From an uncultured Mucilaginibacter sp. (GTDB taxonomy: Bacteria; Bacteroidota; Bacteroidia; Sphingobacteriales; Sphingobacteriaceae): a stretch of DNA of 64,000 nucleotides. The notes under the pieces are model-generated. The model worked only from the letters and a program-made list of their open reading frames with translations. It made no database searches and had not been told where the DNA came from. The position numbers and the translations under genes were made by a program. Positions within the stretch are counted from its first letter, which is position 1. Each line of letters begins with the position of its first letter. The DNA is taken from assembly GCA_903891475.1 (NCBI GenBank), contig CAITEP010000008.1:1-64000 (forward strand), given 5' to 3'. This document shows, in pieces, positions 1 through 64,000 of this stretch.

Positions 1-46
1 ACAGTTCAAACACGCCTTTTTTTGACGATTTCATATAACAAAAAAA

Positions 47-72
47 GCAAATTGAAATCAATTTCAATTTGC
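47..72. terminator. Perfect 12-bp inverted repeat, terminator-like
   Basis: A perfect 12-base stem (47-58 with 61-72) with a 2-base spacer is preceded by a run of A, which reads as a T-run on the minus strand. It could back up the rpsA terminator or end a gene left of the window. The owner is unclear because no gene lies between it and position 183. Confidence 0.4.
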
Positions 73-182
73 TCCTTATATCTTGTTGTAAAACAGATTA
101 TTACAAAGGTTTTACCAACTATTTTTGTCTATTAAATCAAATCTTTAATATCAGTTTTACCGTTCATATTCGTAAAATAAAA

Positions 183-214
183 AAAGTCCTTTTCGATTAC
201 TCGAAAAGGACTTT
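183..214 (-). terminator. rpsA intrinsic terminator
   Basis: A perfect 14-base stem (183-196 with 201-214) has a TTAC-type 4-base loop. On the minus strand it is followed by a T-rich tract. It begins about 20 bases past the rpsA stop codon, which is the expected place and polarity. Confidence 0.8.
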
Positions 215-235
215 AAAGGAAATAATTTATAAAAA

Positions 236-2197
236 TTATGCTTCTTCTTCAGTAGCAGGTTTTTTAGTTGCTTTACGCGCTTTGCTTTCGGCACCTTCCA
301 TTTGCTCTTTCAATTGTGCTAGAACGCTCAAATCACCTAAGGTTGATTTTTCAACAGATTCTTTCACTTTCTTCACAGCATTGTTAGCGGCTTTAGCTTC
401 TTTTTTACGGGTTTCAAATTCTTGAACCCTAGCTTCAGCACGTGCTTCTTCCCAAATACGTGAATGAGAAATAACAATACGTTTATTTTCTTTGTTAAAC
501 TCAATTATTTTAAACTCAACAGCATCGTCAGCTTTTAAAACTTTACCGTCTTCTCTCACCAAATGCTTGGTTGGAGCAAAACCTTCAACACCATAAGGAA
601 GAGCAACAATGGCACCTTTTTCAGTTACTTTTAATACGGTACCTTCATGTACTGAATCAATAGTGAAAATGGTTTCAAAAGTATCCCAAGGGTTTTCTTC
701 CAATTGTTTGTGACCTAAGCTTAGCTTGCGGTTTTCAACATCAAGTTCTAAAACAACCACGTTTAATTTTTCACCAACTTTGGTAAATTCATTAGGGTGG
801 TTTACTTTTTTAGACCATGAAAGATCTGAAATATGTATCAAGCCATCAATTCCGTCTTCTAACTCAACAAACACACCAAAGTTGGTCATGTTTTTAACTG
901 AAGCTATGTGTTGCGTACCTACTGCGTAACGAGTACCAGCATTTTGCCAAGGATCAGGCGTTAATTGTTTGATGCCTAATGACATTTTACGCTCGTCGCG
1001 GTCAAGTGTCAACACCTGTGCTTCAACCTCATCTCCTACCTTAAGGAATTCCTGAGGGTTACGTAGGTTTTGAGACCATGACATTTCCGAAACGTGTATT
1101 AAACCTTCAACACCCGGAATAATTTCAAGGAATGCGCCATAATCGGCAACGGTAACAATTTTACCTTTCACTTTCGAACCTACGATGATGGTATCATCAA
1201 GGCTTTGCCAAGGGTGAGATGTTAATTGTTTTAAACCTAAAGCTATACGTTTTTTCTCATCATCAAAATCAAGAACAACAACATTTATTTTTTGATCTAA
1301 TGATAATACTTCGCGTGGGTGCTCAATACGTCCCCATGAAATATCGGTAATGTGTAGTAAACCATCAACACCGCCAAGGTCAATAAATACACCGAAGTCT
1401 GTAATGTTTTTAACAGTACCTTCGAGCACTTGACCTTTTTCAAGACGGGCAACAATTTCTGTTTTTTGGTTTTCTAAATCGTCTTCAATCAATACTTTAT
1501 GCGATACTACCACGTTTTTAAATTCGTGATTGATTTTAACAACTTTGAATTCCATTGTTTTGCCCACATAAACGTCATAATCCCTGATAGGTTTAATGTC
1601 GATTTGTGAACCTGGTAAAAAGGCTTCAACGCCCATTATATCTACAATTAAACCACCTTTAGTTCTGCTCTTCACAAAACCAGTGATGATTTCATCATTA
1701 TCCAATGCGGAATTAATACGCTCCCATGATTGTTGAGTTTTTGCACGTTTGCGCGAAAGCACTAACTGACCGTTTGCATCTTCTTGCGATTCAACAAAAA
1801 CTTCCACGGTATCACCAATTTTTAAATCTGGTGTATCACGGAATTCAGACACTGAAACTAAACCATCCGATTTAAAACCGATGTTCAGCACAACGTCTTT
1901 AGAGTTTACGTTTACAACTGTACCAGTAATGATTTCGCCTTTGGTAATAGAGCTAAATGTACCATCGTACAATTTCTCCATTTTTTCGCGATCCGAATCA
2001 CTGTAGTTGCCGAATTTTTTTTCATCAGCATCCCAGTCAAAATCTGATTGAGAGGATGTGATTTTTGATTTGATCTCTTCGATAGAGATTGAATCAGCTT
2101 CTGATTCAATAGTTTCTTTTTCTTGGGTTGCTGTAATTACATCTAATTCAGCTTCCTTAGCTTTAAGTTCTTTTTCTGCTTCCTGTTTTTTTGCCAT
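236..2197 (-). CDS. rpsA: 30S ribosomal protein S1
   Basis: Ribosomal protein S1 binds mRNA on the small subunit and helps initiation on weakly structured or Shine-Dalgarno-poor leaders, which matters in Bacteroidota where such leaders dominate. The 653-residue product has an acidic N-terminal extension and then successive S1/OB repeats. Several carry the typical block of a VxxxxxFGVFVDL-like strand, a DGLLHI/EGLIHVS segment and a final RKMSLGIKQL-type strand. The C-terminus is Lys/Ala/Glu rich. I chose the ATG at 2197 (MAKKQEAE) because an upstream in-frame TTG at 2242 lies inside the -7 promoter box. An AGGAG-like site precedes the chosen start. It is monocistronic, with its own promoter and terminator. 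Confidence 0.93.
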   Translation of the reverse strand: MAKKQEAEKELKAKEAELDVITATQEKETIESEADSISIEEIKSKITSSQSDFDWDADEKKFGNYSDSDREKMEKLYDGTFSSITKGEIITGTVVNVNSKDVVLNIGFKSDGLVSVSEFRDTPDLKIGDTVEVFVESQEDANGQLVLSRKRAKTQQSWERINSALDNDEIITGFVKSRTKGGLIVDIMGVEAFLPGSQIDIKPIRDYDVYVGKTMEFKVVKINHEFKNVVVSHKVLIEDDLENQKTEIVARLEKGQVLEGTVKNITDFGVFIDLGGVDGLLHITDISWGRIEHPREVLSLDQKINVVVLDFDDEKKRIALGLKQLTSHPWQSLDDTIIVGSKVKGKIVTVADYGAFLEIIPGVEGLIHVSEMSWSQNLRNPQEFLKVGDEVEAQVLTLDRDERKMSLGIKQLTPDPWQNAGTRYAVGTQHIASVKNMTNFGVFVELEDGIDGLIHISDLSWSKKVNHPNEFTKVGEKLNVVVLELDVENRKLSLGHKQLEENPWDTFETIFTIDSVHEGTVLKVTEKGAIVALPYGVEGFAPTKHLVREDGKVLKADDAVEFKIIEFNKENKRIVISHSRIWEEARAEARVQEFETRKKEAKAANNAVKKVKESVEKSTLGDLSVLAQLKEQMEGAESKARKATKKPATEEEA

Positions 2198-2239
2198 TAA
2201 ATAAATTTTCTCCTTTTCCCAATTTGTTAATTGGGACTG

Positions 2240-2267
2240 CAAAGGTAGGGATATAATTTTAATCCAA
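2240..2267 (-). promoter_or_regulatory. rpsA promoter, TTG-N17-TACCTTTG
   Basis: On the minus strand TTG (2267-2265), exactly 17 bases, then TACCTTTG (2247-2240) matches the Bacteroidota vegetative consensus TTG-N17-23-TAnnTTTG. It places the transcript start close to 2233, about 35 bases upstream of the ATG at 2197, and rules out the in-frame TTG at 2242 as start. Confidence 0.75.
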
Positions 2268-2389
2268 AAAAATTAATTTACTGTTAAACAGGTATTTTTA
2301 TTATATTTTTTTCAAAAATTCTTAAATTAAAGGGTCGCAAAACCAAGTAAATGCCAAATTAAAGAAAATCGGATCAAAAAGGACTACAG

Positions 2390-3739
2390 CTATAACCCAC
2401 TATCATCCAAGGCAAAAACGTTTTTACGGCTATTCCATTTACCTTTTGTAAAATCTGGGAATTGCTGGGGCATGTTACCTTCTGCTATTGATTTTTCGGA
2501 TAATGGGGTGATAACGCTCATGGTTACAGAATCATAAACATCAATTGGGGTTTGTTTTTGCTGTTTAACTGCTTCCACAAAGGCATTAAATACAAACCAA
2601 TCCATACCACCATGCCCTGCTCCTTCTGCCTTATTTTCATATTTTTTCCACAGCGGGTGATCGTATTTTTTAAACCAGTCATCTACCCCATCCCATTCAT
2701 CTTCATTTTTTGATTGATGGTCGATATAAACACTTTTGTTTACATCCATCCATAAGCCTTTTGTGCCTTGTACCCTAAAACCTAATGAGTATGGTCGTGG
2801 TAAATGCGTATCATGCGATAGCATAACTGTTTCGCCATTGGCACAGTTAATCATGGTGGTTACCACATCGCCATTTTTATAGTTCAGCTTCGCGTTTTTA
2901 TTACCCGGTGCCAGTTCTTCTACATAAGCTGCCAATCCACGTGCTTTTGAGCTAAACGAAACCAAATTGGTGAAGCGGTTACCTCTGTTTATGTTGGCAT
3001 ATTGCAAAACTGGACCAGCTCCATGTGTTGGGTAAATATCACCATCGCGGTCAATATTAAATTGTGTGCGCCATTGCGCTTCACTTAAGGCACCAGCCCC
3101 AAATTCCACCCCATGCCCATAAAAGTGTTGGCCATCATTAAACAAAACCCCACGTAAATTATGTTGGTAACCACCTTCAAAATGAATAAGCTCACCAAAT
3201 AACCCTTGTCTGCTCATATTTAATACTGCCATTACATCACGGCGATAGCAAACATTTTCTAAAGTCATGTACGGCATCCCTGTCAACTCGCTGGTTTTAA
3301 CTAAATCCCAATGCTCCTCTAAAGTTATACCTGCAATCACTTCGCAACCAACATATTTACCTGCATGCATGGCATCAATTGCTTGTTGATAATGAAATTG
3401 CCAGGGCGAAGCAATGATAATGGCATCAATTTCCTTTATATCAAGTAATTTTTTGTAAGCATCCAAACTACCTGTAAATTCCTTTGGTAAAGGCTTGCCG
3501 GCTTTTACAAACTGCTCTCTACAATATTTTAAAGAGCTTTCCTGAGGGTCGCATACGGCTACAATTTCAATATCATCTCTCATAAGCCCTTCACTTATGT
3601 GACTACGGCCTCTAAGGCCTACTCCTATATAACCTAGCTTAATTTTTTCCTTTTTTATAGCAAATAAGCTGGCGGTAGGTATCACGGTTAAGCTTGCCGC
3701 GGTAATTGTGCCCTGTTTTATAAACTCTCTTCGATGCAT
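2390..3739 (-). CDS. GH109-type Gfo/Idh/MocA enzyme (alpha-N-acetylgalactosaminidase family), Tat-exported
   Basis: This is a member of glycoside hydrolase family 109, NAD-dependent enzymes with a Gfo/Idh/MocA fold whose founding members remove alpha-linked N-acetylgalactosamine. The 449-residue length is usual for the family. Visible are a twin-arginine signal (MHRREFIKQG), a Rossmann motif GYIGVGLRG at residues 36-44, and family blocks ENVCYRRDVMAVLNM, GGYQHNLRGV, THGAGPVLQYANINRGNRF, LGFRVQGTKGLWMDVNK and GAGHGGMDWFVFNAF. It stands alone between rpsA and a divergent small gene. I infer a periplasmic location from the Tat signal. Substrate range in this family varies, so the GalNAc assignment is less sure than the family. 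Confidence 0.85.
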   Translation of the reverse strand: MHRREFIKQGTITAASLTVIPTASLFAIKKEKIKLGYIGVGLRGRSHISEGLMRDDIEIVAVCDPQESSLKYCREQFVKAGKPLPKEFTGSLDAYKKLLDIKEIDAIIIASPWQFHYQQAIDAMHAGKYVGCEVIAGITLEEHWDLVKTSELTGMPYMTLENVCYRRDVMAVLNMSRQGLFGELIHFEGGYQHNLRGVLFNDGQHFYGHGVEFGAGALSEAQWRTQFNIDRDGDIYPTHGAGPVLQYANINRGNRFTNLVSFSSKARGLAAYVEELAPGNKNAKLNYKNGDVVTTMINCANGETVMLSHDTHLPRPYSLGFRVQGTKGLWMDVNKSVYIDHQSKNEDEWDGVDDWFKKYDHPLWKKYENKAEGAGHGGMDWFVFNAFVEAVKQQKQTPIDVYDSVTMSVITPLSEKSIAEGNMPQQFPDFTKGKWNSRKNVFALDDSGL

Positions 3740-3940
3740 AATTTAAAATACGAATTGTTTATCAAAATTTTATAGCTATAAATCTATCATTTAAAATCAT
3801 AAATATTTAGCCTATATAAAAAGAATTTGAAAGTTTATTTACTTCCTCATACAAGAAATTACAATGTAGCAATTCGAAATTTTCAAAATAATTATACCTT
3901 TACAGCAAATAAAATATTTATTGATTTTATACTTTTTAAA

Positions 3941-4156
3941 ATGAAAATTACTAGCATCTTACTTTTTATTTCAGGTGTAATATTTACCATCTATTGCATA
4001 ACTTATTTTAATCCAAGAATAAACGCCGCCGATTCTGACCCTATGACAGTAAGTCCAAGCGGTACAATGATAGCAGAATGGCCAATTTTTATTGGAATTA
4101 TTTTAATTTTTGTAGGTGGGGTATTTTTTTATGTTAGCCAAACCGAAAAGAAATAG
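3941..4156 (+). CDS. Small two-helix membrane protein
   Basis: A 71-residue protein of no recognised family. It has a hydrophobic N-terminal helix (residues 4-22), a polar loop containing DSDPMTVSPSG, and a second helix (about 46-64) ending in a short basic tail. The open frame extends upstream to a TTG at 3827, but the upstream part is AT-rich and compositionally poor. The ATG at 3941 puts a normal membrane protein directly after the start. A TACCTTTA sequence at 3895-3902 resembles a -7 box. Function unknown. Confidence 0.5.
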   Translation: MKITSILLFISGVIFTIYCITYFNPRINAADSDPMTVSPSGTMIAEWPIFIGIILIFVGGVFFYVSQTEKK

Positions 4157-4516
4157 CCAAGTTAGGTTTGTTGATTTTGGTAAAATATTTCAGGCAATTA
4201 TAATATTAATTACATTCGCGTGTTACATTTAGCTCAATTCGGAAAAAGCTATTAATACCAAATCTCCTATGTAATAGCGTTGTTATTTTTGTTTATTCAG
4301 AAAAATAAACAAAAACTTATTGTGATGTTTGCAACAAAAACTTGTAATTTTCAATAAGCTTTACGTAAATACATTTGGTAACTTTTTTTATAAGGCTTTT
4401 GAATAAATACTAATTTAGAACTTCAATTTATAAAATGCTTTGTAAGATTGATGAAATTTTATTCAAAGAATAATAAATTCAAAAAAATAAAGTTAACTAA
4501 AAATAACAATTTACGA
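4157..4516. other. Intergenic AT-rich region with one inverted repeat
   Basis: No gene is visible in this stretch. It contains a perfect 12-base AT-rich inverted repeat (4287-4298 with 4305-4316, 6-base loop) without a clear T-run. It may be a weak terminator for the small membrane gene or a leader structure of the protease gene. Confidence 0.4.
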
Positions 4517-5644
4517 ATGAAAAAACATTACAATTTAACTAGATTAAATTTTCTTTTGATCGCTTTATCTATTACTGCTCTGGTTTCTTGTCACAAGGGT
4601 AATCAAGTTTTACCTACAAACGCAACACCAATTAAAATTGGACTCTATGAATATAGCGGACAAGGATCTGATTATACAAATTATACTTATTACGAATCTG
4701 ATATTCCAATTGCTACTATTGGTAATCAAACTGTAAATTATCAAATAATATTTGATACAGGTTCGGGAGGTATGGTTATTGATGCTGCAAACCTTATTCC
4801 TGCGTCAATGATAACCACTAACGGATTTAATTTTACTGGCGATTCAACAGTAGTAAACGGAATAACTATAACCAATCAAACCGGTACTATAAAATATGGA
4901 GCGAATGATGCTACTGCAGATAAGGTTTACGGAAACCTTGCCTATGCACAGGTAACTATTGGCGATCAAAATGGATCAGTAGTGGTGAAACGACTTCCAT
5001 TTTTATTATATTATAAAGCAGTAAATTCAAGTAATGTATCTTATCAAGCACATTTCTTTGATATTTTTGGTTCGTCAGAAATTTACGACTTAAATTTTGC
5101 AAACAATGTAAATTTAACATCGCCTTTTAGTTTTTGCACCTATGGTACGGGCTTAATAAATGGATTTAAACTCGCTGCTGTAGATGGATCGCAGTTTTCA
5201 TCATCAGGTACTTACGTGGCTGGGGCAATTACTCTAGGATTGACCTCTAATGATCTTTCAGCAAGCTCCGGTTTTATATTGAATCCTATTTCATTTAATG
5301 CCACCTATGGGTATTTTCCATATATATCAGGAATCGTGAATTATAAATCCTCACCAATTTCAACACATCTACTTTTCGATACCGGGACTAATTTCAGCAG
5401 TATAATAGATGATCCAAACTTTACAGGAACTGGTTTTTCGCAAATAAGTCCAAATTCATCCGTTACTGTTTCTACTAATTCAGGGTTTAATTATAATTTC
5501 ACAGTTACTAGTTCTACCAACCTGTCATTTGTTGAAGCGGCAACAAATGGTTTTAGCCAAAGTATAATGGGGATCGAGTATTTTTTCAAGAATGAGTTCT
5601 TGTGCGATTTAAAAAACCACCAAATAGGTTTAAAAAATAATTGA
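4517..5644 (+). CDS. Pepsin-like aspartic protease lipoprotein
   Basis: A 375-residue predicted lipoprotein (lipobox ALVSC, Cys at residue 25) with two aspartic-protease catalytic motifs. FDTGSGG has its Asp near residue 80 and FDTGTNF has its Asp near 288. The roughly 208-residue spacing and the FDTGS/FDTGT pair fit the two-lobed pepsin (A1) plan rather than a single-lobe retropepsin. After the first motif a segment with KYGAN and GNLAYAQVTIGD resembles the pepsin flap and following strand. I chose the ATG at 4517 because it gives a clean lipoprotein signal; the frame also opens at 4448. A terminator follows. Family assignment is by motif only. Substrate unknown. Confidence 0.65.
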   Translation: MKKHYNLTRLNFLLIALSITALVSCHKGNQVLPTNATPIKIGLYEYSGQGSDYTNYTYYESDIPIATIGNQTVNYQIIFDTGSGGMVIDAANLIPASMITTNGFNFTGDSTVVNGITITNQTGTIKYGANDATADKVYGNLAYAQVTIGDQNGSVVVKRLPFLLYYKAVNSSNVSYQAHFFDIFGSSEIYDLNFANNVNLTSPFSFCTYGTGLINGFKLAAVDGSQFSSSGTYVAGAITLGLTSNDLSASSGFILNPISFNATYGYFPYISGIVNYKSSPISTHLLFDTGTNFSSIIDDPNFTGTGFSQISPNSSVTVSTNSGFNYNFTVTSSTNLSFVEAATNGFSQSIMGIEYFFKNEFLCDLKNHQIGLKNN

Positions 5645-5667
5645 TTTTGAGCTAAATTAAAATTTCA

Positions 5668-5706
5668 AAAAACGGTTATAATTTAATAATAATTCCGACC
5701 GTTTTT
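5668..5706. terminator. Bidirectional terminator between convergent genes
   Basis: A 9-base stem AAAAACGGT / ACCGTTTTT (5668-5676 with 5698-5706) has a 21-base loop. A-run and T-run flanks let it serve both the rightward protease gene and the leftward barrel gene. Confidence 0.6.
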
Positions 5707-5738
5707 ATTATTGTTTTTTATGATTTAGAAATTTATCC

Positions 5739-7022
5739 TCAAAATACCTCTCCCAAATTCACAAATACACCTCTCGAGCCATTGGTACCAATACCATAAT
5801 CAATACCCAGATTTGTATTTGATTGTTTATTTATTTTTATGCGAATACCACTACCATAGCCAGGAATAAAGGAATTTAGGTTTTTGGTAATGCTATGCGG
5901 GTAACTTTCAAGATTGCCAAATACAACCCCACCAATTAAACCATTATTAGTTAATGTGAATCTGTACTCCCCTTCCAAATAAATCATATTACGTCCTCTA
6001 AATCGATCAATTGGATAGCCTCTGCCTGTATTGTTGTAGGTATCATTACCCACACTCGGTAAATCAAGATAAGGAGGAGTACCATTCAATATAAGCCAAG
6101 TATAGCTCCAGAACGCCAATACATTGCTGGAGTTTTCTGACAGTTTAAAATACTTGCGTACATCAAGCTGTAGGCTTGTCCATTTAGTATCGCTACCCAA
6201 AAATTTAAAATTATCGCGAAAGATTAAGTTAGTATATAAGCCCCCTAGAGGATTAATGGGGTTAACCCTGTTATCAAATAATAAACCTATATTAATACCT
6301 GATGAATGTGATTCAGGTTTTTTAATGTATTTATTAAAAGTAGATGCCGCTAATTGATTTGTTGAACCTGTTTTAATGATGTTGAAATGGTAATCCAAAT
6401 CATAGCCTCCCCCTGCATAAAAGTTTTTTACTACCTTTTTTAAGAAAGTCTGATAAAATCTGATATAATTAAAATCGATACTATCTGCATTTGTACTTTT
6501 TGTTGCATTGCCTAAGCCATATGTTACATCGGGGTATTGATTAACCCTTAAATCGGTCACAATTTTCCATTGGTCGTTTTTAGTCCATATGTTCGATTGA
6601 GTGATAAAGGTTTGCTGACTATGCGAATCGTAAAAAGCTTGCAAATTAATTACTGATTCATTTCCCTTGTGCGAGGAATCAGTGTAAAATGTAGACACAC
6701 TACTTGCCCCAATAGTGAAGCCAGTAGATAAAGTATAGCCTGCTGTTGGAACTAAGGAAATAATTAATTTTTTCTCGTGTTTTTTTGCGGGGTTTTTTCT
6801 TTTAAATAATCGGCTAATATAATCGCCTAAATCGCGCTGTTTGGATGAATCAATATTTGAGGTATCCTTAAAATTAAATAAATGTTCAAAATTTGTGGCT
6901 GTTTTGCTTGCCAATGAATGATTAGGTAAAATGCAAAACAAAATAAGAATACAAAATGGAGTAATGGGAAATAAATTAAATTTTAAAGACTTAGGTTGTA
7001 AATAGATTAAAGGTATCCCCAT
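5739..7022 (-). CDS. BamA/TamA-like outer-membrane beta-barrel protein
   Basis: The product is about 427 residues and resembles the C-terminal surface-antigen (Omp85) barrel of BamA/TamA, without visible POTRA repeats. It shows an N-terminal hydrophobic signal region, a basic pre-barrel segment rich in Lys, alternating barrel strands, a block resembling NPINPLGGLYTNLIFRDN, a RFRGRNMIYLEGEYRF-type strand and a terminal Phe (GEVF), the typical outer-membrane sorting residue. The ATG at 7022 is preferred over an in-frame TTG at 7064. It may be a stand-alone patatin-type or lipid-related barrel. The role is not shown by its neighbours. Confidence 0.7.
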   Translation of the reverse strand: MGIPLIYLQPKSLKFNLFPITPFCILILFCILPNHSLASKTATNFEHLFNFKDTSNIDSSKQRDLGDYISRLFKRKNPAKKHEKKLIISLVPTAGYTLSTGFTIGASSVSTFYTDSSHKGNESVINLQAFYDSHSQQTFITQSNIWTKNDQWKIVTDLRVNQYPDVTYGLGNATKSTNADSIDFNYIRFYQTFLKKVVKNFYAGGGYDLDYHFNIIKTGSTNQLAASTFNKYIKKPESHSSGINIGLLFDNRVNPINPLGGLYTNLIFRDNFKFLGSDTKWTSLQLDVRKYFKLSENSSNVLAFWSYTWLILNGTPPYLDLPSVGNDTYNNTGRGYPIDRFRGRNMIYLEGEYRFTLTNNGLIGGVVFGNLESYPHSITKNLNSFIPGYGSGIRIKINKQSNTNLGIDYGIGTNGSRGVFVNLGEVF

Positions 7023-7115
7023 TGTTTGGTTAAAATTGGTTGAAAATAAATAAAACTGCTTCAAAATTTAGCTTGATTACGAAAAAAGCAGGTATTTTGT
7101 TTTATTTTTATTTGA

Positions 7116-8459
7116 CTATAAAACCAAGTAATAGTTTAAATTGATTAAATCTGTTGGGATATTTGTTTTGTTCCATGCATCATGAATAACTAAGGCCGCT
7201 CCTAATGCGGATGCTTGTGCCATGGTAGCTGAAAAAACTTCCATTTCATTAAAAACTTGTGCCAACATATTCATGAATAAACTGTTTTTACTAAATCCAC
7301 CATCTACAAAAATGCGCTTAACATTGCTGTTTTTAAGTATCAATTTGGTAGATATATATTGCTTGTTTACCAAGTAAATCATTAAACCATAGTAGGCCTC
7401 CTCGTAGGTTGAAAATGTAGTTAAATCCAGCTCTTCAAAACTCAAGTTTGATTTGTAATTTTTATTTATTTGGTTACATAATGCAAGACTAAACTTTACC
7501 TCTTGATAAGTTGTAACATCCTGATTAAAGTGTTTGGCAATACGGTCGCATTGTTGTTGGTGCATTTGTCCTAAAAACAAGCGGGAAGCTTTAACAGGTT
7601 TACCTTGATATTGAAAATAACTAAGACAATCTTCCTTCAATTCCTCAACCGTTAGCGTTGAATGATTGAATGGGTTTAAACTAATACTCCAGGTACCGGT
7701 AGATATTAAAATAAATGGCTCTTGAAAGTTCATTAAATAAGGCACCAATGCAGCCGAACTATCATGCATACCTATGCCAACATTTATTCTTTTGCTATTG
7801 TAATCAATTTTAGCAGTTTGTGTGGCATTTTCTATTGGCGCTAATTTCTCAAGTAAACCTTTATCTTCAGCCCATTGGTGGTATTGATGCTTTGAAAAAT
7901 CCCATAATGCTGTATGGCAGCCAATGCTGGTAATTTCTGAACAGTATTTGCCAGTTAACAAAAAGCTCAGATATTGTGGCAAATGCAAAGCAAATTTCAG
8001 CTTATTAAAAACTTTGTGGTTTTCATTTTTTAACCTATATAGTTGTAGTCCTGAATTTAAGCTACCTAAAGCTGGCGAGGCTGTTTCGGTACTTAATGTT
8101 TCTTCGCCACCGTATTTATTATATAGCTCGCTACTTAGCTTTACAGGATAGGGCTTTAGGTAATTATATAATGGACTGATGGGTTTTTCTTTATCACCCA
8201 TATTTACAAAACTGGCACCATATGCCGAGAAATTGATGGCCTTTATTTCAAATTCAGTATGCTTAATTGCCTCGTTTAATGAATCAAAAATAAAACTGTT
8301 TAAGCTTTGCAAGTTTTCGCATGGGAAGCCATCTTCATCAGTTATTTCATCTAAATGAACTGATTTTTCAAAAACAATATGGTAATTCTCATTAAACAGA
8401 AATAGCTTCTTATTTGTTTTTCCAATATCAAATATGGCTATCACCGGAATATGATTCAT
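7116..8459 (-). CDS. FGGY-family sugar kinase, probable L-rhamnulokinase
   Basis: Predicted to phosphorylate L-rhamnulose to rhamnulose 1-phosphate using ATP, the step between the isomerase and aldolase encoded just upstream. The 447-residue protein has the FGGY N-terminal phosphate-binding start (FDIGKTNKK, residues 10-18), an ISTGTWSISLNP segment and the C-terminal GGFSKNSLFMNMLAQVF block seen in FGGY kinases. It is the last gene of the rhamnose operon, 18 bases after the isomerase gene. It is more divergent than enteric RhaB, so I leave the symbol open. L-fuculokinase-like activity is possible, but the context favours rhamnulose. Confidence 0.85.
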   Translation of the reverse strand: MNHIPVIAIFDIGKTNKKLFLFNENYHIVFEKSVHLDEITDEDGFPCENLQSLNSFIFDSLNEAIKHTEFEIKAINFSAYGASFVNMGDKEKPISPLYNYLKPYPVKLSSELYNKYGGEETLSTETASPALGSLNSGLQLYRLKNENHKVFNKLKFALHLPQYLSFLLTGKYCSEITSIGCHTALWDFSKHQYHQWAEDKGLLEKLAPIENATQTAKIDYNSKRINVGIGMHDSSAALVPYLMNFQEPFILISTGTWSISLNPFNHSTLTVEELKEDCLSYFQYQGKPVKASRLFLGQMHQQQCDRIAKHFNQDVTTYQEVKFSLALCNQINKNYKSNLSFEELDLTTFSTYEEAYYGLMIYLVNKQYISTKLILKNSNVKRIFVDGGFSKNSLFMNMLAQVFNEMEVFSATMAQASALGAALVIHDAWNKTNIPTDLINLNYYLVL

Positions 8460-8477
8460 AAACCTAATATACAGTAA

Positions 8478-9752
8478 TTATAAACCTGTGGCTATTGTTT
8501 TTAAGCCTCTTTCTTTTATTAAGGTTTCTCTCACCTTTAGTTTTCTAAATACTTCTAAAGGATTTAAGGCGCCACCGGCAATCAAACTGGCCTCGGCTAT
8601 CAGTGGACGAACATCGATGCGGTAGGCTGCTTGTAAAATCTCTTGTGCCAATGCCACATCATTATTTTGCTGCGCTTCAACAAGGGCTGATTTATCGACC
8701 AATAATGCCTGCGCGTAGGCTATTTTTATTGCTTGTACCGATTGTATCAAATCTTCTATCGGGTCTTTTATATTGTGCGAGGCATCTATCATCCAGCCTA
8801 TGGCAGTAGCATGGTTCATGCCTCGGGCATCCATGCCTTCTACCAATTCGTTAAATATTAGAAACAATTGGTAAGGATTGATACTACCAACTGTTAAATC
8901 ATCGTCACCATACTTTGAATCGTTAAAATGGAAACCAGCAAGCTTGCCTTCCATCAGCAACAGCGAAACTATTTGCTCAATATTGGTGCCTTGCAGATGA
9001 TGTCCTAAATCAACCAAGGTAGCCGCTTTAGGTCCCAATTTGGAAGCCAATAAATGTGATTGCCCCCAATCGGCAATGGTGGTTGAATAAAAGTTCGGTT
9101 CGTAGGGTTTATATTCTATCCAAATTTTCCAATCCTCTGGTAGTCGACTATAAATTTCTTGTAAGCTTTCCAAGGTATTTTGAAACGCTTTACGAAAGTT
9201 TAACTGCCCCGGGAAGTTCGACCCATCCGACAGCCAGACGGATAATGCTCTAGAGCCTAATTGCTTCCCATATTTTATTACCTCCAAATTATGGTCAATT
9301 GCCTGTTGCCTCACTGCTTTATCAACATGGTGCAAGGAGCCAAACTTATAACTTAAAGGCTGATTGGCTTGGTCTTGAAAAGTATTTGAGTTTACCGCGT
9401 CAAAATGTAACCCATGCTCCTTGGCAAGGGCTATTATTGCATTCGCGTTTTCGGGAATATCCCATGGGATATGTAAGGAGATTGAATTACTTGATTTATT
9501 GAGCGCGTGAATTATGCCTACATCTTCTATTTTTTCTTCCAAGCTACGAGGTTCCCCACCTCCCGAAAACCTACCAAAACGTGTACCACCAGTACCCAAT
9601 GCCCAACTTGGAATGGTAACATTAAAATCCGAAATTTTATTTACAATGCTTTTTATATCAGGAATTTGAGATGATAAGTACTCAAACTGCTGTATATGTT
9701 TAGTCAAGTGTGGATGATTTAATTCATCAATTTCACTACCATTTAATTTCAT
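8478..9752 (-). CDS. rhaI: L-rhamnose isomerase (Pseudomonas-type, RhaI)
   Basis: Interconverts L-rhamnose and L-rhamnulose in the cytoplasm, first step of the phosphorylating pathway. The 424-residue TIM-barrel protein belongs to the RhaI type rather than enteric RhaA. The metal-binding residues of the P. stutzeri enzyme have clear counterparts: E213 in IEYKPYEP, D248 in LVDLGHH, H275 in FHFNDSKYGDDD and D323 in GWMIDASHN. An N-terminal PSWALGTGGTRFGRF block is also typical. It sits between the aldolase-dehydrogenase (37-base gap) and the kinase (18-base gap) in one leftward operon. Confidence 0.92.
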   Translation of the reverse strand: MKLNGSEIDELNHPHLTKHIQQFEYLSSQIPDIKSIVNKISDFNVTIPSWALGTGGTRFGRFSGGGEPRSLEEKIEDVGIIHALNKSSNSISLHIPWDIPENANAIIALAKEHGLHFDAVNSNTFQDQANQPLSYKFGSLHHVDKAVRQQAIDHNLEVIKYGKQLGSRALSVWLSDGSNFPGQLNFRKAFQNTLESLQEIYSRLPEDWKIWIEYKPYEPNFYSTTIADWGQSHLLASKLGPKAATLVDLGHHLQGTNIEQIVSLLLMEGKLAGFHFNDSKYGDDDLTVGSINPYQLFLIFNELVEGMDARGMNHATAIGWMIDASHNIKDPIEDLIQSVQAIKIAYAQALLVDKSALVEAQQNNDVALAQEILQAAYRIDVRPLIAEASLIAGGALNPLEVFRKLKVRETLIKERGLKTIATGL

Positions 9753-9789
9753 ATTTTAAATTGGTTTGTTATCCCGATAGTTTTAAAAA

Positions 9790-11910
9790 TTATCTTACAA
9801 AAGCTGCCGCAACCCCGCCATCAACATTCAACACATTCCCTGTTGATTTATTTAGCAAGCCACCGGTTAAGGCAAAACATGCATTGGCTATGTCAATAGG
9901 TAATATGGTTTGGTTTAAAAGGGTGCGTTTGGCATAAAAGGCAGGTAATTCTTCTACTGTAATACCATAGGCTTTTGCGCGCCCTTCGGCCCAGCCGCCG
10001 GCCCAAATATTACTATCGCTTATTACCGCATCAGGGTTTACAATGTTTACCCTAATGTTATCGGCTCCTAACTCTGCCGCGTTTAAATGGCTTAAATGTA
10101 ATTGGGCAGCTTTCGCACTGCCATATCCGGCATTATTCGGGCCGCTAACCAAGGCGTTTTTACTGACGATATTTATGAAATCCCCACCAATAGCTTGTTT
10201 TTTCATTACCTCAACAACTGCCTGGGTAGTAAAAAATTGCCCTTTTACCAATACATCGTACAACAAGTCCCAATCCTTTTCGGTATGGTCGGCTATGGAT
10301 TTGGAGATGGATAGGCCGGCATTATTTACAACAAGGTCAACCCCTCCAAAATTCAGGATAGCTGTATCGATGGCTTGTTGTATGTCATCCATTTTGGTAA
10401 CATCTAAAACAGCCGAGGTTACCGCATCATTACCGAATAGCTTTTTAAATTCCTCCACCGCCCCAGCTAACCTATCGGCATTCATATCATTTAATAAAAC
10501 TACCGCGCCTTCTTCGGCAAATTTCTTGGCGATGGCTTTTCCTATGCCTCCTGCACTACCTGTAACCAAGGCAATTCTACCCGAAAGTGCCTTTGGTTTT
10601 GGCATGCGCTGCAATTTGGCTTCTTCTAAAAGCCAATATTCAATATCAAATGCTTCTTGGCGTGGCAAGGAGGTATATTCTGAAATGGCCTCCGCTCCTT
10701 TCATAACATTAATGGCATTGATATAAAATTCGGAGGCTACCCTGGCTGTTTGTTTATCCTTCGCGAAGGTGAACATGCCAACACCCGGATAAAGAATCAC
10801 CACCGGATTGCTATCGCGAATAGCCGGACTATTCACATGTTTACATGCATTATAATAATCGGTATATAATTGTCTATAACCTTCAAAAGCTGGTAATAAC
10901 TTTGCTTTAATGCTATCTACATCAGTTAAATCGGCATTGGGAGCTAAATCCAACACCAGCGGACTAATTTTGGTGCGTAAAAAATGGTCGGGGCAGCTGG
11001 TACCCATGGGTGCTAAACGCTCCAAATCGTTTGAATTTATAAACTCTAAAGCCCTTGGGTCGTCGGTAAAGTGCCCAATCATTTTGGTGTTTGATGAGCA
11101 AAAACCTCGTAAAATTGGTGCCAATGCAATCGCTTGTTTTTTACGCTCGGTTTCGGGCAAACTCTGCAGTTTCGCGCCTCCAAAAACAGGTGCTTTTTTT
11201 CCATAATTTTGCTCCAAAAATTCGGCGCACTTTTCAATTACTTCAAGTGTGTTTATATAACTCTCGTACGCGGTATCGCCCCAGGTAAACAAGCCGTGTG
11301 AGCCAAGCATAATACCACGAATGTTCGGATTATTATCCAAACAAGCTTTTAATTGCAGACCCAAGTCGAAACCAGGGCGTTGCCAATCAACCCAGCCTAT
11401 GGTGCCTTTAAAAAGTTCCTGCGTAATGCGTTTACCATCCTTTGCTGCCGCAATGGCTATTGCCGCGTCGGGATGCAGATGGTCGATGTGTTTAAATGGT
11501 AAAAAGCCATGCAATGGTGTATCAATGGAGGGTGCTTTCGAGTTGAGGTCGTATATGCAATGGTTAAATAGTTCCACCATTTCATCTTCAAATGCTAAAC
11601 CTTTATACACATTTTTTAGGCTTCGCAACCTATCAACATACAAAGCGGCTAAACCACTTTTCTTTAAGGTACCAATATCACCACCCGAACCTTTTATCCA
11701 CATTACTTCAACAGGTTGCCCTGTTAATGGGTCGGCTGCTATGGCCTTGCAGGATGTATTACCACCACCGTAGTTGGTTAACCTTAAATCGGCACCTAAC
11801 AAGTTCGAGCGGTATATTAATAGCGCTACCTCATCTCTAGCTAACTCCGCTGCCTTAGCATCGTCCCACAAATAACTTACGTGCTTATAGGTTTTATTGT
11901 TGTTTGACAT
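9790..11910 (-). CDS. rhaD: Fused rhamnulose-1-phosphate aldolase / short-chain dehydrogenase
   Basis: A 706-residue bifunctional enzyme of the RhaD aldolase-alcohol-dehydrogenase family. The N-terminal class II aldolase domain (about 20-420) cleaves rhamnulose 1-phosphate to dihydroxyacetone phosphate and L-lactaldehyde. It shows the family blocks TNYGGGNTSCK, HGFLPFKHIDHLHPD (134-148) and GSHGLFTWGD (203-212). The C-terminal SDR domain (about 443-706) should oxidise or reduce the lactaldehyde. It has TGSAGGIG at 450-457, NNAG at 529-532 and the YGSAK catalytic motif at 596-600. The ATG at 11910 (MSNNNKTYKH) is preferred over an in-frame TTG at 11955, which lies inside rhaT. It follows rhaT by 19 bases. 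Confidence 0.93.
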   Translation of the reverse strand: MSNNNKTYKHVSYLWDDAKAAELARDEVALLIYRSNLLGADLRLTNYGGGNTSCKAIAADPLTGQPVEVMWIKGSGGDIGTLKKSGLAALYVDRLRSLKNVYKGLAFEDEMVELFNHCIYDLNSKAPSIDTPLHGFLPFKHIDHLHPDAAIAIAAAKDGKRITQELFKGTIGWVDWQRPGFDLGLQLKACLDNNPNIRGIMLGSHGLFTWGDTAYESYINTLEVIEKCAEFLEQNYGKKAPVFGGAKLQSLPETERKKQAIALAPILRGFCSSNTKMIGHFTDDPRALEFINSNDLERLAPMGTSCPDHFLRTKISPLVLDLAPNADLTDVDSIKAKLLPAFEGYRQLYTDYYNACKHVNSPAIRDSNPVVILYPGVGMFTFAKDKQTARVASEFYINAINVMKGAEAISEYTSLPRQEAFDIEYWLLEEAKLQRMPKPKALSGRIALVTGSAGGIGKAIAKKFAEEGAVVLLNDMNADRLAGAVEEFKKLFGNDAVTSAVLDVTKMDDIQQAIDTAILNFGGVDLVVNNAGLSISKSIADHTEKDWDLLYDVLVKGQFFTTQAVVEVMKKQAIGGDFINIVSKNALVSGPNNAGYGSAKAAQLHLSHLNAAELGADNIRVNIVNPDAVISDSNIWAGGWAEGRAKAYGITVEELPAFYAKRTLLNQTILPIDIANACFALTGGLLNKSTGNVLNVDGGVAAAFVR

Positions 11911-11929
11911 GTTTAATAGATAAAAATAC

Positions 11930-13012
11930 TTACTTAATAGAGTTGCCGTAGCCAACTATAACAACTGATAAAATGATGGTGACAATACCGCCAATCACTG
12001 TAAACTTTGCCTTGCGGCTCACACCCTTCCACTCGTTTAAAACCAGTCCCCAAGTATTGGCTATTAAAATTATGAAGGCCATGTGCAAAATCCAGGAGCT
12101 TGCGCCATTGCCTAGCCTGCTCTCGCCCATGCCATAAAAAAAGAATTGCAAAAACCATATGGTACCTGCCAAAGCCGAAAAAAGATAATTTTTTAATAAG
12201 GGCGTTTTTTTATCGGTATAGTTTGCAAAGGTTTTATTCCGGGCATTTAATATCATGCACCAAATAAAATTAGTGGTTAGGCCTCCCCATAAAATAACTA
12301 CATATATCACATTATTTTGGTAAAGGAAGTTCCCCTGCCCATGATGGCTCAATTGCCAAATGGTATTGGCAGTATCGGCCATGCTTTTGCCAGCCTCAAT
12401 TCCAAAATTAAAACAGGCGCTCAGCACACCCGAAACGATGGCTACAAAAATACCAAGACCAAATTTGTATTCCTTATTATCCTCTAAATCGGCCACTCCT
12501 GCTTTTAGTTCCTTTTCTTTCATGGTGCCCGCTAAACCACAAATAATGATGCCGATTACGCAAATCAAAATCCCGAACAATACGTATTGCCCCCACTGGC
12601 TAGTGAAAAAGATAACAATGGAATCTTTGCCTGTTTGCGGGAAGAAGTTGTAGTAAACAGATGGAATTAAAGCACCAAACACGGCGCATAATCCTAAAAT
12701 AATGGTACTACCAAGCGAGACGCCCAAATACCTAACGCCAAGCCCGTAGGTAAGGCCTCCAATGCCCCAAAGTAAGCCAAAAATATAGGTAATTAATAAA
12801 ATTTTGCCTTGGCTATGCGATATGATTTCGGTAAAGTTTGGAATAGTTAACCAGGCAGCCAAAGGCGGAACAATGAACCAGGAAAATACACCCCCAACTA
12901 TCCAAAAGCTTTCCCAGGCCCAACCTTTTACTTTTTTGTAGGGAATATAAAAACTACCCGAAGCAAAGCCTCCAAAAAAATGGAATATAACGCCAAGAAT
13001 TACTTGCATCAT
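11930..13012 (-). CDS. rhaT: L-rhamnose/H+ symporter
   Basis: Inner-membrane importer of L-rhamnose of the RhaT family. The 360-residue product is almost entirely hydrophobic, with about ten predicted helices. It begins with the typical HFFGGFASGSFYIPYKKVKGWAWESFW region and has LGVSLGSTIILGLCAVFGALIP and a C-terminal WGLVLNEWKGVSRKAK segment, all family-like. It is the first gene of the operon, so it sets expression of the three enzymes that follow. Start is one of two adjacent ATG codons (13012 or 13009). No dedicated rhamnose regulator gene is linked. Confidence 0.92.
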   Translation of the reverse strand: MMQVILGVIFHFFGGFASGSFYIPYKKVKGWAWESFWIVGGVFSWFIVPPLAAWLTIPNFTEIISHSQGKILLITYIFGLLWGIGGLTYGLGVRYLGVSLGSTIILGLCAVFGALIPSVYYNFFPQTGKDSIVIFFTSQWGQYVLFGILICVIGIIICGLAGTMKEKELKAGVADLEDNKEYKFGLGIFVAIVSGVLSACFNFGIEAGKSMADTANTIWQLSHHGQGNFLYQNNVIYVVILWGGLTTNFIWCMILNARNKTFANYTDKKTPLLKNYLFSALAGTIWFLQFFFYGMGESRLGNGASSWILHMAFIILIANTWGLVLNEWKGVSRKAKFTVIGGIVTIILSVVIVGYGNSIK

Positions 13013-13094
13013 TTAGAAAATTTTTGATTTATAATTGTTATACAAAAGCAAATAAAAGTAGATAAATAACTTTCATCTATTGGTATGTATCTAT

Positions 13095-13102
13095 CAAAAC
13101 TA
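13095..13102 (-). promoter_or_regulatory. Candidate -7 box of the rhamnose operon
   Basis: TAGTTTTG on the minus strand fits TAnnTTTG, about 83 bases upstream of rhaT. No matching TTG box at the usual spacing is visible, which could mean an activator-dependent promoter or a chance match. Confidence 0.35.
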
Positions 13103-13268
13103 TGAAAAAAATGATGTAAAGTATATAATGGAAAATTATTTTGGCTGGTTTAGTCTGTTTAAATTTATCGTATTTGTAATTAATTAGAGGAACTTTAAAA
13201 TTTGATTTTTGTAATCAATAATCTGGTAAAATAAACCAAATTTGCACTCTTAATAACAATAAAAGGTA

Positions 13269-14366
13269 ATGAAACGATTTTTTGAAGGATGGACGGGTCT
13301 CATTCAACCCTGGTTATGGAACATCATCATCATTGTAGCTGCTATCCTACTTGGATTGCTTATTAAAACCATTATCAAATTATTGCTGAGGCTTTCTAAA
13401 AATACGGGTGAGTATTCCTTATACCGTAGCCTTTTAGTGCACGTAGGGCAACCGATGAACCACTTAATACCTTTGGTAGTTATCAACATCATGCTTCCAT
13501 TGGTCGATCTTGGTCACGATTATTATAACATCATGGCTCAATGCTTTTATATCGCCTTGATTATCTCGTTTTCCATCACACTTATACGGTCGATCAGGGT
13601 ATTTGAAGATTTTGTATACCATACCTACGATTTAAATAAACCCGATAATTTTAAGGAGCGTAAAATCCGAACACAGCTTAAATTTATCCGTAAGGTAACC
13701 ATCGGGCTCATCGTATTTATTACCATTGCGGTTATATTATTAAGTTTTGATAGTGTGCGTAAAATTGGCGCGGGTTTGCTTACCGGTGTTGGTATCAGTA
13801 GTATTTTGGTTGGTTTGGCAGCACAAAAATCGCTCTCAAATTTACTGGCCGGTTTTCAAATAGCGTTTACGCAACCTATTCGTATTGATGATGTTTTACT
13901 GGTGGAGGGAGAATGGGGCAGAGTGGAGGATATTACCTTTACTTATGTGGTATTGAAGATATGGGATGAGCGACGCCTGATATTGCCTATTAACTACTTT
14001 ATTGAAAAGCCTTTTCAAAATTGGTCAAGGATATCGACGGAAATTTTGGGTACGGTATTTCTGTATCTTGATTATTCGGTACCAATTGAAGCCTTGAGAG
14101 CCGAGTTTACCAGATTGTTAGAACAAAGTGAACTTTGGGATGGAAGAAAAAATACCGTTCAAGTAACTAATTCAACCGATAAAGCCGTTGAAATAAGATT
14201 TTTATTGAGTTCTGATAATTCCTCGCATGCCTTTGATCTTCGTTGTTATGTGCGAGAGAATTTAATTAAGTTTATCAGAGAACAATATCCTAATAGCTTA
14301 CCAATTAACCGCGTATCGATTGAAAATAAGGTAAACACGCCAACTTCTGAAAATTTAATTATTTAA
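13269..14366 (+). CDS. MscS-family small mechanosensitive channel
   Basis: A 365-residue inner-membrane channel that would release solutes on hypo-osmotic shock. Predicted helices lie near residues 16-38, 64-80, 88-108 and 142-160. The pore-lining and beta-domain entry block (about 165-210: IGAGLLTGVGISS, then GLAAQKSLSNLLAGFQIAF and QPIRIDDVL) is the MscS hallmark, followed by GEWGRVEDITFTYVVL and LPINYFIEKPFQNWSR. It is longer than E. coli MscS because of additional N-terminal helices. It is divergent from the rhamnose operon and convergent with the GH130 gene. No functional link to either is evident. Confidence 0.9.
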   Translation: MKRFFEGWTGLIQPWLWNIIIIVAAILLGLLIKTIIKLLLRLSKNTGEYSLYRSLLVHVGQPMNHLIPLVVINIMLPLVDLGHDYYNIMAQCFYIALIISFSITLIRSIRVFEDFVYHTYDLNKPDNFKERKIRTQLKFIRKVTIGLIVFITIAVILLSFDSVRKIGAGLLTGVGISSILVGLAAQKSLSNLLAGFQIAFTQPIRIDDVLLVEGEWGRVEDITFTYVVLKIWDERRLILPINYFIEKPFQNWSRISTEILGTVFLYLDYSVPIEALRAEFTRLLEQSELWDGRKNTVQVTNSTDKAVEIRFLLSSDNSSHAFDLRCYVRENLIKFIREQYPNSLPINRVSIENKVNTPTSENLII

Positions 14367-14384
14367 ACTTAGCATTACCTTCAA

Positions 14385-15557
14385 CTATTGCTTATAGGCA
14401 ACCGCGATTTTAGAATCCGCGGTACCATAATACAAATACCAATGTTTGTTAAAATTGATTAATCCTTCTACAAAACAAACTTGGTTTACTTGTCCGGTTA
14501 TTTCATAAGGTTTGTCGGGTTTAATGAACGAACTTTCCGAACGTTGTAAAACTTTGGTAGGGTCATTTTTATCGAACAAAACCTGCCCGGCAGAATAGGT
14601 TCCGGTTTGCAATGTTTTATCACCTATTTTTTGGTCATTTCTACTATTATAAATCAGTAAAATACCATTATCAGTCAGCATTGCAGGGGGCCCCGACTCC
14701 ACCAAATCGCTATCAAATTTACCATTTCGGGTATTCAAAATAACCTTTAAATCAGCCATTAGCGGGCTACCTAAATTTAATCTTGCATCATTTTTTTCGG
14801 TACCCGATAGCATTAATGGAGTCCAATTTATCAAATCAACCGAGGTAGCTGCCCAAATTTGTTTATCACCCCAATACATCCAATACTTGTTATTAATTTT
14901 TGTGGCTACAATTTTACCATTTACATAAGTACTTACTATGGAGCCCGATTTACTCCAAGCATTGGCATACTTACCATTAAAAGCTTTTGCGAAAACAGCT
15001 CCATACTTTTTCCAATGCAATAAATCGGTTGAAGTTGCTACCAATAAGCGAGCAGTTTTGCCATCAAAGGCAGTATAGGTCATATAATAAGTTCCATAGC
15101 TATCTTCCACTATCCTTGGGTCCTCACATCCCCCTTCCCATTCCAATTTTTTGAATTCATCATTAGCAGGATAAAATACCGGGTTAGGTAATCGGGTAAA
15201 ATGGATGGCATCAGTACTTATTGCCAAACCCAATCTTGATGTCCCTGCTGGTTTACCTATTTTATCCTGCGCACGGTACAGCATATAAATTTTACCATCT
15301 TTATTTACTATTGCAGGATTAAATACATCCTTCTCTTCCCATAAAACACTTTTATGCAAAATTGGATCAAGGAAGGTTCCTTTTCCCGGTGTAAGGATTG
15401 GGTTAACACTATCAATTTTTACAAATGGTATTAATTGCCAATTATGAGTAACGTTTACCGATTGAATTGCTTTTGAAGCACCATTATTAGCAGAGTGGTT
15501 ATTGCAACTAAACAGGCAAAAAGCAATTGCAATAATGAGGAGTGAAAATTTTAACAT
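14385..15557 (-). CDS. GH130-like five-bladed beta-propeller glycosidase lipoprotein
   Basis: A 390-residue lipoprotein (CLFSC, Cys at residue 18) of the GH43/GH130 beta-propeller superfamily. The blocks KDVFNPAIV, YMLYRAQD, GLAISTDAIHF and especially GGCEDPRIV (about 142-150, with the EDPR core) with YYMTYTAFDG point to GH130. That family contains mannoside phosphorylases and hydrolases acting on beta-mannosides. The lipoprotein signal argues for a hydrolase rather than a cytoplasmic phosphorylase. The ATG at 15557 is chosen over a TTG at 15605 because it gives the lipobox. It lies last in the leftward haloperoxidase/GH65 block but behind a strong terminator-like hairpin, so it may be expressed separately. 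Confidence 0.72.
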   Translation of the reverse strand: MLKFSLLIIAIAFCLFSCNNHSANNGASKAIQSVNVTHNWQLIPFVKIDSVNPILTPGKGTFLDPILHKSVLWEEKDVFNPAIVNKDGKIYMLYRAQDKIGKPAGTSRLGLAISTDAIHFTRLPNPVFYPANDEFKKLEWEGGCEDPRIVEDSYGTYYMTYTAFDGKTARLLVATSTDLLHWKKYGAVFAKAFNGKYANAWSKSGSIVSTYVNGKIVATKINNKYWMYWGDKQIWAATSVDLINWTPLMLSGTEKNDARLNLGSPLMADLKVILNTRNGKFDSDLVESGPPAMLTDNGILLIYNSRNDQKIGDKTLQTGTYSAGQVLFDKNDPTKVLQRSESSFIKPDKPYEITGQVNQVCFVEGLINFNKHWYLYYGTADSKIAVAYKQ

Positions 15558-15582
15558 GTATGTTTTGTTATTAATTGTAAAT

Positions 15583-15610
15583 AAAAAAGGCAGCCGGAAA
15601 ACCAACTGCC
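15583..15610 (-). terminator. Terminator or attenuator just upstream of the GH130 gene
   Basis: On the minus strand GGCAGTTGG and CCGGCTGCC pair over nine positions (two as G-U) around a TTTT loop, followed by six T. It ends only about 26 bases before the GH130 ATG. That is too close for a separate promoter to fit between them, so it may act as an attenuator in the GH130 leader, or as the terminator of the haloperoxidase operon. Confidence 0.55.
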
Positions 15611-15837
15611 CTACAACTATATTTATTGAATCTCACTACAACTAATAACTCATCTAATTCATTTACAATCATAAAGATACAAAGAGCATATTATTTAGGA
15701 GACAACATTTTTTTTTAGACTTCTTAATTTTAAGAGAAATATAAATAAATCAGGACCACGATAATTATAAAGACATATAAATCAAATATTTATATCATAG
15801 CCATGCTATTTTTTTATAAATATTTTTTAGCAATATG

Positions 15838-17166
15838 CTAATTCCTTTTCATTTTTAATTTTTTCACAATGGAGTCGCCAACAATTGTCCCCATTTTATT
15901 TGAAACAATACATGAATTATGAAAATGTACTCCGCCATAAAATCGAGCCCAAATGTTTTCTTTGGCTGCGTCTTTAAATGATTTAAATGACCTACTTTTT
16001 ATTCCAAATTCAAGTTCTGATGTATCGGTATAAGCCAAATTTTCACCTAATACACTGGTTAATGCTTCCGCGGCGGCGGCAGATATAGTTGTATGCCCGC
16101 AAGTATACTCTGGAAATGGAGGAGTTTGTAAATGTGGTCTCCAATCCGGGTCAAAGTATTTGTTAATTACCGTTTCAGGACGAACAGTTTTAAAAGTATA
16201 TTTGGCCGACCAACATTCAATAAATGCGTCGAACAAAGCGATTGAGGTTTTTGCATAGGCACAAACCGTTTTTCCAAAATCAGATTTTGTTTTCTCGGCA
16301 CCTATACCTACAATACTCATCCAATGCCCGGGTGGGGAAAATTTTTTAGTAATAAACATTACATGTCCACTTATATTCAACTTTCCAGGGTTGTCATCCC
16401 AGAAATCGGCCATGTGGGTTTGTTCAGGATTTAAATAGTCAATGGCATTTTTGCTATATATAACATCTTTGTAATATAGGCTGGAAGTATCTTTTATATT
16501 AAATTCAGGCGGAGTCGGAACTTTATAATTCTTTAAATTATTTAAGACCATAGGTCTTATTTCAGCCCAATGTGGTTCAACAGCTTGAGCATATGCGGGT
16601 GGTGTGGGTATCCAACGTCCTATGGAATCTTTAACTGTAAATTTAGAGGAACTTCTGGTTTTTAAATAATTATCCTTTTTACTCCAACCAATAATTGATT
16701 TTACGAGCGCTTTTACATAATTTTCAGTTTCATTAATCATTTCAGCTGGCATTCCGTGTTCAACGGCTAAATTGTGAATGCTATCAGTATAGAGTTTCAT
16801 ACTCCCTTCCGGAAATGTTACCGCTTCTCCAACTTTGCAAAAAGCAAGCAGTGACGCATATTCAAAATCAATATTTTCCTTGTTTAATGGTTTTGCAACT
16901 GCTGAAAGTCCATTAAGTTGCCCAACAAGTGATTGATATTTCTCTGGATAACCCGCCGCTATTGCTTCGTAACCAGCAATACTTGCATATGCGTAATTTC
17001 TGGAGGCTACAACAGGAGTAAAGTTATTTCCCATTACTACCCCATTTAGTTCATGAACGGTACGACTGTATAAAAGAGGATCGTGCAGGATGTTTTTGTA
17101 ATCATTTTTTTTACAGGATGTAAAAAAAAGCAATAACACACATGGTATAAAATATAAGTACTTCAT
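15838..17166 (-). CDS. Vanadium-dependent haloperoxidase / PAP2-type lipoprotein (copy 1)
   Basis: A 442-residue lipoprotein (lipobox FTSC, Cys 18) of the vanadium haloperoxidase/acid phosphatase (PAP2) superfamily. These enzymes bind vanadate or phosphate; haloperoxidases oxidise halides with peroxide, phosphatases hydrolyse phosphoesters. All three motif parts are present in the last 130 residues: K-x6-RP in KYTFKTVRP, a GH pair in EYTCGHTTIS, and R-x5-H in ARFYGGVH. The usual PSGH Ser is Cys in this copy. ATG at 17166 is used; the adjacent TTG is an artefact. It is 17 bases downstream of the GH65 gene, in one operon with its paralogue. Sequence alone does not decide peroxidase versus phosphatase. 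Confidence 0.75.
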   Translation of the reverse strand: MKYLYFIPCVLLLFFTSCKKNDYKNILHDPLLYSRTVHELNGVVMGNNFTPVVASRNYAYASIAGYEAIAAGYPEKYQSLVGQLNGLSAVAKPLNKENIDFEYASLLAFCKVGEAVTFPEGSMKLYTDSIHNLAVEHGMPAEMINETENYVKALVKSIIGWSKKDNYLKTRSSSKFTVKDSIGRWIPTPPAYAQAVEPHWAEIRPMVLNNLKNYKVPTPPEFNIKDTSSLYYKDVIYSKNAIDYLNPEQTHMADFWDDNPGKLNISGHVMFITKKFSPPGHWMSIVGIGAEKTKSDFGKTVCAYAKTSIALFDAFIECWSAKYTFKTVRPETVINKYFDPDWRPHLQTPPFPEYTCGHTTISAAAAEALTSVLGENLAYTDTSELEFGIKSRSFKSFKDAAKENIWARFYGGVHFHNSCIVSNKMGTIVGDSIVKKLKMKRN

Positions 17167-17183
17167 CAAGAAAAAATTATAAA

Positions 17184-19223
17184 CTATTTAATTGTAAAAG
17201 TCTTTTTATCAATCCCTACCCCAGTTATGGTTAGCGACTTCCAATTAGGCGGCAATTTACTTTTTACTTGGTTAATGCCCTCGGGAGTAATATCAAGTCC
17301 ACCAAAACCCATCAATATACTTTGAATAATTCCACCTGCACCAGTAGCAAAATACGGGTTAGTTCCGCCTTTGGTTTCGGCAATTACCCTGAATGGAGGG
17401 TTCAGGTTAGGCTCGTAGGCATCTTTAAAAAAATGATAGGCTTTTTCACCGTTTCCTAACCTAGCATACAAAAGGGCGAATATCCCTTGAGTCATGGCTG
17501 GTGTACCTTCATTTGGCACCCTGGTTTCGTAGTAAGCCAAATCTTTCTTTATTTGATTTTCATCAGTTATGTTTTTAAGCGGGTAAGCCAATAAATTAAC
17601 ATCGGCTTGTTTAATCCCTTCACCTTTATAGCTATCAAATTCTTTTATCACGCCATCACTAAATTTTGATATAGGAATGTTTTGCGCAACCAATTCCCAA
17701 TCCTCATTTGCTTTAAGCCCAAGTAATTTAGCAGCAGATATTGCGCTCCTCAAGTTCGCGATTGCAGCGGCATTGGTAAACGCGTCATTATCAACATTCT
17801 CGGCCCATTCGTCGGATGCTACTACATCCTTAATATCAAAATGACCTGCGCCATTACGCTCCACTCTACTTGCCCAAAAATCGGCAGTTGCCGATATAAT
17901 TGGCCAACCTTTTTCGAGCAACCAATTTTTATCTTGTGTAACACAATAATAATTCCAAGCTGCCAAACCAACACAAGCTGTAATATGATGCTCAAACGGA
18001 CCGCTTAATGCCCAAACCGGGGTTTCTTCTACGCCTGTTTCAGCACTTTCCCAAGGATACATGGCCCCTTTATAACCATGCGAAAACGCGTTTTGCTTAG
18101 CAACTGCCAAACGTTGATACCTATATTCAATAACCGATTTTGCAATTTCTGGATGCAATACCAATAAGGCAGGGTACATCCATAAATCGGAGTCCCAAAA
18201 AACGTGCCCGTTATAGCCTAAACCTGATAAGCCCATTGGTGATGGTGAGTAGGCAGTCCCTTCTCTCGAAAAAGAATATAAATGGTAAAGCATGCTGTGT
18301 ATATCCTGTTGCGCTTGTGGGTCGCCTTCAATTTGTATATCACTTTTCCATAAATCTTCCCATACTTGCTGATGGAATTTCACCAACCGGTCACGACCTT
18401 CCAATTTAGCAAAAACAGTTAAACGCTCTGCCTGATTCAATGGGTCGGCATCATGCGCAGATGTAATAGACGACCCAGCAAGCGCGTAATTATAGGTTTG
18501 TCCGGCTTTAATTTGCCTGCTAAACTTCATTAAATGCATGTTATTATCCCACATTTCATGAATTACACGTGGTTCGGTGCCATGTTCCTCATTAAATAAA
18601 AAAGTATTTGAAGCGCATAATTGCAGTTTTCCGGTCGGGCTTTTTGCGGTTGATGTCAATAAACTTATGGTAACATGAGGCCTATCAATTTCGTTATAAT
18701 AATTTTGAACATCCTTTAAAGCATCTGGTGCTTCCATTATACTGGCTGCAGTAATGTTAATTGGCTTTTTAGCCGAAACAGAAATATCCATTAAAACTGT
18801 AAAGGGCAATTGCCGCAATGAATAATAAGTGTATTTTATGGTAGCTTTATCACCATAGTCAAAAGTTGTAGTGAAGGCAGCTTTTTGCATATCCAACTCT
18901 TGCTTAAAATTGGTGATATTTTTAGCATCAATACGCCTACCATCAATTTCCATATACATGTTAAGCAAGTTAAAGCTATTCAAAAAATTGCTTACCCTAC
19001 CTCTTCCATATAAATCATACGCGCCTGCAAGTACCACATTTTTTACCTTAAACGGTTCAGGAGATGATACGATACCTATCATTCCGTTTGCTACCGTAAT
19101 GCCATAATAGTTTGATGGGTCAATTTTATCGGCCTTTATAATCCATTTATTGGCATCTTGAGCATATACACATTGGCTGATAGTTGCTACCAACGCTACA
19201 TTAAAAAACCATTTAAGTTTCAT
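17184..19223 (-). CDS. Secreted GH65 family glycoside hydrolase
   Basis: A 679-residue secreted protein (signal peptide about 1-22) with GH65 architecture: an N-terminal beta-sandwich (about 25-290) and an (alpha/alpha)6 barrel. Signature blocks are GLSGLGYNGHVFWDSDLWMYP (331-351), KGAMYPWESAETGVEETP (385-402) and VVASDEWAENVDNDAFTN (467-484), where E472 is the likely catalytic acid. GH65 contains phosphorylases and hydrolases of alpha-glucosides such as trehalose and kojibiose. A secreted form lacking ready access to free phosphate suggests a hydrolase, such as an acid-trehalase-like or kojibiose/nigerose-type enzyme. It lies between two haloperoxidase paralogues, 17 and 8 bases from them. 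Confidence 0.82.
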   Translation of the reverse strand: MKLKWFFNVALVATISQCVYAQDANKWIIKADKIDPSNYYGITVANGMIGIVSSPEPFKVKNVVLAGAYDLYGRGRVSNFLNSFNLLNMYMEIDGRRIDAKNITNFKQELDMQKAAFTTTFDYGDKATIKYTYYSLRQLPFTVLMDISVSAKKPINITAASIMEAPDALKDVQNYYNEIDRPHVTISLLTSTAKSPTGKLQLCASNTFLFNEEHGTEPRVIHEMWDNNMHLMKFSRQIKAGQTYNYALAGSSITSAHDADPLNQAERLTVFAKLEGRDRLVKFHQQVWEDLWKSDIQIEGDPQAQQDIHSMLYHLYSFSREGTAYSPSPMGLSGLGYNGHVFWDSDLWMYPALLVLHPEIAKSVIEYRYQRLAVAKQNAFSHGYKGAMYPWESAETGVEETPVWALSGPFEHHITACVGLAAWNYYCVTQDKNWLLEKGWPIISATADFWASRVERNGAGHFDIKDVVASDEWAENVDNDAFTNAAAIANLRSAISAAKLLGLKANEDWELVAQNIPISKFSDGVIKEFDSYKGEGIKQADVNLLAYPLKNITDENQIKKDLAYYETRVPNEGTPAMTQGIFALLYARLGNGEKAYHFFKDAYEPNLNPPFRVIAETKGGTNPYFATGAGGIIQSILMGFGGLDITPEGINQVKSKLPPNWKSLTITGVGIDKKTFTIK

Positions 19224-19231
19224 AGCGATAC

Positions 19232-20560
19232 TTATTTTAAATTCATTTTTAACTTTTTAATCACAATTTGGCCAATTTCTTGTCCTTCGGCGGTACCCAC
19301 CTTACATGAGTTTTTATAATGAATACCCCCATACACCCTTGATATGGATGCCGAAGCGGCAGCTTCGCGGAAGGATTTAAACGACAATGAATCAATACCA
19401 AACTCTGATTCTGAATTATCGGTATAGTTGAATTTATCGCCATAAAAACTAGTCAAAACTTCTGCAGCAGCCGATGAAATCACAGCGTGTCCACTGGTAT
19501 ATTCAGGGAAAGGCGGTGTTTGTATATATGGCTTCCAATCAGCATTAAAATATTTCTTTATGACTGTTTCTGGCCTCACATAATTAAATTTATATTTTAA
19601 ATACCAACAGTTAATAAAACCATCAAAAATACCTATTGCGGTTTTAGTATATACACAAACTGTTTTATTAAAGTCCGATTTGCTATTTCTGGTAGCAATC
19701 CCTGCAATATTCATCCAATGGCCTGCTGGCGAGAATTTTTTGGTAGCAAACATGGCATGACCAATAACGTTTAATTTAAAAGCGTTATCATCCCAAAAAT
19801 CGGCAACATGTTTTTGTTCTACAGTAAGGCTATCCACAATGTTTTTAACTTGCATTAAAGCTTGATAAAACGTACTCTTTTTATCCTTTACATTAAAAAC
19901 CGGAGGGTTAGCGGGAATTAATTGGGAGGCCGAATCTAAAACCATTGGTCTAATTTCGCCCCAATGTGGTTCAAGAGCCGAAGCATACATGGGAGGGGTT
20001 GGTATCCACCTACCATCTTCCTGCTTCACTGTATATTTGCTTGCTGAGCGGGTTTGAGGATAATGGTCTGCCTTACTCCATTTTAATATTCTTTTGGCAA
20101 CAGTGTCAGCATATTCAACTGAACTATCAAAAACATCACTAGGTAACCCTGCTTCTTTTGCCCTTGTTTTTAATTCTGCTACATATTGATCCATACTACC
20201 TTCGGGGAAAGTTACCGCATTCCCTACCTGACAAAAAGCCAAAAGAGCTGCAAATTGATAATCCACTTCCTTTCCTTTAGCCACTGATGGAATAGCTTTC
20301 AAACCAGTTAACTGCCCGGCTAATGATTTATAATTTGCGGTATCTCCTTTTGCAATTACCTCATAAGCGGCAATATTTGCATATGTGTAGTTACGTGAGG
20401 CAACCACAGGTGGAAAATTATTTTCTAAAACAATGTCGTTCAATTTTTTAACAGTAGTTCGGTACAATTCGGGATCATGAAGTACTTTATCAAAATTCGG
20501 CTTTTTACAAGCAAAAAATAGTTGCATCAACAATAAAAACAGGAGTTGATTCTTTTTCAT
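19232..20560 (-). CDS. Vanadium-dependent haloperoxidase / PAP2-type lipoprotein (copy 2)
   Basis: A 442-residue lipoprotein (lipobox FFAC) clearly paralogous to the gene at 15838-17166 along its whole length: shared VVASRNY, FPEGSM, RWIPTPP, PHWGEIRPMVL, HVADFWDDN, KKFSPAGHWM and RPETVIKKYF. The vanadate/phosphate site is complete and closer to consensus than in copy 1: K-x6-RP in KYKFNYVRP, TSGHAVIS, and SR-x5-H in SRVYGGIH. It is first in the three-gene block, 8 bases before the GH65 gene. Probably periplasmic or outer-membrane anchored. Substrate unknown. Confidence 0.77.
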   Translation of the reverse strand: MKKNQLLFLLLMQLFFACKKPNFDKVLHDPELYRTTVKKLNDIVLENNFPPVVASRNYTYANIAAYEVIAKGDTANYKSLAGQLTGLKAIPSVAKGKEVDYQFAALLAFCQVGNAVTFPEGSMDQYVAELKTRAKEAGLPSDVFDSSVEYADTVAKRILKWSKADHYPQTRSASKYTVKQEDGRWIPTPPMYASALEPHWGEIRPMVLDSASQLIPANPPVFNVKDKKSTFYQALMQVKNIVDSLTVEQKHVADFWDDNAFKLNVIGHAMFATKKFSPAGHWMNIAGIATRNSKSDFNKTVCVYTKTAIGIFDGFINCWYLKYKFNYVRPETVIKKYFNADWKPYIQTPPFPEYTSGHAVISSAAAEVLTSFYGDKFNYTDNSESEFGIDSLSFKSFREAAASASISRVYGGIHYKNSCKVGTAEGQEIGQIVIKKLKMNLK

Positions 20561-20778
20561 TTTTAATCTTTATTTAACAAAAAAATTCAGTGTTTTACCC
20601 ATATTGGTGATGGGTTTTACTTGCTAAAGTAGGGTTTTTATTGTAATTTTGAAAGTTTTTAAAGTTTAATTACAAAGAAATTTTATTACTTAATAAATTT
20701 TTTAATAGTTGAATGCTTGTTCAACTTTAAAAAACAAAAAGCATAAACCATTAGTTTTTAAAAACTTATATTTTTACA

Positions 20779-21711
20779 ATGAAAAGAGTTATAATTATTA
20801 TTTCAGCATGTTTGATTATCTGTTTAGTTGCTATTTATTTAATTCAAATATCCAACAAAACAATAAGCCAAACTACCATAAACAATACCTCTGAAGGGAA
20901 TGTGTCGAAATTTTTATTGTACGAAAACAATTGGTTAAAATGGTGGCCAGGCGAAAAAGATTTAAAAAACAGATCCTTTTCGTACAACGGTATTAAGTAC
21001 ACATTTGAGAAAAAGACAAATAGTGGATTATATTTAAATATTAATGATGGTAAGAGGACTTTAAAAGGCGAAATGTTGTTTTTTCCAATAGATATGGCTA
21101 AAACAAAATTAACTTTTAATATTGATTCAATTAATTGGAGCGGTACCATCAACCCTATTTCGCGTTACCTTGAATACCGTAAAATAAATTCAGAAGTTAC
21201 CAAAATCCTTTATTCGTTCTATAATTATATGAATGATCCAAAGCAAGTTTATGGTTATGAAATTCATTTAAGCAAAGTAAAAGATTCTGTTATGTTGGTT
21301 AGTTTAACTACTATAAATCAATATCCATCGCCAATAATTATTGAAAAAATGGTTCTAGATATTAAACAACAAATAAAGGCACAAAATGGTATTGAAACTA
21401 ATTATCCTATGTTAAATGTTACCCAGCTAGGTAAAGAAAATTATCAGGTAATGGTGGCAATACCTACAAATAAAGTTTTAAAACCTGGAAAAAACACCGT
21501 AGTTAACAAAATGATTTTAGGTAATATTTTAGAGGCCAAAATTATTGGGGGATCAAATACCATTCAAGATGCTTTTAATCAAATAAAAATTTTCATGAAA
21601 GATCATAGGTTATCATCCCCTGCTATTCCATTTGAATCAATGATTACTGATAGGTCAAAACAACCCGACAGCTCTAAATGGGTTACAAAAATTTATTATC
21701 CTATACTTTAA
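20779..21711 (+). CDS. Membrane-anchored protein with GyrI-like effector-binding C-terminus
   Basis: A 310-residue protein with one N-terminal membrane helix (residues 2-23), an extracytoplasmic domain, and a C-terminal part of about 150 residues resembling the GyrI/SOUL-like small-molecule-binding fold (ILEAKIIGG, then a helix and a short terminal strand KWVTKIYYPI). Similar proteins in Bacteroidota are usually annotated as GyrI-like or SRPBCC-domain proteins of unknown role. It runs against the direction of the glycan locus, and its stop codon directly abuts that of the leftward FG-GAP gene with no base between. No regulatory helix-turn-helix is visible. Family call tentative. Confidence 0.5.
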   Translation: MKRVIIIISACLIICLVAIYLIQISNKTISQTTINNTSEGNVSKFLLYENNWLKWWPGEKDLKNRSFSYNGIKYTFEKKTNSGLYLNINDGKRTLKGEMLFFPIDMAKTKLTFNIDSINWSGTINPISRYLEYRKINSEVTKILYSFYNYMNDPKQVYGYEIHLSKVKDSVMLVSLTTINQYPSPIIIEKMVLDIKQQIKAQNGIETNYPMLNVTQLGKENYQVMVAIPTNKVLKPGKNTVVNKMILGNILEAKIIGGSNTIQDAFNQIKIFMKDHRLSSPAIPFESMITDRSKQPDSSKWVTKIYYPIL

Positions 21712-24700
21712 CTATTTAGTTATTTTAACTATCCTGCCATCGTAGGTTAACGCTACATAAACATTTTTAAATCCTTTTAAGGGTTTGATATAGGATAATT
21801 CTTGAAAATTTAATGCTGAATTTACCCAATAATCAGGATTTGAAAAGTGTTTACTTTGCTTATCATAATGCAATTCGGCTAATCCTAAGGCATCATATTT
21901 ACCTTCGTATGGCACAACACCCCAAAAATTCCCATTTATCAAGAAACTGTTTTTAGCATCGGAATTGGGTAATATCGACTTTATCGGTGCTTGTTGAAAC
22001 AAATAAGGCAATTCAGTAAACGACTTTGCACGTAAAACATCACTAATAAATATACTGCTAAACTGGTTCGCGATTAATTTTTGACCTTCATCCAGCTTAT
22101 CTTTAAAAATCTCGTTGGTAGTTTTGTCAGCCATTTTTTGGTAGCTCAACCATTCTTTTTTTAGGTATGGCAGTTCTTGTTCCAAATCATTCTTAGGTCT
22201 GAATGGATAATAATTTCCTTTAAAATAGTAAGATAGTATCAAATCATTCTTGCCATCGTTATCAACATCATTATTGTATGCGAACAAAGGTTGAGTGCTA
22301 CTTACATTGTATTTATTATTTAAGCCCCAGTTTCCAAGAATCAAATCTTCTTTACCATCGTTGTCTAAATCAACAATTGCGGCAGATAGCCACCAACCTT
22401 TTTCATTATCGAGCACTTGACTTGAAAACTTATTGAATTTCTTACCGTCATTCAAAAAGATATAAACTGGTTGCCATTCTGCAGTAATCACCATATCTTG
22501 TTTGCCATTATGATCCAAATCTCCGAAAGCCATATTGGTAATGTAAGGTATACTGGTTAAATCTGTAAATTGATTTTCAGGCGCTACATCAAATTTTCCT
22601 TTCCCGGTATTTAAAAGAATAATTGATTTTGAAGGAGCAGTATAATTTTTAAAAGAAACCGCATTATTTAAAAAAATATCAACCAAACCATCGCCATTAA
22701 AATCAAAAAGATACATTTTTGAATACCTAGCAGTAATTTTAGGTAGTGGTTGATATTCAAAGGTATTATTGCCTTTATTTATAAATAACCGAGGTTGGGC
22801 AATATTTTCTTTGTCAATAAATGGGTGGTTTGAACTCAATACTACCAAATCAAGTAGTCCATCATTGTTTACATCGATCCATTGCGCATCAATATCACCT
22901 AAGTTTTGGAATTTTTGAAACTCCGGAACAATTATCTTTTTGTAGCTACCATCCTTATTACCTACTAATAAATACTTAGCCTCATCAGGCACACCACCAA
23001 CATAAATATCATCAACACCATCATTGTTCATATCGGCAATGGCAATTGCTGGCGTGTGAGGAAGATAAGTATGTGGTAATAAGGCGTAATAATTAAAATC
23101 AGGGGTTTCAAATGTTTTGACTGATGCCAAATTTTTTACTTCAACTTTTTTGCTTTCAAATTGTTTTTTACTTTCAATAAATGAGCCTATGAAGTCTTGA
23201 AGATTGTCAGTATGTTGGGTATTTGATTTATTATAAACCAAGGTATTTTTTTGATTGTATTTAAAATTTTTAATAATCTGGTACGAATTATCCGGCCAAA
23301 TCAATAATAACTCTTTGGCTTTATCATCAGGCAAAAAGGTAAAACACAAACTGGAACTCAAGTTACTCTCAAACGCGTTACTTGTTTGAATTTCTTGGTG
23401 GTCAACCTGTTTGTTCGATTTTAAGAAAAACCGGGTACCAATTCCATTCTTGTTTTGGTTGGTATATTTAACATCATATTTTAAAAATATTGGCTTTTTA
23501 TTACCACTATGCTCAATAGTATTATTTCGGTATATATAGGCTGGCTCATTCATATTGTTGGTAACAATTTCCATGTCGCCATCGTTGTCAAGGTCTACTG
23601 CTACTGAACCAGCTGATATGGAAGGTTTTTCCATATCATTATACTTTGAAACATCATCAAATTTTAGATTATTTCCACCTGCATATAGGAAATTATGAAC
23701 CGCACCATTGGGCATCATGTTAATTTTGCTTCTATCAAACTTACGGCTGGCCCGGTAGGCGTTAATTACATCCGGATCACCTAAATACTTAAGGTAATCC
23801 ATATCGTTTAATCTTTTTTTAATGCCATTCGAAAAAAACAAGTCCTTTTTACCGTCCATGTCAAAATCCTGCACCAGCGGAGACCATGTCCAATCGGTAG
23901 CCGATACCCCGGAATAGAGACTTAAATCAACAAACTTATTCCCCTTGCCAACATTCAGTTGCAAAGAGTTTTTGGAATATTGATAGTAAAAACCGCTATT
24001 TACTTCCTGGTTATAAATGTCCAAAGGCTCATCATTTATGGTCGATCTTAATACTTTAATATCTTCAGGAAGCATATCAGTAGTTAATAAATCTAAATAA
24101 CCATCTTTATTAATATCACTAATGGTATTCCCCATCGAAAATAAACTGGTATGCCCAAAAGCACTCTTTAATTGCTCCTTAAAAGTGCCGTCATGCTGGT
24201 TAACGTAGTAGTAATCTTGTTCAAAAAAATCATTACTTACATAAATATCATCCCACCCATCATTATTAAAATCGCCAACACTTACACCAAGTCCATAACC
24301 TATTGGCGCCGCGTATATGCCTGATTTGAGCGTAACATCAGTAAAATGTCCTTTATCGTTTCTAAATAAATGATCGCCAGCATCATGACTATATTTAAAC
24401 CTTTGTGATGAGTCGCCATAAGTATCATTGCTATGAACAGATGAGGTTAATAAAAACATATCTAGGTCTCCATCTTTATCATAATCAAAAAATGAAGCTT
24501 GGGTTGAAAATCCTGCAAAATCAAGTCCATATTTGGCTGCACTTTCGGTAAAGGTTAAATCTCCGTTGTTGATATATAATTGATTTTTACCCTTAAAATT
24601 ATTATATCCCGAAACAACTGTAACATAAATATCCAATAAGCCATCTCCATTTATATCAACAAGGGTAACACCGGTTTTCCAATCGCCAGTACCCGCTACA

Positions 24701-25041
24701 CCCGCTTTTTTTGTAATATCCTCGAATTTAAAGTTTCCCTTATTTATATAAAGTTTGTTTTCGCCTTGGTTTGATACGAAATACAAGTCTTCAAGCCCAT
24801 CGTTATTAAAGTCACCAGCAGCTACCCCAGCGCCATTGTAGTAGTACAGATAGTCGAGTATATTGCGGGTATCTGATTCCTTATTTTCATTAACAAAATT
24901 TACCCCTGTTTGCTTTGGATCAAGTAAGGTGAAAATTTTCTTATTATTGTTTTCGGTATTGTGCTTGCAAGAAAATAATAAGGTTAATAAAAATAAACTG
25001 TATAAGTTAGGTATAAATTTCTTTAAGAGTTTTACTTGCAT
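21712..25041 (-). CDS. FG-GAP/VCBS repeat lipoprotein with ASPIC/UnbV domain (copy 1)
   Basis: A 1,109-residue lipoprotein (LLFSC, Cys 25) made of many FG-GAP/VCBS beta-propeller repeats with Ca-binding D-x-[DN]-x-DG loops, for example DFNNDGLEDLY, DINGDGLLDIYV, DYDKDGDLDMF and DFNGDGLVDIF. The pattern is two propeller halves around a central ASPIC/UnbV segment (about residues 535-615, with NKNGIGTRFFL and LLLIWPDNSYQIIKN). Proteins of this kind are found beside SusCD genes in Bacteroidota. Their role is unknown, with cell-surface carbohydrate or ligand binding the usual guess. It follows its paralogue by 9 bases in the susCD operon. Confidence 0.85.
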   Translation of the reverse strand: MQVKLLKKFIPNLYSLFLLTLLFSCKHNTENNNKKIFTLLDPKQTGVNFVNENKESDTRNILDYLYYYNGAGVAAGDFNNDGLEDLYFVSNQGENKLYINKGNFKFEDITKKAGVAGTGDWKTGVTLVDINGDGLLDIYVTVVSGYNNFKGKNQLYINNGDLTFTESAAKYGLDFAGFSTQASFFDYDKDGDLDMFLLTSSVHSNDTYGDSSQRFKYSHDAGDHLFRNDKGHFTDVTLKSGIYAAPIGYGLGVSVGDFNNDGWDDIYVSNDFFEQDYYYVNQHDGTFKEQLKSAFGHTSLFSMGNTISDINKDGYLDLLTTDMLPEDIKVLRSTINDEPLDIYNQEVNSGFYYQYSKNSLQLNVGKGNKFVDLSLYSGVSATDWTWSPLVQDFDMDGKKDLFFSNGIKKRLNDMDYLKYLGDPDVINAYRASRKFDRSKINMMPNGAVHNFLYAGGNNLKFDDVSKYNDMEKPSISAGSVAVDLDNDGDMEIVTNNMNEPAYIYRNNTIEHSGNKKPIFLKYDVKYTNQNKNGIGTRFFLKSNKQVDHQEIQTSNAFESNLSSSLCFTFLPDDKAKELLLIWPDNSYQIIKNFKYNQKNTLVYNKSNTQHTDNLQDFIGSFIESKKQFESKKVEVKNLASVKTFETPDFNYYALLPHTYLPHTPAIAIADMNNDGVDDIYVGGVPDEAKYLLVGNKDGSYKKIIVPEFQKFQNLGDIDAQWIDVNNDGLLDLVVLSSNHPFIDKENIAQPRLFINKGNNTFEYQPLPKITARYSKMYLFDFNGDGLVDIFLNNAVSFKNYTAPSKSIILLNTGKGKFDVAPENQFTDLTSIPYITNMAFGDLDHNGKQDMVITAEWQPVYIFLNDGKKFNKFSSQVLDNEKGWWLSAAIVDLDNDGKEDLILGNWGLNNKYNVSSTQPLFAYNNDVDNDGKNDLILSYYFKGNYYPFRPKNDLEQELPYLKKEWLSYQKMADKTTNEIFKDKLDEGQKLIANQFSSIFISDVLRAKSFTELPYLFQQAPIKSILPNSDAKNSFLINGNFWGVVPYEGKYDALGLAELHYDKQSKHFSNPDYWVNSALNFQELSYIKPLKGFKNVYVALTYDGRIVKITK

Positions 25042-25050
25042 ATTTTTATC

Positions 25051-28000
25051 TTATTGTAATTGATATACCTTTAACGCGCTATCATTTATTCCAAAAAGAA
25101 TATCTTTTTTACCTAAACTATTTTTAATTAAAATTGACGAGTTAACTTGTCCTTTTAAATTAATTCCACTTATTATTGATGGCAAGTAATTAAATTTACC
25201 GTTTTGGTAAGTATAAATTTGACCATAATTAGCATCTAGTCGTCCAACTTCTGGTTTAAACCCATAGAAGTTGCCCGCCAATATGATTTCGTTGCTTCCA
25301 TTGCTAAAAATATCATCACAAATAATTGTATTTACACTCGAAAGTTGCGCATTAACAGGCAAGGCAATACACTTAAAATCTTTCCCCTTATTAAAAAACA
25401 CCGCGGAATATAAGTAATTGATTTCATGCCTTTCCGCGCCTTGCAGCATATCATCGGTAAAAACCTCATTAAATGGTTTACCTGCATAGTCCTGATATTT
25501 TAGAAAGCGTTTTTTTAGGATAGGCAATTGCCCAACCAAATCGGGTTTCATATGGAAAACATAAGGAACATGATCGCTCTTATACATCTCGGTTACACAT
25601 TCCTTGGTACCATTATTGTCAAAGTCTTTAATGTAAATACGCATAGGCTCAGTTTCTGAGGCTTTAAATTTTGTATTTAAACCAAGGTTGCCAGCTACAA
25701 TATCCAATTTACCATCTCCATCTATATCAGCTACTTCTAAGCTACTCCACCAACCTTTATAATTATTCAATGATTTATCTTCAACAAATTTCCCTTTATA
25801 ATTTTTAAAGATTCTTATGCCCATCCAATTTCCGGCAACAATCAAATCAGGATAGCCATCATTATCCAAATCAGCCCATTTGGCTGCCGTTACCATACCC
25901 AACCTTGTGCTATCACCTAATACCTGTTTTGATACATCGGTAAAATGACCATCACCGTTGTTATGCATAACGTATGATTTTGGTGACGATCCGTATACAC
26001 CTGGAATGCTTCTACCTCCAATAAATAAATCTAAATGACCATCCTTATCATAATCGCAAGCAGTAATTACCGACGCGTTTACTGCTGCAGGGATGGTTTT
26101 ATTTGGATTACGTTTAAAATGTCCTTTCCCATCATTTTCGAAAAACCTAGGGAAATAAATTGGCGTTCCCGCTTCTTCGGCATTACCCCCAACTCCCATA
26201 ATTAATTCCTGCTTGCCATCGCCATTAAAATCACCAAAAACAGCACCCGCAGTTTCAAGATAGGTCTGCTTTTCAAAATCTTCAGGTACAGACCTTGTAA
26301 ATTTACCATCCTTTTGTTGCGTATAAATTGCCGATGGGCTACCTTTTGATCCTCCAAAATAAAAATCAGTTAAACCATCATTATTTACATCACCTTTAGC
26401 CATATATGGGTTTTCGGTTGACAGCATTTGGAGCATCAGTTTTTCATTGTCAAAATCAATAAAATCATCTTCTACATGTACCGGTACCTTATCAAAGGTT
26501 GATTTAGATGTTTCCGCAAACAAAGGTTTAATTGGTTTTGTGTTGAAGTTATATTTAAGCTTAGCATTTATTTGCTGAAAAGTATATGCTTTATTCGTTT
26601 TCAGGTTTTTTATAACCTCATAATTACCACCTGGCCATATTATTTGAACTGAATCTAATTGCGCGCATTTACCCAAGCCAATGGTTAATAAATTGGGTGA
26701 AGTGCAACTTTGAAAGCCTCGTGTTGGCTGGTTATAATAAATTAAATTATTACCCTTTGAATAAGTTTTAATGGTAGTACCCACACCAAATGTGTTTAAA
26801 CCAATCCCTTTCAATTTAATTTGTATGTAATTGTTTTTATATTTTTCCGCGTTGTTTTTGTAAACAAAAACGGGCATATTTACATTGTTTACTACCAAAT
26901 CATTATCCCCGTCATTATCCAAATCGCCATAAGCAGCACCATTACTAAATGATGGCGTTGCAAGTCCATATTCTTCGGCCTTATTAGTGAAGGTTAAATT
27001 GTGATTGTTTAAAAACGCGTAATTTGATTGCGGACTTGATTTCATTTTTTCGGTAAAATCTTTAAAATCAAATTTTTTGTGCCCTTGAGCAATAATGGCC
27101 ATATTGTCGCGATTACCTAAAAACTCTATATAATCCTGATCGGTAAGGTCTTTATAAATACCGTTCGAAACAAAAATATCCTTCCAACCATCATTATCCA
27201 TATCAAACATTAAGGCTCCCCAACTCCAGTCGGTAGCGGCAACACCCGAATAAAACGCGGTTTCAGAAAAAGTACCGTTTCCATTATTTACTTGCAAGCA
27301 GTTTTGCATATACTGGTTATAATAACCGTCCCTCAGTTTCATTTTCTTTACATCATAGTTTTCGAACGATGTCATTTGCTTTAAACGCTTATCACCTTCG
27401 GGAAGCATTTCGGTTGTAAAAACATCATATTGCCCATCATTATTGATATCTGCTATATCCGAACCCATTGAAGCGGTACTTAAATGCCCCATTTCATTTT
27501 GAATATCTTCCTTAAAAGTTCCGTTTTTTTGGTTGATATATAAATAATCGCGCTCAAAAAAATCGTTCGATACATATATATCTGGATAACCATCTTGATT
27601 AATATCAACAACCGATACCCCAAGACCAAAACCAATATCTGATGAATAAATACCTGATTCTTTGGTAACATTGGTAAAATGCCCATTATCATTCCTGTAT
27701 AAACGTGCGCCACCTAATTTATCAGTTACTTCACGTAGATTTTGAGTAAAATCAAACGATTCAATTGGCCTGAATGAATTATTTAGCACAAAGCAATCCA
27801 AATCGCCGTCGTTGTCGTAATCAAAAAATATGGCTTGAGTAGATAAGCCTTTATCGCTCAACCCATATTTTTCTGCCTCCTCCTTAAACGTGCCGTCATG
27901 CTGATTAATATATAATTCATTTCCTCTGGTTTCATCGGGCCCATTGCCACTATGGCAAACATAAATATCCAGCCAACCATCTCCATTTATATCCACCAAA

Positions 28001-28359
28001 GTAACTCCGGTGCTCCAATACTTAGTACTTTTAATTTTTGCCTTTTCGGTTACATCCTCAAACTTCCAATTGCCTTTATTAATAAATAGTTTATTTTCAC
28101 CTTGATTCGAAATCAGGAATACATCATTCAAGCCATCGTTATTTAAATCGCCAATAGCAACACCCCCTCCATTGTAATAATTACGAAAAGTAAAAACATT
28201 GGTTTGCTTAACATCTTTCAACTGGTTGGTAAAGTTTATACCAATTTGATCATTTTGTTGTAGCGTAAAAAGCGATTCTTTATTACCAAATTTATGACAA
28301 GAACTTAATCCTATCAAGATAATTAACCAACTAACAAAGGGAATTTTTATTTTATACAT
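25051..28359 (-). CDS. FG-GAP/VCBS repeat lipoprotein with ASPIC/UnbV domain (copy 2)
   Basis: A 1,102-residue lipoprotein (GLSSC, Cys 21), paralogous to the next gene and with the same order: N-terminal propeller repeats (DLNNDGLNDVFLIS, DINGDGWLDIYVCHSG, DYDNDGDLDCFVLN), a long YVSNDFFERDYLYIN block, a central ASPIC/UnbV segment (GVGTTIKTYSKG, VQIIWPGGNYEVIKN) and a second propeller ending near residue 1,000. Near-identical repeat phrases in the two copies show an old tandem duplication. It lies directly downstream of susD, separated from it by a hairpin. It is likely an outer-membrane surface partner of the SusCD complex; no catalytic residues are recognisable. Confidence 0.85.
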   Translation of the reverse strand: MYKIKIPFVSWLIILIGLSSCHKFGNKESLFTLQQNDQIGINFTNQLKDVKQTNVFTFRNYYNGGGVAIGDLNNDGLNDVFLISNQGENKLFINKGNWKFEDVTEKAKIKSTKYWSTGVTLVDINGDGWLDIYVCHSGNGPDETRGNELYINQHDGTFKEEAEKYGLSDKGLSTQAIFFDYDNDGDLDCFVLNNSFRPIESFDFTQNLREVTDKLGGARLYRNDNGHFTNVTKESGIYSSDIGFGLGVSVVDINQDGYPDIYVSNDFFERDYLYINQKNGTFKEDIQNEMGHLSTASMGSDIADINNDGQYDVFTTEMLPEGDKRLKQMTSFENYDVKKMKLRDGYYNQYMQNCLQVNNGNGTFSETAFYSGVAATDWSWGALMFDMDNDGWKDIFVSNGIYKDLTDQDYIEFLGNRDNMAIIAQGHKKFDFKDFTEKMKSSPQSNYAFLNNHNLTFTNKAEEYGLATPSFSNGAAYGDLDNDGDNDLVVNNVNMPVFVYKNNAEKYKNNYIQIKLKGIGLNTFGVGTTIKTYSKGNNLIYYNQPTRGFQSCTSPNLLTIGLGKCAQLDSVQIIWPGGNYEVIKNLKTNKAYTFQQINAKLKYNFNTKPIKPLFAETSKSTFDKVPVHVEDDFIDFDNEKLMLQMLSTENPYMAKGDVNNDGLTDFYFGGSKGSPSAIYTQQKDGKFTRSVPEDFEKQTYLETAGAVFGDFNGDGKQELIMGVGGNAEEAGTPIYFPRFFENDGKGHFKRNPNKTIPAAVNASVITACDYDKDGHLDLFIGGRSIPGVYGSSPKSYVMHNNGDGHFTDVSKQVLGDSTRLGMVTAAKWADLDNDGYPDLIVAGNWMGIRIFKNYKGKFVEDKSLNNYKGWWSSLEVADIDGDGKLDIVAGNLGLNTKFKASETEPMRIYIKDFDNNGTKECVTEMYKSDHVPYVFHMKPDLVGQLPILKKRFLKYQDYAGKPFNEVFTDDMLQGAERHEINYLYSAVFFNKGKDFKCIALPVNAQLSSVNTIICDDIFSNGSNEIILAGNFYGFKPEVGRLDANYGQIYTYQNGKFNYLPSIISGINLKGQVNSSILIKNSLGKKDILFGINDSALKVYQLQ

Positions 28360-28373
28360 GACTTTAAAAAATA

Positions 28374-28400
28374 AACGTAGCGGGTAAACCCCGCTACGTT
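28374..28400 (-). terminator. Hairpin between susD and the FG-GAP genes
   Basis: A perfect 11-base GC-rich stem (28374-28384 with 28390-28400, 5-base loop) is followed on the minus strand by TATTTTTT. It sits inside the operon, 35 bases after the susD stop and 14 bases before the next ATG, so it probably works as a partial terminator or 3' end protector that lowers downstream expression relative to susCD. Confidence 0.65.
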
Positions 28401-28435
28401 CAGAATATTAGAAAATATGGTATTATTAATTAAAA

Positions 28436-29992
28436 TTAATAACCAGCATTTTGTTTTAAGTTAGGGTTGGTATCAATAGCCCTTTGTGGTATAGCATATA
28501 CTTGATAAGTTAATGCAGAAGCTTGAGGTCTTTGGTCAACAGGAGCATTGAATGTACCAAACCTAATTTGGTCATTTCTTCTCCAACCTTCGTAAAACAA
28601 CTCGTGTCCACGCTCAGTTAAAATATCAGCAGTAGCAATAGTTGATAAAGGAGCAATTCCACGACGAGTTCTGATATCATTGATAATGCTCAATGCAGTT
28701 TCGCCTTGTGAATCAGTTCCACCACGTGATAACGCTTCAGCCTTCATTAACCTAACATCAGCATAACGCAACAAAATATAAGTGTTACTGTAGTTACTTT
28801 CACCTATAAAGCCATCAGTAGTTGTAGGATGTGGCAAATATTTAATTACCCGAATACCTTGTGCTTCTGTAGAAAAGTTAAGGTTAACGTCAGGTGTATA
28901 AATTAATGGAGATCCATTACGTTGTGGCAAAGGACCTGCAACATATGGAGTACCTGATTTGTTGATAGGGCCATATTGTTGGCCTATTAAAAACCCAGCA
29001 CGCAAACCTGTTTTATCAGTTAAACCTGGATATGCGCCTCCAAGACGTTCATCCTTAGGGTCAAATGAATTATAAAAAGCGGCTAAGGTGGTAAAGCCAT
29101 TCCAACCACCAGTTGTTTGCAAATAATGGGTACCCATCATCCAAGTAAAACGAGGTGATGCAGGAGCCTGCGTAGTTGTATTAGTTAAGCCAAATATAAT
29201 TTCAGTACTTCCTGTTTGGTTGTTCCAATCAAAATTAGCATAGTAACTACCTGCAGGTGCTAATTGATAGCCGCCATTTGCCTGAACAGCATTACAATAG
29301 TTAACTACTTTTGTCATATCTCCAGGGTCAAATGTATAAGTAGTGCTCGGAGCAGAAGCAGTATATACCGCTTTGTTTAAATAAACCTTAGCTAATAAAG
29401 CTTCGGCAGCAGCCTTACTTGCTTGATTTACGCCAGAAGCAGGCCCTAAATTTGCTTCTGCAAAAGTAAGGTCGGTTATTATTTGATTAACCGCATCAGA
29501 ACGTTTTAGAACAGTAGGAATTGCATCAGGAGAAGCATTAGGATCCCTCATTGGAACCTGTCCAAACAAGTCTGTAATTTGGAACATGTAATATGCCCTA
29601 ATAAAGCTAGCCTCGGCCTTAATTTGGTTATTAGTTGTATTTGCAATTACCTGTGAAGCCAAATATGAACCTGTGTTTAAAAAATCCCAAGTATCACTAA
29701 TTTGCTGGTACGATGCATCCCAGGTATGGGTATGCAGTTTACGCCAGGTTCCAAAATCTCCCCAGTCAGTACCGCGGGTTGGACCCATCATTTCATCAGT
29801 TGAGTGTTCCTGCAATGCATAGGTATTACTTTGAGTGGCAAAGCCATTCAATGAAGAATAAACACCAGCAAGATTTGATGATGAGGATGTTGAAGAAGCT
29901 AGAATCTTTGATCCATAAAGCTGCTCGTTTAAATTGCAACTTGTCCCTAGCAAGACAGTTATTGCACCAAGCATTAAAATTTTTATTTTCAT
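28436..29992 (-). CDS. SusD/RagB-family nutrient-binding lipoprotein
   Basis: The surface lipoprotein that caps the SusC channel and captures the substrate. The 518-residue product has a lipobox (LLGTSC, Cys 19), the helical TPR-like N-terminal half with an AEASFIRAYYMFQITDLFGQVP block, the KAAAEALLAKVYLNKAVY helix, and the C-terminal RYADVRLMKAEALSRGG and RGHELFYEGWRRNDQIRFGTF blocks typical of RagB/SusD. It is 26 bases downstream of susC. Substrate cannot be read from SusD; neighbours suggest an alpha-glucoside. Confidence 0.93.
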   Translation of the reverse strand: MKIKILMLGAITVLLGTSCNLNEQLYGSKILASSTSSSSNLAGVYSSLNGFATQSNTYALQEHSTDEMMGPTRGTDWGDFGTWRKLHTHTWDASYQQISDTWDFLNTGSYLASQVIANTTNNQIKAEASFIRAYYMFQITDLFGQVPMRDPNASPDAIPTVLKRSDAVNQIITDLTFAEANLGPASGVNQASKAAAEALLAKVYLNKAVYTASAPSTTYTFDPGDMTKVVNYCNAVQANGGYQLAPAGSYYANFDWNNQTGSTEIIFGLTNTTTQAPASPRFTWMMGTHYLQTTGGWNGFTTLAAFYNSFDPKDERLGGAYPGLTDKTGLRAGFLIGQQYGPINKSGTPYVAGPLPQRNGSPLIYTPDVNLNFSTEAQGIRVIKYLPHPTTTDGFIGESNYSNTYILLRYADVRLMKAEALSRGGTDSQGETALSIINDIRTRRGIAPLSTIATADILTERGHELFYEGWRRNDQIRFGTFNAPVDQRPQASALTYQVYAIPQRAIDTNPNLKQNAGY

Positions 29993-30018
29993 ATTTTAAT
30001 TTTTTTGATATTTAATTT

Positions 30019-33000
30019 TTAAAATCCTGCATTAACGCTGAAGCTGAAAGTTCTGGCTTTAGGATACCCAGCATAATCAAAACCTCTAGAACTAATACCA
30101 TTAATCGCTTTATTTACGTTAACCTCAGGATCTAAACCTGAATAGCCCGTAATTAATAAAAGGTTTTGACCACTTAATCCAGCCCTAAGGGTTTTAATTA
30201 CCTTTGAACCATTTAAATTAAAATCATACCCAAATGTCGCGTTCGACAAACGGGCAAAATCGCCTTTTTCGAGGAACCTGGTTGATAATTGACCCGAGTT
30301 TAAAACATTCTCAGAAGAATTACCAACAGAAACCAATGTATTATGCGCTGAAAGTAAAACTCCACGATAAAAATAAGCATTTGCCGTGTTATTATATACA
30401 TAAAAACCAGTTTCAGCATTTATGAAGAAGCTTAAATTAAACCTTCCGTAAGAGAAGCTATTTGATAAACCTGCAGTAAATGTTGGTAGGGGACTACCCA
30501 ATAATTTTGAATCGTCAATGCCTTTACCCGCATAAACACCATATCCTTGGCTGTCAAAACCTTGGAAAACAGGTAGTTTGTAGGTAAATAATGGATAATT
30601 ATTTTCAATAACTTGTCCATAAGCACCTGATAAACCTTGACCACTAACAGCACCTGTATTTACAACGTGGGTACCAAAATTCTCAACTTTATTGTTCAAA
30701 AATTGCATGTTATAAGCAATGTTCCACCTGAATTCTTTACTTTTTACAGCTTCAAAATTTAAGGAAACTTCAACACCCTTATTTACAACGCTACCTGGCA
30801 GGTTTACCCATGTATAAGGAGAAGCTGCTGGCTGAGGATATGATTGTAGTAGCAGGGTATTTGTAGTGCTTTTGTTGTACACATCAATAGTACCTGTTAA
30901 CCTACCTGATAAAACCGAAAAGTCAATACCGGCACCATATTGTGTATCAGTTTCCCATTTTAGGTTGGGATTAGCTGAACTATTAATTTGTGTACCACCT
31001 CCATATTGTATTTGAGCGGTTTGTTGAAATGCGTAAGAAGGGAAATCCTGGTTACCAGTTTGTCCCCAATTTAAGCGTAAACTTAAATCGTCAAATACAG
31101 ATTTAGGAGCAAAACTTTCGTTCATAATTTTCCATTTAGCTGCTACCGCGGGGAAATTACCGTATTGATTGTTTGGCCCAAATCTTGAAGATCCGTCACG
31201 ACGTAAAGTACCAGTTATTAAATATTTATCCTGGATAGAATAATTAATTCTACCAAAAAACGACTGTATTTTATAACCACTGGTATCACCAAATATCCAA
31301 GTATGTTTTGAGAAATTATTGATATCTTTCACTAAAACATTTTTTGTTTGGGTATCAAAGCCAATTTGCCCATATTGGTTATTGGTAGTTTGTTGATATG
31401 AATAGCCAGCCAATATATTTAATGAACTGTTGTCTTTAAATTTAGCATCATAGGTTAAAGTATGTTCGGTAATGATACTGCTCGCATCAATGTTTTGAAC
31501 TTGTCCTAATCCGTTACCGCTAATTTGATCGATACTAAAATTCCTTAAAGTACTTCCAGAAGTAAAGCCACTCAATCTAGGATCATACCAAGTTGACCTT
31601 TTGCCTGATGAATTATCATCACCAAATGTTGCTTTGTAGCTTAAGTTTTTAACAATTTTTAGCGTTGCGCTAAAATTGGTTAAAAAGCGGTTTATATTGT
31701 CGCTATCGTCAATATAATTCAGCATTTGTACCGGGTTAAGGTTAGTTCCGTCAAAATAATAAGAACCATCAGGATTAGTGATGGGGTAAGTTGGGTTTAA
31801 AATAATTGCAGCCCCTATTAAACTTCCTTGAAAACCAGAGTTATCAGCAATTGGAGCGTATGTATTTTGAACATTGGATGCCAAAAATTGCAAATCTAAT
31901 TTTAACCTGTCTCCAAATAAAGCCTGTGAAGCATTTAACCTGCCTGTTATTCTTTGCAAGCCAGAATTTTTTACGATACCATTTTGATCATCGAAGCTAC
32001 CAGAAGCACGGTAAGTGAAACCACCAGCAGCGCCACCAAAACCTAGTGTGTTACTTTGAGAAACCCCTGTACGTAAAATTTGGCTTTGCCAATCAGTACT
32101 AGCATTGTTTAGAGGCTGATATGCAGCTGAGGCTGGATTTAAGTTTTGAAGAGCAGATGATACAGCTGTAACAAATTGCGATGCATTTAACAAATCATAC
32201 TTTTTAGCTACTGTACTAATGGAGGTATTTGAGGTAAACTGAATTCCTTGACCTTTAGTTCCCTTTTTAGTAGTAATTAATACTACACCGTTTGCACCAC
32301 GAGCACCATAAATAGCGGCAGCGGAGGCATCCTTTAATACTGAAATATTCTCGATATCATTTGGGTTAAGAAATTCTAGCGGGTTGCGCGCGGTTGATGA
32401 TCCTAATTGACCATTTAGCGCGCCAGAAGCAGTTTGTCCACCATCTAAAGGAACACCATCAACTACATATAACGGACCAGTACCTGCTTGAATAGAAGCA
32501 GTACCACGTATATTAATTGTTGCACTGCTACCTGGCTCACCACTTGCGGCTGAAACTGTTACGCCAGAAATACGGCCTTGTAATAGTTGATCAGGCGTAG
32601 AAATAACACCTTTATTGAAATCTTTGGTACTTAGAGAAGCTACTGAACCAGTTGCATCTTTTACTTTTTGAGTACCATAACCCACAACAACAACTTCACT
32701 TAAGCTACTTGAATTGGCTTCGAGAGCAGCATTGATAACAGATTTACCATCTATTGCCACAGTTAATTTAGTGTATCCTAGGTATGAAAAGGATAAACTG
32801 GTGGCTCCAGTTGTTACTGTAATTTTATAGTCGCCGTTAACATCTGTAACGGTACCACCTGAACCAGCAGGAATTGAAACAACAGATGCACCTATAATAG
32901 GCGATCCGTCTTTTGCGTCGGTTACCTTACCTGTAATAGTTTTGTTTTGGGCCATTGCCGGTATCACAAAAAAACACATTAAGATAAAACCACATACTTT

Positions 33001-33021
33001 GAGTAAATTTTTAAAATACAT
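30019..33021 (-). CDS. SusC/RagA-family TonB-dependent outer-membrane receptor
   Basis: A 1,000-residue TonB-dependent transporter for uptake of the glycan or oligosaccharide bound by SusD. Order of parts: signal peptide (1-24), carboxypeptidase-regulatory-like domain (about 27-100: TGKVTDAKDGSPIIGASV), the SusC signature VVVGYGTQKVKDATGSV, the plug domain (about 120-255, with GTASIQAGTGPLYVVDGVPLDGG and DASAAAIYGARGANGVVLITTKKG as landmarks), and the beta-barrel ending in SFSVNAGF. It is the first gene of a leftward operon with SusD and the two FG-GAP lipoproteins, probably under the DUF6377 regulator encoded upstream. Confidence 0.94.
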   Translation of the reverse strand: MYFKNLLKVCGFILMCFFVIPAMAQNKTITGKVTDAKDGSPIIGASVVSIPAGSGGTVTDVNGDYKITVTTGATSLSFSYLGYTKLTVAIDGKSVINAALEANSSSLSEVVVVGYGTQKVKDATGSVASLSTKDFNKGVISTPDQLLQGRISGVTVSAASGEPGSSATINIRGTASIQAGTGPLYVVDGVPLDGGQTASGALNGQLGSSTARNPLEFLNPNDIENISVLKDASAAAIYGARGANGVVLITTKKGTKGQGIQFTSNTSISTVAKKYDLLNASQFVTAVSSALQNLNPASAAYQPLNNASTDWQSQILRTGVSQSNTLGFGGAAGGFTYRASGSFDDQNGIVKNSGLQRITGRLNASQALFGDRLKLDLQFLASNVQNTYAPIADNSGFQGSLIGAAIILNPTYPITNPDGSYYFDGTNLNPVQMLNYIDDSDNINRFLTNFSATLKIVKNLSYKATFGDDNSSGKRSTWYDPRLSGFTSGSTLRNFSIDQISGNGLGQVQNIDASSIITEHTLTYDAKFKDNSSLNILAGYSYQQTTNNQYGQIGFDTQTKNVLVKDINNFSKHTWIFGDTSGYKIQSFFGRINYSIQDKYLITGTLRRDGSSRFGPNNQYGNFPAVAAKWKIMNESFAPKSVFDDLSLRLNWGQTGNQDFPSYAFQQTAQIQYGGGTQINSSANPNLKWETDTQYGAGIDFSVLSGRLTGTIDVYNKSTTNTLLLQSYPQPAASPYTWVNLPGSVVNKGVEVSLNFEAVKSKEFRWNIAYNMQFLNNKVENFGTHVVNTGAVSGQGLSGAYGQVIENNYPLFTYKLPVFQGFDSQGYGVYAGKGIDDSKLLGSPLPTFTAGLSNSFSYGRFNLSFFINAETGFYVYNNTANAYFYRGVLLSAHNTLVSVGNSSENVLNSGQLSTRFLEKGDFARLSNATFGYDFNLNGSKVIKTLRAGLSGQNLLLITGYSGLDPEVNVNKAINGISSRGFDYAGYPKARTFSFSVNAGF

Positions 33022-33607
33022 AAAATTTAGTTTGAACGGTTTAATTATTAATTGGTATTGTTTAGTTGAAAAATTTATTTTCTCACAAATTTAATTAAAA
33101 AATGATTTAAAATTTTTTAACATTTAATTCTTAATTTTTGCTTACTCCCCTAAGGGTTTAATTCATAGGCGCTATTAGTTTTAATTAGTTAAATTAATAT
33201 TAAACTGAAATTTTTTGATTTAAGAACAACCATGTGGCAATTAAACAGCCATTAATTTGTTCGTTAATCAAGATAATACTTCAGAAATTGGTTATTTACT
33301 AAAAATTATAATTGGTATACATTTTTACTTTGGAATCTCTAAAACTTTATAAACTCCATTATTTGTGCAAAGTAATATATATGCTACAATATTGCCTATT
33401 TGTTTACATAAAATTTACAAAAATATTATACTTTTTTTTGTTAAATATCTAAATATAAGCAAGTTATTCAAAAAAAAACAACATAAAATTTAAGCCTTTT
33501 TTAATGATTATGTTGCTTTTTATTGCTCATTTGTTATTATAAACTTTTTTAATAAATTTAAAAAGATCAAATCTGCTAATGCTTAAAATATATACAAAAT
33601 AACACTT
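33022..33607 (-). promoter_or_regulatory. Leader/promoter region of the susCD operon
   Basis: No gene in 586 bases of very AT-rich sequence upstream of susC and downstream of the DUF6377 gene. TAAATTTG on the minus strand (33093-33086) fits the -7 consensus about 65 bases upstream of the susC start, but no good TTG box is paired with it. The region is long enough to contain regulator sites; I see no clear palindrome. Confidence 0.35.
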
Positions 33608-35233
33608 TTATAACAGCTTATTTGAAACATCAATTGATTTAATTGACATAATTTTTTGATCAAATAACTCCCCTTGAACCAAGGCTTTTGCTTTAATCCT
33701 CATTTTATAAACATATATGGTACTAACAGAGTATTCAAGTATATTTGCAATGCTTTGATTCTCGTCAATTCCTAATCGCTTTAAAGCAAAAATCCTTAAA
33801 TCGGTATTCAATACTTCATTGTCTTTAGGCCAAATTTGGTCCTCTTTTTTGAAAAGGGAATTAAATTCAACGATGAAATTCGGGAATATTTTAAGGAATA
33901 CATGATCAAAAGTATAAAACAGATTCTCCCTTTCTTTTTTTATATTTATTTCATTTATGGTAATTAAAATGTCGTCATATTTTTTGGTAGTAATTTTCCT
34001 TTCAATATTTCGCTTTAGTTTTTCCAATTTTGAAATATATCCTGATATATTATTGAAAAAATATCCTATATATTCTTCCTTTATATGAGCATCTTCAGAT
34101 AATTGATCATTAATTTTACTTAATTGAATATTTTTTTGTTCTATAATACCTTCTTTAACTTTTAATCTTTTTAATTGTATAAACACAATAAATGAAATTG
34201 CCACAATTAGCAACGCAATTGCAATGATTGATAACAAATAAATTTGCAATCTGTTTTTTTCATTTTCAGTATTAATATTTTTTGCCGCTGCAATTACTGG
34301 TAAAACGGCAGCAATTTTAAGTTTGCGTAATCTTGCTCCGTAATATTGGGCATCGTCAAGCGCTTGTTCAACTAAGATGTAAGCATCATTCACCTTACCT
34401 TCTTTAAAAAGTTCTTCACCCAATTTAAAAGCCGCTAATGTTTCTTTAGTTGATGAACGTACATCATTAATCACTCCAACCTCTAACCAAAACAATTTTT
34501 CATTAATATTACTTGGTTTATTGTAAAAAAAACTTAAACCTGTTGCCGCCATTGCCCTTTGGTGGTCAGTAATAGGAAAATTTGTTAATAAATTAGTAAG
34601 ATAAATAGAAGGATGCTGTAATTCCTGGATAATTATTTGTTTGTTCCCACTTAACATTAATTGTTGATAGGAGTTAGACTTGCATATTTTCAAAGCTGAA
34701 TCAAGGTATTTAATTGCTAAGGCATTATCATAAGGCGTAAAATTTATATTGTTGTTATAATCGGCTAAATCAGAATAGGATCTTGATTTTAACGAATAAT
34801 ACTCAATTTTAACACTATCAGTCAAAAATTTGGTGTCAATTTGATTCAAGCATTCAAAACATTCTTTAAACATACCAGCCGATAGCAAAATAAATCCTTG
34901 CTTTATTTTGCTATCATAATATTTTGACTTATCATTCTGCGTTTTACTTATTCGTTCTATTTTTTGATTATAGATGTATGCTGAATCAAACTGATAAACC
35001 TTATATTCCTCGTATAATTTTGTATAAATTGAGTAAAGTTCCTGTAACTGGTTTGCAGGAATTTTCGTAGCTGATAATTTTAGTGCCTGTATTCTTACTT
35101 CTTTTTTATTATCGTACCTGTTTTTTTTAGCCAATTCAGATTTTAATTCCCTCAATAAGCTATCAGTATTCTTTGCACAGTAGCAAAAATTACAAAAAAT
35201 TAATGAAAAAAATAAAATCAGAAAATATCTCAT
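33608..35233 (-). CDS. DUF6377-type membrane-anchored transcriptional regulator
   Basis: A 541-residue regulator of a kind often encoded beside susCD genes in Bacteroidota. It has a signal sequence (1-19), an extracytoplasmic TPR-like helical sensor (about 25-325), one membrane helix (331-353), a coiled-coil stretch (about 358-415) and a C-terminal LuxR-like helix-turn-helix (about 480-525, LRIFALKRLGIDENQSIANI with STIYVYKMRIKAKAL). By domain layout it would sense a sugar in the periplasm and act directly on DNA. It lies directly upstream of, and in the same direction as, the susCD operon, which is its probable target. Confidence 0.78.
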   Translation of the reverse strand: MRYFLILFFSLIFCNFCYCAKNTDSLLRELKSELAKKNRYDNKKEVRIQALKLSATKIPANQLQELYSIYTKLYEEYKVYQFDSAYIYNQKIERISKTQNDKSKYYDSKIKQGFILLSAGMFKECFECLNQIDTKFLTDSVKIEYYSLKSRSYSDLADYNNNINFTPYDNALAIKYLDSALKICKSNSYQQLMLSGNKQIIIQELQHPSIYLTNLLTNFPITDHQRAMAATGLSFFYNKPSNINEKLFWLEVGVINDVRSSTKETLAAFKLGEELFKEGKVNDAYILVEQALDDAQYYGARLRKLKIAAVLPVIAAAKNINTENEKNRLQIYLLSIIAIALLIVAISFIVFIQLKRLKVKEGIIEQKNIQLSKINDQLSEDAHIKEEYIGYFFNNISGYISKLEKLKRNIERKITTKKYDDILITINEINIKKERENLFYTFDHVFLKIFPNFIVEFNSLFKKEDQIWPKDNEVLNTDLRIFALKRLGIDENQSIANILEYSVSTIYVYKMRIKAKALVQGELFDQKIMSIKSIDVSNKLL

Positions 35234-35381
35234 TCCTTTTTGGTTTAAACCGACGTAATATTAATCACATTAATTACAATAAATCAAGCAAACCGGATTA
35301 ACGGGTTTTTGAGTTTATATTTGGCTTTATAAAAATATGTTTTTTGATTTGATGTATTTGTAATATTATGGAATAAAATTA

Positions 35382-35406
35382 TTGCAAACGATTGCGAAAA
35401 TGTTTG
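35382..35406. promoter_or_regulatory. Candidate LacI-type operator upstream of the lacI gene
   Basis: GCAAACGATTGC (35384-35395) is a near-palindrome with the central CG typical of LacI-family sites. The overlapping TTGCGAAAATGTTTG (35392-35406) differs by two bases from a sequence upstream of trehalase. It lies in the 314-base intergenic region 35234-35547 between the divergent DUF6377 and lacI genes, which holds nothing else recognisable. Autoregulation is inferred. Confidence 0.5.
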
Positions 35407-35547
35407 ATGTTGAAAATTTTATTACTTTTACTAATTACAATTATACTTTTTATTTAAAAACAGGTACAAATGCAAGGTAACTGACTGTTATTATAAAAAC
35501 AATTATCAATTTTTTAATGATACAATTATCACCTTAAAATATATTTT

Positions 35548-36540
35548 ATGGCCGATGTTACCCTAAAAAAGCTTGCCGAAATGCTTAACCTAAGCATTTC
35601 AACTGTGTCAAGAGCTTTAAAAAATCATCCTGATATATCCGATGAAACTAAGGTAAAAGTGAAAGAACTTGCTGCTGTGCTCGATTACGAGCCAAATACT
35701 TATGCCATTAATTTACGAACAAATCACAGTAGGGAATTTGGAATAATCATACCTTCAATCTCAAACGATTTTTACCAATCCTTCATCAGTTCGTTAGAAG
35801 AAGAGGCAAGAATTTATGGTTACGCTTTGATCATATTACAATCAGGAAACAACCAAGTTACAGAGCTCGAAAATTTAAAACGTTGTAAACAAAACCGCAT
35901 GGCAGGCGTATTTGTTTCAATAACTTCTAATACCTCTGATATTTCAAATTTTTTAAAACTTGGCGAACAACATATACCCATCATATTTTTTGATAAGGTA
36001 CCTGCTTTTGAGGCTTGTAATAAAGTTTGTGTTGATGATTACAATGCCGCTACACTTGCTGCCGAAGCTTTGATTGCCAAAAAGAAGAAACATATCCTTT
36101 CTATATTTGGGAATCCTCAAATGTCAATCACTAAGAAAAGACTTTCTGCATATGAGGAGACATTTAAAAAATACGGTTCGAATGCAAATGTGGTTATACA
36201 AACAACCAACTCAACAGAGGAGGCCTTTCAAATGGTACAATACTATTTAAACGAAAAGGATAGGATTGACGCTATTTTTTGCATGAGTGATGAAATTTTA
36301 ATTGGCACCATGAAAGCAATTCAAATTATGGGATTAAAACCACCTGCCGATGTTGGTGTAATTGCCATTAGTGAGGGTATTATACCTACATTTTATTACC
36401 CACACATTACTTATATTGAAACTAGTGGTTTTAAATTGGCAAAAATGGCATTTTTAAGAATGCTTGCTTGTGTTGCAGGTAGCTCTTATGTGCAGGAACT
36501 TAAAATAGAATCTGTATTGATAGAGGGTGGTTCACTATAA
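35548..36540 (+). CDS. LacI-family transcriptional regulator
   Basis: A 330-residue repressor or activator. The N-terminal HTH (VTLKKLAEMLNLSISTVSRALKNHP, residues 4-28) and hinge helix (about 50-60) are followed by a periplasmic-binding-protein-like sensor domain with EFGIIIPSISNDFY, GVFVSI, VCVDDYNAATLAAE and DVGVIAIS strands. It is divergent from the DUF6377 regulator and followed by the trehalase gene after 434 bases. Matching CG-centred repeats occur upstream of both lacI and trehalase, so it likely controls itself and the trehalase. The effector is probably a sugar of this locus. Confidence 0.93.
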   Translation: MADVTLKKLAEMLNLSISTVSRALKNHPDISDETKVKVKELAAVLDYEPNTYAINLRTNHSREFGIIIPSISNDFYQSFISSLEEEARIYGYALIILQSGNNQVTELENLKRCKQNRMAGVFVSITSNTSDISNFLKLGEQHIPIIFFDKVPAFEACNKVCVDDYNAATLAAEALIAKKKKHILSIFGNPQMSITKKRLSAYEETFKKYGSNANVVIQTTNSTEEAFQMVQYYLNEKDRIDAIFCMSDEILIGTMKAIQIMGLKPPADVGVIAISEGIIPTFYYPHITYIETSGFKLAKMAFLRMLACVAGSSYVQELKIESVLIEGGSL

Positions 36541-36554
36541 TGATTAATAAAAAA

Positions 36555-36584
36555 ATGCGTTACGTATCTCATCCCGTAACGCAT
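36555..36584. terminator. Hairpin after lacI
   Basis: A perfect 10-base stem ATGCGTTACG / CGTAACGCAT with a 10-base loop begins 15 bases after the lacI stop. The A-run lies on the left and the right flank has only three T, so it is a weak terminator or 3' stabiliser. Apart from this and the operator-like repeat, region 36541-36974 is featureless AT-rich DNA. Confidence 0.5.
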
Positions 36585-36800
36585 GTTTCAAACACATCAA
36601 ATGCAATTGAATCAACTAAATTTCAGAACCAAATACGTTCTAAAATATTTTTTATATTATTCTGTAATTATGAAGACTAGAAATTTTATTGCTAAAACGT
36701 TTAAAAAAAATTGTCAAGTAATTATTTTATAAATAATTAAACAAAGATAATTACCAAGTTTAGCTAAATACTTTGTTTTGAGCACAAACATGATTACAAG

Positions 36801-36829
36801 GTTTGCGAAAACGTTTGCGAAAACATTTG
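36801..36829. promoter_or_regulatory. LacI-type operator repeats upstream of trehalase
   Basis: Two directly repeated 12-base units beginning TTTGCGAAAAC (36802 and 36814) contain the near-palindrome CGAAAACGTTTGCG (36806-36819). The unit TTGCGAAAA(C/T)(G/A)TTTG recurs at 35392-35406 upstream of lacI. Position is about 145-175 bases upstream of the trehalase start. Likely binding site of the LacI protein encoded next door. Confidence 0.6.
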
Positions 36830-36974
36830 TTGTTGAAAATTATAAAAAAGACCCATTATTTTTGCCTCTTTTTTGATTAAATATTAATTTTACATTGCGG
36901 GCATTTATAAATCATAAATTCACATTCTTAGTGGATGTTTAACCTTTATAATTACGAGAATTTATCTAATTAAA

Positions 36975-38540
36975 ATGAGAAGAATTTTACTTACCATATT
37001 TATTTGCGTTACTTTTAATGCAGCTTTTAGTCAATCACTTAGCCCACGTCAATTGTTTCCTGGTTTATTTGAAGCAGTTCAATTGTCGGATATATTTCCT
37101 GATAACAAAACATTTGTGGATTCGGCACCAAACCGCGACCCTAAGTTAATATTGAACGATTATAACGAACAAAAGGATAAAGCTGGCTTTGATCTAAAAG
37201 CTTTCGTGTATGCCAATTTTATAGTTCCTACAGCAAGCACTGCCTTATTTAAAACCGATATATCATTAGGTGTTCGTAAGCATATTGATACACTTTGGAA
37301 GGTGCTATACCGCAAGCACGATACCGTTTCAAAATATTCCTCGTTAATTCAGTTGCCAAATGATTTCATCATACCGGGTGGTAGGTTCAGGGAAACTTAT
37401 TATTGGGATTCTTATTTCACCATGTTGGGTCTGATTGAAAGTCATCAAACCCAAACCATAAAAAACATGATAGCCAATTTTGCTTTTATGATTGATAAAT
37501 ACGGTTTTATTCCTAATGGTACCCGAACTTATTATCTGACACGCTCACAGCCTCCATTTTTTAGCTTGATGGTTGATTTATTGGCAAAAATTGAAGGCGA
37601 GCAGGTTTATGTTAAATATCAATCGCAAATTATTAAAGAATATAATTTTTGGATGCTTGGATCTGAAAAATTAAAACCTAATCAGGCTTTCCGTAATTCA
37701 GTTAGGTTGGCCGATGGCGAAATTCTGAATCGTTATTGGGATGAATCAGACCAACCGCGCGAAGAATCCTACAAACAGGATGTAGAGTCAGCTAAAAAAA
37801 CCAAAAAAAAACCAGCCGATTTTTATCGCAATATCCGCGCAGCAGCTGAATCAGGTTGGGATTTTAGTACCCGCTGGATTGATACTACCGGAAGATTGGA
37901 AAACATCCAGACAACTTTTATTATCCCGGTTGATTTAAATTGCCTGATGTATCATTTAGAACTTACCGTTGCCAAAACTTACCAAATTCAAGGAAATAAT
38001 ACACAATATGCCTTGTTTGCCAATAAGGCCGAAACCCGTAAAAAAGCCATTTTAAAATATAGCTGGAGCGAAAAAAATGGCTGGTTTATGGACTACAACT
38101 GGCAACTAAAACAACAAACTCCAGTTGAAACGCTTGCTGGCTCCTACCCACTAGAATTTAAAATCGCTACTGCCAAACAAGCCGCAAAAGTTGCGGACAG
38201 ACTAAAAAATAAATTTTTAAAATCTGGTGGTTTGGTTACCACCTTAAACCGTAGCGGGCAGCAATGGGATAGTCCGAATGCATGGGCTCCATTACAATAC
38301 ATGGCTATTGATGGCTTAAATAATTATAATTTTAATAATTTAGCCAAAACCATTGCTCAAGATTGGGCGAGCAGTAACATTCAGGTATTTAATAGCACCG
38401 GTAAACTAATGGAGAAATACAACGTGATTGATACCGACGTTAAAGCAGGTGGTGGAGAATACCCATTGCAGGATGGTTTTGGTTGGACAAACGGTGTTTT
38501 GCTAAACTTGCTAAACAAATACCAAATGGATAATTTATAG
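36975..38540 (+). CDS. treA: Secreted GH37 trehalase
   Basis: Hydrolyses alpha,alpha-trehalose to two glucose molecules, probably in the periplasm. The 521-residue protein has a signal peptide (1-19, cleavage near FSQ) and both trehalase signatures: PGGRFRETYYWDSY (134-147) and QWDSPNAWAP (430-439). ESGWDFSTRW (292-301) carries the expected catalytic Asp (D296), and the glycine-rich GGGEYPLQDGFGWTNGV block lies near the C-terminus. It is monocistronic behind LacI-type operator repeats. With GH65 in the same locus it suggests that trehalose or trehalose-containing compounds are the target. Confidence 0.94.
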   Translation: MRRILLTIFICVTFNAAFSQSLSPRQLFPGLFEAVQLSDIFPDNKTFVDSAPNRDPKLILNDYNEQKDKAGFDLKAFVYANFIVPTASTALFKTDISLGVRKHIDTLWKVLYRKHDTVSKYSSLIQLPNDFIIPGGRFRETYYWDSYFTMLGLIESHQTQTIKNMIANFAFMIDKYGFIPNGTRTYYLTRSQPPFFSLMVDLLAKIEGEQVYVKYQSQIIKEYNFWMLGSEKLKPNQAFRNSVRLADGEILNRYWDESDQPREESYKQDVESAKKTKKKPADFYRNIRAAAESGWDFSTRWIDTTGRLENIQTTFIIPVDLNCLMYHLELTVAKTYQIQGNNTQYALFANKAETRKKAILKYSWSEKNGWFMDYNWQLKQQTPVETLAGSYPLEFKIATAKQAAKVADRLKNKFLKSGGLVTTLNRSGQQWDSPNAWAPLQYMAIDGLNNYNFNNLAKTIAQDWASSNIQVFNSTGKLMEKYNVIDTDVKAGGGEYPLQDGFGWTNGVLLNLLNKYQMDNL

Positions 38541-38624
38541 GGTCATTATTATTTTGCAGCTTAGCCAGCATTATTTTAGGGGAATAAAATTTTAGTTTTT
38601 TGTATTTTTACAAAAAATAAAAGC

Positions 38625-38981
38625 ATGTTAATTTACAAACAATTTACGTTTGATGCAGCGCATTTACTACCCAACGTTCCCGAAGGGCATAAATGTAAAA
38701 ACCTGCATGGCCATACCTATCACCTTACTGTTTTTGTAGAGGGTAGTTTGTTAGAGAAAGAAGGTTGGGTGATTGATTTTAGCGATTTAAAAGCCATTGT
38801 AAACCCCATTATTAAAATGGTTGACCATGCTTATTTAAACAATATACCCGGTTTAGAGAACCCTACTGCCGAAATTATTGCTATTTGGCTTTGGGATAAA
38901 ATAAAACCAAGTTTGCCAAGCCTTAAGCGTGTAGAACTAAAAGAAACCCCAAGTTGTGGCGTAATTTATGAAGGTGTTTAA
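38625..38981 (+). CDS. queD: 6-carboxy-5,6,7,8-tetrahydropterin synthase (QueD/PTPS family)
   Basis: Converts 7,8-dihydroneopterin triphosphate to 6-carboxytetrahydropterin in the queuosine/7-deazaguanine pathway. At 118 residues it is a normal QueD. The zinc ligands H13 (in DAAHLLP), H28 and H30 (in LHGHTYHL), the catalytic Cys of the CxxxHGH motif (C24), DFSDLK, DHAYLN, PTAEIIAIW and a C-terminal ETPSC are all present. It is 71 bases before ftsK, which has its own promoter-like box. Other queuosine genes are not in the window. Confidence 0.92.
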   Translation: MLIYKQFTFDAAHLLPNVPEGHKCKNLHGHTYHLTVFVEGSLLEKEGWVIDFSDLKAIVNPIIKMVDHAYLNNIPGLENPTAEIIAIWLWDKIKPSLPSLKRVELKETPSCGVIYEGV

Positions 38982-39021
38982 ACTTAATAATTATAAAAAT
39001 ATAGGTTTAAGCTTTTAACTT

Positions 39022-39029
39022 TACATTTG
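39022..39029 (+). promoter_or_regulatory. Candidate -7 box of ftsK
   Basis: TACATTTG is an exact TAnnTTTG match 24 bases before the ftsK ATG. The upstream box is poor, so this is a moderate call. Confidence 0.4.
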
Positions 39030-39052
39030 TAAATTAACAGGATAACATTAGG

Positions 39053-41623
39053 ATGGCGGTAAAAGGAAATCAATTTAAATCAAATAGCTTTAAGGAAGAA
39101 ACTACCCCGCAGCAACCCAAAACTAAAACGGATAAGGGAGCTGGTTTTTTTGATAAGTTGGCCTCTTTTAGTCCTACCGAATTTGCGAATAGCCGTTATA
39201 TCAAGATTTTAGGATTAACCTTTCTGCTTTTATCCATTTATTTTTTCATCGCCTTTACTTCATACCTATTCACTTGGCAAGAAGACCAAAGTTATGTTTC
39301 AACAATAAATGGTGGTTGGGGCAACCTATTTAAAACCAACAAGGAATTACTTGAAAACGGGTTAAAATCGCCTATAGTAGAGAATTGGCTTGGTAAATTT
39401 GGCGCCTTGCTTTCTAACCAGTTTATATATGAATGGTTTGGCATTGCTTCCTTTATTTTTATTTTTATCCTGTTTATTGTCGGGTACCGATTATTGTTCA
39501 AAATCCGTCTAATCTCCATCAGTAAAACACTTGGCTACTCGTTTTTCGCCATCATATTTTGCTCCATTACTTTCGGATTTTTTCATGGCCTGGTAAAAGA
39601 TACCCCAAATTTTTTGGAGGGCGAGTTTGGTTATTGGACGAATCAATTGCTTGCCGCCGAAATTGGTAAAGCGGGTACAGGCTTTATCCTTCTCTTTGCC
39701 TTATTAGCCATGCTGGTAGTGGCTTATAACATTGATTTTAAAATTCCTACCAAAAAACAAATAATTGAGCCAATTAATAACACTTTTGAGGATGATGGGT
39801 TAATGGAAGAAATGGAAGACGAGGAAGAAGATATAGATGAAGAGGTTGAACTTTCATTAATTGTAACCGAGCTGCCTTTAGAGGAAACCATAAAGCCCAT
39901 CAACAAACCGCTTCATTTCAACGATAAACCTTTGGAGCAAAATCCAATTTTTCATGAGCCGGTGGTGCTTTCGCCCGATCCGAAAAGTGATGATTATGAC
40001 AACAAAGATGATAATACCTTACCGCTTACCATAGGTTTAACCCGCCCAATGGCCGAACTTAGTATAGAGCAAGCCGATGAGGAAAAAGCAAAGAGCCTTT
40101 TAGAGCAATTTGGCGCGTACGACCATACGCTTGAACTTGCTTCGTACAAATACCCTACGCTTGATTTGTTGGAGAATTATGGCTCCAATAAAATCAATGT
40201 AAATGCGGATGAACTGGAGGCCAACAAAAACAAAATTGTTGAAACCCTGAACCATTACAACATTGAGATTGACAAAATAAAAGCTACCATTGGGCCAACG
40301 GTAACTTTATATGAGATTATTCCGGCTCCGGGTGTGCGTATATCAAAAATTAAAAACCTGGAAGATGATATTGCCTTAAGTTTAGCTGCTTTGGGCATAC
40401 GCATTATAGCCCCTATGCCAGGTAAAGGAACTATTGGGATTGAGGTTCCTAACCAACACCCCGAAATGGTTTCTATGCGCTCGGTTTTGGCTACCGAGAA
40501 GTATCAAAATACCACCATGGATTTACCTATTGCCCTTGGTAAAACCATCAGTAACGAAGTATTTATTGCCGATTTGGCTAAAATGCCTCACTTATTGGTT
40601 GCTGGTGCAACTGGGCAGGGTAAATCGGTAGGCATCAATGCCATATTGGTCTCCCTCCTATTCAAAAAACATCCGTCCGAATTAAAGTTTGTATTGGTTG
40701 ACCCTAAAAAGGTAGAGCTTACACTTTTTAGAAAGATTGAAAGACACTTCCTCGCAAAATTACCTGATGAAGCCGATGCTATCATTACCGATACCAAAAA
40801 AGTAGTGAACACCTTGAATTCATTATGTATTGAAATGGATGAGCGTTATGATTTGTTAAAGGACGCGCAGGTAAGAAACATTAAGGAATACAATCAAAAA
40901 TTTACCAGTCGTAAAATAAGCGACCCTGAGAAACACCGTTACTTGCCTTATATCGTTTTGGTTATTGATGAATTTGCGGATTTAATGATGACGGCGGGTA
41001 AAGAAGTAGAAGTACCGATTGCCCGTATAGCGCAGCTGGCCCGTGCGGTGGGTATACATTTGGTGATAGCTACACAAAGGCCATCTGTTAATATCATTAC
41101 TGGTACCATTAAGGCCAACTTCCCATCTAGGTTAGCGTTTAGGGTACTATCAAAAATTGACTCACGTACTATTTTAGATACTGGTGGTGCCGACCAGCTG
41201 ATTGGTCGTGGTGATATGCTGCTATCTACAGGAAGCGACCTCATCCGCCTGCAATGCGCTTTTGTTGATACGCCGGAAGTGGAGCGCATATCCGATTTTA
41301 TAGGTAACCAACGTGGTTATCCATCAGCCATGTACTTGCCCGAATATGTAGGCGAAGGCGAAGCTGCCAGTACCAAAGAGTACGACCCTGATAACCGTGA
41401 CCCTATGTTTGAGGAAGCTGCTAGGTTGATTGTTTTACACCAACAAGGTTCCACCTCGCTTATCCAACGAAAAATGAAACTAGGCTATAACCGCGCAGGC
41501 CGCATTATTGACCAATTGGAAGCGGCAGGTATAGTTGGCCCCTTTGAAGGTAGCAAAGCACGTGATGTATTATACCCCGATGAATACAGTTTAGAACGCT
41601 ATTTGGAGACTTTGCAAAAGTAA
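39053..41623 (+). CDS. ftsK: DNA translocase FtsK
   Basis: Septum-located ATPase that pumps chromosome ends into daughter cells and activates dimer resolution. The 856-residue protein has four N-terminal helices (about 50-72, 126-148, 160-182, 208-226), an acidic linker (245-330), and the motor: alpha domain from about 370, Walker A GATGQGKSVG (518-527), Walker B YIVLVIDEFADL (near 635-645), VHLVIATQRPS-like region and the QLIGRGDMLL loop. A C-terminal gamma winged-helix domain (about 780-856, ending YSLERYLETLQK) reads polar DNA sequences. Sequence just upstream includes a -7-like box. Downstream LolA follows after 69 bases. Confidence 0.96.
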   Translation: MAVKGNQFKSNSFKEETTPQQPKTKTDKGAGFFDKLASFSPTEFANSRYIKILGLTFLLLSIYFFIAFTSYLFTWQEDQSYVSTINGGWGNLFKTNKELLENGLKSPIVENWLGKFGALLSNQFIYEWFGIASFIFIFILFIVGYRLLFKIRLISISKTLGYSFFAIIFCSITFGFFHGLVKDTPNFLEGEFGYWTNQLLAAEIGKAGTGFILLFALLAMLVVAYNIDFKIPTKKQIIEPINNTFEDDGLMEEMEDEEEDIDEEVELSLIVTELPLEETIKPINKPLHFNDKPLEQNPIFHEPVVLSPDPKSDDYDNKDDNTLPLTIGLTRPMAELSIEQADEEKAKSLLEQFGAYDHTLELASYKYPTLDLLENYGSNKINVNADELEANKNKIVETLNHYNIEIDKIKATIGPTVTLYEIIPAPGVRISKIKNLEDDIALSLAALGIRIIAPMPGKGTIGIEVPNQHPEMVSMRSVLATEKYQNTTMDLPIALGKTISNEVFIADLAKMPHLLVAGATGQGKSVGINAILVSLLFKKHPSELKFVLVDPKKVELTLFRKIERHFLAKLPDEADAIITDTKKVVNTLNSLCIEMDERYDLLKDAQVRNIKEYNQKFTSRKISDPEKHRYLPYIVLVIDEFADLMMTAGKEVEVPIARIAQLARAVGIHLVIATQRPSVNIITGTIKANFPSRLAFRVLSKIDSRTILDTGGADQLIGRGDMLLSTGSDLIRLQCAFVDTPEVERISDFIGNQRGYPSAMYLPEYVGEGEAASTKEYDPDNRDPMFEEAARLIVLHQQGSTSLIQRKMKLGYNRAGRIIDQLEAAGIVGPFEGSKARDVLYPDEYSLERYLETLQK

Positions 41624-41692
41624 AGGCAATTTAAGCATTTTTACGTTCGTTAACCTGTAACAAATTAATGTTTTTATCCTTCTAAATTACTT

Positions 41693-42382
41693 ATGAAAAC
41701 AATGAAAAAACTAATCCTATTCAGTTTACTATTTTTAGGTTCAATATCAACCCTATTCGCGCAAAAAGATACTGAAGCAGCCGAAATCCTCAAAAAAATA
41801 AGCACGAAGTACAAATCGTTTGAGGTAATAAGGTCAGATTTTTATTTTACTATTGAGAATCAACAAGCTAGTATCCGGGTTACTCAAACAGGTACCTTAT
41901 ATACAAAATCAAAAACTAATAAGTTTCGGGTTACCTTATATGGGCCTGAAAATGCTGCCAAACCAATTATTGAACAGGAAATAATAAGTGATGGCAAAAC
42001 ACAATGGACTTATCTTAAAAAAAACAATGAGGTACAGGTAACCAATGCCGACAATACCGAGGAAGCCATGAACCCTGCAAAAATATTCACCATATATGAG
42101 CAGGGTTATAAATACATATACAATGGCGAAAAAAAGGAAAATGGAGTTGTTTACCAAGAAATTGACCTAACGCCCGAGAATGCTGATAAGGAGTTTTTTA
42201 AAGTTCGCCTAACAATTGATAAATTGAAGAAGCAAATTTATAGCGCACTTATTTTTGACAAGAATGGCAATAAATATACAATTACTATACGCAACCTAAC
42301 AGGTAACCCACCCATAGCCGAAAACATTTTCACCTTTGATGTAAAAGAACACAAGGGTGTTGAAGTGGTAGATTTAAAGTAA
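41693..42382 (+). CDS. LolA-like outer-membrane lipoprotein carrier protein
   Basis: A 229-residue periplasmic protein (signal peptide ending near LFAQ, residues 1-23) resembling LolA, which shuttles lipoproteins from the inner to the outer membrane. Supporting blocks are an N-terminal EILKKISTKYKSFEVIRSDF helix, the strand pattern GTLYTKSKTNKFRVTL, ISDGKTQWTYLKKNNEVQVTN, and the C-terminal PIAENIFTFDV segment. It directly follows ftsK, an arrangement seen in other Bacteroidota. A second ATG at 41702 could be the start instead. Confidence 0.82.
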   Translation: MKTMKKLILFSLLFLGSISTLFAQKDTEAAEILKKISTKYKSFEVIRSDFYFTIENQQASIRVTQTGTLYTKSKTNKFRVTLYGPENAAKPIIEQEIISDGKTQWTYLKKNNEVQVTNADNTEEAMNPAKIFTIYEQGYKYIYNGEKKENGVVYQEIDLTPENADKEFFKVRLTIDKLKKQIYSALIFDKNGNKYTITIRNLTGNPPIAENIFTFDVKEHKGVEVVDLK

Positions 42383-42559
42383 TGACAATTCAACGATGAG
42401 GTAAAGTGGGAAATTTTATTTATGTAATAAATAGCCATTCCATTTATAAACTTTAATAAATAAAAAACATCTTTTTTTTACAATCATTTTAAACCATTCT
42501 ATCTTTTTTTGGTCTATGAAGTATTACAAAAAATACTCAAAATTTAAATTAACCAAAAA

Positions 42560-42880
42560 ATGAAAAAAACAGTATTTCTATTTGCCATTTTGATGCTAAG
42601 TGGTAGGTTGTTATTTGCGCAAACTATTACAATCAATTTTGATGTTATAAGCGGAAAAAGACCACCAGCCCCAAATGAGGCCTTACTAATGAGGGCAGAA
42701 GAAGCCACTCATCCAAAAATTACCAAAGCTATGCATGATATTGAAGATTCAATCAGGCAATTACAATCTGCACCTGATGATTTTGGTGGCAATAAAGGAC
42801 AGGCCATTAACGATTTAAAACAAGCTTTAACCTCATTACGTAGGGCTTTGTATTTTAGAATATATCAAGACACCCACTAA
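42560..42880 (+). CDS. Small secreted protein, paralogue pair member 1
   Basis: A 106-residue protein with a signal peptide (1-21, LLFAQ) and no recognised family. The mature part is about 85 residues: a short strand (TITINFDVISG), a charged stretch MRAEEATHPKI, and a helical C-terminus with PDDFGG, QAINDLKQAL and SLRRALYFRIYQD. It aligns without gaps to the gene at 43082 (about 68 of 106 residues identical by my hand count). It has its own terminator. Function unknown; periplasmic location inferred. Confidence 0.7.
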   Translation: MKKTVFLFAILMLSGRLLFAQTITINFDVISGKRPPAPNEALLMRAEEATHPKITKAMHDIEDSIRQLQSAPDDFGGNKGQAINDLKQALTSLRRALYFRIYQDTH

Positions 42881-42904
42881 TAATGCCTCTATAATTTCAA
42901 CAAG

Positions 42905-42937
42905 AAGCGCGGATCTTTCATTAGTTCCGTGCTTTTT
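42905..42937 (+). terminator. Terminator after small secreted gene 1
   Basis: Stem AAGCGCGGA / TCCGTGCTT (42905-42913 with 42926-42934, one G-U pair) followed by T5. Confidence 0.65.
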
Positions 42938-43081
42938 AATTTTTAAGGGCATGTTTTATAAATACATTTTAGCCTTCACTTTCCTATTTTTTATTTGCCT
43001 CATTTTTAAAAAACTTTTTTGATTTATTCCTGTTTTACCAAGGTACTTAATAATTAATTAAGGTATAAACAATCAAAAAAA

Positions 43082-43402
43082 ATGAAAAAAAAGACAATTC
43101 TATTTGTTATTTTAATGTTGAGTGGTGCTACATTATTTGCTCAAGGCATACATATTAATTTTGATGTATTAAGCGGAAGAAGACATCCCGACCGTGATGA
43201 AGCCTTTATGATGAGAAGGGAAGAAAACAATCATCCACGTATTACGCAATCCATGCATAATATAGAAAATGTAATAAGCACATTAAATAGTACACCGGAT
43301 GACTTTGGAGGTCATAAAGCCCAAGCAATTGCCGATTTACAACAAGCTTTAAATTCTTTACGAAGAGCCTTGTATTATAAAATTTACCAGGATAATCGCT
43401 AA
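43082..43402 (+). CDS. Small secreted protein, paralogue pair member 2
   Basis: A 106-residue secreted protein (signal peptide 1-21, TLFAQ), the same length as its neighbour at 42560 and colinear with it. The shared C-terminal pattern PDDFGG-x-K-x-QAI-x-DL-x-QAL-x-SLRRALY-x-x-IYQD is the best conserved part and looks like an amphipathic helix pair; the middle region is more variable and charged (MMRREENNHPRI). Each copy is separately terminated, so the two may be differently regulated. No family recognised. Confidence 0.7.
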   Translation: MKKKTILFVILMLSGATLFAQGIHINFDVLSGRRHPDRDEAFMMRREENNHPRITQSMHNIENVISTLNSTPDDFGGHKAQAIADLQQALNSLRRALYYKIYQDNR

Positions 43403-43417
43403 GCAATTAATTATTAT

Positions 43418-43462
43418 AAAAAGGAGCACAATACCTAATAGGGCATTGTGCTCCTTTTTTTT
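43418..43462. terminator. Strong terminator after small secreted gene 2
   Basis: A 15-base perfect stem (43418-43432 with 43445-43459), extended to the 3' side by a run of eight T (43455-43462). The left flank is A-rich, so it can act in both directions. Confidence 0.85.
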
Positions 43463-43652
43463 GGATACCTATTAATTTAATTTTAATGCTATGAATGCTT
43501 ATATGCTATTCAATAAATCAAACTATTGGCATAAACCTATGGTTGTTAAATAGTGTTAAATGAATATAATTTCACATTAAAATCAGATTTGGCAGATAAT
43601 ATTGTCTCAAATTTACGCTTAAACACGTATATAAAACAATTTGTTATTACTC

Positions 43653-44090
43653 ATGAAGTTTTTATTAATTACAATTTTTTCCGCATTTATTTATACCGCA
43701 ACCTGGCTAGGCGATTTTAACGAAGCTACCGCTACTGCAGCCAAAGAACATAAGCTTATATTGATTAACTTCTCCGGTTCCGATTGGTGCGGTCCTTGTA
43801 TCCGTGAGCGAAAAGAAATTTTAGAAACCGCCACCTTTGAAGGTTATGCGGCAAGTCATTTAGTTTTGGTACGTGCCGATTTTCCTCGAAAAAGCAAAAA
43901 CCAACTAAGTAAAGAACAAACTAAAAAAAATGAGGCACTAGCCGATAAATATAACCCTGAAGGTAAATTCCCTTATACCTTATTGGTTGATGAGCATGGC
44001 AAAGTACTAAAAGAATGGGATGGTTTCCCGAATGTATCGCCCGAAAAGTTTGTAGAGCAAATATCAGAATTCGCCGGAAATGGTAATTAA
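43653..44090 (+). CDS. Secreted thioredoxin-like protein
   Basis: A 145-residue thioredoxin-fold protein with an N-terminal signal sequence or anchor (MKFLLITIFSAFIY) and the active-site motif SGSDWCGPCIRERKEI. It resembles the thioredoxin/DsbD-gamma-like group with FPYTLLVDEHGKVLKEWDG before the C-terminal helix. The ATG at 43653 is preferred to the in-frame TTG at 43641. It is the first gene of a four-gene operon and overlaps apbE by 11 bases, which suggests coupled translation. It probably keeps a periplasmic partner reduced, perhaps the Cys-rich DUF4266 lipoprotein. Confidence 0.85.
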   Translation: MKFLLITIFSAFIYTATWLGDFNEATATAAKEHKLILINFSGSDWCGPCIRERKEILETATFEGYAASHLVLVRADFPRKSKNQLSKEQTKKNEALADKYNPEGKFPYTLLVDEHGKVLKEWDGFPNVSPEKFVEQISEFAGNGN

Positions 44091-45030
44091 TCCGCCTAAA
44101 AGCAAACTCGAGGTTTTTAAAAAATCATTAATCCTAATGGGTAACCGTTTTGAGCTAAGCGCGGTTGCCGCCGAACAACAAATTGCTGATGCGCAAATTG
44201 AAAGCGGTATTATTGAAATTCAACGTATTGAAAAGCTATTAACCACCTATAGCGATGATAGTCAAACTAATGACATAAACAGAAATGCAGGTATAAAGCC
44301 GGTAAAAGTTGACCAAGAGGTTTTTAATCTGATTGAGCGTTCAATCAAAATATCAGACCTAACTCAAGGAGCTTTTGATATTACTTATGGCTCGATTGAT
44401 AAGAGCCTATGGAATTTTGATGTCAACATGAAAAAACTACCTGATGCCGAGACTGCTAAAAAAGCGGTTAGGTTAATAAATTATAAAAACATCATTCTTG
44501 ATAACACCAATAGAACCGTTTTTTTGAAGGAAGAAGGAATGCGCATAGGCTTTGGTGGTATAGGTAAAGGTTATGCTGCCGATAGGGCCAAAATGGTGAT
44601 GAAAGATAATGGTTGTGAAAGCGGCATCGTCAATGCATCAGGCGATTTAACGGTATGGGGTAGCCAACCAGATGGTAGCGACTGGACAGTTGGGGTAGTA
44701 AACCCGAATGTAAAAGGTGAAGCGTTTTCTTATATGAGTGTAACCGGTTTAGCAATAGCAACTTCCGGAAATTATGAAAAATATGCGGTAATTGATGGTA
44801 AAAAATATTCGCATACCATTAGCCCTAAAACTGGCTTGCCTGTTTCGGGTATAAAAAGTGTAACCATCATTACTAAAAGTGCGGAAGTTGCTGACGCCAT
44901 GGCTACCCCTGTTATGATAATGGGTATTAATACAGGAATGGATTTAATTAATCAACTCAAAGATATTGAAGCTATTATAATTGACGACGATAATAACTTA
45001 TACACAACTAGAAATATTAATTTAAGATAA
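44080..45030 (+). CDS. apbE: ApbE-family FAD:protein FMN transferase
   Basis: Transfers FMN from FAD to a Ser/Thr of extracytoplasmic redox proteins. The 316-residue product has the ApbE pattern: MGNRFELSAVA start strand, EIQRIEKLLTTYSDDSQTNDINRNAG, GAFDITYGSIDKSLWNFD, the FGGIGKGYAADRA block, SGIVNASGDLTVWG, ATSGNYEKY and HTISPKTGLPVSGIKSVTII with metal-site residues near ADAMATPVMIMG. No clear signal peptide or lipobox is seen, unlike many ApbE proteins. It overlaps the thioredoxin gene and is 7 bases before the DUF4266 gene. Confidence 0.9.
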   Translation: MVINPPKSKLEVFKKSLILMGNRFELSAVAAEQQIADAQIESGIIEIQRIEKLLTTYSDDSQTNDINRNAGIKPVKVDQEVFNLIERSIKISDLTQGAFDITYGSIDKSLWNFDVNMKKLPDAETAKKAVRLINYKNIILDNTNRTVFLKEEGMRIGFGGIGKGYAADRAKMVMKDNGCESGIVNASGDLTVWGSQPDGSDWTVGVVNPNVKGEAFSYMSVTGLAIATSGNYEKYAVIDGKKYSHTISPKTGLPVSGIKSVTIITKSAEVADAMATPVMIMGINTGMDLINQLKDIEAIIIDDDNNLYTTRNINLR

Positions 45031-45037
45031 AGAAAAA

Positions 45038-45259
45038 ATGATAAATCGATTTTTAAAAATATCGGCCTTGGCGCTGCTCGTTTTTGGCACAACCTCGTGT
45101 GTACACCTTAAAGAGTATCAGAAAAACAAAATTAATGATTCGGAAATGGCACTTAGTAACCGAAAAGTTGAAAAAAACGAACTGAATTTCCAATCATACC
45201 GCGAAGCGGCATCTGGAGCAAATGCTGGCAAAACAGGTGGTGGATGTGGCTGTAATTAA
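45038..45259 (+). CDS. DUF4266 small lipoprotein
   Basis: A 73-residue lipoprotein (FGTTSC, Cys 21) with a short charged mature part and a Gly-Cys-rich C-terminus GGGCGCN, the hallmark of the DUF4266 family. Just before it lies REAASGANAG, which resembles the flavinylation motif of ApbE substrates except that the expected Thr/Ser acceptor is Asn. The two C-terminal cysteines could bind a metal or exchange disulfides with the operon's thioredoxin. Role unknown; conserved company with ApbE, thioredoxin and DUF3570 argues that they act together at the outer membrane. Confidence 0.8.
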   Translation: MINRFLKISALALLVFGTTSCVHLKEYQKNKINDSEMALSNRKVEKNELNFQSYREAASGANAGKTGGGCGCN

Positions 45260-45284
45260 TAAAATTTAAGTATAAATATAATAC

Positions 45285-46637
45285 ATGAAAAAAGTATTTC
45301 TATCTATAGTCGGCTTTTCTATGTTATGCCGTTTAAGTGCCTATTCTCAAGTTAAGCATGACAGTACCATAAAAAAACCGAACTTTAGTTTATATACCCC
45401 TGTTGGTTATGATACGAGCGACTACAGGCCAAGACGCCTTCGGGTGGATGAAATTGATTTATTTTCGAGCTATTATAACCAAGATGGTCAACATTCTGCC
45501 GTTACAGGTGGTATTGGAACAGAAAAAGTAACTGATATTTCTACTGGAGTTAACTTAAACTTGGTTTGGTTTGACCAAGCAATGAGGAAAAACACATTAG
45601 CACTTGGTTTAGGTATTGATCATCATACGTCTGCTTCTTCCTATTATGTAGCTTATTCAGGTGGAGCAAGTAAAGATGGGTCAAGAATTTATCCATCCCT
45701 GGAGTGGTCGATTGAAAACACAAAAACTGGTTCAACCTATGGCATAGGTTCCTATTTTTCGCATGAGTATAATTACCAATCAATTGGATTTGATGCTAAT
45801 TGGTCGCAAAAAACGGAGGATAAAAATGGAGAATTAGGGATAAAGCTACAAGGTTATTTTGATCAGGTAACTCAAATATTGCCATCAGAATTTGTTCCAC
45901 CCCCTACCTATGTTCCGCCTGGGTCTACAACTTATACAACTCCAAGTGGAAGAACTGTTATTACAAGCACAACCGGACAAACAATTACTGCACCGTTAAC
46001 CTATAAGCCACGAACAACCCTGACAGCCGCCTTATCTTATTCGCAGGTAATAAATTCAAAGTTACAGGTTATGTTTTTGGGCGATTTAGTGTACCAAGAG
46101 GGTGATTTAGGCTTACCATTTCACCGGGTGTATGGGCCTTCTTTTACCAATATTGCTACCATTAATGGTGTAAGTACTAATACACATGATGCAGTTGAAA
46201 AACTCCCATCAACCAGAATAAAACTACCAATTGGTGTTAGAGCTAATTACTTCCTGGGTGATAATATTATCCTCCGCTCCTACTATCGGTATTTTGTTGA
46301 CGATTGGGGAATAAAAGCACATACTATTAATTTAGAAGCAGTTTATAAAATATCTCCATTTTTTTCAATATCGCCATTTTATAGATTTTATACCCAAACT
46401 GCAGCTAAATACTTTGCTGGATATAACGAGCACTCGGTTACAGAGCAATACTATACCAGTAACTATGAATATTCAAATTTTAACAGCCAATTTGTTGGTG
46501 CGGGTTTAAGGCTTGCTCCACCTAAAGGTGTATTCGGTATCCAAAATCTACATGAGCTTGAGTTAAGATATGGTCATTATTTAACTACCGAACAGCTAAG
46601 CTCTAATGTTATATCTTTAAGCTTAGGATTCAAATAA
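45285..46637 (+). CDS. DUF3570 outer-membrane beta-barrel protein
   Basis: A 450-residue secreted protein (signal about 1-22) of the DUF3570 family. Regularly spaced amphipathic strands rich in Tyr/Ser/Asn, the RVDEIDLFSSYYNQDGQHSAV N-terminal block, periplasmic-side turns such as LPIGVRANYFLGDN, and a C-terminal strand ending in LGFK support a barrel of 16 or more strands. It is the last and largest gene in the thioredoxin-apbE-DUF4266 operon and is followed by a strong terminator. Probably the outer-membrane element of the system; transported or bound ligand unknown. Confidence 0.85.
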   Translation: MKKVFLSIVGFSMLCRLSAYSQVKHDSTIKKPNFSLYTPVGYDTSDYRPRRLRVDEIDLFSSYYNQDGQHSAVTGGIGTEKVTDISTGVNLNLVWFDQAMRKNTLALGLGIDHHTSASSYYVAYSGGASKDGSRIYPSLEWSIENTKTGSTYGIGSYFSHEYNYQSIGFDANWSQKTEDKNGELGIKLQGYFDQVTQILPSEFVPPPTYVPPGSTTYTTPSGRTVITSTTGQTITAPLTYKPRTTLTAALSYSQVINSKLQVMFLGDLVYQEGDLGLPFHRVYGPSFTNIATINGVSTNTHDAVEKLPSTRIKLPIGVRANYFLGDNIILRSYYRYFVDDWGIKAHTINLEAVYKISPFFSISPFYRFYTQTAAKYFAGYNEHSVTEQYYTSNYEYSNFNSQFVGAGLRLAPPKGVFGIQNLHELELRYGHYLTTEQLSSNVISLSLGFK

Positions 46638-46659
46638 TTTATTTACATTGCAATTCATT

Positions 46660-46691
46660 AGCCCGGTACTATCAAATACCGGGCTTTTTTT
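46660..46691 (+). terminator. Terminator of the ApbE/DUF3570 operon
   Basis: A perfect 9-base GC-rich stem (46660-46668 with 46677-46685) is followed by T7. Confidence 0.85.
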
Positions 46692-46824
46692 GTTTAATTT
46701 TTATAAATGCTAACAATTGAACACTTTAAAACATCAAATAACAAAAAATAAGATTTTTTAAAATGTTTGTATTTTACAATCGTCTCTACATATATAAATA
46801 ATTAATATAGTGATAGTAGCCGTA

Positions 46825-47379
46825 ATGCCAGAAGAAAGAAACAACACCATCATACAAGCGATAGGAGCTTATGGGAAAAATCTGCTTGGCTTTATAAGGC
46901 GAAGGGTGAAAAACGATGCCGATGCGGAGGATATCCTACAGGATGTTTGGTATCAATTTAGTTCGGTTATAAACGCGGGACCAATAGAACAAACAGGCGC
47001 CTGGTTGTATAAGGTGGCTCGCAATAAAATATTGGATAAGCATAAAAAACATACCGAAACGCTGATAGATGATATGTTGCCTGATGATGACGATGATGAT
47101 TTATCGGATTTTAAGGCCATATTATTAATGGAAACCAATACGCCCGAAACAGAATATGTTCGAAATCTTTTTTGGGAACAACTATTTAATGCCTTGAATG
47201 AGCTGCCCGAAGTACAAAGGCAAGTTTTTATTTGGCAAGAATTAGAAGACATCCCATTTAAAGAAATAGCGGAGCGTACTGGCGAGCCTATACAAACATT
47301 GGTATCAAGAAAGCGTTATGCGGTTTTACACCTGCGCGATAGGTTGAAGGAACTATATGAGGAAATTACATCAATTTAA
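46825..47379 (+). CDS. ECF-type RNA polymerase sigma factor
   Basis: A 184-residue sigma-70-family factor of the extracytoplasmic-function group. Region 2 is visible as FIRRRVKNDADAEDILQDVWYQF (about 20-45) and region 4 as LPEVQRQVFIWQELEDIPFKEIAE with the recognition helix QTLVSRKRYAVLHLRDRL near the C-terminus. A very acidic linker (DDDDDDLSDF) joins them. The ATG at 46825 is chosen; a GTG at 46810 is possible. A small two-helix membrane protein gene follows after 11 bases, but it has no recognisable anti-sigma fold. Confidence 0.9.
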   Translation: MPEERNNTIIQAIGAYGKNLLGFIRRRVKNDADAEDILQDVWYQFSSVINAGPIEQTGAWLYKVARNKILDKHKKHTETLIDDMLPDDDDDDLSDFKAILLMETNTPETEYVRNLFWEQLFNALNELPEVQRQVFIWQELEDIPFKEIAERTGEPIQTLVSRKRYAVLHLRDRLKELYEEITSI

Positions 47380-47390
47380 AAATTAAAAAA

Positions 47391-47771
47391 ATGAAACAAA
47401 AATTTTATAAAGGTCGGTTTATTTTCATCCCGTTTGGAGTAGCCGCATTTCTGTCGCTCATTAGCTACGTGGTAATGCTATTATGGAATAATTTATTACC
47501 CGGAATTTTACATGTAGGCATCATTACTTTTTGGCAGGCCATGGGCATATTTATTTTGTGCAAAATATTGTTTGGCTTTGGCAAAGGTGGGCCACGCATG
47601 GGTGGTGCCCCTTGGATGCGTAAACGCTGGGAAGACAAGATAAAAAATATGAGCCCCGAAGAACGCGAGCTTTTTAAAGAGAAAATGAAACAAAGGTGCG
47701 GTGGAGGCCGATGGGGGCAAAAGGATAATTGGGGAAACTTTCAATCTGAAAATGTGAGAGCAACTGAATAA
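47391..47771 (+). CDS. Small membrane protein co-transcribed with the sigma factor
   Basis: A 126-residue protein with two helices (about 10-32 and 40-62) and a basic, Gly- and Met-rich cytoplasmic tail (GGPRMGGAPWMRKRW, then MSPEERELFKEKMKQRCGGG). The tail helix resembles a Spy/CnrX-like charged helix, but the similarity is weak and on the wrong side of the membrane if topology is normal. The gene is 11 bases after the sigma factor and ends at a terminator. It may sense membrane state for the sigma factor; function unproven. Confidence 0.65.
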   Translation: MKQKFYKGRFIFIPFGVAAFLSLISYVVMLLWNNLLPGILHVGIITFWQAMGIFILCKILFGFGKGGPRMGGAPWMRKRWEDKIKNMSPEERELFKEKMKQRCGGGRWGQKDNWGNFQSENVRATE

Positions 47772-47778
47772 TTTCATT

Positions 47779-47813
47779 AAGGGTGAATGATTACTATCTC
47801 ATTCACCCTTTTA
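47779..47813 (+). terminator. Terminator after the sigma factor operon
   Basis: A perfect 12-base stem (47779-47790 with 47799-47810, 8-base loop) runs into four T. Confidence 0.75.
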
Positions 47814-47858
47814 CTCTTCAATAATCTATAATTCTAATAAAAACTCTATATCAAGCAT

Positions 47859-48071
47859 ATGGAAGTATTAATTTTCACAACCAGCATTGAAAAACCTGAG
47901 CAAATAAGTATGGTAAGGCCATTATTAAGCAACAATAAGGCAATTCATGATTGGAGTTTTGATTTAGATGATTGCGATAATATTTTAAGAATAGAAGCTA
48001 ATAATATTTCCCCACGATATATTGAAACTATGGTACGAACAGCTGGATTTGAATGTCAAGAACTTGATTAG
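47859..48071 (+). CDS. HMA-like small protein without the CxxC metal site
   Basis: A 70-residue protein with the ferredoxin-like beta-alpha-beta pattern of heavy-metal-associated domains: strand VLIFTTSI, helix EQISMVRPLLS, strand WSFDLDDCDNILRIEA, helix ISPRYIETMVRTAGFECQEL. The MxCxxC loop is absent (replaced by SIEKPEQ), so copper-chaperone activity is unlikely. It is convergent with trxA, 8 bases away. Real-gene status is supported by length, start and the complete fold pattern. Confidence 0.6.
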   Translation: MEVLIFTTSIEKPEQISMVRPLLSNNKAIHDWSFDLDDCDNILRIEANNISPRYIETMVRTAGFECQELD

Positions 48072-48078
48072 CAATTAT

Positions 48079-48375
48079 TTAAATAAATCGATTCAGAATT
48101 TGTTCTAGTTCTTTGGCGGCCACTACCCCACTTTGCCGCCATTTAGTTTCACTATTTTTAAATACCATTAAGGTAGGTACACTTTGAACCTTGTAGGCAT
48201 TGGCAGCACTCGGGTTTTTATCGATATCGATTTTTATTATGGTTACCTTATCGCCCAAAGCCTCTTTTACCTGTTTTAAAATTGGTGGCATCATTTTACA
48301 AGGCCCGCACCACTCAGCCGAAAAGTCAACTAATATTGGTTTATCAGCAGCAATCATCTCTTTGAAACTTGCCAT
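48079..48375 (-). CDS. trxA: Thioredoxin
   Basis: A 98-residue cytoplasmic thioredoxin. The active site is [15 protein letters not shown] with C23 and C26, followed by the conserved [27 protein letters not shown] block holding the cis-Pro (in VPT). It lacks any signal peptide. It is leftward, 31 bases after the metallo-beta-lactamase-fold gene, so the two may share a transcript. Confidence 0.93.
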
Positions 48376-48406
48376 AATTATGTTTTTTTAATAAACATAA
48401 AAAATG

Positions 48407-49303
48407 CTATGATGTTTGCTCCTCATACGCAAAAGTTAAACCATATTGAATACCATCACCTTGCCAATCAGTAATTCCAGGTATAGCGGTAACTTTTAAA
48501 ATATCTTCTTTTGATTTTCCTGCTTTTATACTTCGGGCAACAAATTCATCCAATCGTTCCATATAAGTTTGCATAGCTTTTAAATCATCCAAATTACCTA
48601 TTACTTTCTCTGGGTCATGCGAATGTCCAAAAATAAAAATAGTATTCTTATCAAATTTTTTATGCGCTTTATCAAGTACCGTGATCCAATGTTTAACGGA
48701 AGCACCGGCATTTCTATCTAAAAAAGGATACTTGCGGTTAAATACCAGATCGCCAACATGTACCACATTGTCATTCTCAAAATGAACTATGGTGTCGCCA
48801 TTGGTGTGGGCATTTCCAAAATAATAGGCAGTAATGTGCTCATCACCAACTTTTCGCTTCCATTTATCCTTAAAAGTAATATCAGGATAAAGTTGTTTAT
48901 CTTCATTTTTATTTTTTTCGGCTACCGCTTTTTGGTTGAATAAAGAATTTTCATGGGCAACCACATTTTTTACTATCCCAAAAAATGAAATATTGCCAGC
49001 TGTATGGTCACCATGATGATGTGTATTTATCAGTAATTCAAACGGAAGGTCTGTTTTCTTTTTTAATAGGTCAATTAATTGTGTTGCTTGTTGCGGAAAT
49101 TCCGCATCTACTACTACTATACCTTCTTTATTAATCATCCAGGCAATGGTACCTCCGGTTTCGGCAAACATGCCCACATTATTTCTCAAGGTTTTAAATT
49201 GATAACTTTCTTCTGGTTTAATAGCAGAAAATCCTTTTTTGTTTAAAAGCAATATTGAGGCTGCTGAAATACCTGCATTAAATAAAAACTGTCTACGCTC
49301 CAT
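48407..49303 (-). CDS. Metallo-beta-lactamase-fold hydrolase, Tat-exported
   Basis: A 298-residue MBL-fold protein with a twin-arginine signal (MERRQFLFNAG). The di-metal site is complete: THHHGDHTAG (HxHxDH), later H in NAHTNGDTIVHF, an Asp in VHVGDLVFNRKYPFLD, and a final His in IFGHSHDPE. The layout resembles B3-like or quinoprotein-relay MBL enzymes rather than a clinical beta-lactamase. Substrate unknown. It is divergent from the glycosyltransferase at 49422. Confidence 0.85.
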   Translation of the reverse strand: MERRQFLFNAGISAASILLLNKKGFSAIKPEESYQFKTLRNNVGMFAETGGTIAWMINKEGIVVVDAEFPQQATQLIDLLKKKTDLPFELLINTHHHGDHTAGNISFFGIVKNVVAHENSLFNQKAVAEKNKNEDKQLYPDITFKDKWKRKVGDEHITAYYFGNAHTNGDTIVHFENDNVVHVGDLVFNRKYPFLDRNAGASVKHWITVLDKAHKKFDKNTIFIFGHSHDPEKVIGNLDDLKAMQTYMERLDEFVARSIKAGKSKEDILKVTAIPGITDWQGDGIQYGLTFAYEEQTS

Positions 49304-49377
49304 TTGTTTTTCTAAGTGTGAACGAATATAAGATTTTACTTTTAATGATTTTACAAAAAAAATAAAAATGTAGCCCT

Positions 49378-49405
49378 TTGCAAGTTTATAAAGTGATTAC
49401 CTTTA
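49378..49405 (+). promoter_or_regulatory. Promoter of the ArnT-like gene, TTG-N17-TACCTTTA
   Basis: TTG (49378-49380), exactly 17 bases, then TACCTTTA (49398-49405) matches the Bacteroidota consensus except for the last base. It is 16 bases before the ATG, so the leader would be very short. Confidence 0.5.
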
Positions 49406-49421
49406 CACTTGTAATAAATAT

Positions 49422-51086
49422 ATGATTTTAACCAATATCCGCCTAAGCAACTATTGGCTTTACGTTTTAATTGCGATAGCGGCCTTAGTAAATTTTAGTG
49501 GTTTGTTTATTACCATAATTGGTCCTGATGGCACATTATATGCATCTATTGCCAAAACAATGGTGCTTAAAAACAATTATATTGAATTATTTGACCATGG
49601 TACCGATTGGCTCGATAAACCACATTTTCCTTTTTGGGTAACCGCATTTTCATTTAAACTTTTTGGCTTTAGTACTTGGGCATATAAGCTGCCCGGCATA
49701 CTTTTTTTAATGATGGGTGCTGTTTATACTTACTTATTTGCTAAAAACCTATACAGCAAACAAACCGCGCTTTGGAGCGTACTCATTTTATTAACCGCGC
49801 AACACATCGTATTATCAAATACCGATGTGAGGGCCGAACCTTATTTAACCGGATTAATTATTGCCGCAGTATTCCATCTATATTTAGCAAATAAAAAAAA
49901 TAGTTACTTACAGCTAATAGTTGGTTGTTTGTTTACGGCTTGCGCCATCATGACCAAAGGTATGTTTGCTTTAGTTCCTATTGCGGGCGCAATAGCCGGG
50001 CATTTTGTTATTACCAGAGAATGGCGACAATTATTAAATATTAAATGGCTTTTAGGCTTTGTATTAATTCTAATTTTTATTGTACCCGAACTGTATTGCC
50101 TCTATTATCAATTCGATGCGCATCCGGAGAAAGTGGCTTTTGGCACTCATGGTGTTTCGGGCATTAAATTTTTCTTTTGGGATAGCCAGTTTGGCCGGTT
50201 TTTTAATACCGGTCCAATAAAAGGGCATGGCGACCCTACCTTTTTTGTCCATACTTTGCTTTGGGCCTTCCTGCCTTGGTCGCTGCTATTATTTTGCGCT
50301 ATTTATCATTATATAAAAAGTGGCGTAAAATCAGTTAAAACTTACGAATGGTATTGTATAAGCGCTTCGTTGTTAACATTTTTACTATTCTCTGCATCCA
50401 AATTTCAGCTTCCCCATTACCTTAATATTGTGTTCCCGTTTTTTGCCATTCTAACCGCGCAATATTTAAACAAAAATTGGCTGCCAAAATCAATAAGAAT
50501 AATCAGAATTTTTCAAATTGTAGTCATCTCATTGCTGTTGTTGGTAATTGGCTTAGTAACCTACTTCTTTCAACCCGATGAGCTAAATTGGTCAATAGGC
50601 ATGCTACTCACTGTTTTATTCTTGGTTCTTATTATTTTACCAAATAAGTTAACTTCCATTCCTATCGAAAAAATATTCATAGCCAGCATTATAGCCTCTT
50701 TTATAGTAAACTTATTTCTTAACCTCGCCTTTTATCCCTCCTTAATGAAATACCAAGCAGCAAGTGAGGCGGCCGTGTGGATAAATAATAACAACCCAAA
50801 CAATTTACCTGTAGCCGAATTTGAGGAACAATACACCTCGGCATTTGATTTTTACATGGATAAACAGGCTATTAAAATTGATTCACACGCAAACAATTTT
50901 CCAACTCAACCTTTTATATTATATGCGGATGAAAGTGCTGTAAATCAGTTAAAAAACAAGGGCTATAAAGTTAAAAACCTAAAATTTTTTAGCCGCTATT
51001 GGGTTAGTAGGCTTAAACCTGTATTTTTAAACAAGCAAACTCGCAAAAAAGAATTGAGCATAACCCAGGTTGTTTTAGTAAATTAA
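49422..51086 (+). CDS. GT39/ArnT-like membrane glycosyltransferase
   Basis: A 554-residue integral membrane protein of the dolichyl-phosphate-mannose/ArnT (GT39, GT-C) class. About eleven to twelve helices are predicted. The first extracytoplasmic loop has the acidic catalytic context GPDGTLYASIAKTMV and HGTDWLDKPHFPFW, and the second has NTDVRAEPYLTGLI, both typical. It would transfer a sugar from a polyprenyl phosphate to a lipid or protein on the periplasmic side. The C-terminal 120 residues are a soluble periplasmic domain. It stands alone between divergent MBL and serpin genes. Confidence 0.85.
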   Translation: MILTNIRLSNYWLYVLIAIAALVNFSGLFITIIGPDGTLYASIAKTMVLKNNYIELFDHGTDWLDKPHFPFWVTAFSFKLFGFSTWAYKLPGILFLMMGAVYTYLFAKNLYSKQTALWSVLILLTAQHIVLSNTDVRAEPYLTGLIIAAVFHLYLANKKNSYLQLIVGCLFTACAIMTKGMFALVPIAGAIAGHFVITREWRQLLNIKWLLGFVLILIFIVPELYCLYYQFDAHPEKVAFGTHGVSGIKFFFWDSQFGRFFNTGPIKGHGDPTFFVHTLLWAFLPWSLLLFCAIYHYIKSGVKSVKTYEWYCISASLLTFLLFSASKFQLPHYLNIVFPFFAILTAQYLNKNWLPKSIRIIRIFQIVVISLLLLVIGLVTYFFQPDELNWSIGMLLTVLFLVLIILPNKLTSIPIEKIFIASIIASFIVNLFLNLAFYPSLMKYQAASEAAVWINNNNPNNLPVAEFEEQYTSAFDFYMDKQAIKIDSHANNFPTQPFILYADESAVNQLKNKGYKVKNLKFFSRYWVSRLKPVFLNKQTRKKELSITQVVLVN

Positions 51087-51157
51087 TTGTTACAAATGCT
51101 GTATCATTTAAAATAGCAATTCCGTAAAGCTTATTAAACCGTTTAATTTAATAAGTT

Positions 51158-52429
51158 ATGAAATCAAAATTGAGCAGAACCCAATTATCCTTATTGTATG
51201 TAACCATTTTAGTTATATTATTCACCATTTTTTTGGCATCGTGCAAAAAAACAGATAACAACCCTAACTATAAAACAGGTGGTAAAAATTTAACACTTGC
51301 CGCTTATCAACAGCAGCAAATTCTTGCTGATAATTCATTTACCTTAAAACTTTTTAAAAACCTGGATGCCAACAATCCAGCTACTACCAACCTTTTTGTT
51401 TCGCCATTAAGTGTAAGCTTTGCTTTAGGAATGACTAGTAATGGTGCCAACGGAGCAACGCTTGATGCTTTTAAAAAAGTATTGAATTTTAATGGCCTTA
51501 CCCAAGACCAAATAAATACCTATTACAATAATTTAATTACCAATTTGCCCCAGCTTGACCCAAATACAACGCTCGATATCGCGAATTCTATTTGGTATCG
51601 TAAAGAATTTAGTGTTTTACAGCCTTTTTTTAAAGCCGACAGTAGCTATTTTAATGCCGCGGTAACACCGCTCGATTTTAATAATCCTTCATCGGTAAAT
51701 ACCATCAATAACTGGGTTAGTAGTAAAACTGCTGGTAATATCCCTACTATTTTAAGCAGTATCGACCCTAATGATGTTATGTACCTCATCAATACCATAT
51801 ATTTTAAAAGCGTTTGGAAAGAAAAGTTTAACCCCAATGATACCAAGCCTATGCCATTTTATTTAAGCGGAGGCAGTCAGGTTCAAACCGATTTCATGTC
51901 GGCAGATATTGATTATAATTATACTTACGATAACGGTACCCAAATTTATGAATTGCCCTACTCTAATAGTAAATTCAGCATGGTAATTGCCATGCCAGCC
52001 AATGGAACAAGTGTAAAAGATTTAGTGAGCAATATTGATTCGGCAAAATGGCAATCATGGATGAACGCTTTACATGCAAATAAAAACCAATTACTATTGC
52101 CTAAGTTTAAATACTCGTTTACAACAAGTCTTAAAAACTCATTGATAGACCTAGGTCTAGGTGTAGCCTTTTCAGACAAGGCCGATTTTTCGTTCATCAA
52201 CGCGACAGCACCCTTAACCATTACCGATGTAAAACACAAGGCTTATGTAGCGGTTGATGAGAATGGTACCACCGCCGCAGCCGCTACCTCCATAGGTATA
52301 GGTTTAACTTTAGCACCTTTAAACCCACCTGCAATTGACCATCCCTTCTTTTTTGTGATTAGAGATATGAATAGCGGAATTATTTTATTTGCCGGCGAAG
52401 TGAATAATCCAACATTAAGTGGTGAATAA
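51158..52429 (+). CDS. Serpin-family protease inhibitor lipoprotein
   Basis: A 423-residue serpin with a lipoprotein signal (FLASC). Serpin landmarks are all present: NLFVSPLSVSFALGMTSNGANGATLDAF near the N-terminus, NTIYFKSVWKEKFNP (the shutter strand), the hinge DENGTTAAAATSI with small residues required for loop insertion, and the C-terminal HPFFFVIRDMNSGIILFAGEVNNPT. Intact hinge residues imply an inhibitory serpin. Counting from the hinge Gly as P15, P1 falls near Thr in IGLTLAP, flanked by Leu, which would suit elastase- or chymotrypsin-like proteases. Surface display would protect against host or competitor proteases. Confidence 0.9.
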   Translation: MKSKLSRTQLSLLYVTILVILFTIFLASCKKTDNNPNYKTGGKNLTLAAYQQQQILADNSFTLKLFKNLDANNPATTNLFVSPLSVSFALGMTSNGANGATLDAFKKVLNFNGLTQDQINTYYNNLITNLPQLDPNTTLDIANSIWYRKEFSVLQPFFKADSSYFNAAVTPLDFNNPSSVNTINNWVSSKTAGNIPTILSSIDPNDVMYLINTIYFKSVWKEKFNPNDTKPMPFYLSGGSQVQTDFMSADIDYNYTYDNGTQIYELPYSNSKFSMVIAMPANGTSVKDLVSNIDSAKWQSWMNALHANKNQLLLPKFKYSFTTSLKNSLIDLGLGVAFSDKADFSFINATAPLTITDVKHKAYVAVDENGTTAAAATSIGIGLTLAPLNPPAIDHPFFFVIRDMNSGIILFAGEVNNPTLSGE

Positions 52430-52571
52430 TTAATTTATTTGACCGGGAAGATTAAATAATATTTTATCCTATTTTATTTGATGTTTTACAATTTACTTAT
52501 TGAAAAAAGAGCGCTAAATATGATCTTTAAATCCATTTAAATTGTAGATTTGAATAAACAAAAACATAAAA

Positions 52572-53012
52572 ATGGAGAATTATTTATCAGAACTATTTGT
52601 TCGCGACTTAATAAAATTGAAAGATGAATTGTTAAAATTTAATGATGAGGCCAACATCTGGAAAACAACCAATGGAATAACTAACCCTGCAGGCGTTTTA
52701 ACTAAGCATTTATTAGGAAACCTGAACCACACCATAGGAACTATTATTGCTAAAAATGAATATGTAAGAAACCGAGAATATGAATTTACCATTGAGCCTA
52801 TACTAAGAGAAAAATTAATAGCAGAGATTGAAGCAACTATAACGGTTGTAAAAAATACTTTGAACAATATTGACCAGGCTATTTTGGATGATACGTATGC
52901 ACTTGAGATGATTGGTAAAAACACAACTACTTTTTATCTTACTTTCTTTTATGGCCATTTTACCTACCATTTAGGGCAGATAAATTATTTAAGAAGGATA
53001 TTAGAGGCGTAG
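52572..53012 (+). CDS. DinB/DUF1572-like four-helix-bundle protein
   Basis: A 146-residue cytoplasmic protein with the DinB-like helical bundle. It shows an N-terminal LFVRDLIKLKDELLKF helix, a metal-ligand-type His in LLGNLNHTIG and two later His in YGHFTYHLGQINYLRRI, the last being the typical DinB C-terminal motif. Such proteins are metal-dependent thiol transferases or of unknown function. A terminator follows. Confidence 0.75.
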   Translation: MENYLSELFVRDLIKLKDELLKFNDEANIWKTTNGITNPAGVLTKHLLGNLNHTIGTIIAKNEYVRNREYEFTIEPILREKLIAEIEATITVVKNTLNNIDQAILDDTYALEMIGKNTTTFYLTFFYGHFTYHLGQINYLRRILEA

Positions 53013-53043
53013 TTTTTAATAATCGAGTTTATTTTAAAATGAA

Positions 53044-53079
53044 AAGGTTCCAAAGTATTATTTGGAACCTTCTTTTTTT
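53044..53079 (+). terminator. Terminator after the DinB-like gene
   Basis: A perfect 11-base stem (53044-53054 with 53061-53071, 6-base loop), then a C and seven T. Confidence 0.8.
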
Positions 53080-53097
53080 GATGTATTCTTAACTCAA

Positions 53098-54225
53098 TTA
53101 ATTTCTCCCTGCTATGTACTGCTCGCATAGTCCGAACGACAAGGTCATTCCATTACCACCTAGGCCATTTATAAGGGTAACTCCGGGTGCAATTTCAATA
53201 ATCAATTCTGTTTCTCCGTTTGTCATTTTTGGGTAAATGCCATGCCATGATTGTATCAGCTTCCAACTCTTAAAATTCGCGAAGGTTTTAAGATAGTTAT
53301 TTATCATATCGTTGATAAAAACTTTATCAAAAGGGTCGTGTACCAAGCCATATTCATGCGAATCGCCAATCGTCAGTTCACCATTTCCATTTTGCGATAC
53401 CATTACATGTATGCCCCACTTTAAATAATCGGCATACTGTTCCTCATACCTCTTTCTCAGTGCAGGCAATGATTTTGCTGCTTGAAAACCCGGGTAATGA
53501 ATCATGGATAAGCCGCCACAAAGCGCTGGTCCGATTCGCCAATTGTCTTCTTGGCTCTCAATCCGCATCATTTGTAGTTTACACTTAGTAATTTCGGTTT
53601 TTAAAAAAAGCTCAGGGTATAAGGTTTCAAAATCGGCACCGCTGCAAACAAATATTTCATCGGCTGCATAACTTTCACCACCAGCGGTAACATGTGGGTG
53701 TTCAACTTTTGTTACAGTGGTGTTCCAATAAAACTGAACCTTATATTTATCAGCAAGATATTGAGCCACCTGTCCTATTGCTACCCTCGATTCTACAATA
53801 ATTTCTTCCTCGCTCCATAAGGCACCTTTTAAATTATGGGGGTTTACAGCGGGCGATTTCTCAATGGTTTCTTGAGGTGTTAGTATCTTGCAATTTCGAT
53901 ATTGCTCATTAACGGCTACATATTCACCTATCACCTGCAATTCATCTTCCTCGTAAGCCATATGTAATGAGCCAACTTGATCGTGCCATATCTTTGCCTC
54001 GGTACATATTTGTTTCCATATGCTACGAGATAGCATTGCCCGCTCAAATAATGACCCGGTTGGCTGACCAATAGGCCAAACCATACCAAAATTACGGATG
54101 GAGGCTCCCACCGCACGCTCATTGCGTTCAAATATGCTTACTTTGTAGCCACGTAATGACAAAGCCCTAGCTGTTGCCAAACCAACTATGCCGGCTCCAA
54201 TAATTATTGCAGATTTATTACTCAT
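53098..54225 (-). CDS. TIGR03364-type FAD-dependent oxidoreductase (phosphonate-associated)
   Basis: A 375-residue flavoprotein of the D-amino-acid-oxidase fold. The dinucleotide motif IIGAGIVGLATARAL (8-22) with E33 at the end of the second strand, the family block GASIRNFGMVWPIGQ (40-54) and the C-terminal LINGLGGNGMTLSFGL match the family I know as TIGR03364 (a proposed phosphonate-pathway oxidoreductase). It would oxidise an amine, such as an N-substituted aminoalkylphosphonate. It overlaps the DUF5690 gene by 4 bases (ATGA) and is last in a three-gene leftward block with a phosphonatase-like hydrolase. The substrate is inferred from context. Confidence 0.8.
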   Translation of the reverse strand: MSNKSAIIIGAGIVGLATARALSLRGYKVSIFERNERAVGASIRNFGMVWPIGQPTGSLFERAMLSRSIWKQICTEAKIWHDQVGSLHMAYEEDELQVIGEYVAVNEQYRNCKILTPQETIEKSPAVNPHNLKGALWSEEEIIVESRVAIGQVAQYLADKYKVQFYWNTTVTKVEHPHVTAGGESYAADEIFVCSGADFETLYPELFLKTEITKCKLQMMRIESQEDNWRIGPALCGGLSMIHYPGFQAAKSLPALRKRYEEQYADYLKWGIHVMVSQNGNGELTIGDSHEYGLVHDPFDKVFINDMINNYLKTFANFKSWKLIQSWHGIYPKMTNGETELIIEIAPGVTLINGLGGNGMTLSFGLCEQYIAGRN

Positions 54226-55544
54226 ACTGCTTGAATATTTAATACCTGCTCACTACTCTCAGCATCCCTATCTTTTTTACGAGCGGTTTGCATAAAGTAA
54301 ATTAATGATAAGGTGGCGCATATGCCACCAATTATTCCAACTACCATTATTCCATCCCTAAAAAAGGTTGCCCAACTAATACTTGGCCTTCCAAATTCTT
54401 TTACTAAAAGTATGGTAACACTACCCAGGTAACCCAATGAATCGGCCACATATATTAAAAAACCTACATTGCTTTTATAGTGGTATGAAGCTATCATGCG
54501 TTCAAAAAATATAGCGTTATAAGGTACATATCCTAAATATAAACCTAAACCAGCCATGGTCATCCAAACCATCGGACTAATCAAATGCAAATTAAAAAGG
54601 ATAGTTCCGAAGCCAATTAAGGCACAACCACCAATAATCATTAAGTGAATAATGCCAAAAGCTTTTAAGTTGTTTTTGACCAAAATAAGTAAGCTCATGG
54701 CAACCAACACAATTATGGAGATAATGGTATCAATTTTTGTATAGATGCTATTGTCTTTATTCCCTAAGCTAGCCCAAATCTCCACTTCAAAATTATCCCG
54801 AACATCACGGGTAATGGTTAATAAAACGTAAATGATTATAGTGAGTATAATGCCTGGTAAAAATGATTTCAAAAAATGAGCCCTTTCTTCGGCATTCATA
54901 GGTAACCTTTTGGTTCTGAGCTTTACATCTTCGGGGGTTGGTGCAGGCATCAATTCCAAACAAAAAACAAAAAATAATAATGGAATTACAAATACGGCCC
55001 CGGTAACAAAAGGCATAGTATATTCGCTGATATGTAAAGAACCTCTTAAATTACGAGCTATTGTTTTTATAAAGCCGGAGGCAAAAATTAAACTAATAGA
55101 AAGCACCGCCGCCATAAACTCGGTTGATTTACGACCTTCCAAATAACTAAATACCAAACCCCATATCATACCTAGTGGAAAGCCATTTAGCAACATACAA
55201 ATAATGTTAAAAGGTGCCGGAATAATTGCGAACAATAAAAGTGCCCCCCATGCCACGCCAATTAAAACCAATATACTGACGGCACGCTGCGATGATTTTA
55301 GTTCAGATATAAACTTGATGCCATAAAACTTACTCAGTGTATAACCAATAACTTGGGCAATCACTAGCCAAACCTTATAATCAACATGTAAGTATTGCTC
55401 GCCGGGATAAGTGCCAGCCGCAAAACCTTTACGGAATGAATACATAGAAGTATAGGTACCAAAGGCTGCCACAGCTGCCAACACTGAAATTACATTGTAG
55501 GGCCAATTGGCCACCTTTGCACGTAAAACTTCTATGGTTTTCAT
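54222..55544 (-). CDS. DUF5690 MFS-like transporter
   Basis: A 440-residue membrane protein with about twelve helices. It begins with the DUF5690-like WPYNVISVLAAVAAFGTYTSMYSFRKGF and contains GMIWGLVFSYLEGRKSTEFMAAVLSISLIFASG, resembling phosphate/sugar-phosphate MFS carriers. Translation is coupled to its neighbours: two bases after the hydrolase gene and four overlapping bases with the flavoprotein gene. It most likely carries the phosphonate substrate across the inner membrane. Confidence 0.82.
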   Translation of the reverse strand: MKTIEVLRAKVANWPYNVISVLAAVAAFGTYTSMYSFRKGFAAGTYPGEQYLHVDYKVWLVIAQVIGYTLSKFYGIKFISELKSSQRAVSILVLIGVAWGALLLFAIIPAPFNIICMLLNGFPLGMIWGLVFSYLEGRKSTEFMAAVLSISLIFASGFIKTIARNLRGSLHISEYTMPFVTGAVFVIPLLFFVFCLELMPAPTPEDVKLRTKRLPMNAEERAHFLKSFLPGIILTIIIYVLLTITRDVRDNFEVEIWASLGNKDNSIYTKIDTIISIIVLVAMSLLILVKNNLKAFGIIHLMIIGGCALIGFGTILFNLHLISPMVWMTMAGLGLYLGYVPYNAIFFERMIASYHYKSNVGFLIYVADSLGYLGSVTILLVKEFGRPSISWATFFRDGIMVVGIIGGICATLSLIYFMQTARKKDRDAESSEQVLNIQAV

Positions 55545-55546
55545 GG

Positions 55547-56233
55547 TTATTGTTTTATAATGTCTATGATTTCGGCAATGTTATCAATAATATGGGTCGG
55601 GTTATATTTCTCAAGACCTTCACGAGTAAAAGTTCCGGTAGTAACACCTATTACATATTTGCAATTGGCATTTTGCCCTTCACGCACATCAACTTCGGTA
55701 TCGCCAACCTTGGCTACTTCATCCGCATGTTCAACACCACACAATTCCATTAGTTTTTGTATCATATATGGATACGGTCGTCCAAGTTCTACCTCATCCG
55801 AGCCAATAAAAAAGTCAATTAAGCCTTTCTCCACCCATTGTAGTCTGTTGGTAATGGTTTCGGCAATATCTCTGGAAAAACCTGTGTTGATACCAATTTT
55901 AACACCCATTTCTTTTAATGACGAAAATGTTTCTTCAACATTTGGTAATGGTACAATGCCGGGTGATGTTTGGTAATACAATATCATTTGTTTTACAAAT
56001 TCCTTGTGTATTTTATCAACCAATTCGTTGGTGATTTTTGCATCGTTATGCTCATGCAGGCGAAGTATCTGCCTGATTGCCAAAGTTTTTTCATAACCCA
56101 TTAATGGGTCAATCAATTCCAACGGAACTTCATAATGCGATTTGCGCAACGCGCTTTGGAAAGCTTTGGTAACATCTTGATCATCTTTTACAGTGGTACC
56201 AGCTATATCGAAAACTACTAATTTAATTGCCAT
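55547..56233 (-). CDS. Phosphonatase-like HAD hydrolase (PhnX homologue)
   Basis: A 228-residue HAD hydrolase close to phosphonoacetaldehyde hydrolase (TIGR03351-type phosphonatase-like family). The nucleophile motif is VFDIAGTTVKD (D9), with the AGT that separates phosphonatases from ordinary HAD enzymes. In the cap, MGYEKTLAIR places a Lys (K49) where PhnX has its Schiff-base Lys in a similar MG..K..H.R context. Motif II NTGFSRD, the K of GRPYPYMIQKLME and motif IV KVGDTEVDVREGQNA follow. It would cleave a C-P bond of a carbonyl phosphonate made by the neighbouring flavoprotein, in the cytoplasm. It is not a canonical phnX, so I give no symbol. Confidence 0.82.
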   Translation of the reverse strand: MAIKLVVFDIAGTTVKDDQDVTKAFQSALRKSHYEVPLELIDPLMGYEKTLAIRQILRLHEHNDAKITNELVDKIHKEFVKQMILYYQTSPGIVPLPNVEETFSSLKEMGVKIGINTGFSRDIAETITNRLQWVEKGLIDFFIGSDEVELGRPYPYMIQKLMELCGVEHADEVAKVGDTEVDVREGQNANCKYVIGVTTGTFTREGLEKYNPTHIIDNIAEIIDIIKQ

Positions 56234-56320
56234 AATATATGCGAGGGGGTATTGTTCAGCAATACTAAACTAAGTTTATTAATATCAAACTAATTTAATG
56301 TTAAGGTTTGGTTAAGGGTG

Positions 56321-56510
56321 GTTGATTGGGTGAGCGGTTTATTGGGTGAGTGGTTTATTGGGTGAATGGTGAGTGGTGAATAGTGAGTCAGGGAATTAGT
56401 TTCTTCATCAAATTGTAAAAAAGCATATTGCAAAAAACCACTCACTATTAAACCATTCACTGGCTCACCACTCATTATTAAACCACTCACTAACTCACCA
56501 CTCACTAACC
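56321..56510. repeat. Minisatellite-like inverted repeat between the regulator and phosphonatase-like genes
   Basis: The left arm (about 56321-56388) has repeated units of the form TGAGTGGTTTATTGGG. The right arm (about 56438-56509) has the same unit on the other strand (ACCACTCAC with ATTAAACCA). The spacer of about 50 bases is unrelated AT-rich sequence. The arms can fold into a long imperfect hairpin. A 74-residue open frame across it just encodes the repeats and is not taken as a gene. The rest of 56234-56320 is featureless. Confidence 0.75.
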
Positions 56511-57089
56511 TCATTTCTTTTCTTCAAAAAAATAAACTACCAACATAGCTGCGGTTTGGCTTCCCAAGTTTTTTGGGGTATGTGGCACTCTGCCATCAAA
56601 TAACATGGAGTCGCCTTGGTTTAATACAATTTTGTCTTCATTAAACTGATACTCAACATCCCCATATAAAACATACTTGTATTCATAGGCTTCTGTCTCC
56701 ACCAATGGGCGAGAAGCATTAGGCCCCAATTCCAAAATAACAATATCAACAGTTGATTGAAAAATAGATTGAGTAAAAATTCGTTGATAATGAAAATCAA
56801 TGGCATGTTCCTTCTCAAAATGTTCGTATTCACTTTTACGTTTTATAAGTAATGGAAGCCCGGTGTTTTTAGGACCTATATCTTTAAAAAACTCATTAAG
56901 GTCAATTTCGAGTGCTTTTATAATTTCAATCAGTACAATTAATGATGGTATAGAACGGCTATTTTCAATTTGCGATATCAAACCTTTGCTAACATTGGCG
57001 CGTGTTGCCAATTCATGAACGGTAATATTCTTTTCGCGCCTGCGCTCCTTTATCCTGTTACTTATTTGAATGAGGATGTTTTCTTCCAT
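56511..57089 (-). CDS. XRE-family HTH regulator with C-terminal cupin domain
   Basis: A 192-residue regulator. The N-terminal XRE helix-turn-helix (about 7-66: IKERRREKNITVHELATRANVSKGLISQ with IENSRSIPSL) binds DNA. The C-terminal cupin (about 105-190: LGPNASRPLVETEAYEYKYVLYG and LNQGDSMLFDGRVPHTPKN) senses a small molecule. I use the ATG at 57089 because residues added by an upstream start are non-conserved and AT-rich. It faces left with the phosphonate genes and is divergent from the second susC. It is the likely local regulator of both. Confidence 0.87.
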   Translation of the reverse strand: MEENILIQISNRIKERRREKNITVHELATRANVSKGLISQIENSRSIPSLIVLIEIIKALEIDLNEFFKDIGPKNTGLPLLIKRKSEYEHFEKEHAIDFHYQRIFTQSIFQSTVDIVILELGPNASRPLVETEAYEYKYVLYGDVEYQFNEDKIVLNQGDSMLFDGRVPHTPKNLGSQTAAMLVVYFFEEKK

Positions 57090-57646
57090 TATATTAGGTA
57101 AAAATTTGCCGAAAATAGCTATATTATTAAAAGTGATATAATAAAATTTTGTTAACAAAAGTTAAAACATTCAGATAAATATAAGTGTTTTTGGTTTGGT
57201 TTAACTTTCATTTTACAATTCGATAACGATTCTTTTTTTATAATAAATTCTCAACTTGATGTATTATTAGAGTTTAAACAATTTTGTATCAAAATTTCAA
57301 AAAAGGTTTATTTCCATAACTTGTTTTATAAAAGATTTAAGACTTAAAAATTAATTAGCATTTACACAGTATTTTTTATAAAAAACAATCCTTAAAAATG
57401 GTTTATATAAATTATTTATAATAATTTAATAATCAATTACTTGAAAAATCAATCACCATTATTGATTTTCTATTGTTACAAAATCATTAAAACCAAGTCA
57501 TCAATCTGTTACAAAAGTCTGCTTTGTTAACCGTTTCTAAATGTATTCTTAAATAAGGCTTAATTTTAAATTCGTTTAGTGGTAATAAACAAAGTTTAGT
57601 ATTGCTGTATGAAAAATTCATTTCTTACACTATTAAACTTTAACAG
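57090..57646. promoter_or_regulatory. Divergent control region of the phosphonate locus
   Basis: 557 bases with no gene, between the divergent regulator and susC-like genes. It holds the perfect 14-base palindrome TTTTGTTAACAAAA (57147-57160), and TTTGTTAAC recurs at 57523-57531 nearer the susC-like gene. These are candidate sites for the XRE-cupin protein. TAGTATTG near 57597 is a one-mismatch -7 box for the susC-like gene. The rest is AT-rich without other structure that I can see. Confidence 0.4.
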
Positions 57647-60600
57647 ATGAAACAGATTTACATCCACATGAAAACCGTTATTACGGTTATGTTATTCTGT
57701 ATTGCTCCAATTTTATTATTAGGGCAAACAAAGATCGGTGGTACAGTTACCGATGAGAACAAACAACCTTTACCAGGAGTTAGTGTGCAAATTAAAGGCA
57801 CATCAAAAGGTACCGTTACTGACATAAACGGTAAATTTTCTATTGAAGCTGAAAAAGGCCAAGTACTTTCAGTTAAATTTCTTGGTTATGTAACCAAAGA
57901 AGTTGCTGTTGGCGACGCTTCATTTTATACCATTATATTGGTAACAGACACTAAAACGTTAAATGAGGTTGTTGTTACCGCCTTAGGTGTTAAAAAGGAA
58001 ACCAGGGTAATTGGATATTCAACTCAATCAGTAAATGGTGAGGATTTAATTACCGCACGCGACCCAAACCCTATCAACGGTTTGATAGGTAAAGTTGCAG
58101 GTTTACAAATTGGTGCCACTTCCGAGATTTTAGGTGTTCCAAACGTAACTATCAGGGGTAATACGGTTTCACTTTATGTAGTTGACGGTTTACCAATTAA
58201 CTCTGATACTTTTGATTTAAGCCCAGACGATATTGAAACTTATACCGTACTAAAAGGCCCAGCTGCAGCCGCGTTATATGGTAGCCGTGCGCAGTTTGGC
58301 GCAATTGTAATTACCACTAAAAAAGGTGAAAAAAACAAAAAAGGTATTAGTGTTGATATTAACAGCAGTACCGTTTTAAATTCAGGATTTGTTGCCTTCC
58401 TCGTGTTCAAAATTCGTTTGGACCAGGAGAAAATACTTTTTATGAATTTGTTGACGGACGTGGTGGTGCACCAGGCGGTGTTGATAGCGATTATGATGTT
58501 TGGGGACCCTATTTTGCAGGACAATTAATCCCACAATATGATAGCCCAGTTGTTAATGGTGTTCGCCAAGGAACTCCTTGGGTTGCTAGAGGTGCCAATA
58601 ACCTAGCTAATTTTTTAACCACTGGTTATCAAACAAATAATAATATCGCGGTAACTTCAACTGGCGATAATTATACACTCAGGATGTCAGCTTCTCAAGA
58701 GCATCAAAAAAGCTATATTCCTTCACAATATTTGGATATTGCTAACGTGAACGTTTATGGTTCATTCAATGCAACCTCAAAATTAAAATTTGAAGCTAGT
58801 TTGGATTTTAACAGACAAAGTACTGATGATTTCCCGGATGTTCAATACGGCCCTAACTCAATCATCTACAACCTTGCTATATGGACAGGTGCAGACTGGA
58901 GCGTAAACTCACCGGATATCAAAGCAATTTGGCAGCCTGGTAAAGTAGGTGTAGCTTCGGAATTTGAAGAATACACCCGCTACCATAACCCATACTTCTT
59001 AACATCAGTTTGGACACGCGGTCATTATAAAAATGATATTTATGGCTATTTATCAGGTAATTATAAATTTGATAACCATTTAAACTTAAGCTATAAGTCA
59101 CAAATTACCACTTATGGTTTATTACGTACTGAAGATTTACCTTATTCGGCTCACCCTTATGGTCGTGAAGGTAATCAAGGTGATTACAGGGAAGACAGAA
59201 GAGACCTTTTTGAAAGCAATAACTTATTAACCTTAAACTATAACTACACGGTTGATAATTTCTTTAACCTTTCGGGCTTAGCTGGTGCAAACTTTCGTAA
59301 TTTTAAATATAATTCAAGTTGGGTATCAACCAACTATTTAAATGTACCGGGAGTTTATTCATTTAGTAACTCTGAAAATGCTTTACAGGCAACAAGCTTT
59401 GTGGCAAATCAAGTGCAGTTAAGTGAATTCGCTTCAATGGATGCTTCATTTGGTAAATATGCTACCTTATCAGGCACCATCCGAAATGAATATTCATCAG
59501 CTTTCCAACAAGCTACCTCTTACTTATATCCAAGTGTTTCGGCAGCTACAGTTATATCTGATTATATTAAGTTACCTACTTTTATTTCCTTTTTAAAAGC
59601 AAGGTTTTCTTATGCTAATATCCGTAGCGACGCGACTAGTTCAACAATTGGCCCTGCTCCTTTCAGTACAATAACCGCGTTTGGTGGCAGCACAGGACCA
59701 TCATTGTTTGATAACCCATTAGGTTATGGCACTACTTATAATTCGCCATACAATGGCCCTACTTACGCATTGAACACTTCTTATTCAACCTCTAAGCCGT
59801 ACAATAGCCAAACTGCAGGTGCTGGTCCGGATAATTTATATGCCAGTGGTATCAAAACCTCAACTCGTGTAAATTATGAAGAAGGTTTTGACATCAAATT
59901 TTTGCAAAATCGCTTAGGATTTAGCGCGACTACTTTCCAGTATATTGACGGACCGCAGATTTTACAAAATCCTATTTCAACAGCAACAGGTTATACAAAC
60001 GAATACATCAATGCCTTAAAAACAAAAACAACCGGATATGAGTTTTCTGTAACTGGTACACCTATTAAAAGCAGAGACTTTGGTTGGGATGTTTTAGGAA
60101 ACCTTGCAACTTATAAGCAAGTTTATGCAGAATTGCCTCCAGGTCAGTCTGTTTATAATACATATTACCATGTTGGAGACCGTACCGACACCTATTATGG
60201 TTCGGCATTTGCCAGAAACGCGCAAGGAACTATTATTTTTGGTTCAAATGGAGAAGCTTTGGTTAACCCAGTTAATCAAAATTTAGGTCACGTTACACCA
60301 GATTTCAACTGGTCTATATATAACAAATTCCACTACAAAAACTTAAGCCTAAGTTTCCAATTTGATGGTGCTGTTGGTGGTGTACTTTATGATTATGTAC
60401 ATGCTAAAACAGTTCGTGGTGGTAGTAACGCTATAACAGCTGAAGGTGCATTAGGCGCGGCACGTTACCAAGATTGGTTGGCGTTTCCTTATAATAACCA
60501 AAAACCAGATCCGAATTATACTGGAAGTTATATTGCTCCTGGTGTTCAAATTTCAAATGGTGTAGCTCCAAACTTTGATTCAAATACGGGTGCGATAACC

Positions 60601-60942
60601 AATTTAAACGCTTTACAATTTGCACCAAACAATACCAAAGTATTTGTTCAAGAATTTGCGAGTGAGTATTATGGAGTAAATGAGGCAAACATCATGAGCA
60701 AAACTTATGCAAAATTACGTGAAGTTACCTTAAACTTCGATGCTCCTAAAAATTGGCTCGCTGGTACTTTCATTTCTAAAGCCTCTGCCTCCATTTATGG
60801 AAGAAACCTGTTATATTTTTATAAGAATGCTGAATTTAAAGATGTGGACCTTGACCAATACGCGAATTCTACCGCAGGTAGCACTGGTTTACAATCGCCA
60901 TCGGTACGTAGCTATGGCTTAAACATAAAACTTTCATTCTAA
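57647..60942 (+). pseudogene. SusC/RagA-family TonB-dependent receptor with one frameshift
   Basis: A full-length SusC-type receptor of about 1,100 residues split by a single missing base. The first frame (57647-58528) carries a signal peptide (about 1-27), the carboxypeptidase-regulatory-like domain (TVTDENKQPLPGVSVQIKG), the VVVTALGVKKETRVIGYSTQ signature and the plug (LKGPAAAALYGSRAQFGAIVITTKKG). The rest of the plug exit and the entire barrel, to the terminal LNIKLSF, lie in another frame read from about 58402 to 60942. Restoring one C at 58399-58400 gives the expected GFVAFPRVQNSFGPGENTFYEF join. Everything else is intact, so it is either a very recent lesion, phase variation or a sequencing error. 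Confidence 0.85.
58396..58401 (+). other. Frameshift site in the susC-like gene
   Basis: The sequence GCCTTCCTCGTG should read GCCTTCCCTCGTG to keep the conserved F-P-x-x-Q barrel start in frame. The deletion is of one C in a short C-run. Confidence 0.75.
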
Positions 60943-60955
60943 TTAAAATTGGATA

Positions 60956-62539
60956 ATGATCATGAAAAAAACATTAAAATTTTGTTTATTACCAATGTTA
61001 TTGGTACTAATTGCAAGTGGTTGTAAAAAGACCTTTCAGAATGATGCTATTAACACTAACGTTCCTACAAGTGTTCCCGCTTCTTTATTGTTAAACGGCA
61101 TCTTATATAATATGGTTGATTTTCCGGATAATTCTCCCGAAATATATAGCCAGTATTATATTTATAACTATAATTATTATGGCAATAACCAATATAATTT
61201 TGGATCAGGCGATAATTATTATACTACCCTTAAAAACGTAGTGTTGATGGAACAACAAGCTATTGCCGCGGGTTCGCCAACGGTAAACCAATACGAGGCT
61301 ATTGGTAAATTTTTTAGGGCTTATTTTTTTAGCAAAATGAGTTTAGAAATGGGTGATATCCCAATGACGCAAGCTTTACAAGGATTAAATAACCTAACTC
61401 CGGTTTATGATAAGCAAGAGGCGGTTATGCAACAATGTTTGGCTTGGTTAGAAAGTGCTAACGCTGATCTTTCTTCACTTATTTCTACTGGTGGTTATAC
61501 TTTAAACGGTGATTTCTTTTTTAATGGAGATTTAGCTGCATGGCAAAAAGTGGTTAATACCTTTAAAATTAGGCTATTAATTGAATTGAGCAAAAAAACA
61601 TCTGATGTGAATTTAAATGTTGGTGCTCAATTTGCCAATATCATTGGTAATTCTACCAAATATCCTATCATGACAAGCTCGGCTGATAATTTACAATTCG
61701 TATTTATTTCTCCTACAAATTATTATCCGCAAACTCCCGATAACTTTGGTCAAAATGGTTCAAGACAAAATATGTCGCAAACTTATGTTAGCCTATTAAC
61801 TTCATTACAAGATCCTAGAATATTTGCAGTGGCTGAACCTGCTCGCCATTTAGTGGATGATTTACATCAAAGTCCAACCGCATTTTCTTCATTTGTTGGT
61901 GCCGATCCGGGTTTAGACCTTGGGATCATGTATGCCAACGCGAATGCTCAGGATTATTCATTCTTAAACCGTCACCGTTATTATTCAACTTATACTGGCG
62001 AACCAAGCATACAAATTGGTTACCCTGAATTGATGTTTAACATTGCTGAGGGAATAAACAGGGGTTGGGTATCAGGTAATGCTGAAACCTATTATATTGC
62101 AGGTATTCAAGCTTCTATGGCTTCTTATGGAATACCGGCTACCGGTTCATTTACGGCTTATTTTTACAGGCCAGGTTCAACAAGTGTTGCAAACTTAAGT
62201 AATTATGATACTTATTTAATCAACACAAACTGGACTACCTATTATTCACAACCTGCCGTTCAATATGCGGCTGGAGCTACTGGTTTAACTCAAATATTGC
62301 AACAAAAATATTTGGCCTTATTCCGTCACTCAGGTTTAGAAGGTTATTTCCAAAACCGCAGAACTGGCGTACCTACCTTTACCACAGGCCCAGGTACTGG
62401 TAATGGTCAGCGTATAGCAAAACGTTTTCAATATCCTACCTCAGAGCGCTCAGCAAATACAGCAAATTATACTGCTGCTTTAGCTAGCCAATTTGGTGGG
62501 CAAGATGACATCAACGCTACTATGTGGATTTTACAATAA
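60956..62539 (+). CDS. SusD-like nutrient-binding lipoprotein (SusD-like_2 type)
   Basis: A 527-residue lipoprotein (LIASGC) of the SusD/RagB superfamily, closer to the SusD-like_2 branch: YEAIGKFFRAYFFSKMSLEMGDIPMTQAL, KQEAVMQQCLAWLESANADL, AWQKVVNTFKIRLLIELSKK and the C-terminal IAKRFQYPTSERSANTANYTAAL. It is 13 bases downstream of the frameshifted susC-like gene and would be its surface partner. SusD-like_2 proteins often accompany receptors for non-glycan nutrients, which suits a phosphonate or organophosphate ligand. Start at 60956, or at the ATG at 60962. Confidence 0.88.
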   Translation: MIMKKTLKFCLLPMLLVLIASGCKKTFQNDAINTNVPTSVPASLLLNGILYNMVDFPDNSPEIYSQYYIYNYNYYGNNQYNFGSGDNYYTTLKNVVLMEQQAIAAGSPTVNQYEAIGKFFRAYFFSKMSLEMGDIPMTQALQGLNNLTPVYDKQEAVMQQCLAWLESANADLSSLISTGGYTLNGDFFFNGDLAAWQKVVNTFKIRLLIELSKKTSDVNLNVGAQFANIIGNSTKYPIMTSSADNLQFVFISPTNYYPQTPDNFGQNGSRQNMSQTYVSLLTSLQDPRIFAVAEPARHLVDDLHQSPTAFSSFVGADPGLDLGIMYANANAQDYSFLNRHRYYSTYTGEPSIQIGYPELMFNIAEGINRGWVSGNAETYYIAGIQASMASYGIPATGSFTAYFYRPGSTSVANLSNYDTYLINTNWTTYYSQPAVQYAAGATGLTQILQQKYLALFRHSGLEGYFQNRRTGVPTFTTGPGTGNGQRIAKRFQYPTSERSANTANYTAALASQFGGQDDINATMWILQ

Positions 62540-62578
62540 TCCCATTATAAACATCCTATTAAGGATAAATTAATTTTA

Positions 62579-62613
62579 AGTAAAGGCGGGGGTAATATCC
62601 CGCCTTTACTTTT
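62579..62613 (+). terminator. Terminator or attenuator after the SusD-like gene
   Basis: A perfect 12-base GC-rich stem (62579-62590 with 62599-62610, 8-base loop) followed by T4. It separates the SusCD pair from the propeller-phosphatase gene downstream. Confidence 0.75.
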
Positions 62614-62697
62614 GTATAATTATTTTACGGTAAATAATTGAATCATCAATTATTATTTATTTCAGTACATTAAGCTAATTAAATTATATGGGCAATA

Positions 62698-64000
62698 AGT
62701 TCTATTTAACACTACTCCTCATTTCAGGAATGAGCCTTACCTTAAGCGCGCAGCAAAAAGCTACGGTGATGGAGGTTCCGGGCGTCGACCAATTTAGTAA
62801 AATCGATATTCAAGGTGCTTCGGTTATCCCAAGTGGCAGGTTAATTACACCTGCCGGTCAGTTTGCGCGTATTACCAGTAAACCATTTGGTTTGGCAATT
62901 TCGCCTGATGGTAAAAAAGCGGTTAGTCTGCACAATGGGGTAATATCAATCATTGATTTAACCAGCATGGACGCAACCCGGGTACCATCCTACGACCGGA
63001 AAATAGCTTCTCCGCTTAAAAACGGATCTTTCATAGGAGTTGCTTTCGCGCCTGATTCAAAAACCGTTTACTTAAGCGGAGGCGATAATGGCAAATTGAT
63101 TATTTATGATACCGAAACCAAAACTACCATCTCCGAGATTTCATTGAATGGAACCGTTAATGGCGTAGAATATAAAGATAGTTTTACTTCTGATTTAGTA
63201 TTGAACGAATCTAAAAATGAAATTTTGGCGCTAGATAGGGGCAACTTCCGTTTGGTAAGGATCGACCTGACTACCAAAAAAGTAACCGCCTCTATTCCTG
63301 CTGGTCGCCAGCCTTTTGGTTTGGCTTTAAGTCCTGATAAAAAAACGGCTTTTGTGGCCAATGTGGGTTTATATGCTTACCCGCTAATAACAGGTACTAC
63401 CAAGAAAAACCAAGATTCCATCATGATTTCTCGTCACCCTTATGGTAACAATACCAAGGAATCGATAGAAGGTACCGAGGTGGAAGGTCGTAAAATACCT
63501 GGTGTCGGTAGCCCCCTTTCACCGGAGGCCATGAGTGTTTTCACCATCGACCTAACCAACAATACCATCATCAATAAATTTAAAACCGGTTACCAAATCG
63601 GTCAGATGATTGAAGGTGCCGAGGTGGTTGGTGGCGCGAGCCCAAATTCAATAGCGGTTGGTAGTCAGTTCGCTTACGTTACCAATGCTACTAACGATAA
63701 TATCTCAATCATCGATTATAAAAACAACCAATTGGCAGGCGAAATTAAAATTACTGCCGATAAGCGCATTGACCAATACCGTGGTCTGCTACCATTTGGT
63801 GTAACTTTAAGTAAGGATGAAAAAACGCTTTACGTAGCGCTATTGGGTTTAAATTCGGTAGCGGTGATTGATGTTCCAAGTAAAACCACCATTGGTTTGA
63901 TTCCGACAGGATGGGGAACCAGCCGGGTAAAACTATCGCCCGATGAAAAGGACATGTACATTATTTCATGCCGTGGCTTTGGTGCCGGCCCTAATGGTGG
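62698..64000 (+). CDS. YncE-type beta-propeller protein, partial; probable bifunctional YncE/alkaline phosphatase-family protein
   Basis: An open frame without stop runs from the ATG at 62698 to the window end (434 codons). It starts with a signal peptide (MGNKFYLTLLLISGMSLTLSAQ) and then repeats of the YVTN/YncE beta-propeller type: PFGLAISPDGKKAV, GVAFAPDSKTVYLSGG, PFGLALSPDKKTAFVAN, NSIAVGSQFAYVTNATNDNISIIDY, PFGVTLSKDEKTLYVALLGLNSVAVIDV and RVKLSPDEKDMYIISCRG. Proteins with this start and propeller in Bacteroidota usually continue into an alkaline-phosphatase-superfamily phosphoesterase, which would lie beyond the window. If so, it could release the phospho-compound taken up by the adjacent SusCD pair. 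Confidence 0.7.

Follow-up and report, generated by a model that had tools for sequence, protein, structure and literature searches.

Gene organization and anatomy of the encoded chain

The analysed window, a stretch of 64,000 nucleotides from an uncultured Mucilaginibacter sp., contains on its forward strand a gene for a pepsin-like lipoprotein of 375 amino acids (positions 4517..5644, stop codon counted), which was delimited by its open reading frame, its translation and the presence of homologues in relatives. An alternative start of this frame is a TTG codon at 4448; when translation is read from the ATG at 4517, the cysteine of the lipobox is residue 25. The chain is organized sequentially as a hydrophobic signal, the LVS-C25 lipobox, a tether, and a beta-rich domain harboring D80-T-G-S and D288-T-G-T. 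A first-pass annotation had described this frame with a lipobox and two DTG motifs 208 residues apart, and all of these elements were recovered, FDTGSGG corresponding to residues 79-85 and FDTGTNF to residues 287-293.

The lipoprotein signal peptide (4517..4591, with the C25 codon at 4589-4591) was called from the sequence by inspection by eye and from the alignment column, where Cys is present in 91 of 93 rows and the remaining 2 are gapped, in agreement with the lipoprotein assignment previously made; a helix is predicted at residues 8-23 in the second AlphaFold model. The short tether (residues 26-37; 4592..4627) is followed by the folded domain, whose structural matches start at residues 34-39, and it is thus too short to accommodate a pepsin-type propeptide. 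The N-terminal lobe (approximately residues 38-232; 4628..5212), defined by the fold match and by a profile match to the pepsin N-lobe, includes the first catalytic motif, D80-T-G (4754..4762), the flap Tyr127-Gly128 (4895..4900) and the first hydrophobic-hydrophobic-Gly segment, I183-F184-G185 (5063..5071). The C-terminal lobe (approximately residues 233-375; 5213..5641), recognized from the whole-chain fold match, includes the second catalytic motif, D288-T-G (5378..5386), and the second hydrophobic-hydrophobic-Gly segment, I350-M351-G352 (5564..5572). The boundary between both lobes is approximate.

Conservation of the predicted catalytic and flap residues

Conservation was assessed in an alignment of 93 rows, constituted by the window protein and 92 distinct open reading frames of at least 250 residues, out of 128 matches in the collected loci. 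D80 was kept in all 92 rows reaching that column, D288 in 93/93 and G290 in 92/93, while the flap position 127 was occupied by Tyr (78/93) or Phe (15/93) and followed by Gly in 92/93; this conservation supports the flap-like Tyr-Gly segment noted earlier. Both D[TS]G motifs were found in 91 of the 93 rows, with 201-213 residues between them; the two exceptions were L014, which ends before the first motif at a contig end, and L101, in which the second motif is DTS. Such conservation of D80, D288 and the flap indicates that the double DTG motif goes beyond chance. Judging by sequence, the protein displays the layout that defines A1 enzymes, namely a single chain of two lobes that both carry an hh-D-[TS]-G-[STA] motif (IFDTGS and LFDTGT).

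Other positions displayed both constancy and variation. G185 was present in 93/93 rows; position 352, the glycine of the second hydrophobic-hydrophobic-Gly segment, was Ser in 78, Gly in 12 (the window protein being Gly) and Ala in 3 of the 93; and residue 291, matching pepsin 218, was Thr in 89/93. No Cys was found downstream of C25 in 84/93 rows. Immediately after the lipobox, position 28 was Asp or Glu in 74/93 rows; the Capnocytophaga-type signal for export to the surface, C-X-K-(D/E)2, was present in a single row (1/93), other than the window protein, and gives no indication of surface exposure, although it may not be the signal used by Mucilaginibacter.

Predicted fold

Two AlphaFold models were obtained, one from a 32-row alignment (model 1; pLDDT 89.7, pTM 0.85) and the other from 59 rows, i.e., the window protein and 58 loci (model 2; pLDDT 91.7, pTM 0.86). 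Human pepsin (1psn) matched models 1 and 2 with Z values of 21.6 and 21.5, over about 270 residues and with rmsd of 3.3-3.4, superposing model residues 38-375 on chain residues 1-325, and other human pepsin entries among the matches listed gave Z values of 20.9-21.6. The 50 matches listed per model by VIA were all pepsin-like aspartic proteases (Z 20.8-22.1, 256-288 residues, rmsd 2.8-4.0), covering model residues 34-39 through 373-375, as were the 50 listed per model by Foldseek (E 1.6e-11 to 7.8e-10). The Foldseek TM-scores were moderate (0.44-0.63, with rmsd of at least 6 over gapped columns), and lobe orientation or loops may therefore differ from those of pepsins. Eukaryotic enzymes among the structural matches listed share 12-19% identity with the window protein.

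The comparison of a predicted structure with pepsin was one of the checks proposed in the first-pass annotation. Both models fit pepsins along the whole chain, superposing from about residue 37 to 375, which bears only indirectly on whether the two DTG motifs lie close and face each other. The models predict a pepsin fold over model residues 38-375; together with the conservation and the profile alignment, they back the two-lobed layout first read from the two motifs.

Sequence relationship to pepsin

A profile of the 32-row family compared with one pepsin sequence gave an E value of 0.0005 (probability 32), and the 93-row profile compared with six A1 enzymes by hhalign reached a score of 43.3 (E 5.8e-5, probability 65.6), the best of 100 column shuffles scoring 28.0 and the reversed profile 20.5. 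This last alignment pairs D80, Y127 and D288 with D32, Y75 and D215 of pepsin, and Tyr127-Gly128 with pepsin Tyr75-Gly76; it also pairs I350-M351-G352 with ILG, and the C-terminal IGLKNN with VGLAPV. When lobes were compared separately, the N-lobe profile scored 42.1 against the pepsin N-lobe (best of 60 shuffles, 21.2), and the C-lobe profile 18.8 against the pepsin C-lobe, under the control maximum of 23.5, so that the link of the C-lobe to pepsin comes from the fold and is not backed by sequence. Masking the DTG motif left a match of 20 columns across the pepsin flap region, which still scored 25.6 (best of 60 shuffles, 20.5).

The counterpart of pepsin Trp39 is Val87 in the window protein; BACE1 likewise lacks Trp39. 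The counterpart of pepsin Asp303 is ambiguous in the alignment, being either Ile353 or Glu354, and residues such as the pepsin 218 and 303 counterparts were poor predictors of pH in shewasin A.

Searches against PDB sequences gave results that varied with the query. An 11-member diverse profile had as first match 4ehc, the mycobacterial PE_PGRS16 domain (E 0.0008), with renin and pepsin at E 0.14-0.66, and 4ehc was also the first match of the 59-row profile (E 0.0043); in both cases the alignment included the two aspartate motifs and a C-lobe stretch. The 32-row profile matched nothing up to E 10, and the single window protein gave weak unrelated matches only (best E 0.21). In the structural comparison by VIA, 4ehc matched model 2 with Z 20.9 over 256 of 280 residues and an rmsd of 2.8, the lowest among the matches listed, and it was absent among the 50 listed for model 1. 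Among bacterial domains of known structure, that of PE_PGRS16 comes closest, and the profile matches are suggestive of a sequence link to it that is not yet secure.

Comparison with curated family models

Against PF00026, the A1 model of Pfam, the window protein gave no match up to E 10, and it reached no Pfam or NCBIfam cut-off; its pepsin-like character is therefore one of fold and layout and not of a curated model. Within that E limit, Pfam gave a single hit to the window protein, a weak stretch of Asp_protease_2 (PF13650; E 0.2, 12.9 bits vs a cut-off of 24.3), and not the pair of domains above the cut-off that a tandem protein would display. Among family members, PF00026 matched weakly in 1 of 32 and 2 of 59 (best E 0.002), and Asp_protease_2 was the most frequent Pfam hint (11/32 and 15/59, best E 0.0043), these hints being no stronger than that of the unrelated model DUF5643 (best E 0.0022). 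Genome scans with PF00026 gave no match in 296 genomes of the phylum, but control genomes gave none either.

The PecA model NF038019 (PE_process_PecA) matched neither the window protein nor 11 diverse members up to E 10, and a scan of 148 genomes gave one match, under the cut-off and outside the genus. A DTGS motif also occurs in the bacterial family DUF3443 (PF11925); it was found in none of 148 genomes, a scan in which control genomes were silent too.

Distribution, copy number and diverged relatives

When 120 relatives (the own genome among them) were searched with the single protein, homologues were identified in 50, every one of the same genus. Profile searches, in which the best 5-7 first-look candidates were scored per genome and distant relatives may thus be missed, gave 31 positives among 251 genomes of the family (26 from the genus, counting the own genome, 3 from a neighbouring genus and 2 weak N-terminal matches) and 3 among 395 genomes of the phylum, all within the genus and including the own genome. 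The 2 weak positives (G203 and G286, from another genus) were dropped, as they aligned weakly over residues 7-69 only, and the G203 locus (L133) did not match a larger profile. A contig scan across 84,980 species yielded 142 candidate stretches, of which 102 were confirmed; the titles of the 80 retained among these were all Mucilaginibacter, Sphingobacteriaceae or 'Bacteroidetes'. No relative was confirmed in viral contigs by either the single-protein or the profile scan, none was found by tblastn in plasmids or phages, and plasmids gave no match to the human pepsin sequence. Among the open-licence papers listed, none was found on a Mucilaginibacter pepsin-like lipoprotein family.

Some genomes carry two or three copies. 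Three copies in a row occupy one contig of 6118 bases (L134, G050:C382), and two in a row are found in G002 (L135). One gene copy (G310:C11:94848-95945) is interrupted by an internal TAA stop and is possibly a pseudogene. A divergent set (L130, L131 and L132; 24, 28 and 30% identity) retains FDTGS, its second motif being DSG; two of its genes (L130:598-1797 and L131:849-2045) are without a lipobox and encode FDTGSAG and LDSGNPG, a DTG/DSG pair as reported for PecA.

Genomic neighbourhood

Neighbouring genes were clustered in 76 stretches, corresponding to the window and to 75 of the 80 loci retained from the contig scan (those longer than 8000 bases). No other gene family accompanied the protease gene in over 20 of these stretches, and with no conserved neighbour, gene context gives no indication of the substrate. 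In the window, the convergent neighbour (5739-7064, reverse strand) encodes an Omp85 domain barely over the Pfam cut-off; the full order of neighbours recurs only in L031, and members of the family of this Omp85 neighbour also lie close to the protease gene in L065 and L087. Further along the reverse strand, a gene run resembling rhamnose use (7116-13012) comprises an FGGY kinase and then open reading frames which we take to be isomerase-like, aldolase-dehydrogenase-like and transporter-like. On the other side, positions 2390-3739 (reverse strand) encode a GFO/IDH/MocA protein whose C-terminal domain is that of glycosyl hydrolase 109. The promoter pattern TTTG-N17-23-TANNTTTG was unmatched just upstream of the gene and unenriched across the window, sigma-70-like sites were near chance level, and no terminator-like site was found.

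Discussion

With the integration of the conserved motifs, the predicted fold and the profile alignment, we consider it probable that the window protein is a lipid-anchored, propeptide-free, single-chain, two-lobed aspartic endopeptidase of the cell envelope. The interpretation is supported at the level of a protein that works like a pepsin, and the family is best read as a branch, in Gram-negative bacteria, of the pepsin-like enzymes that are rare among bacteria. In pepsin, water is activated by a pair of aspartates. The lipobox suggests that the protein would be exported and lipidated at C25, and the tether of about 12 residues would keep the pepsin-shaped domain outside the cytoplasm; D80 and D288, one from each lobe, would meet in the cleft as the pair that activates water, and a peptide would be cut while held beneath the Tyr127 flap, as the anatomy of the domain suggests. 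With no propeptide and mostly no cysteines after C25, the enzyme would be expected to need no zymogen processing to become active. Taking PecA, which trims surface proteins as well as itself, as a guide, its targets are most likely proteins of the envelope or from outside the cell.

Comparison with known enzymes delimits what is particular to this family. Pepsin, cathepsin D and fungal A1 enzymes share with the window protein the whole-chain fold, the catalytic pair and the flap Tyr-Gly, whereas the family is devoid of a propeptide and of Trp39, and mostly of cysteine pairs. Shewasins and other bacterial A1 homologues are likewise constituted by one chain with two lobes, two aspartates and a Tyr/Phe flap (PMC2761423, PMC4814920), and shewasin D also lacks a prosegment, its native form being mainly cytoplasmic (PMC4814920). 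The 2009 survey by Rawlings and Bateman reported no bacterial A1 homologue with a predicted signal peptide, in contrast to the lipoprotein signal of the window protein, and most of its set has Ala after the second DTG, where the window protein has Thr (PMC2761423). PecA, a mycobacterial surface aspartic protease whose substrates are PecA itself and further surface proteins, is 43% identical to PE_PGRS16 in the protease domain (PMC6819658). PecA and PE_PGRS16 (4ehc) have in common with the window protein the pepsin fold, predicted in the latter; PecA lies at the cell surface, carries a PE domain and is exported by type VII secretion, whereas the window protein has a lipobox and no PE domain. 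The earlier statement that such enzymes are uncommon in bacteria stands for pepsin-like enzymes in general, but a surface-located aspartic protease of broadly the same kind was already known in PecA (PMC6819658). According to PMC12239564, the retropepsin-like APRc, RimB and RloA share the aspartic motif, and RloA also a signal peptide, but they have one lobe per chain and an active site at the dimer interface, unlike the window protein. Amuc_1434 from Akkermansia, a secreted aspartic protease placed in A1 by a 2026 review, is described as pepstatin-inhibited and extracellular, features that the window protein may share; its report gives one DTG and one hydrophobic-hydrophobic-Gly, a likeness to the retropepsin-like APRc and an optimum pH of 8.0.

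Other explanations have to be weighed. Asp_protease_2 being the most frequent Pfam hint of the family, a fusion of two retropepsin-like (A2-type) domains within Bacteroidota that became pepsin-like independently was considered. Asp_protease_2 proteins are common near the own genome (28 of 31 genomes), which itself encodes a protein with two such matches, the second barely under the cut-off, and the two lobes of the family resemble each other around the motif with scores of 29.7 (E 0.0005) and 21.4 depending on direction (control maxima 20.2 and 20.4). With the motif masked, however, the score fell to 17.6 one way, and the 22.5 obtained the other way covered a different, out-of-register stretch of 15 columns, so that as a sign of young duplication the likeness was not upheld beyond the DTG motif. 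Moreover, the N-lobe prefers the pepsin N-lobe, comparison with the tandem family gave low scores (whole chain 25.7, E 0.025; N-lobe 19.9; C-lobe 22.5, without shuffles), and the own tandem protein and 13 of 14 relatives carry DLG where a second DTG would stand; this origin is, overall, improbable, and the profile comparison does not link the own tandem protein to the pepsin-like lipoproteins. The tandem protein itself (L136:921-2198; G000:C16) is retropepsin-like with DTG followed by DLG, and one of its lobes may be inactive.

Some plant and placental A1 homologues are non-proteolytic, and such homologues usually lose catalytic residues. The pepsin fold might likewise be retained here in a binder or scaffold, as the Ser at the second hydrophobic-hydrophobic-Gly, the loss of Trp39 and the Phe at the flap in part of the family would allow; both D[TS]G motifs are nonetheless intact in nearly all of these diverged homologues, and we regard a non-enzymatic role as unlikely, even though, according to PMC6819658, the study devoted to PE_PGRS16 observed no proteolysis by it. 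The narrow distribution, which in the searched samples took in the genus and a single neighbouring one, could also suggest that the genus recently acquired an A1 gene from a eukaryote; this is very hard to reconcile with the low identity to the eukaryotic enzymes among the structural matches listed, the absence of a propeptide and, mostly, of disulfide cysteines, and the fact that two profiles had a bacterial protein as their first match among PDB sequences, and we give it little credence.

Regarding the origin of the lipid-anchored endopeptidase that we favor, we propose only tentatively that it represents a hitherto undescribed Gram-negative lineage in Mucilaginibacter and a neighbouring genus, which may descend from a bacterial pepsin ancestor common with PecA and independent of eukaryotic A1 enzymes. 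If true, such a shared ancestor would favor the view that the two-lobed pepsin is old and arose in bacteria. The characterized two-lobed bacterial kinds found in print are either cytoplasmic (shewasins) or type VII-exported (PecA), and a lipid-anchored, propeptide-free lineage common in one soil genus constitutes a harmless system for testing the role of a bacterial pepsin outside the cell. Furthermore, any answer to whether two-lobed pepsins predate eukaryotes can now draw on the family as a distant branch.
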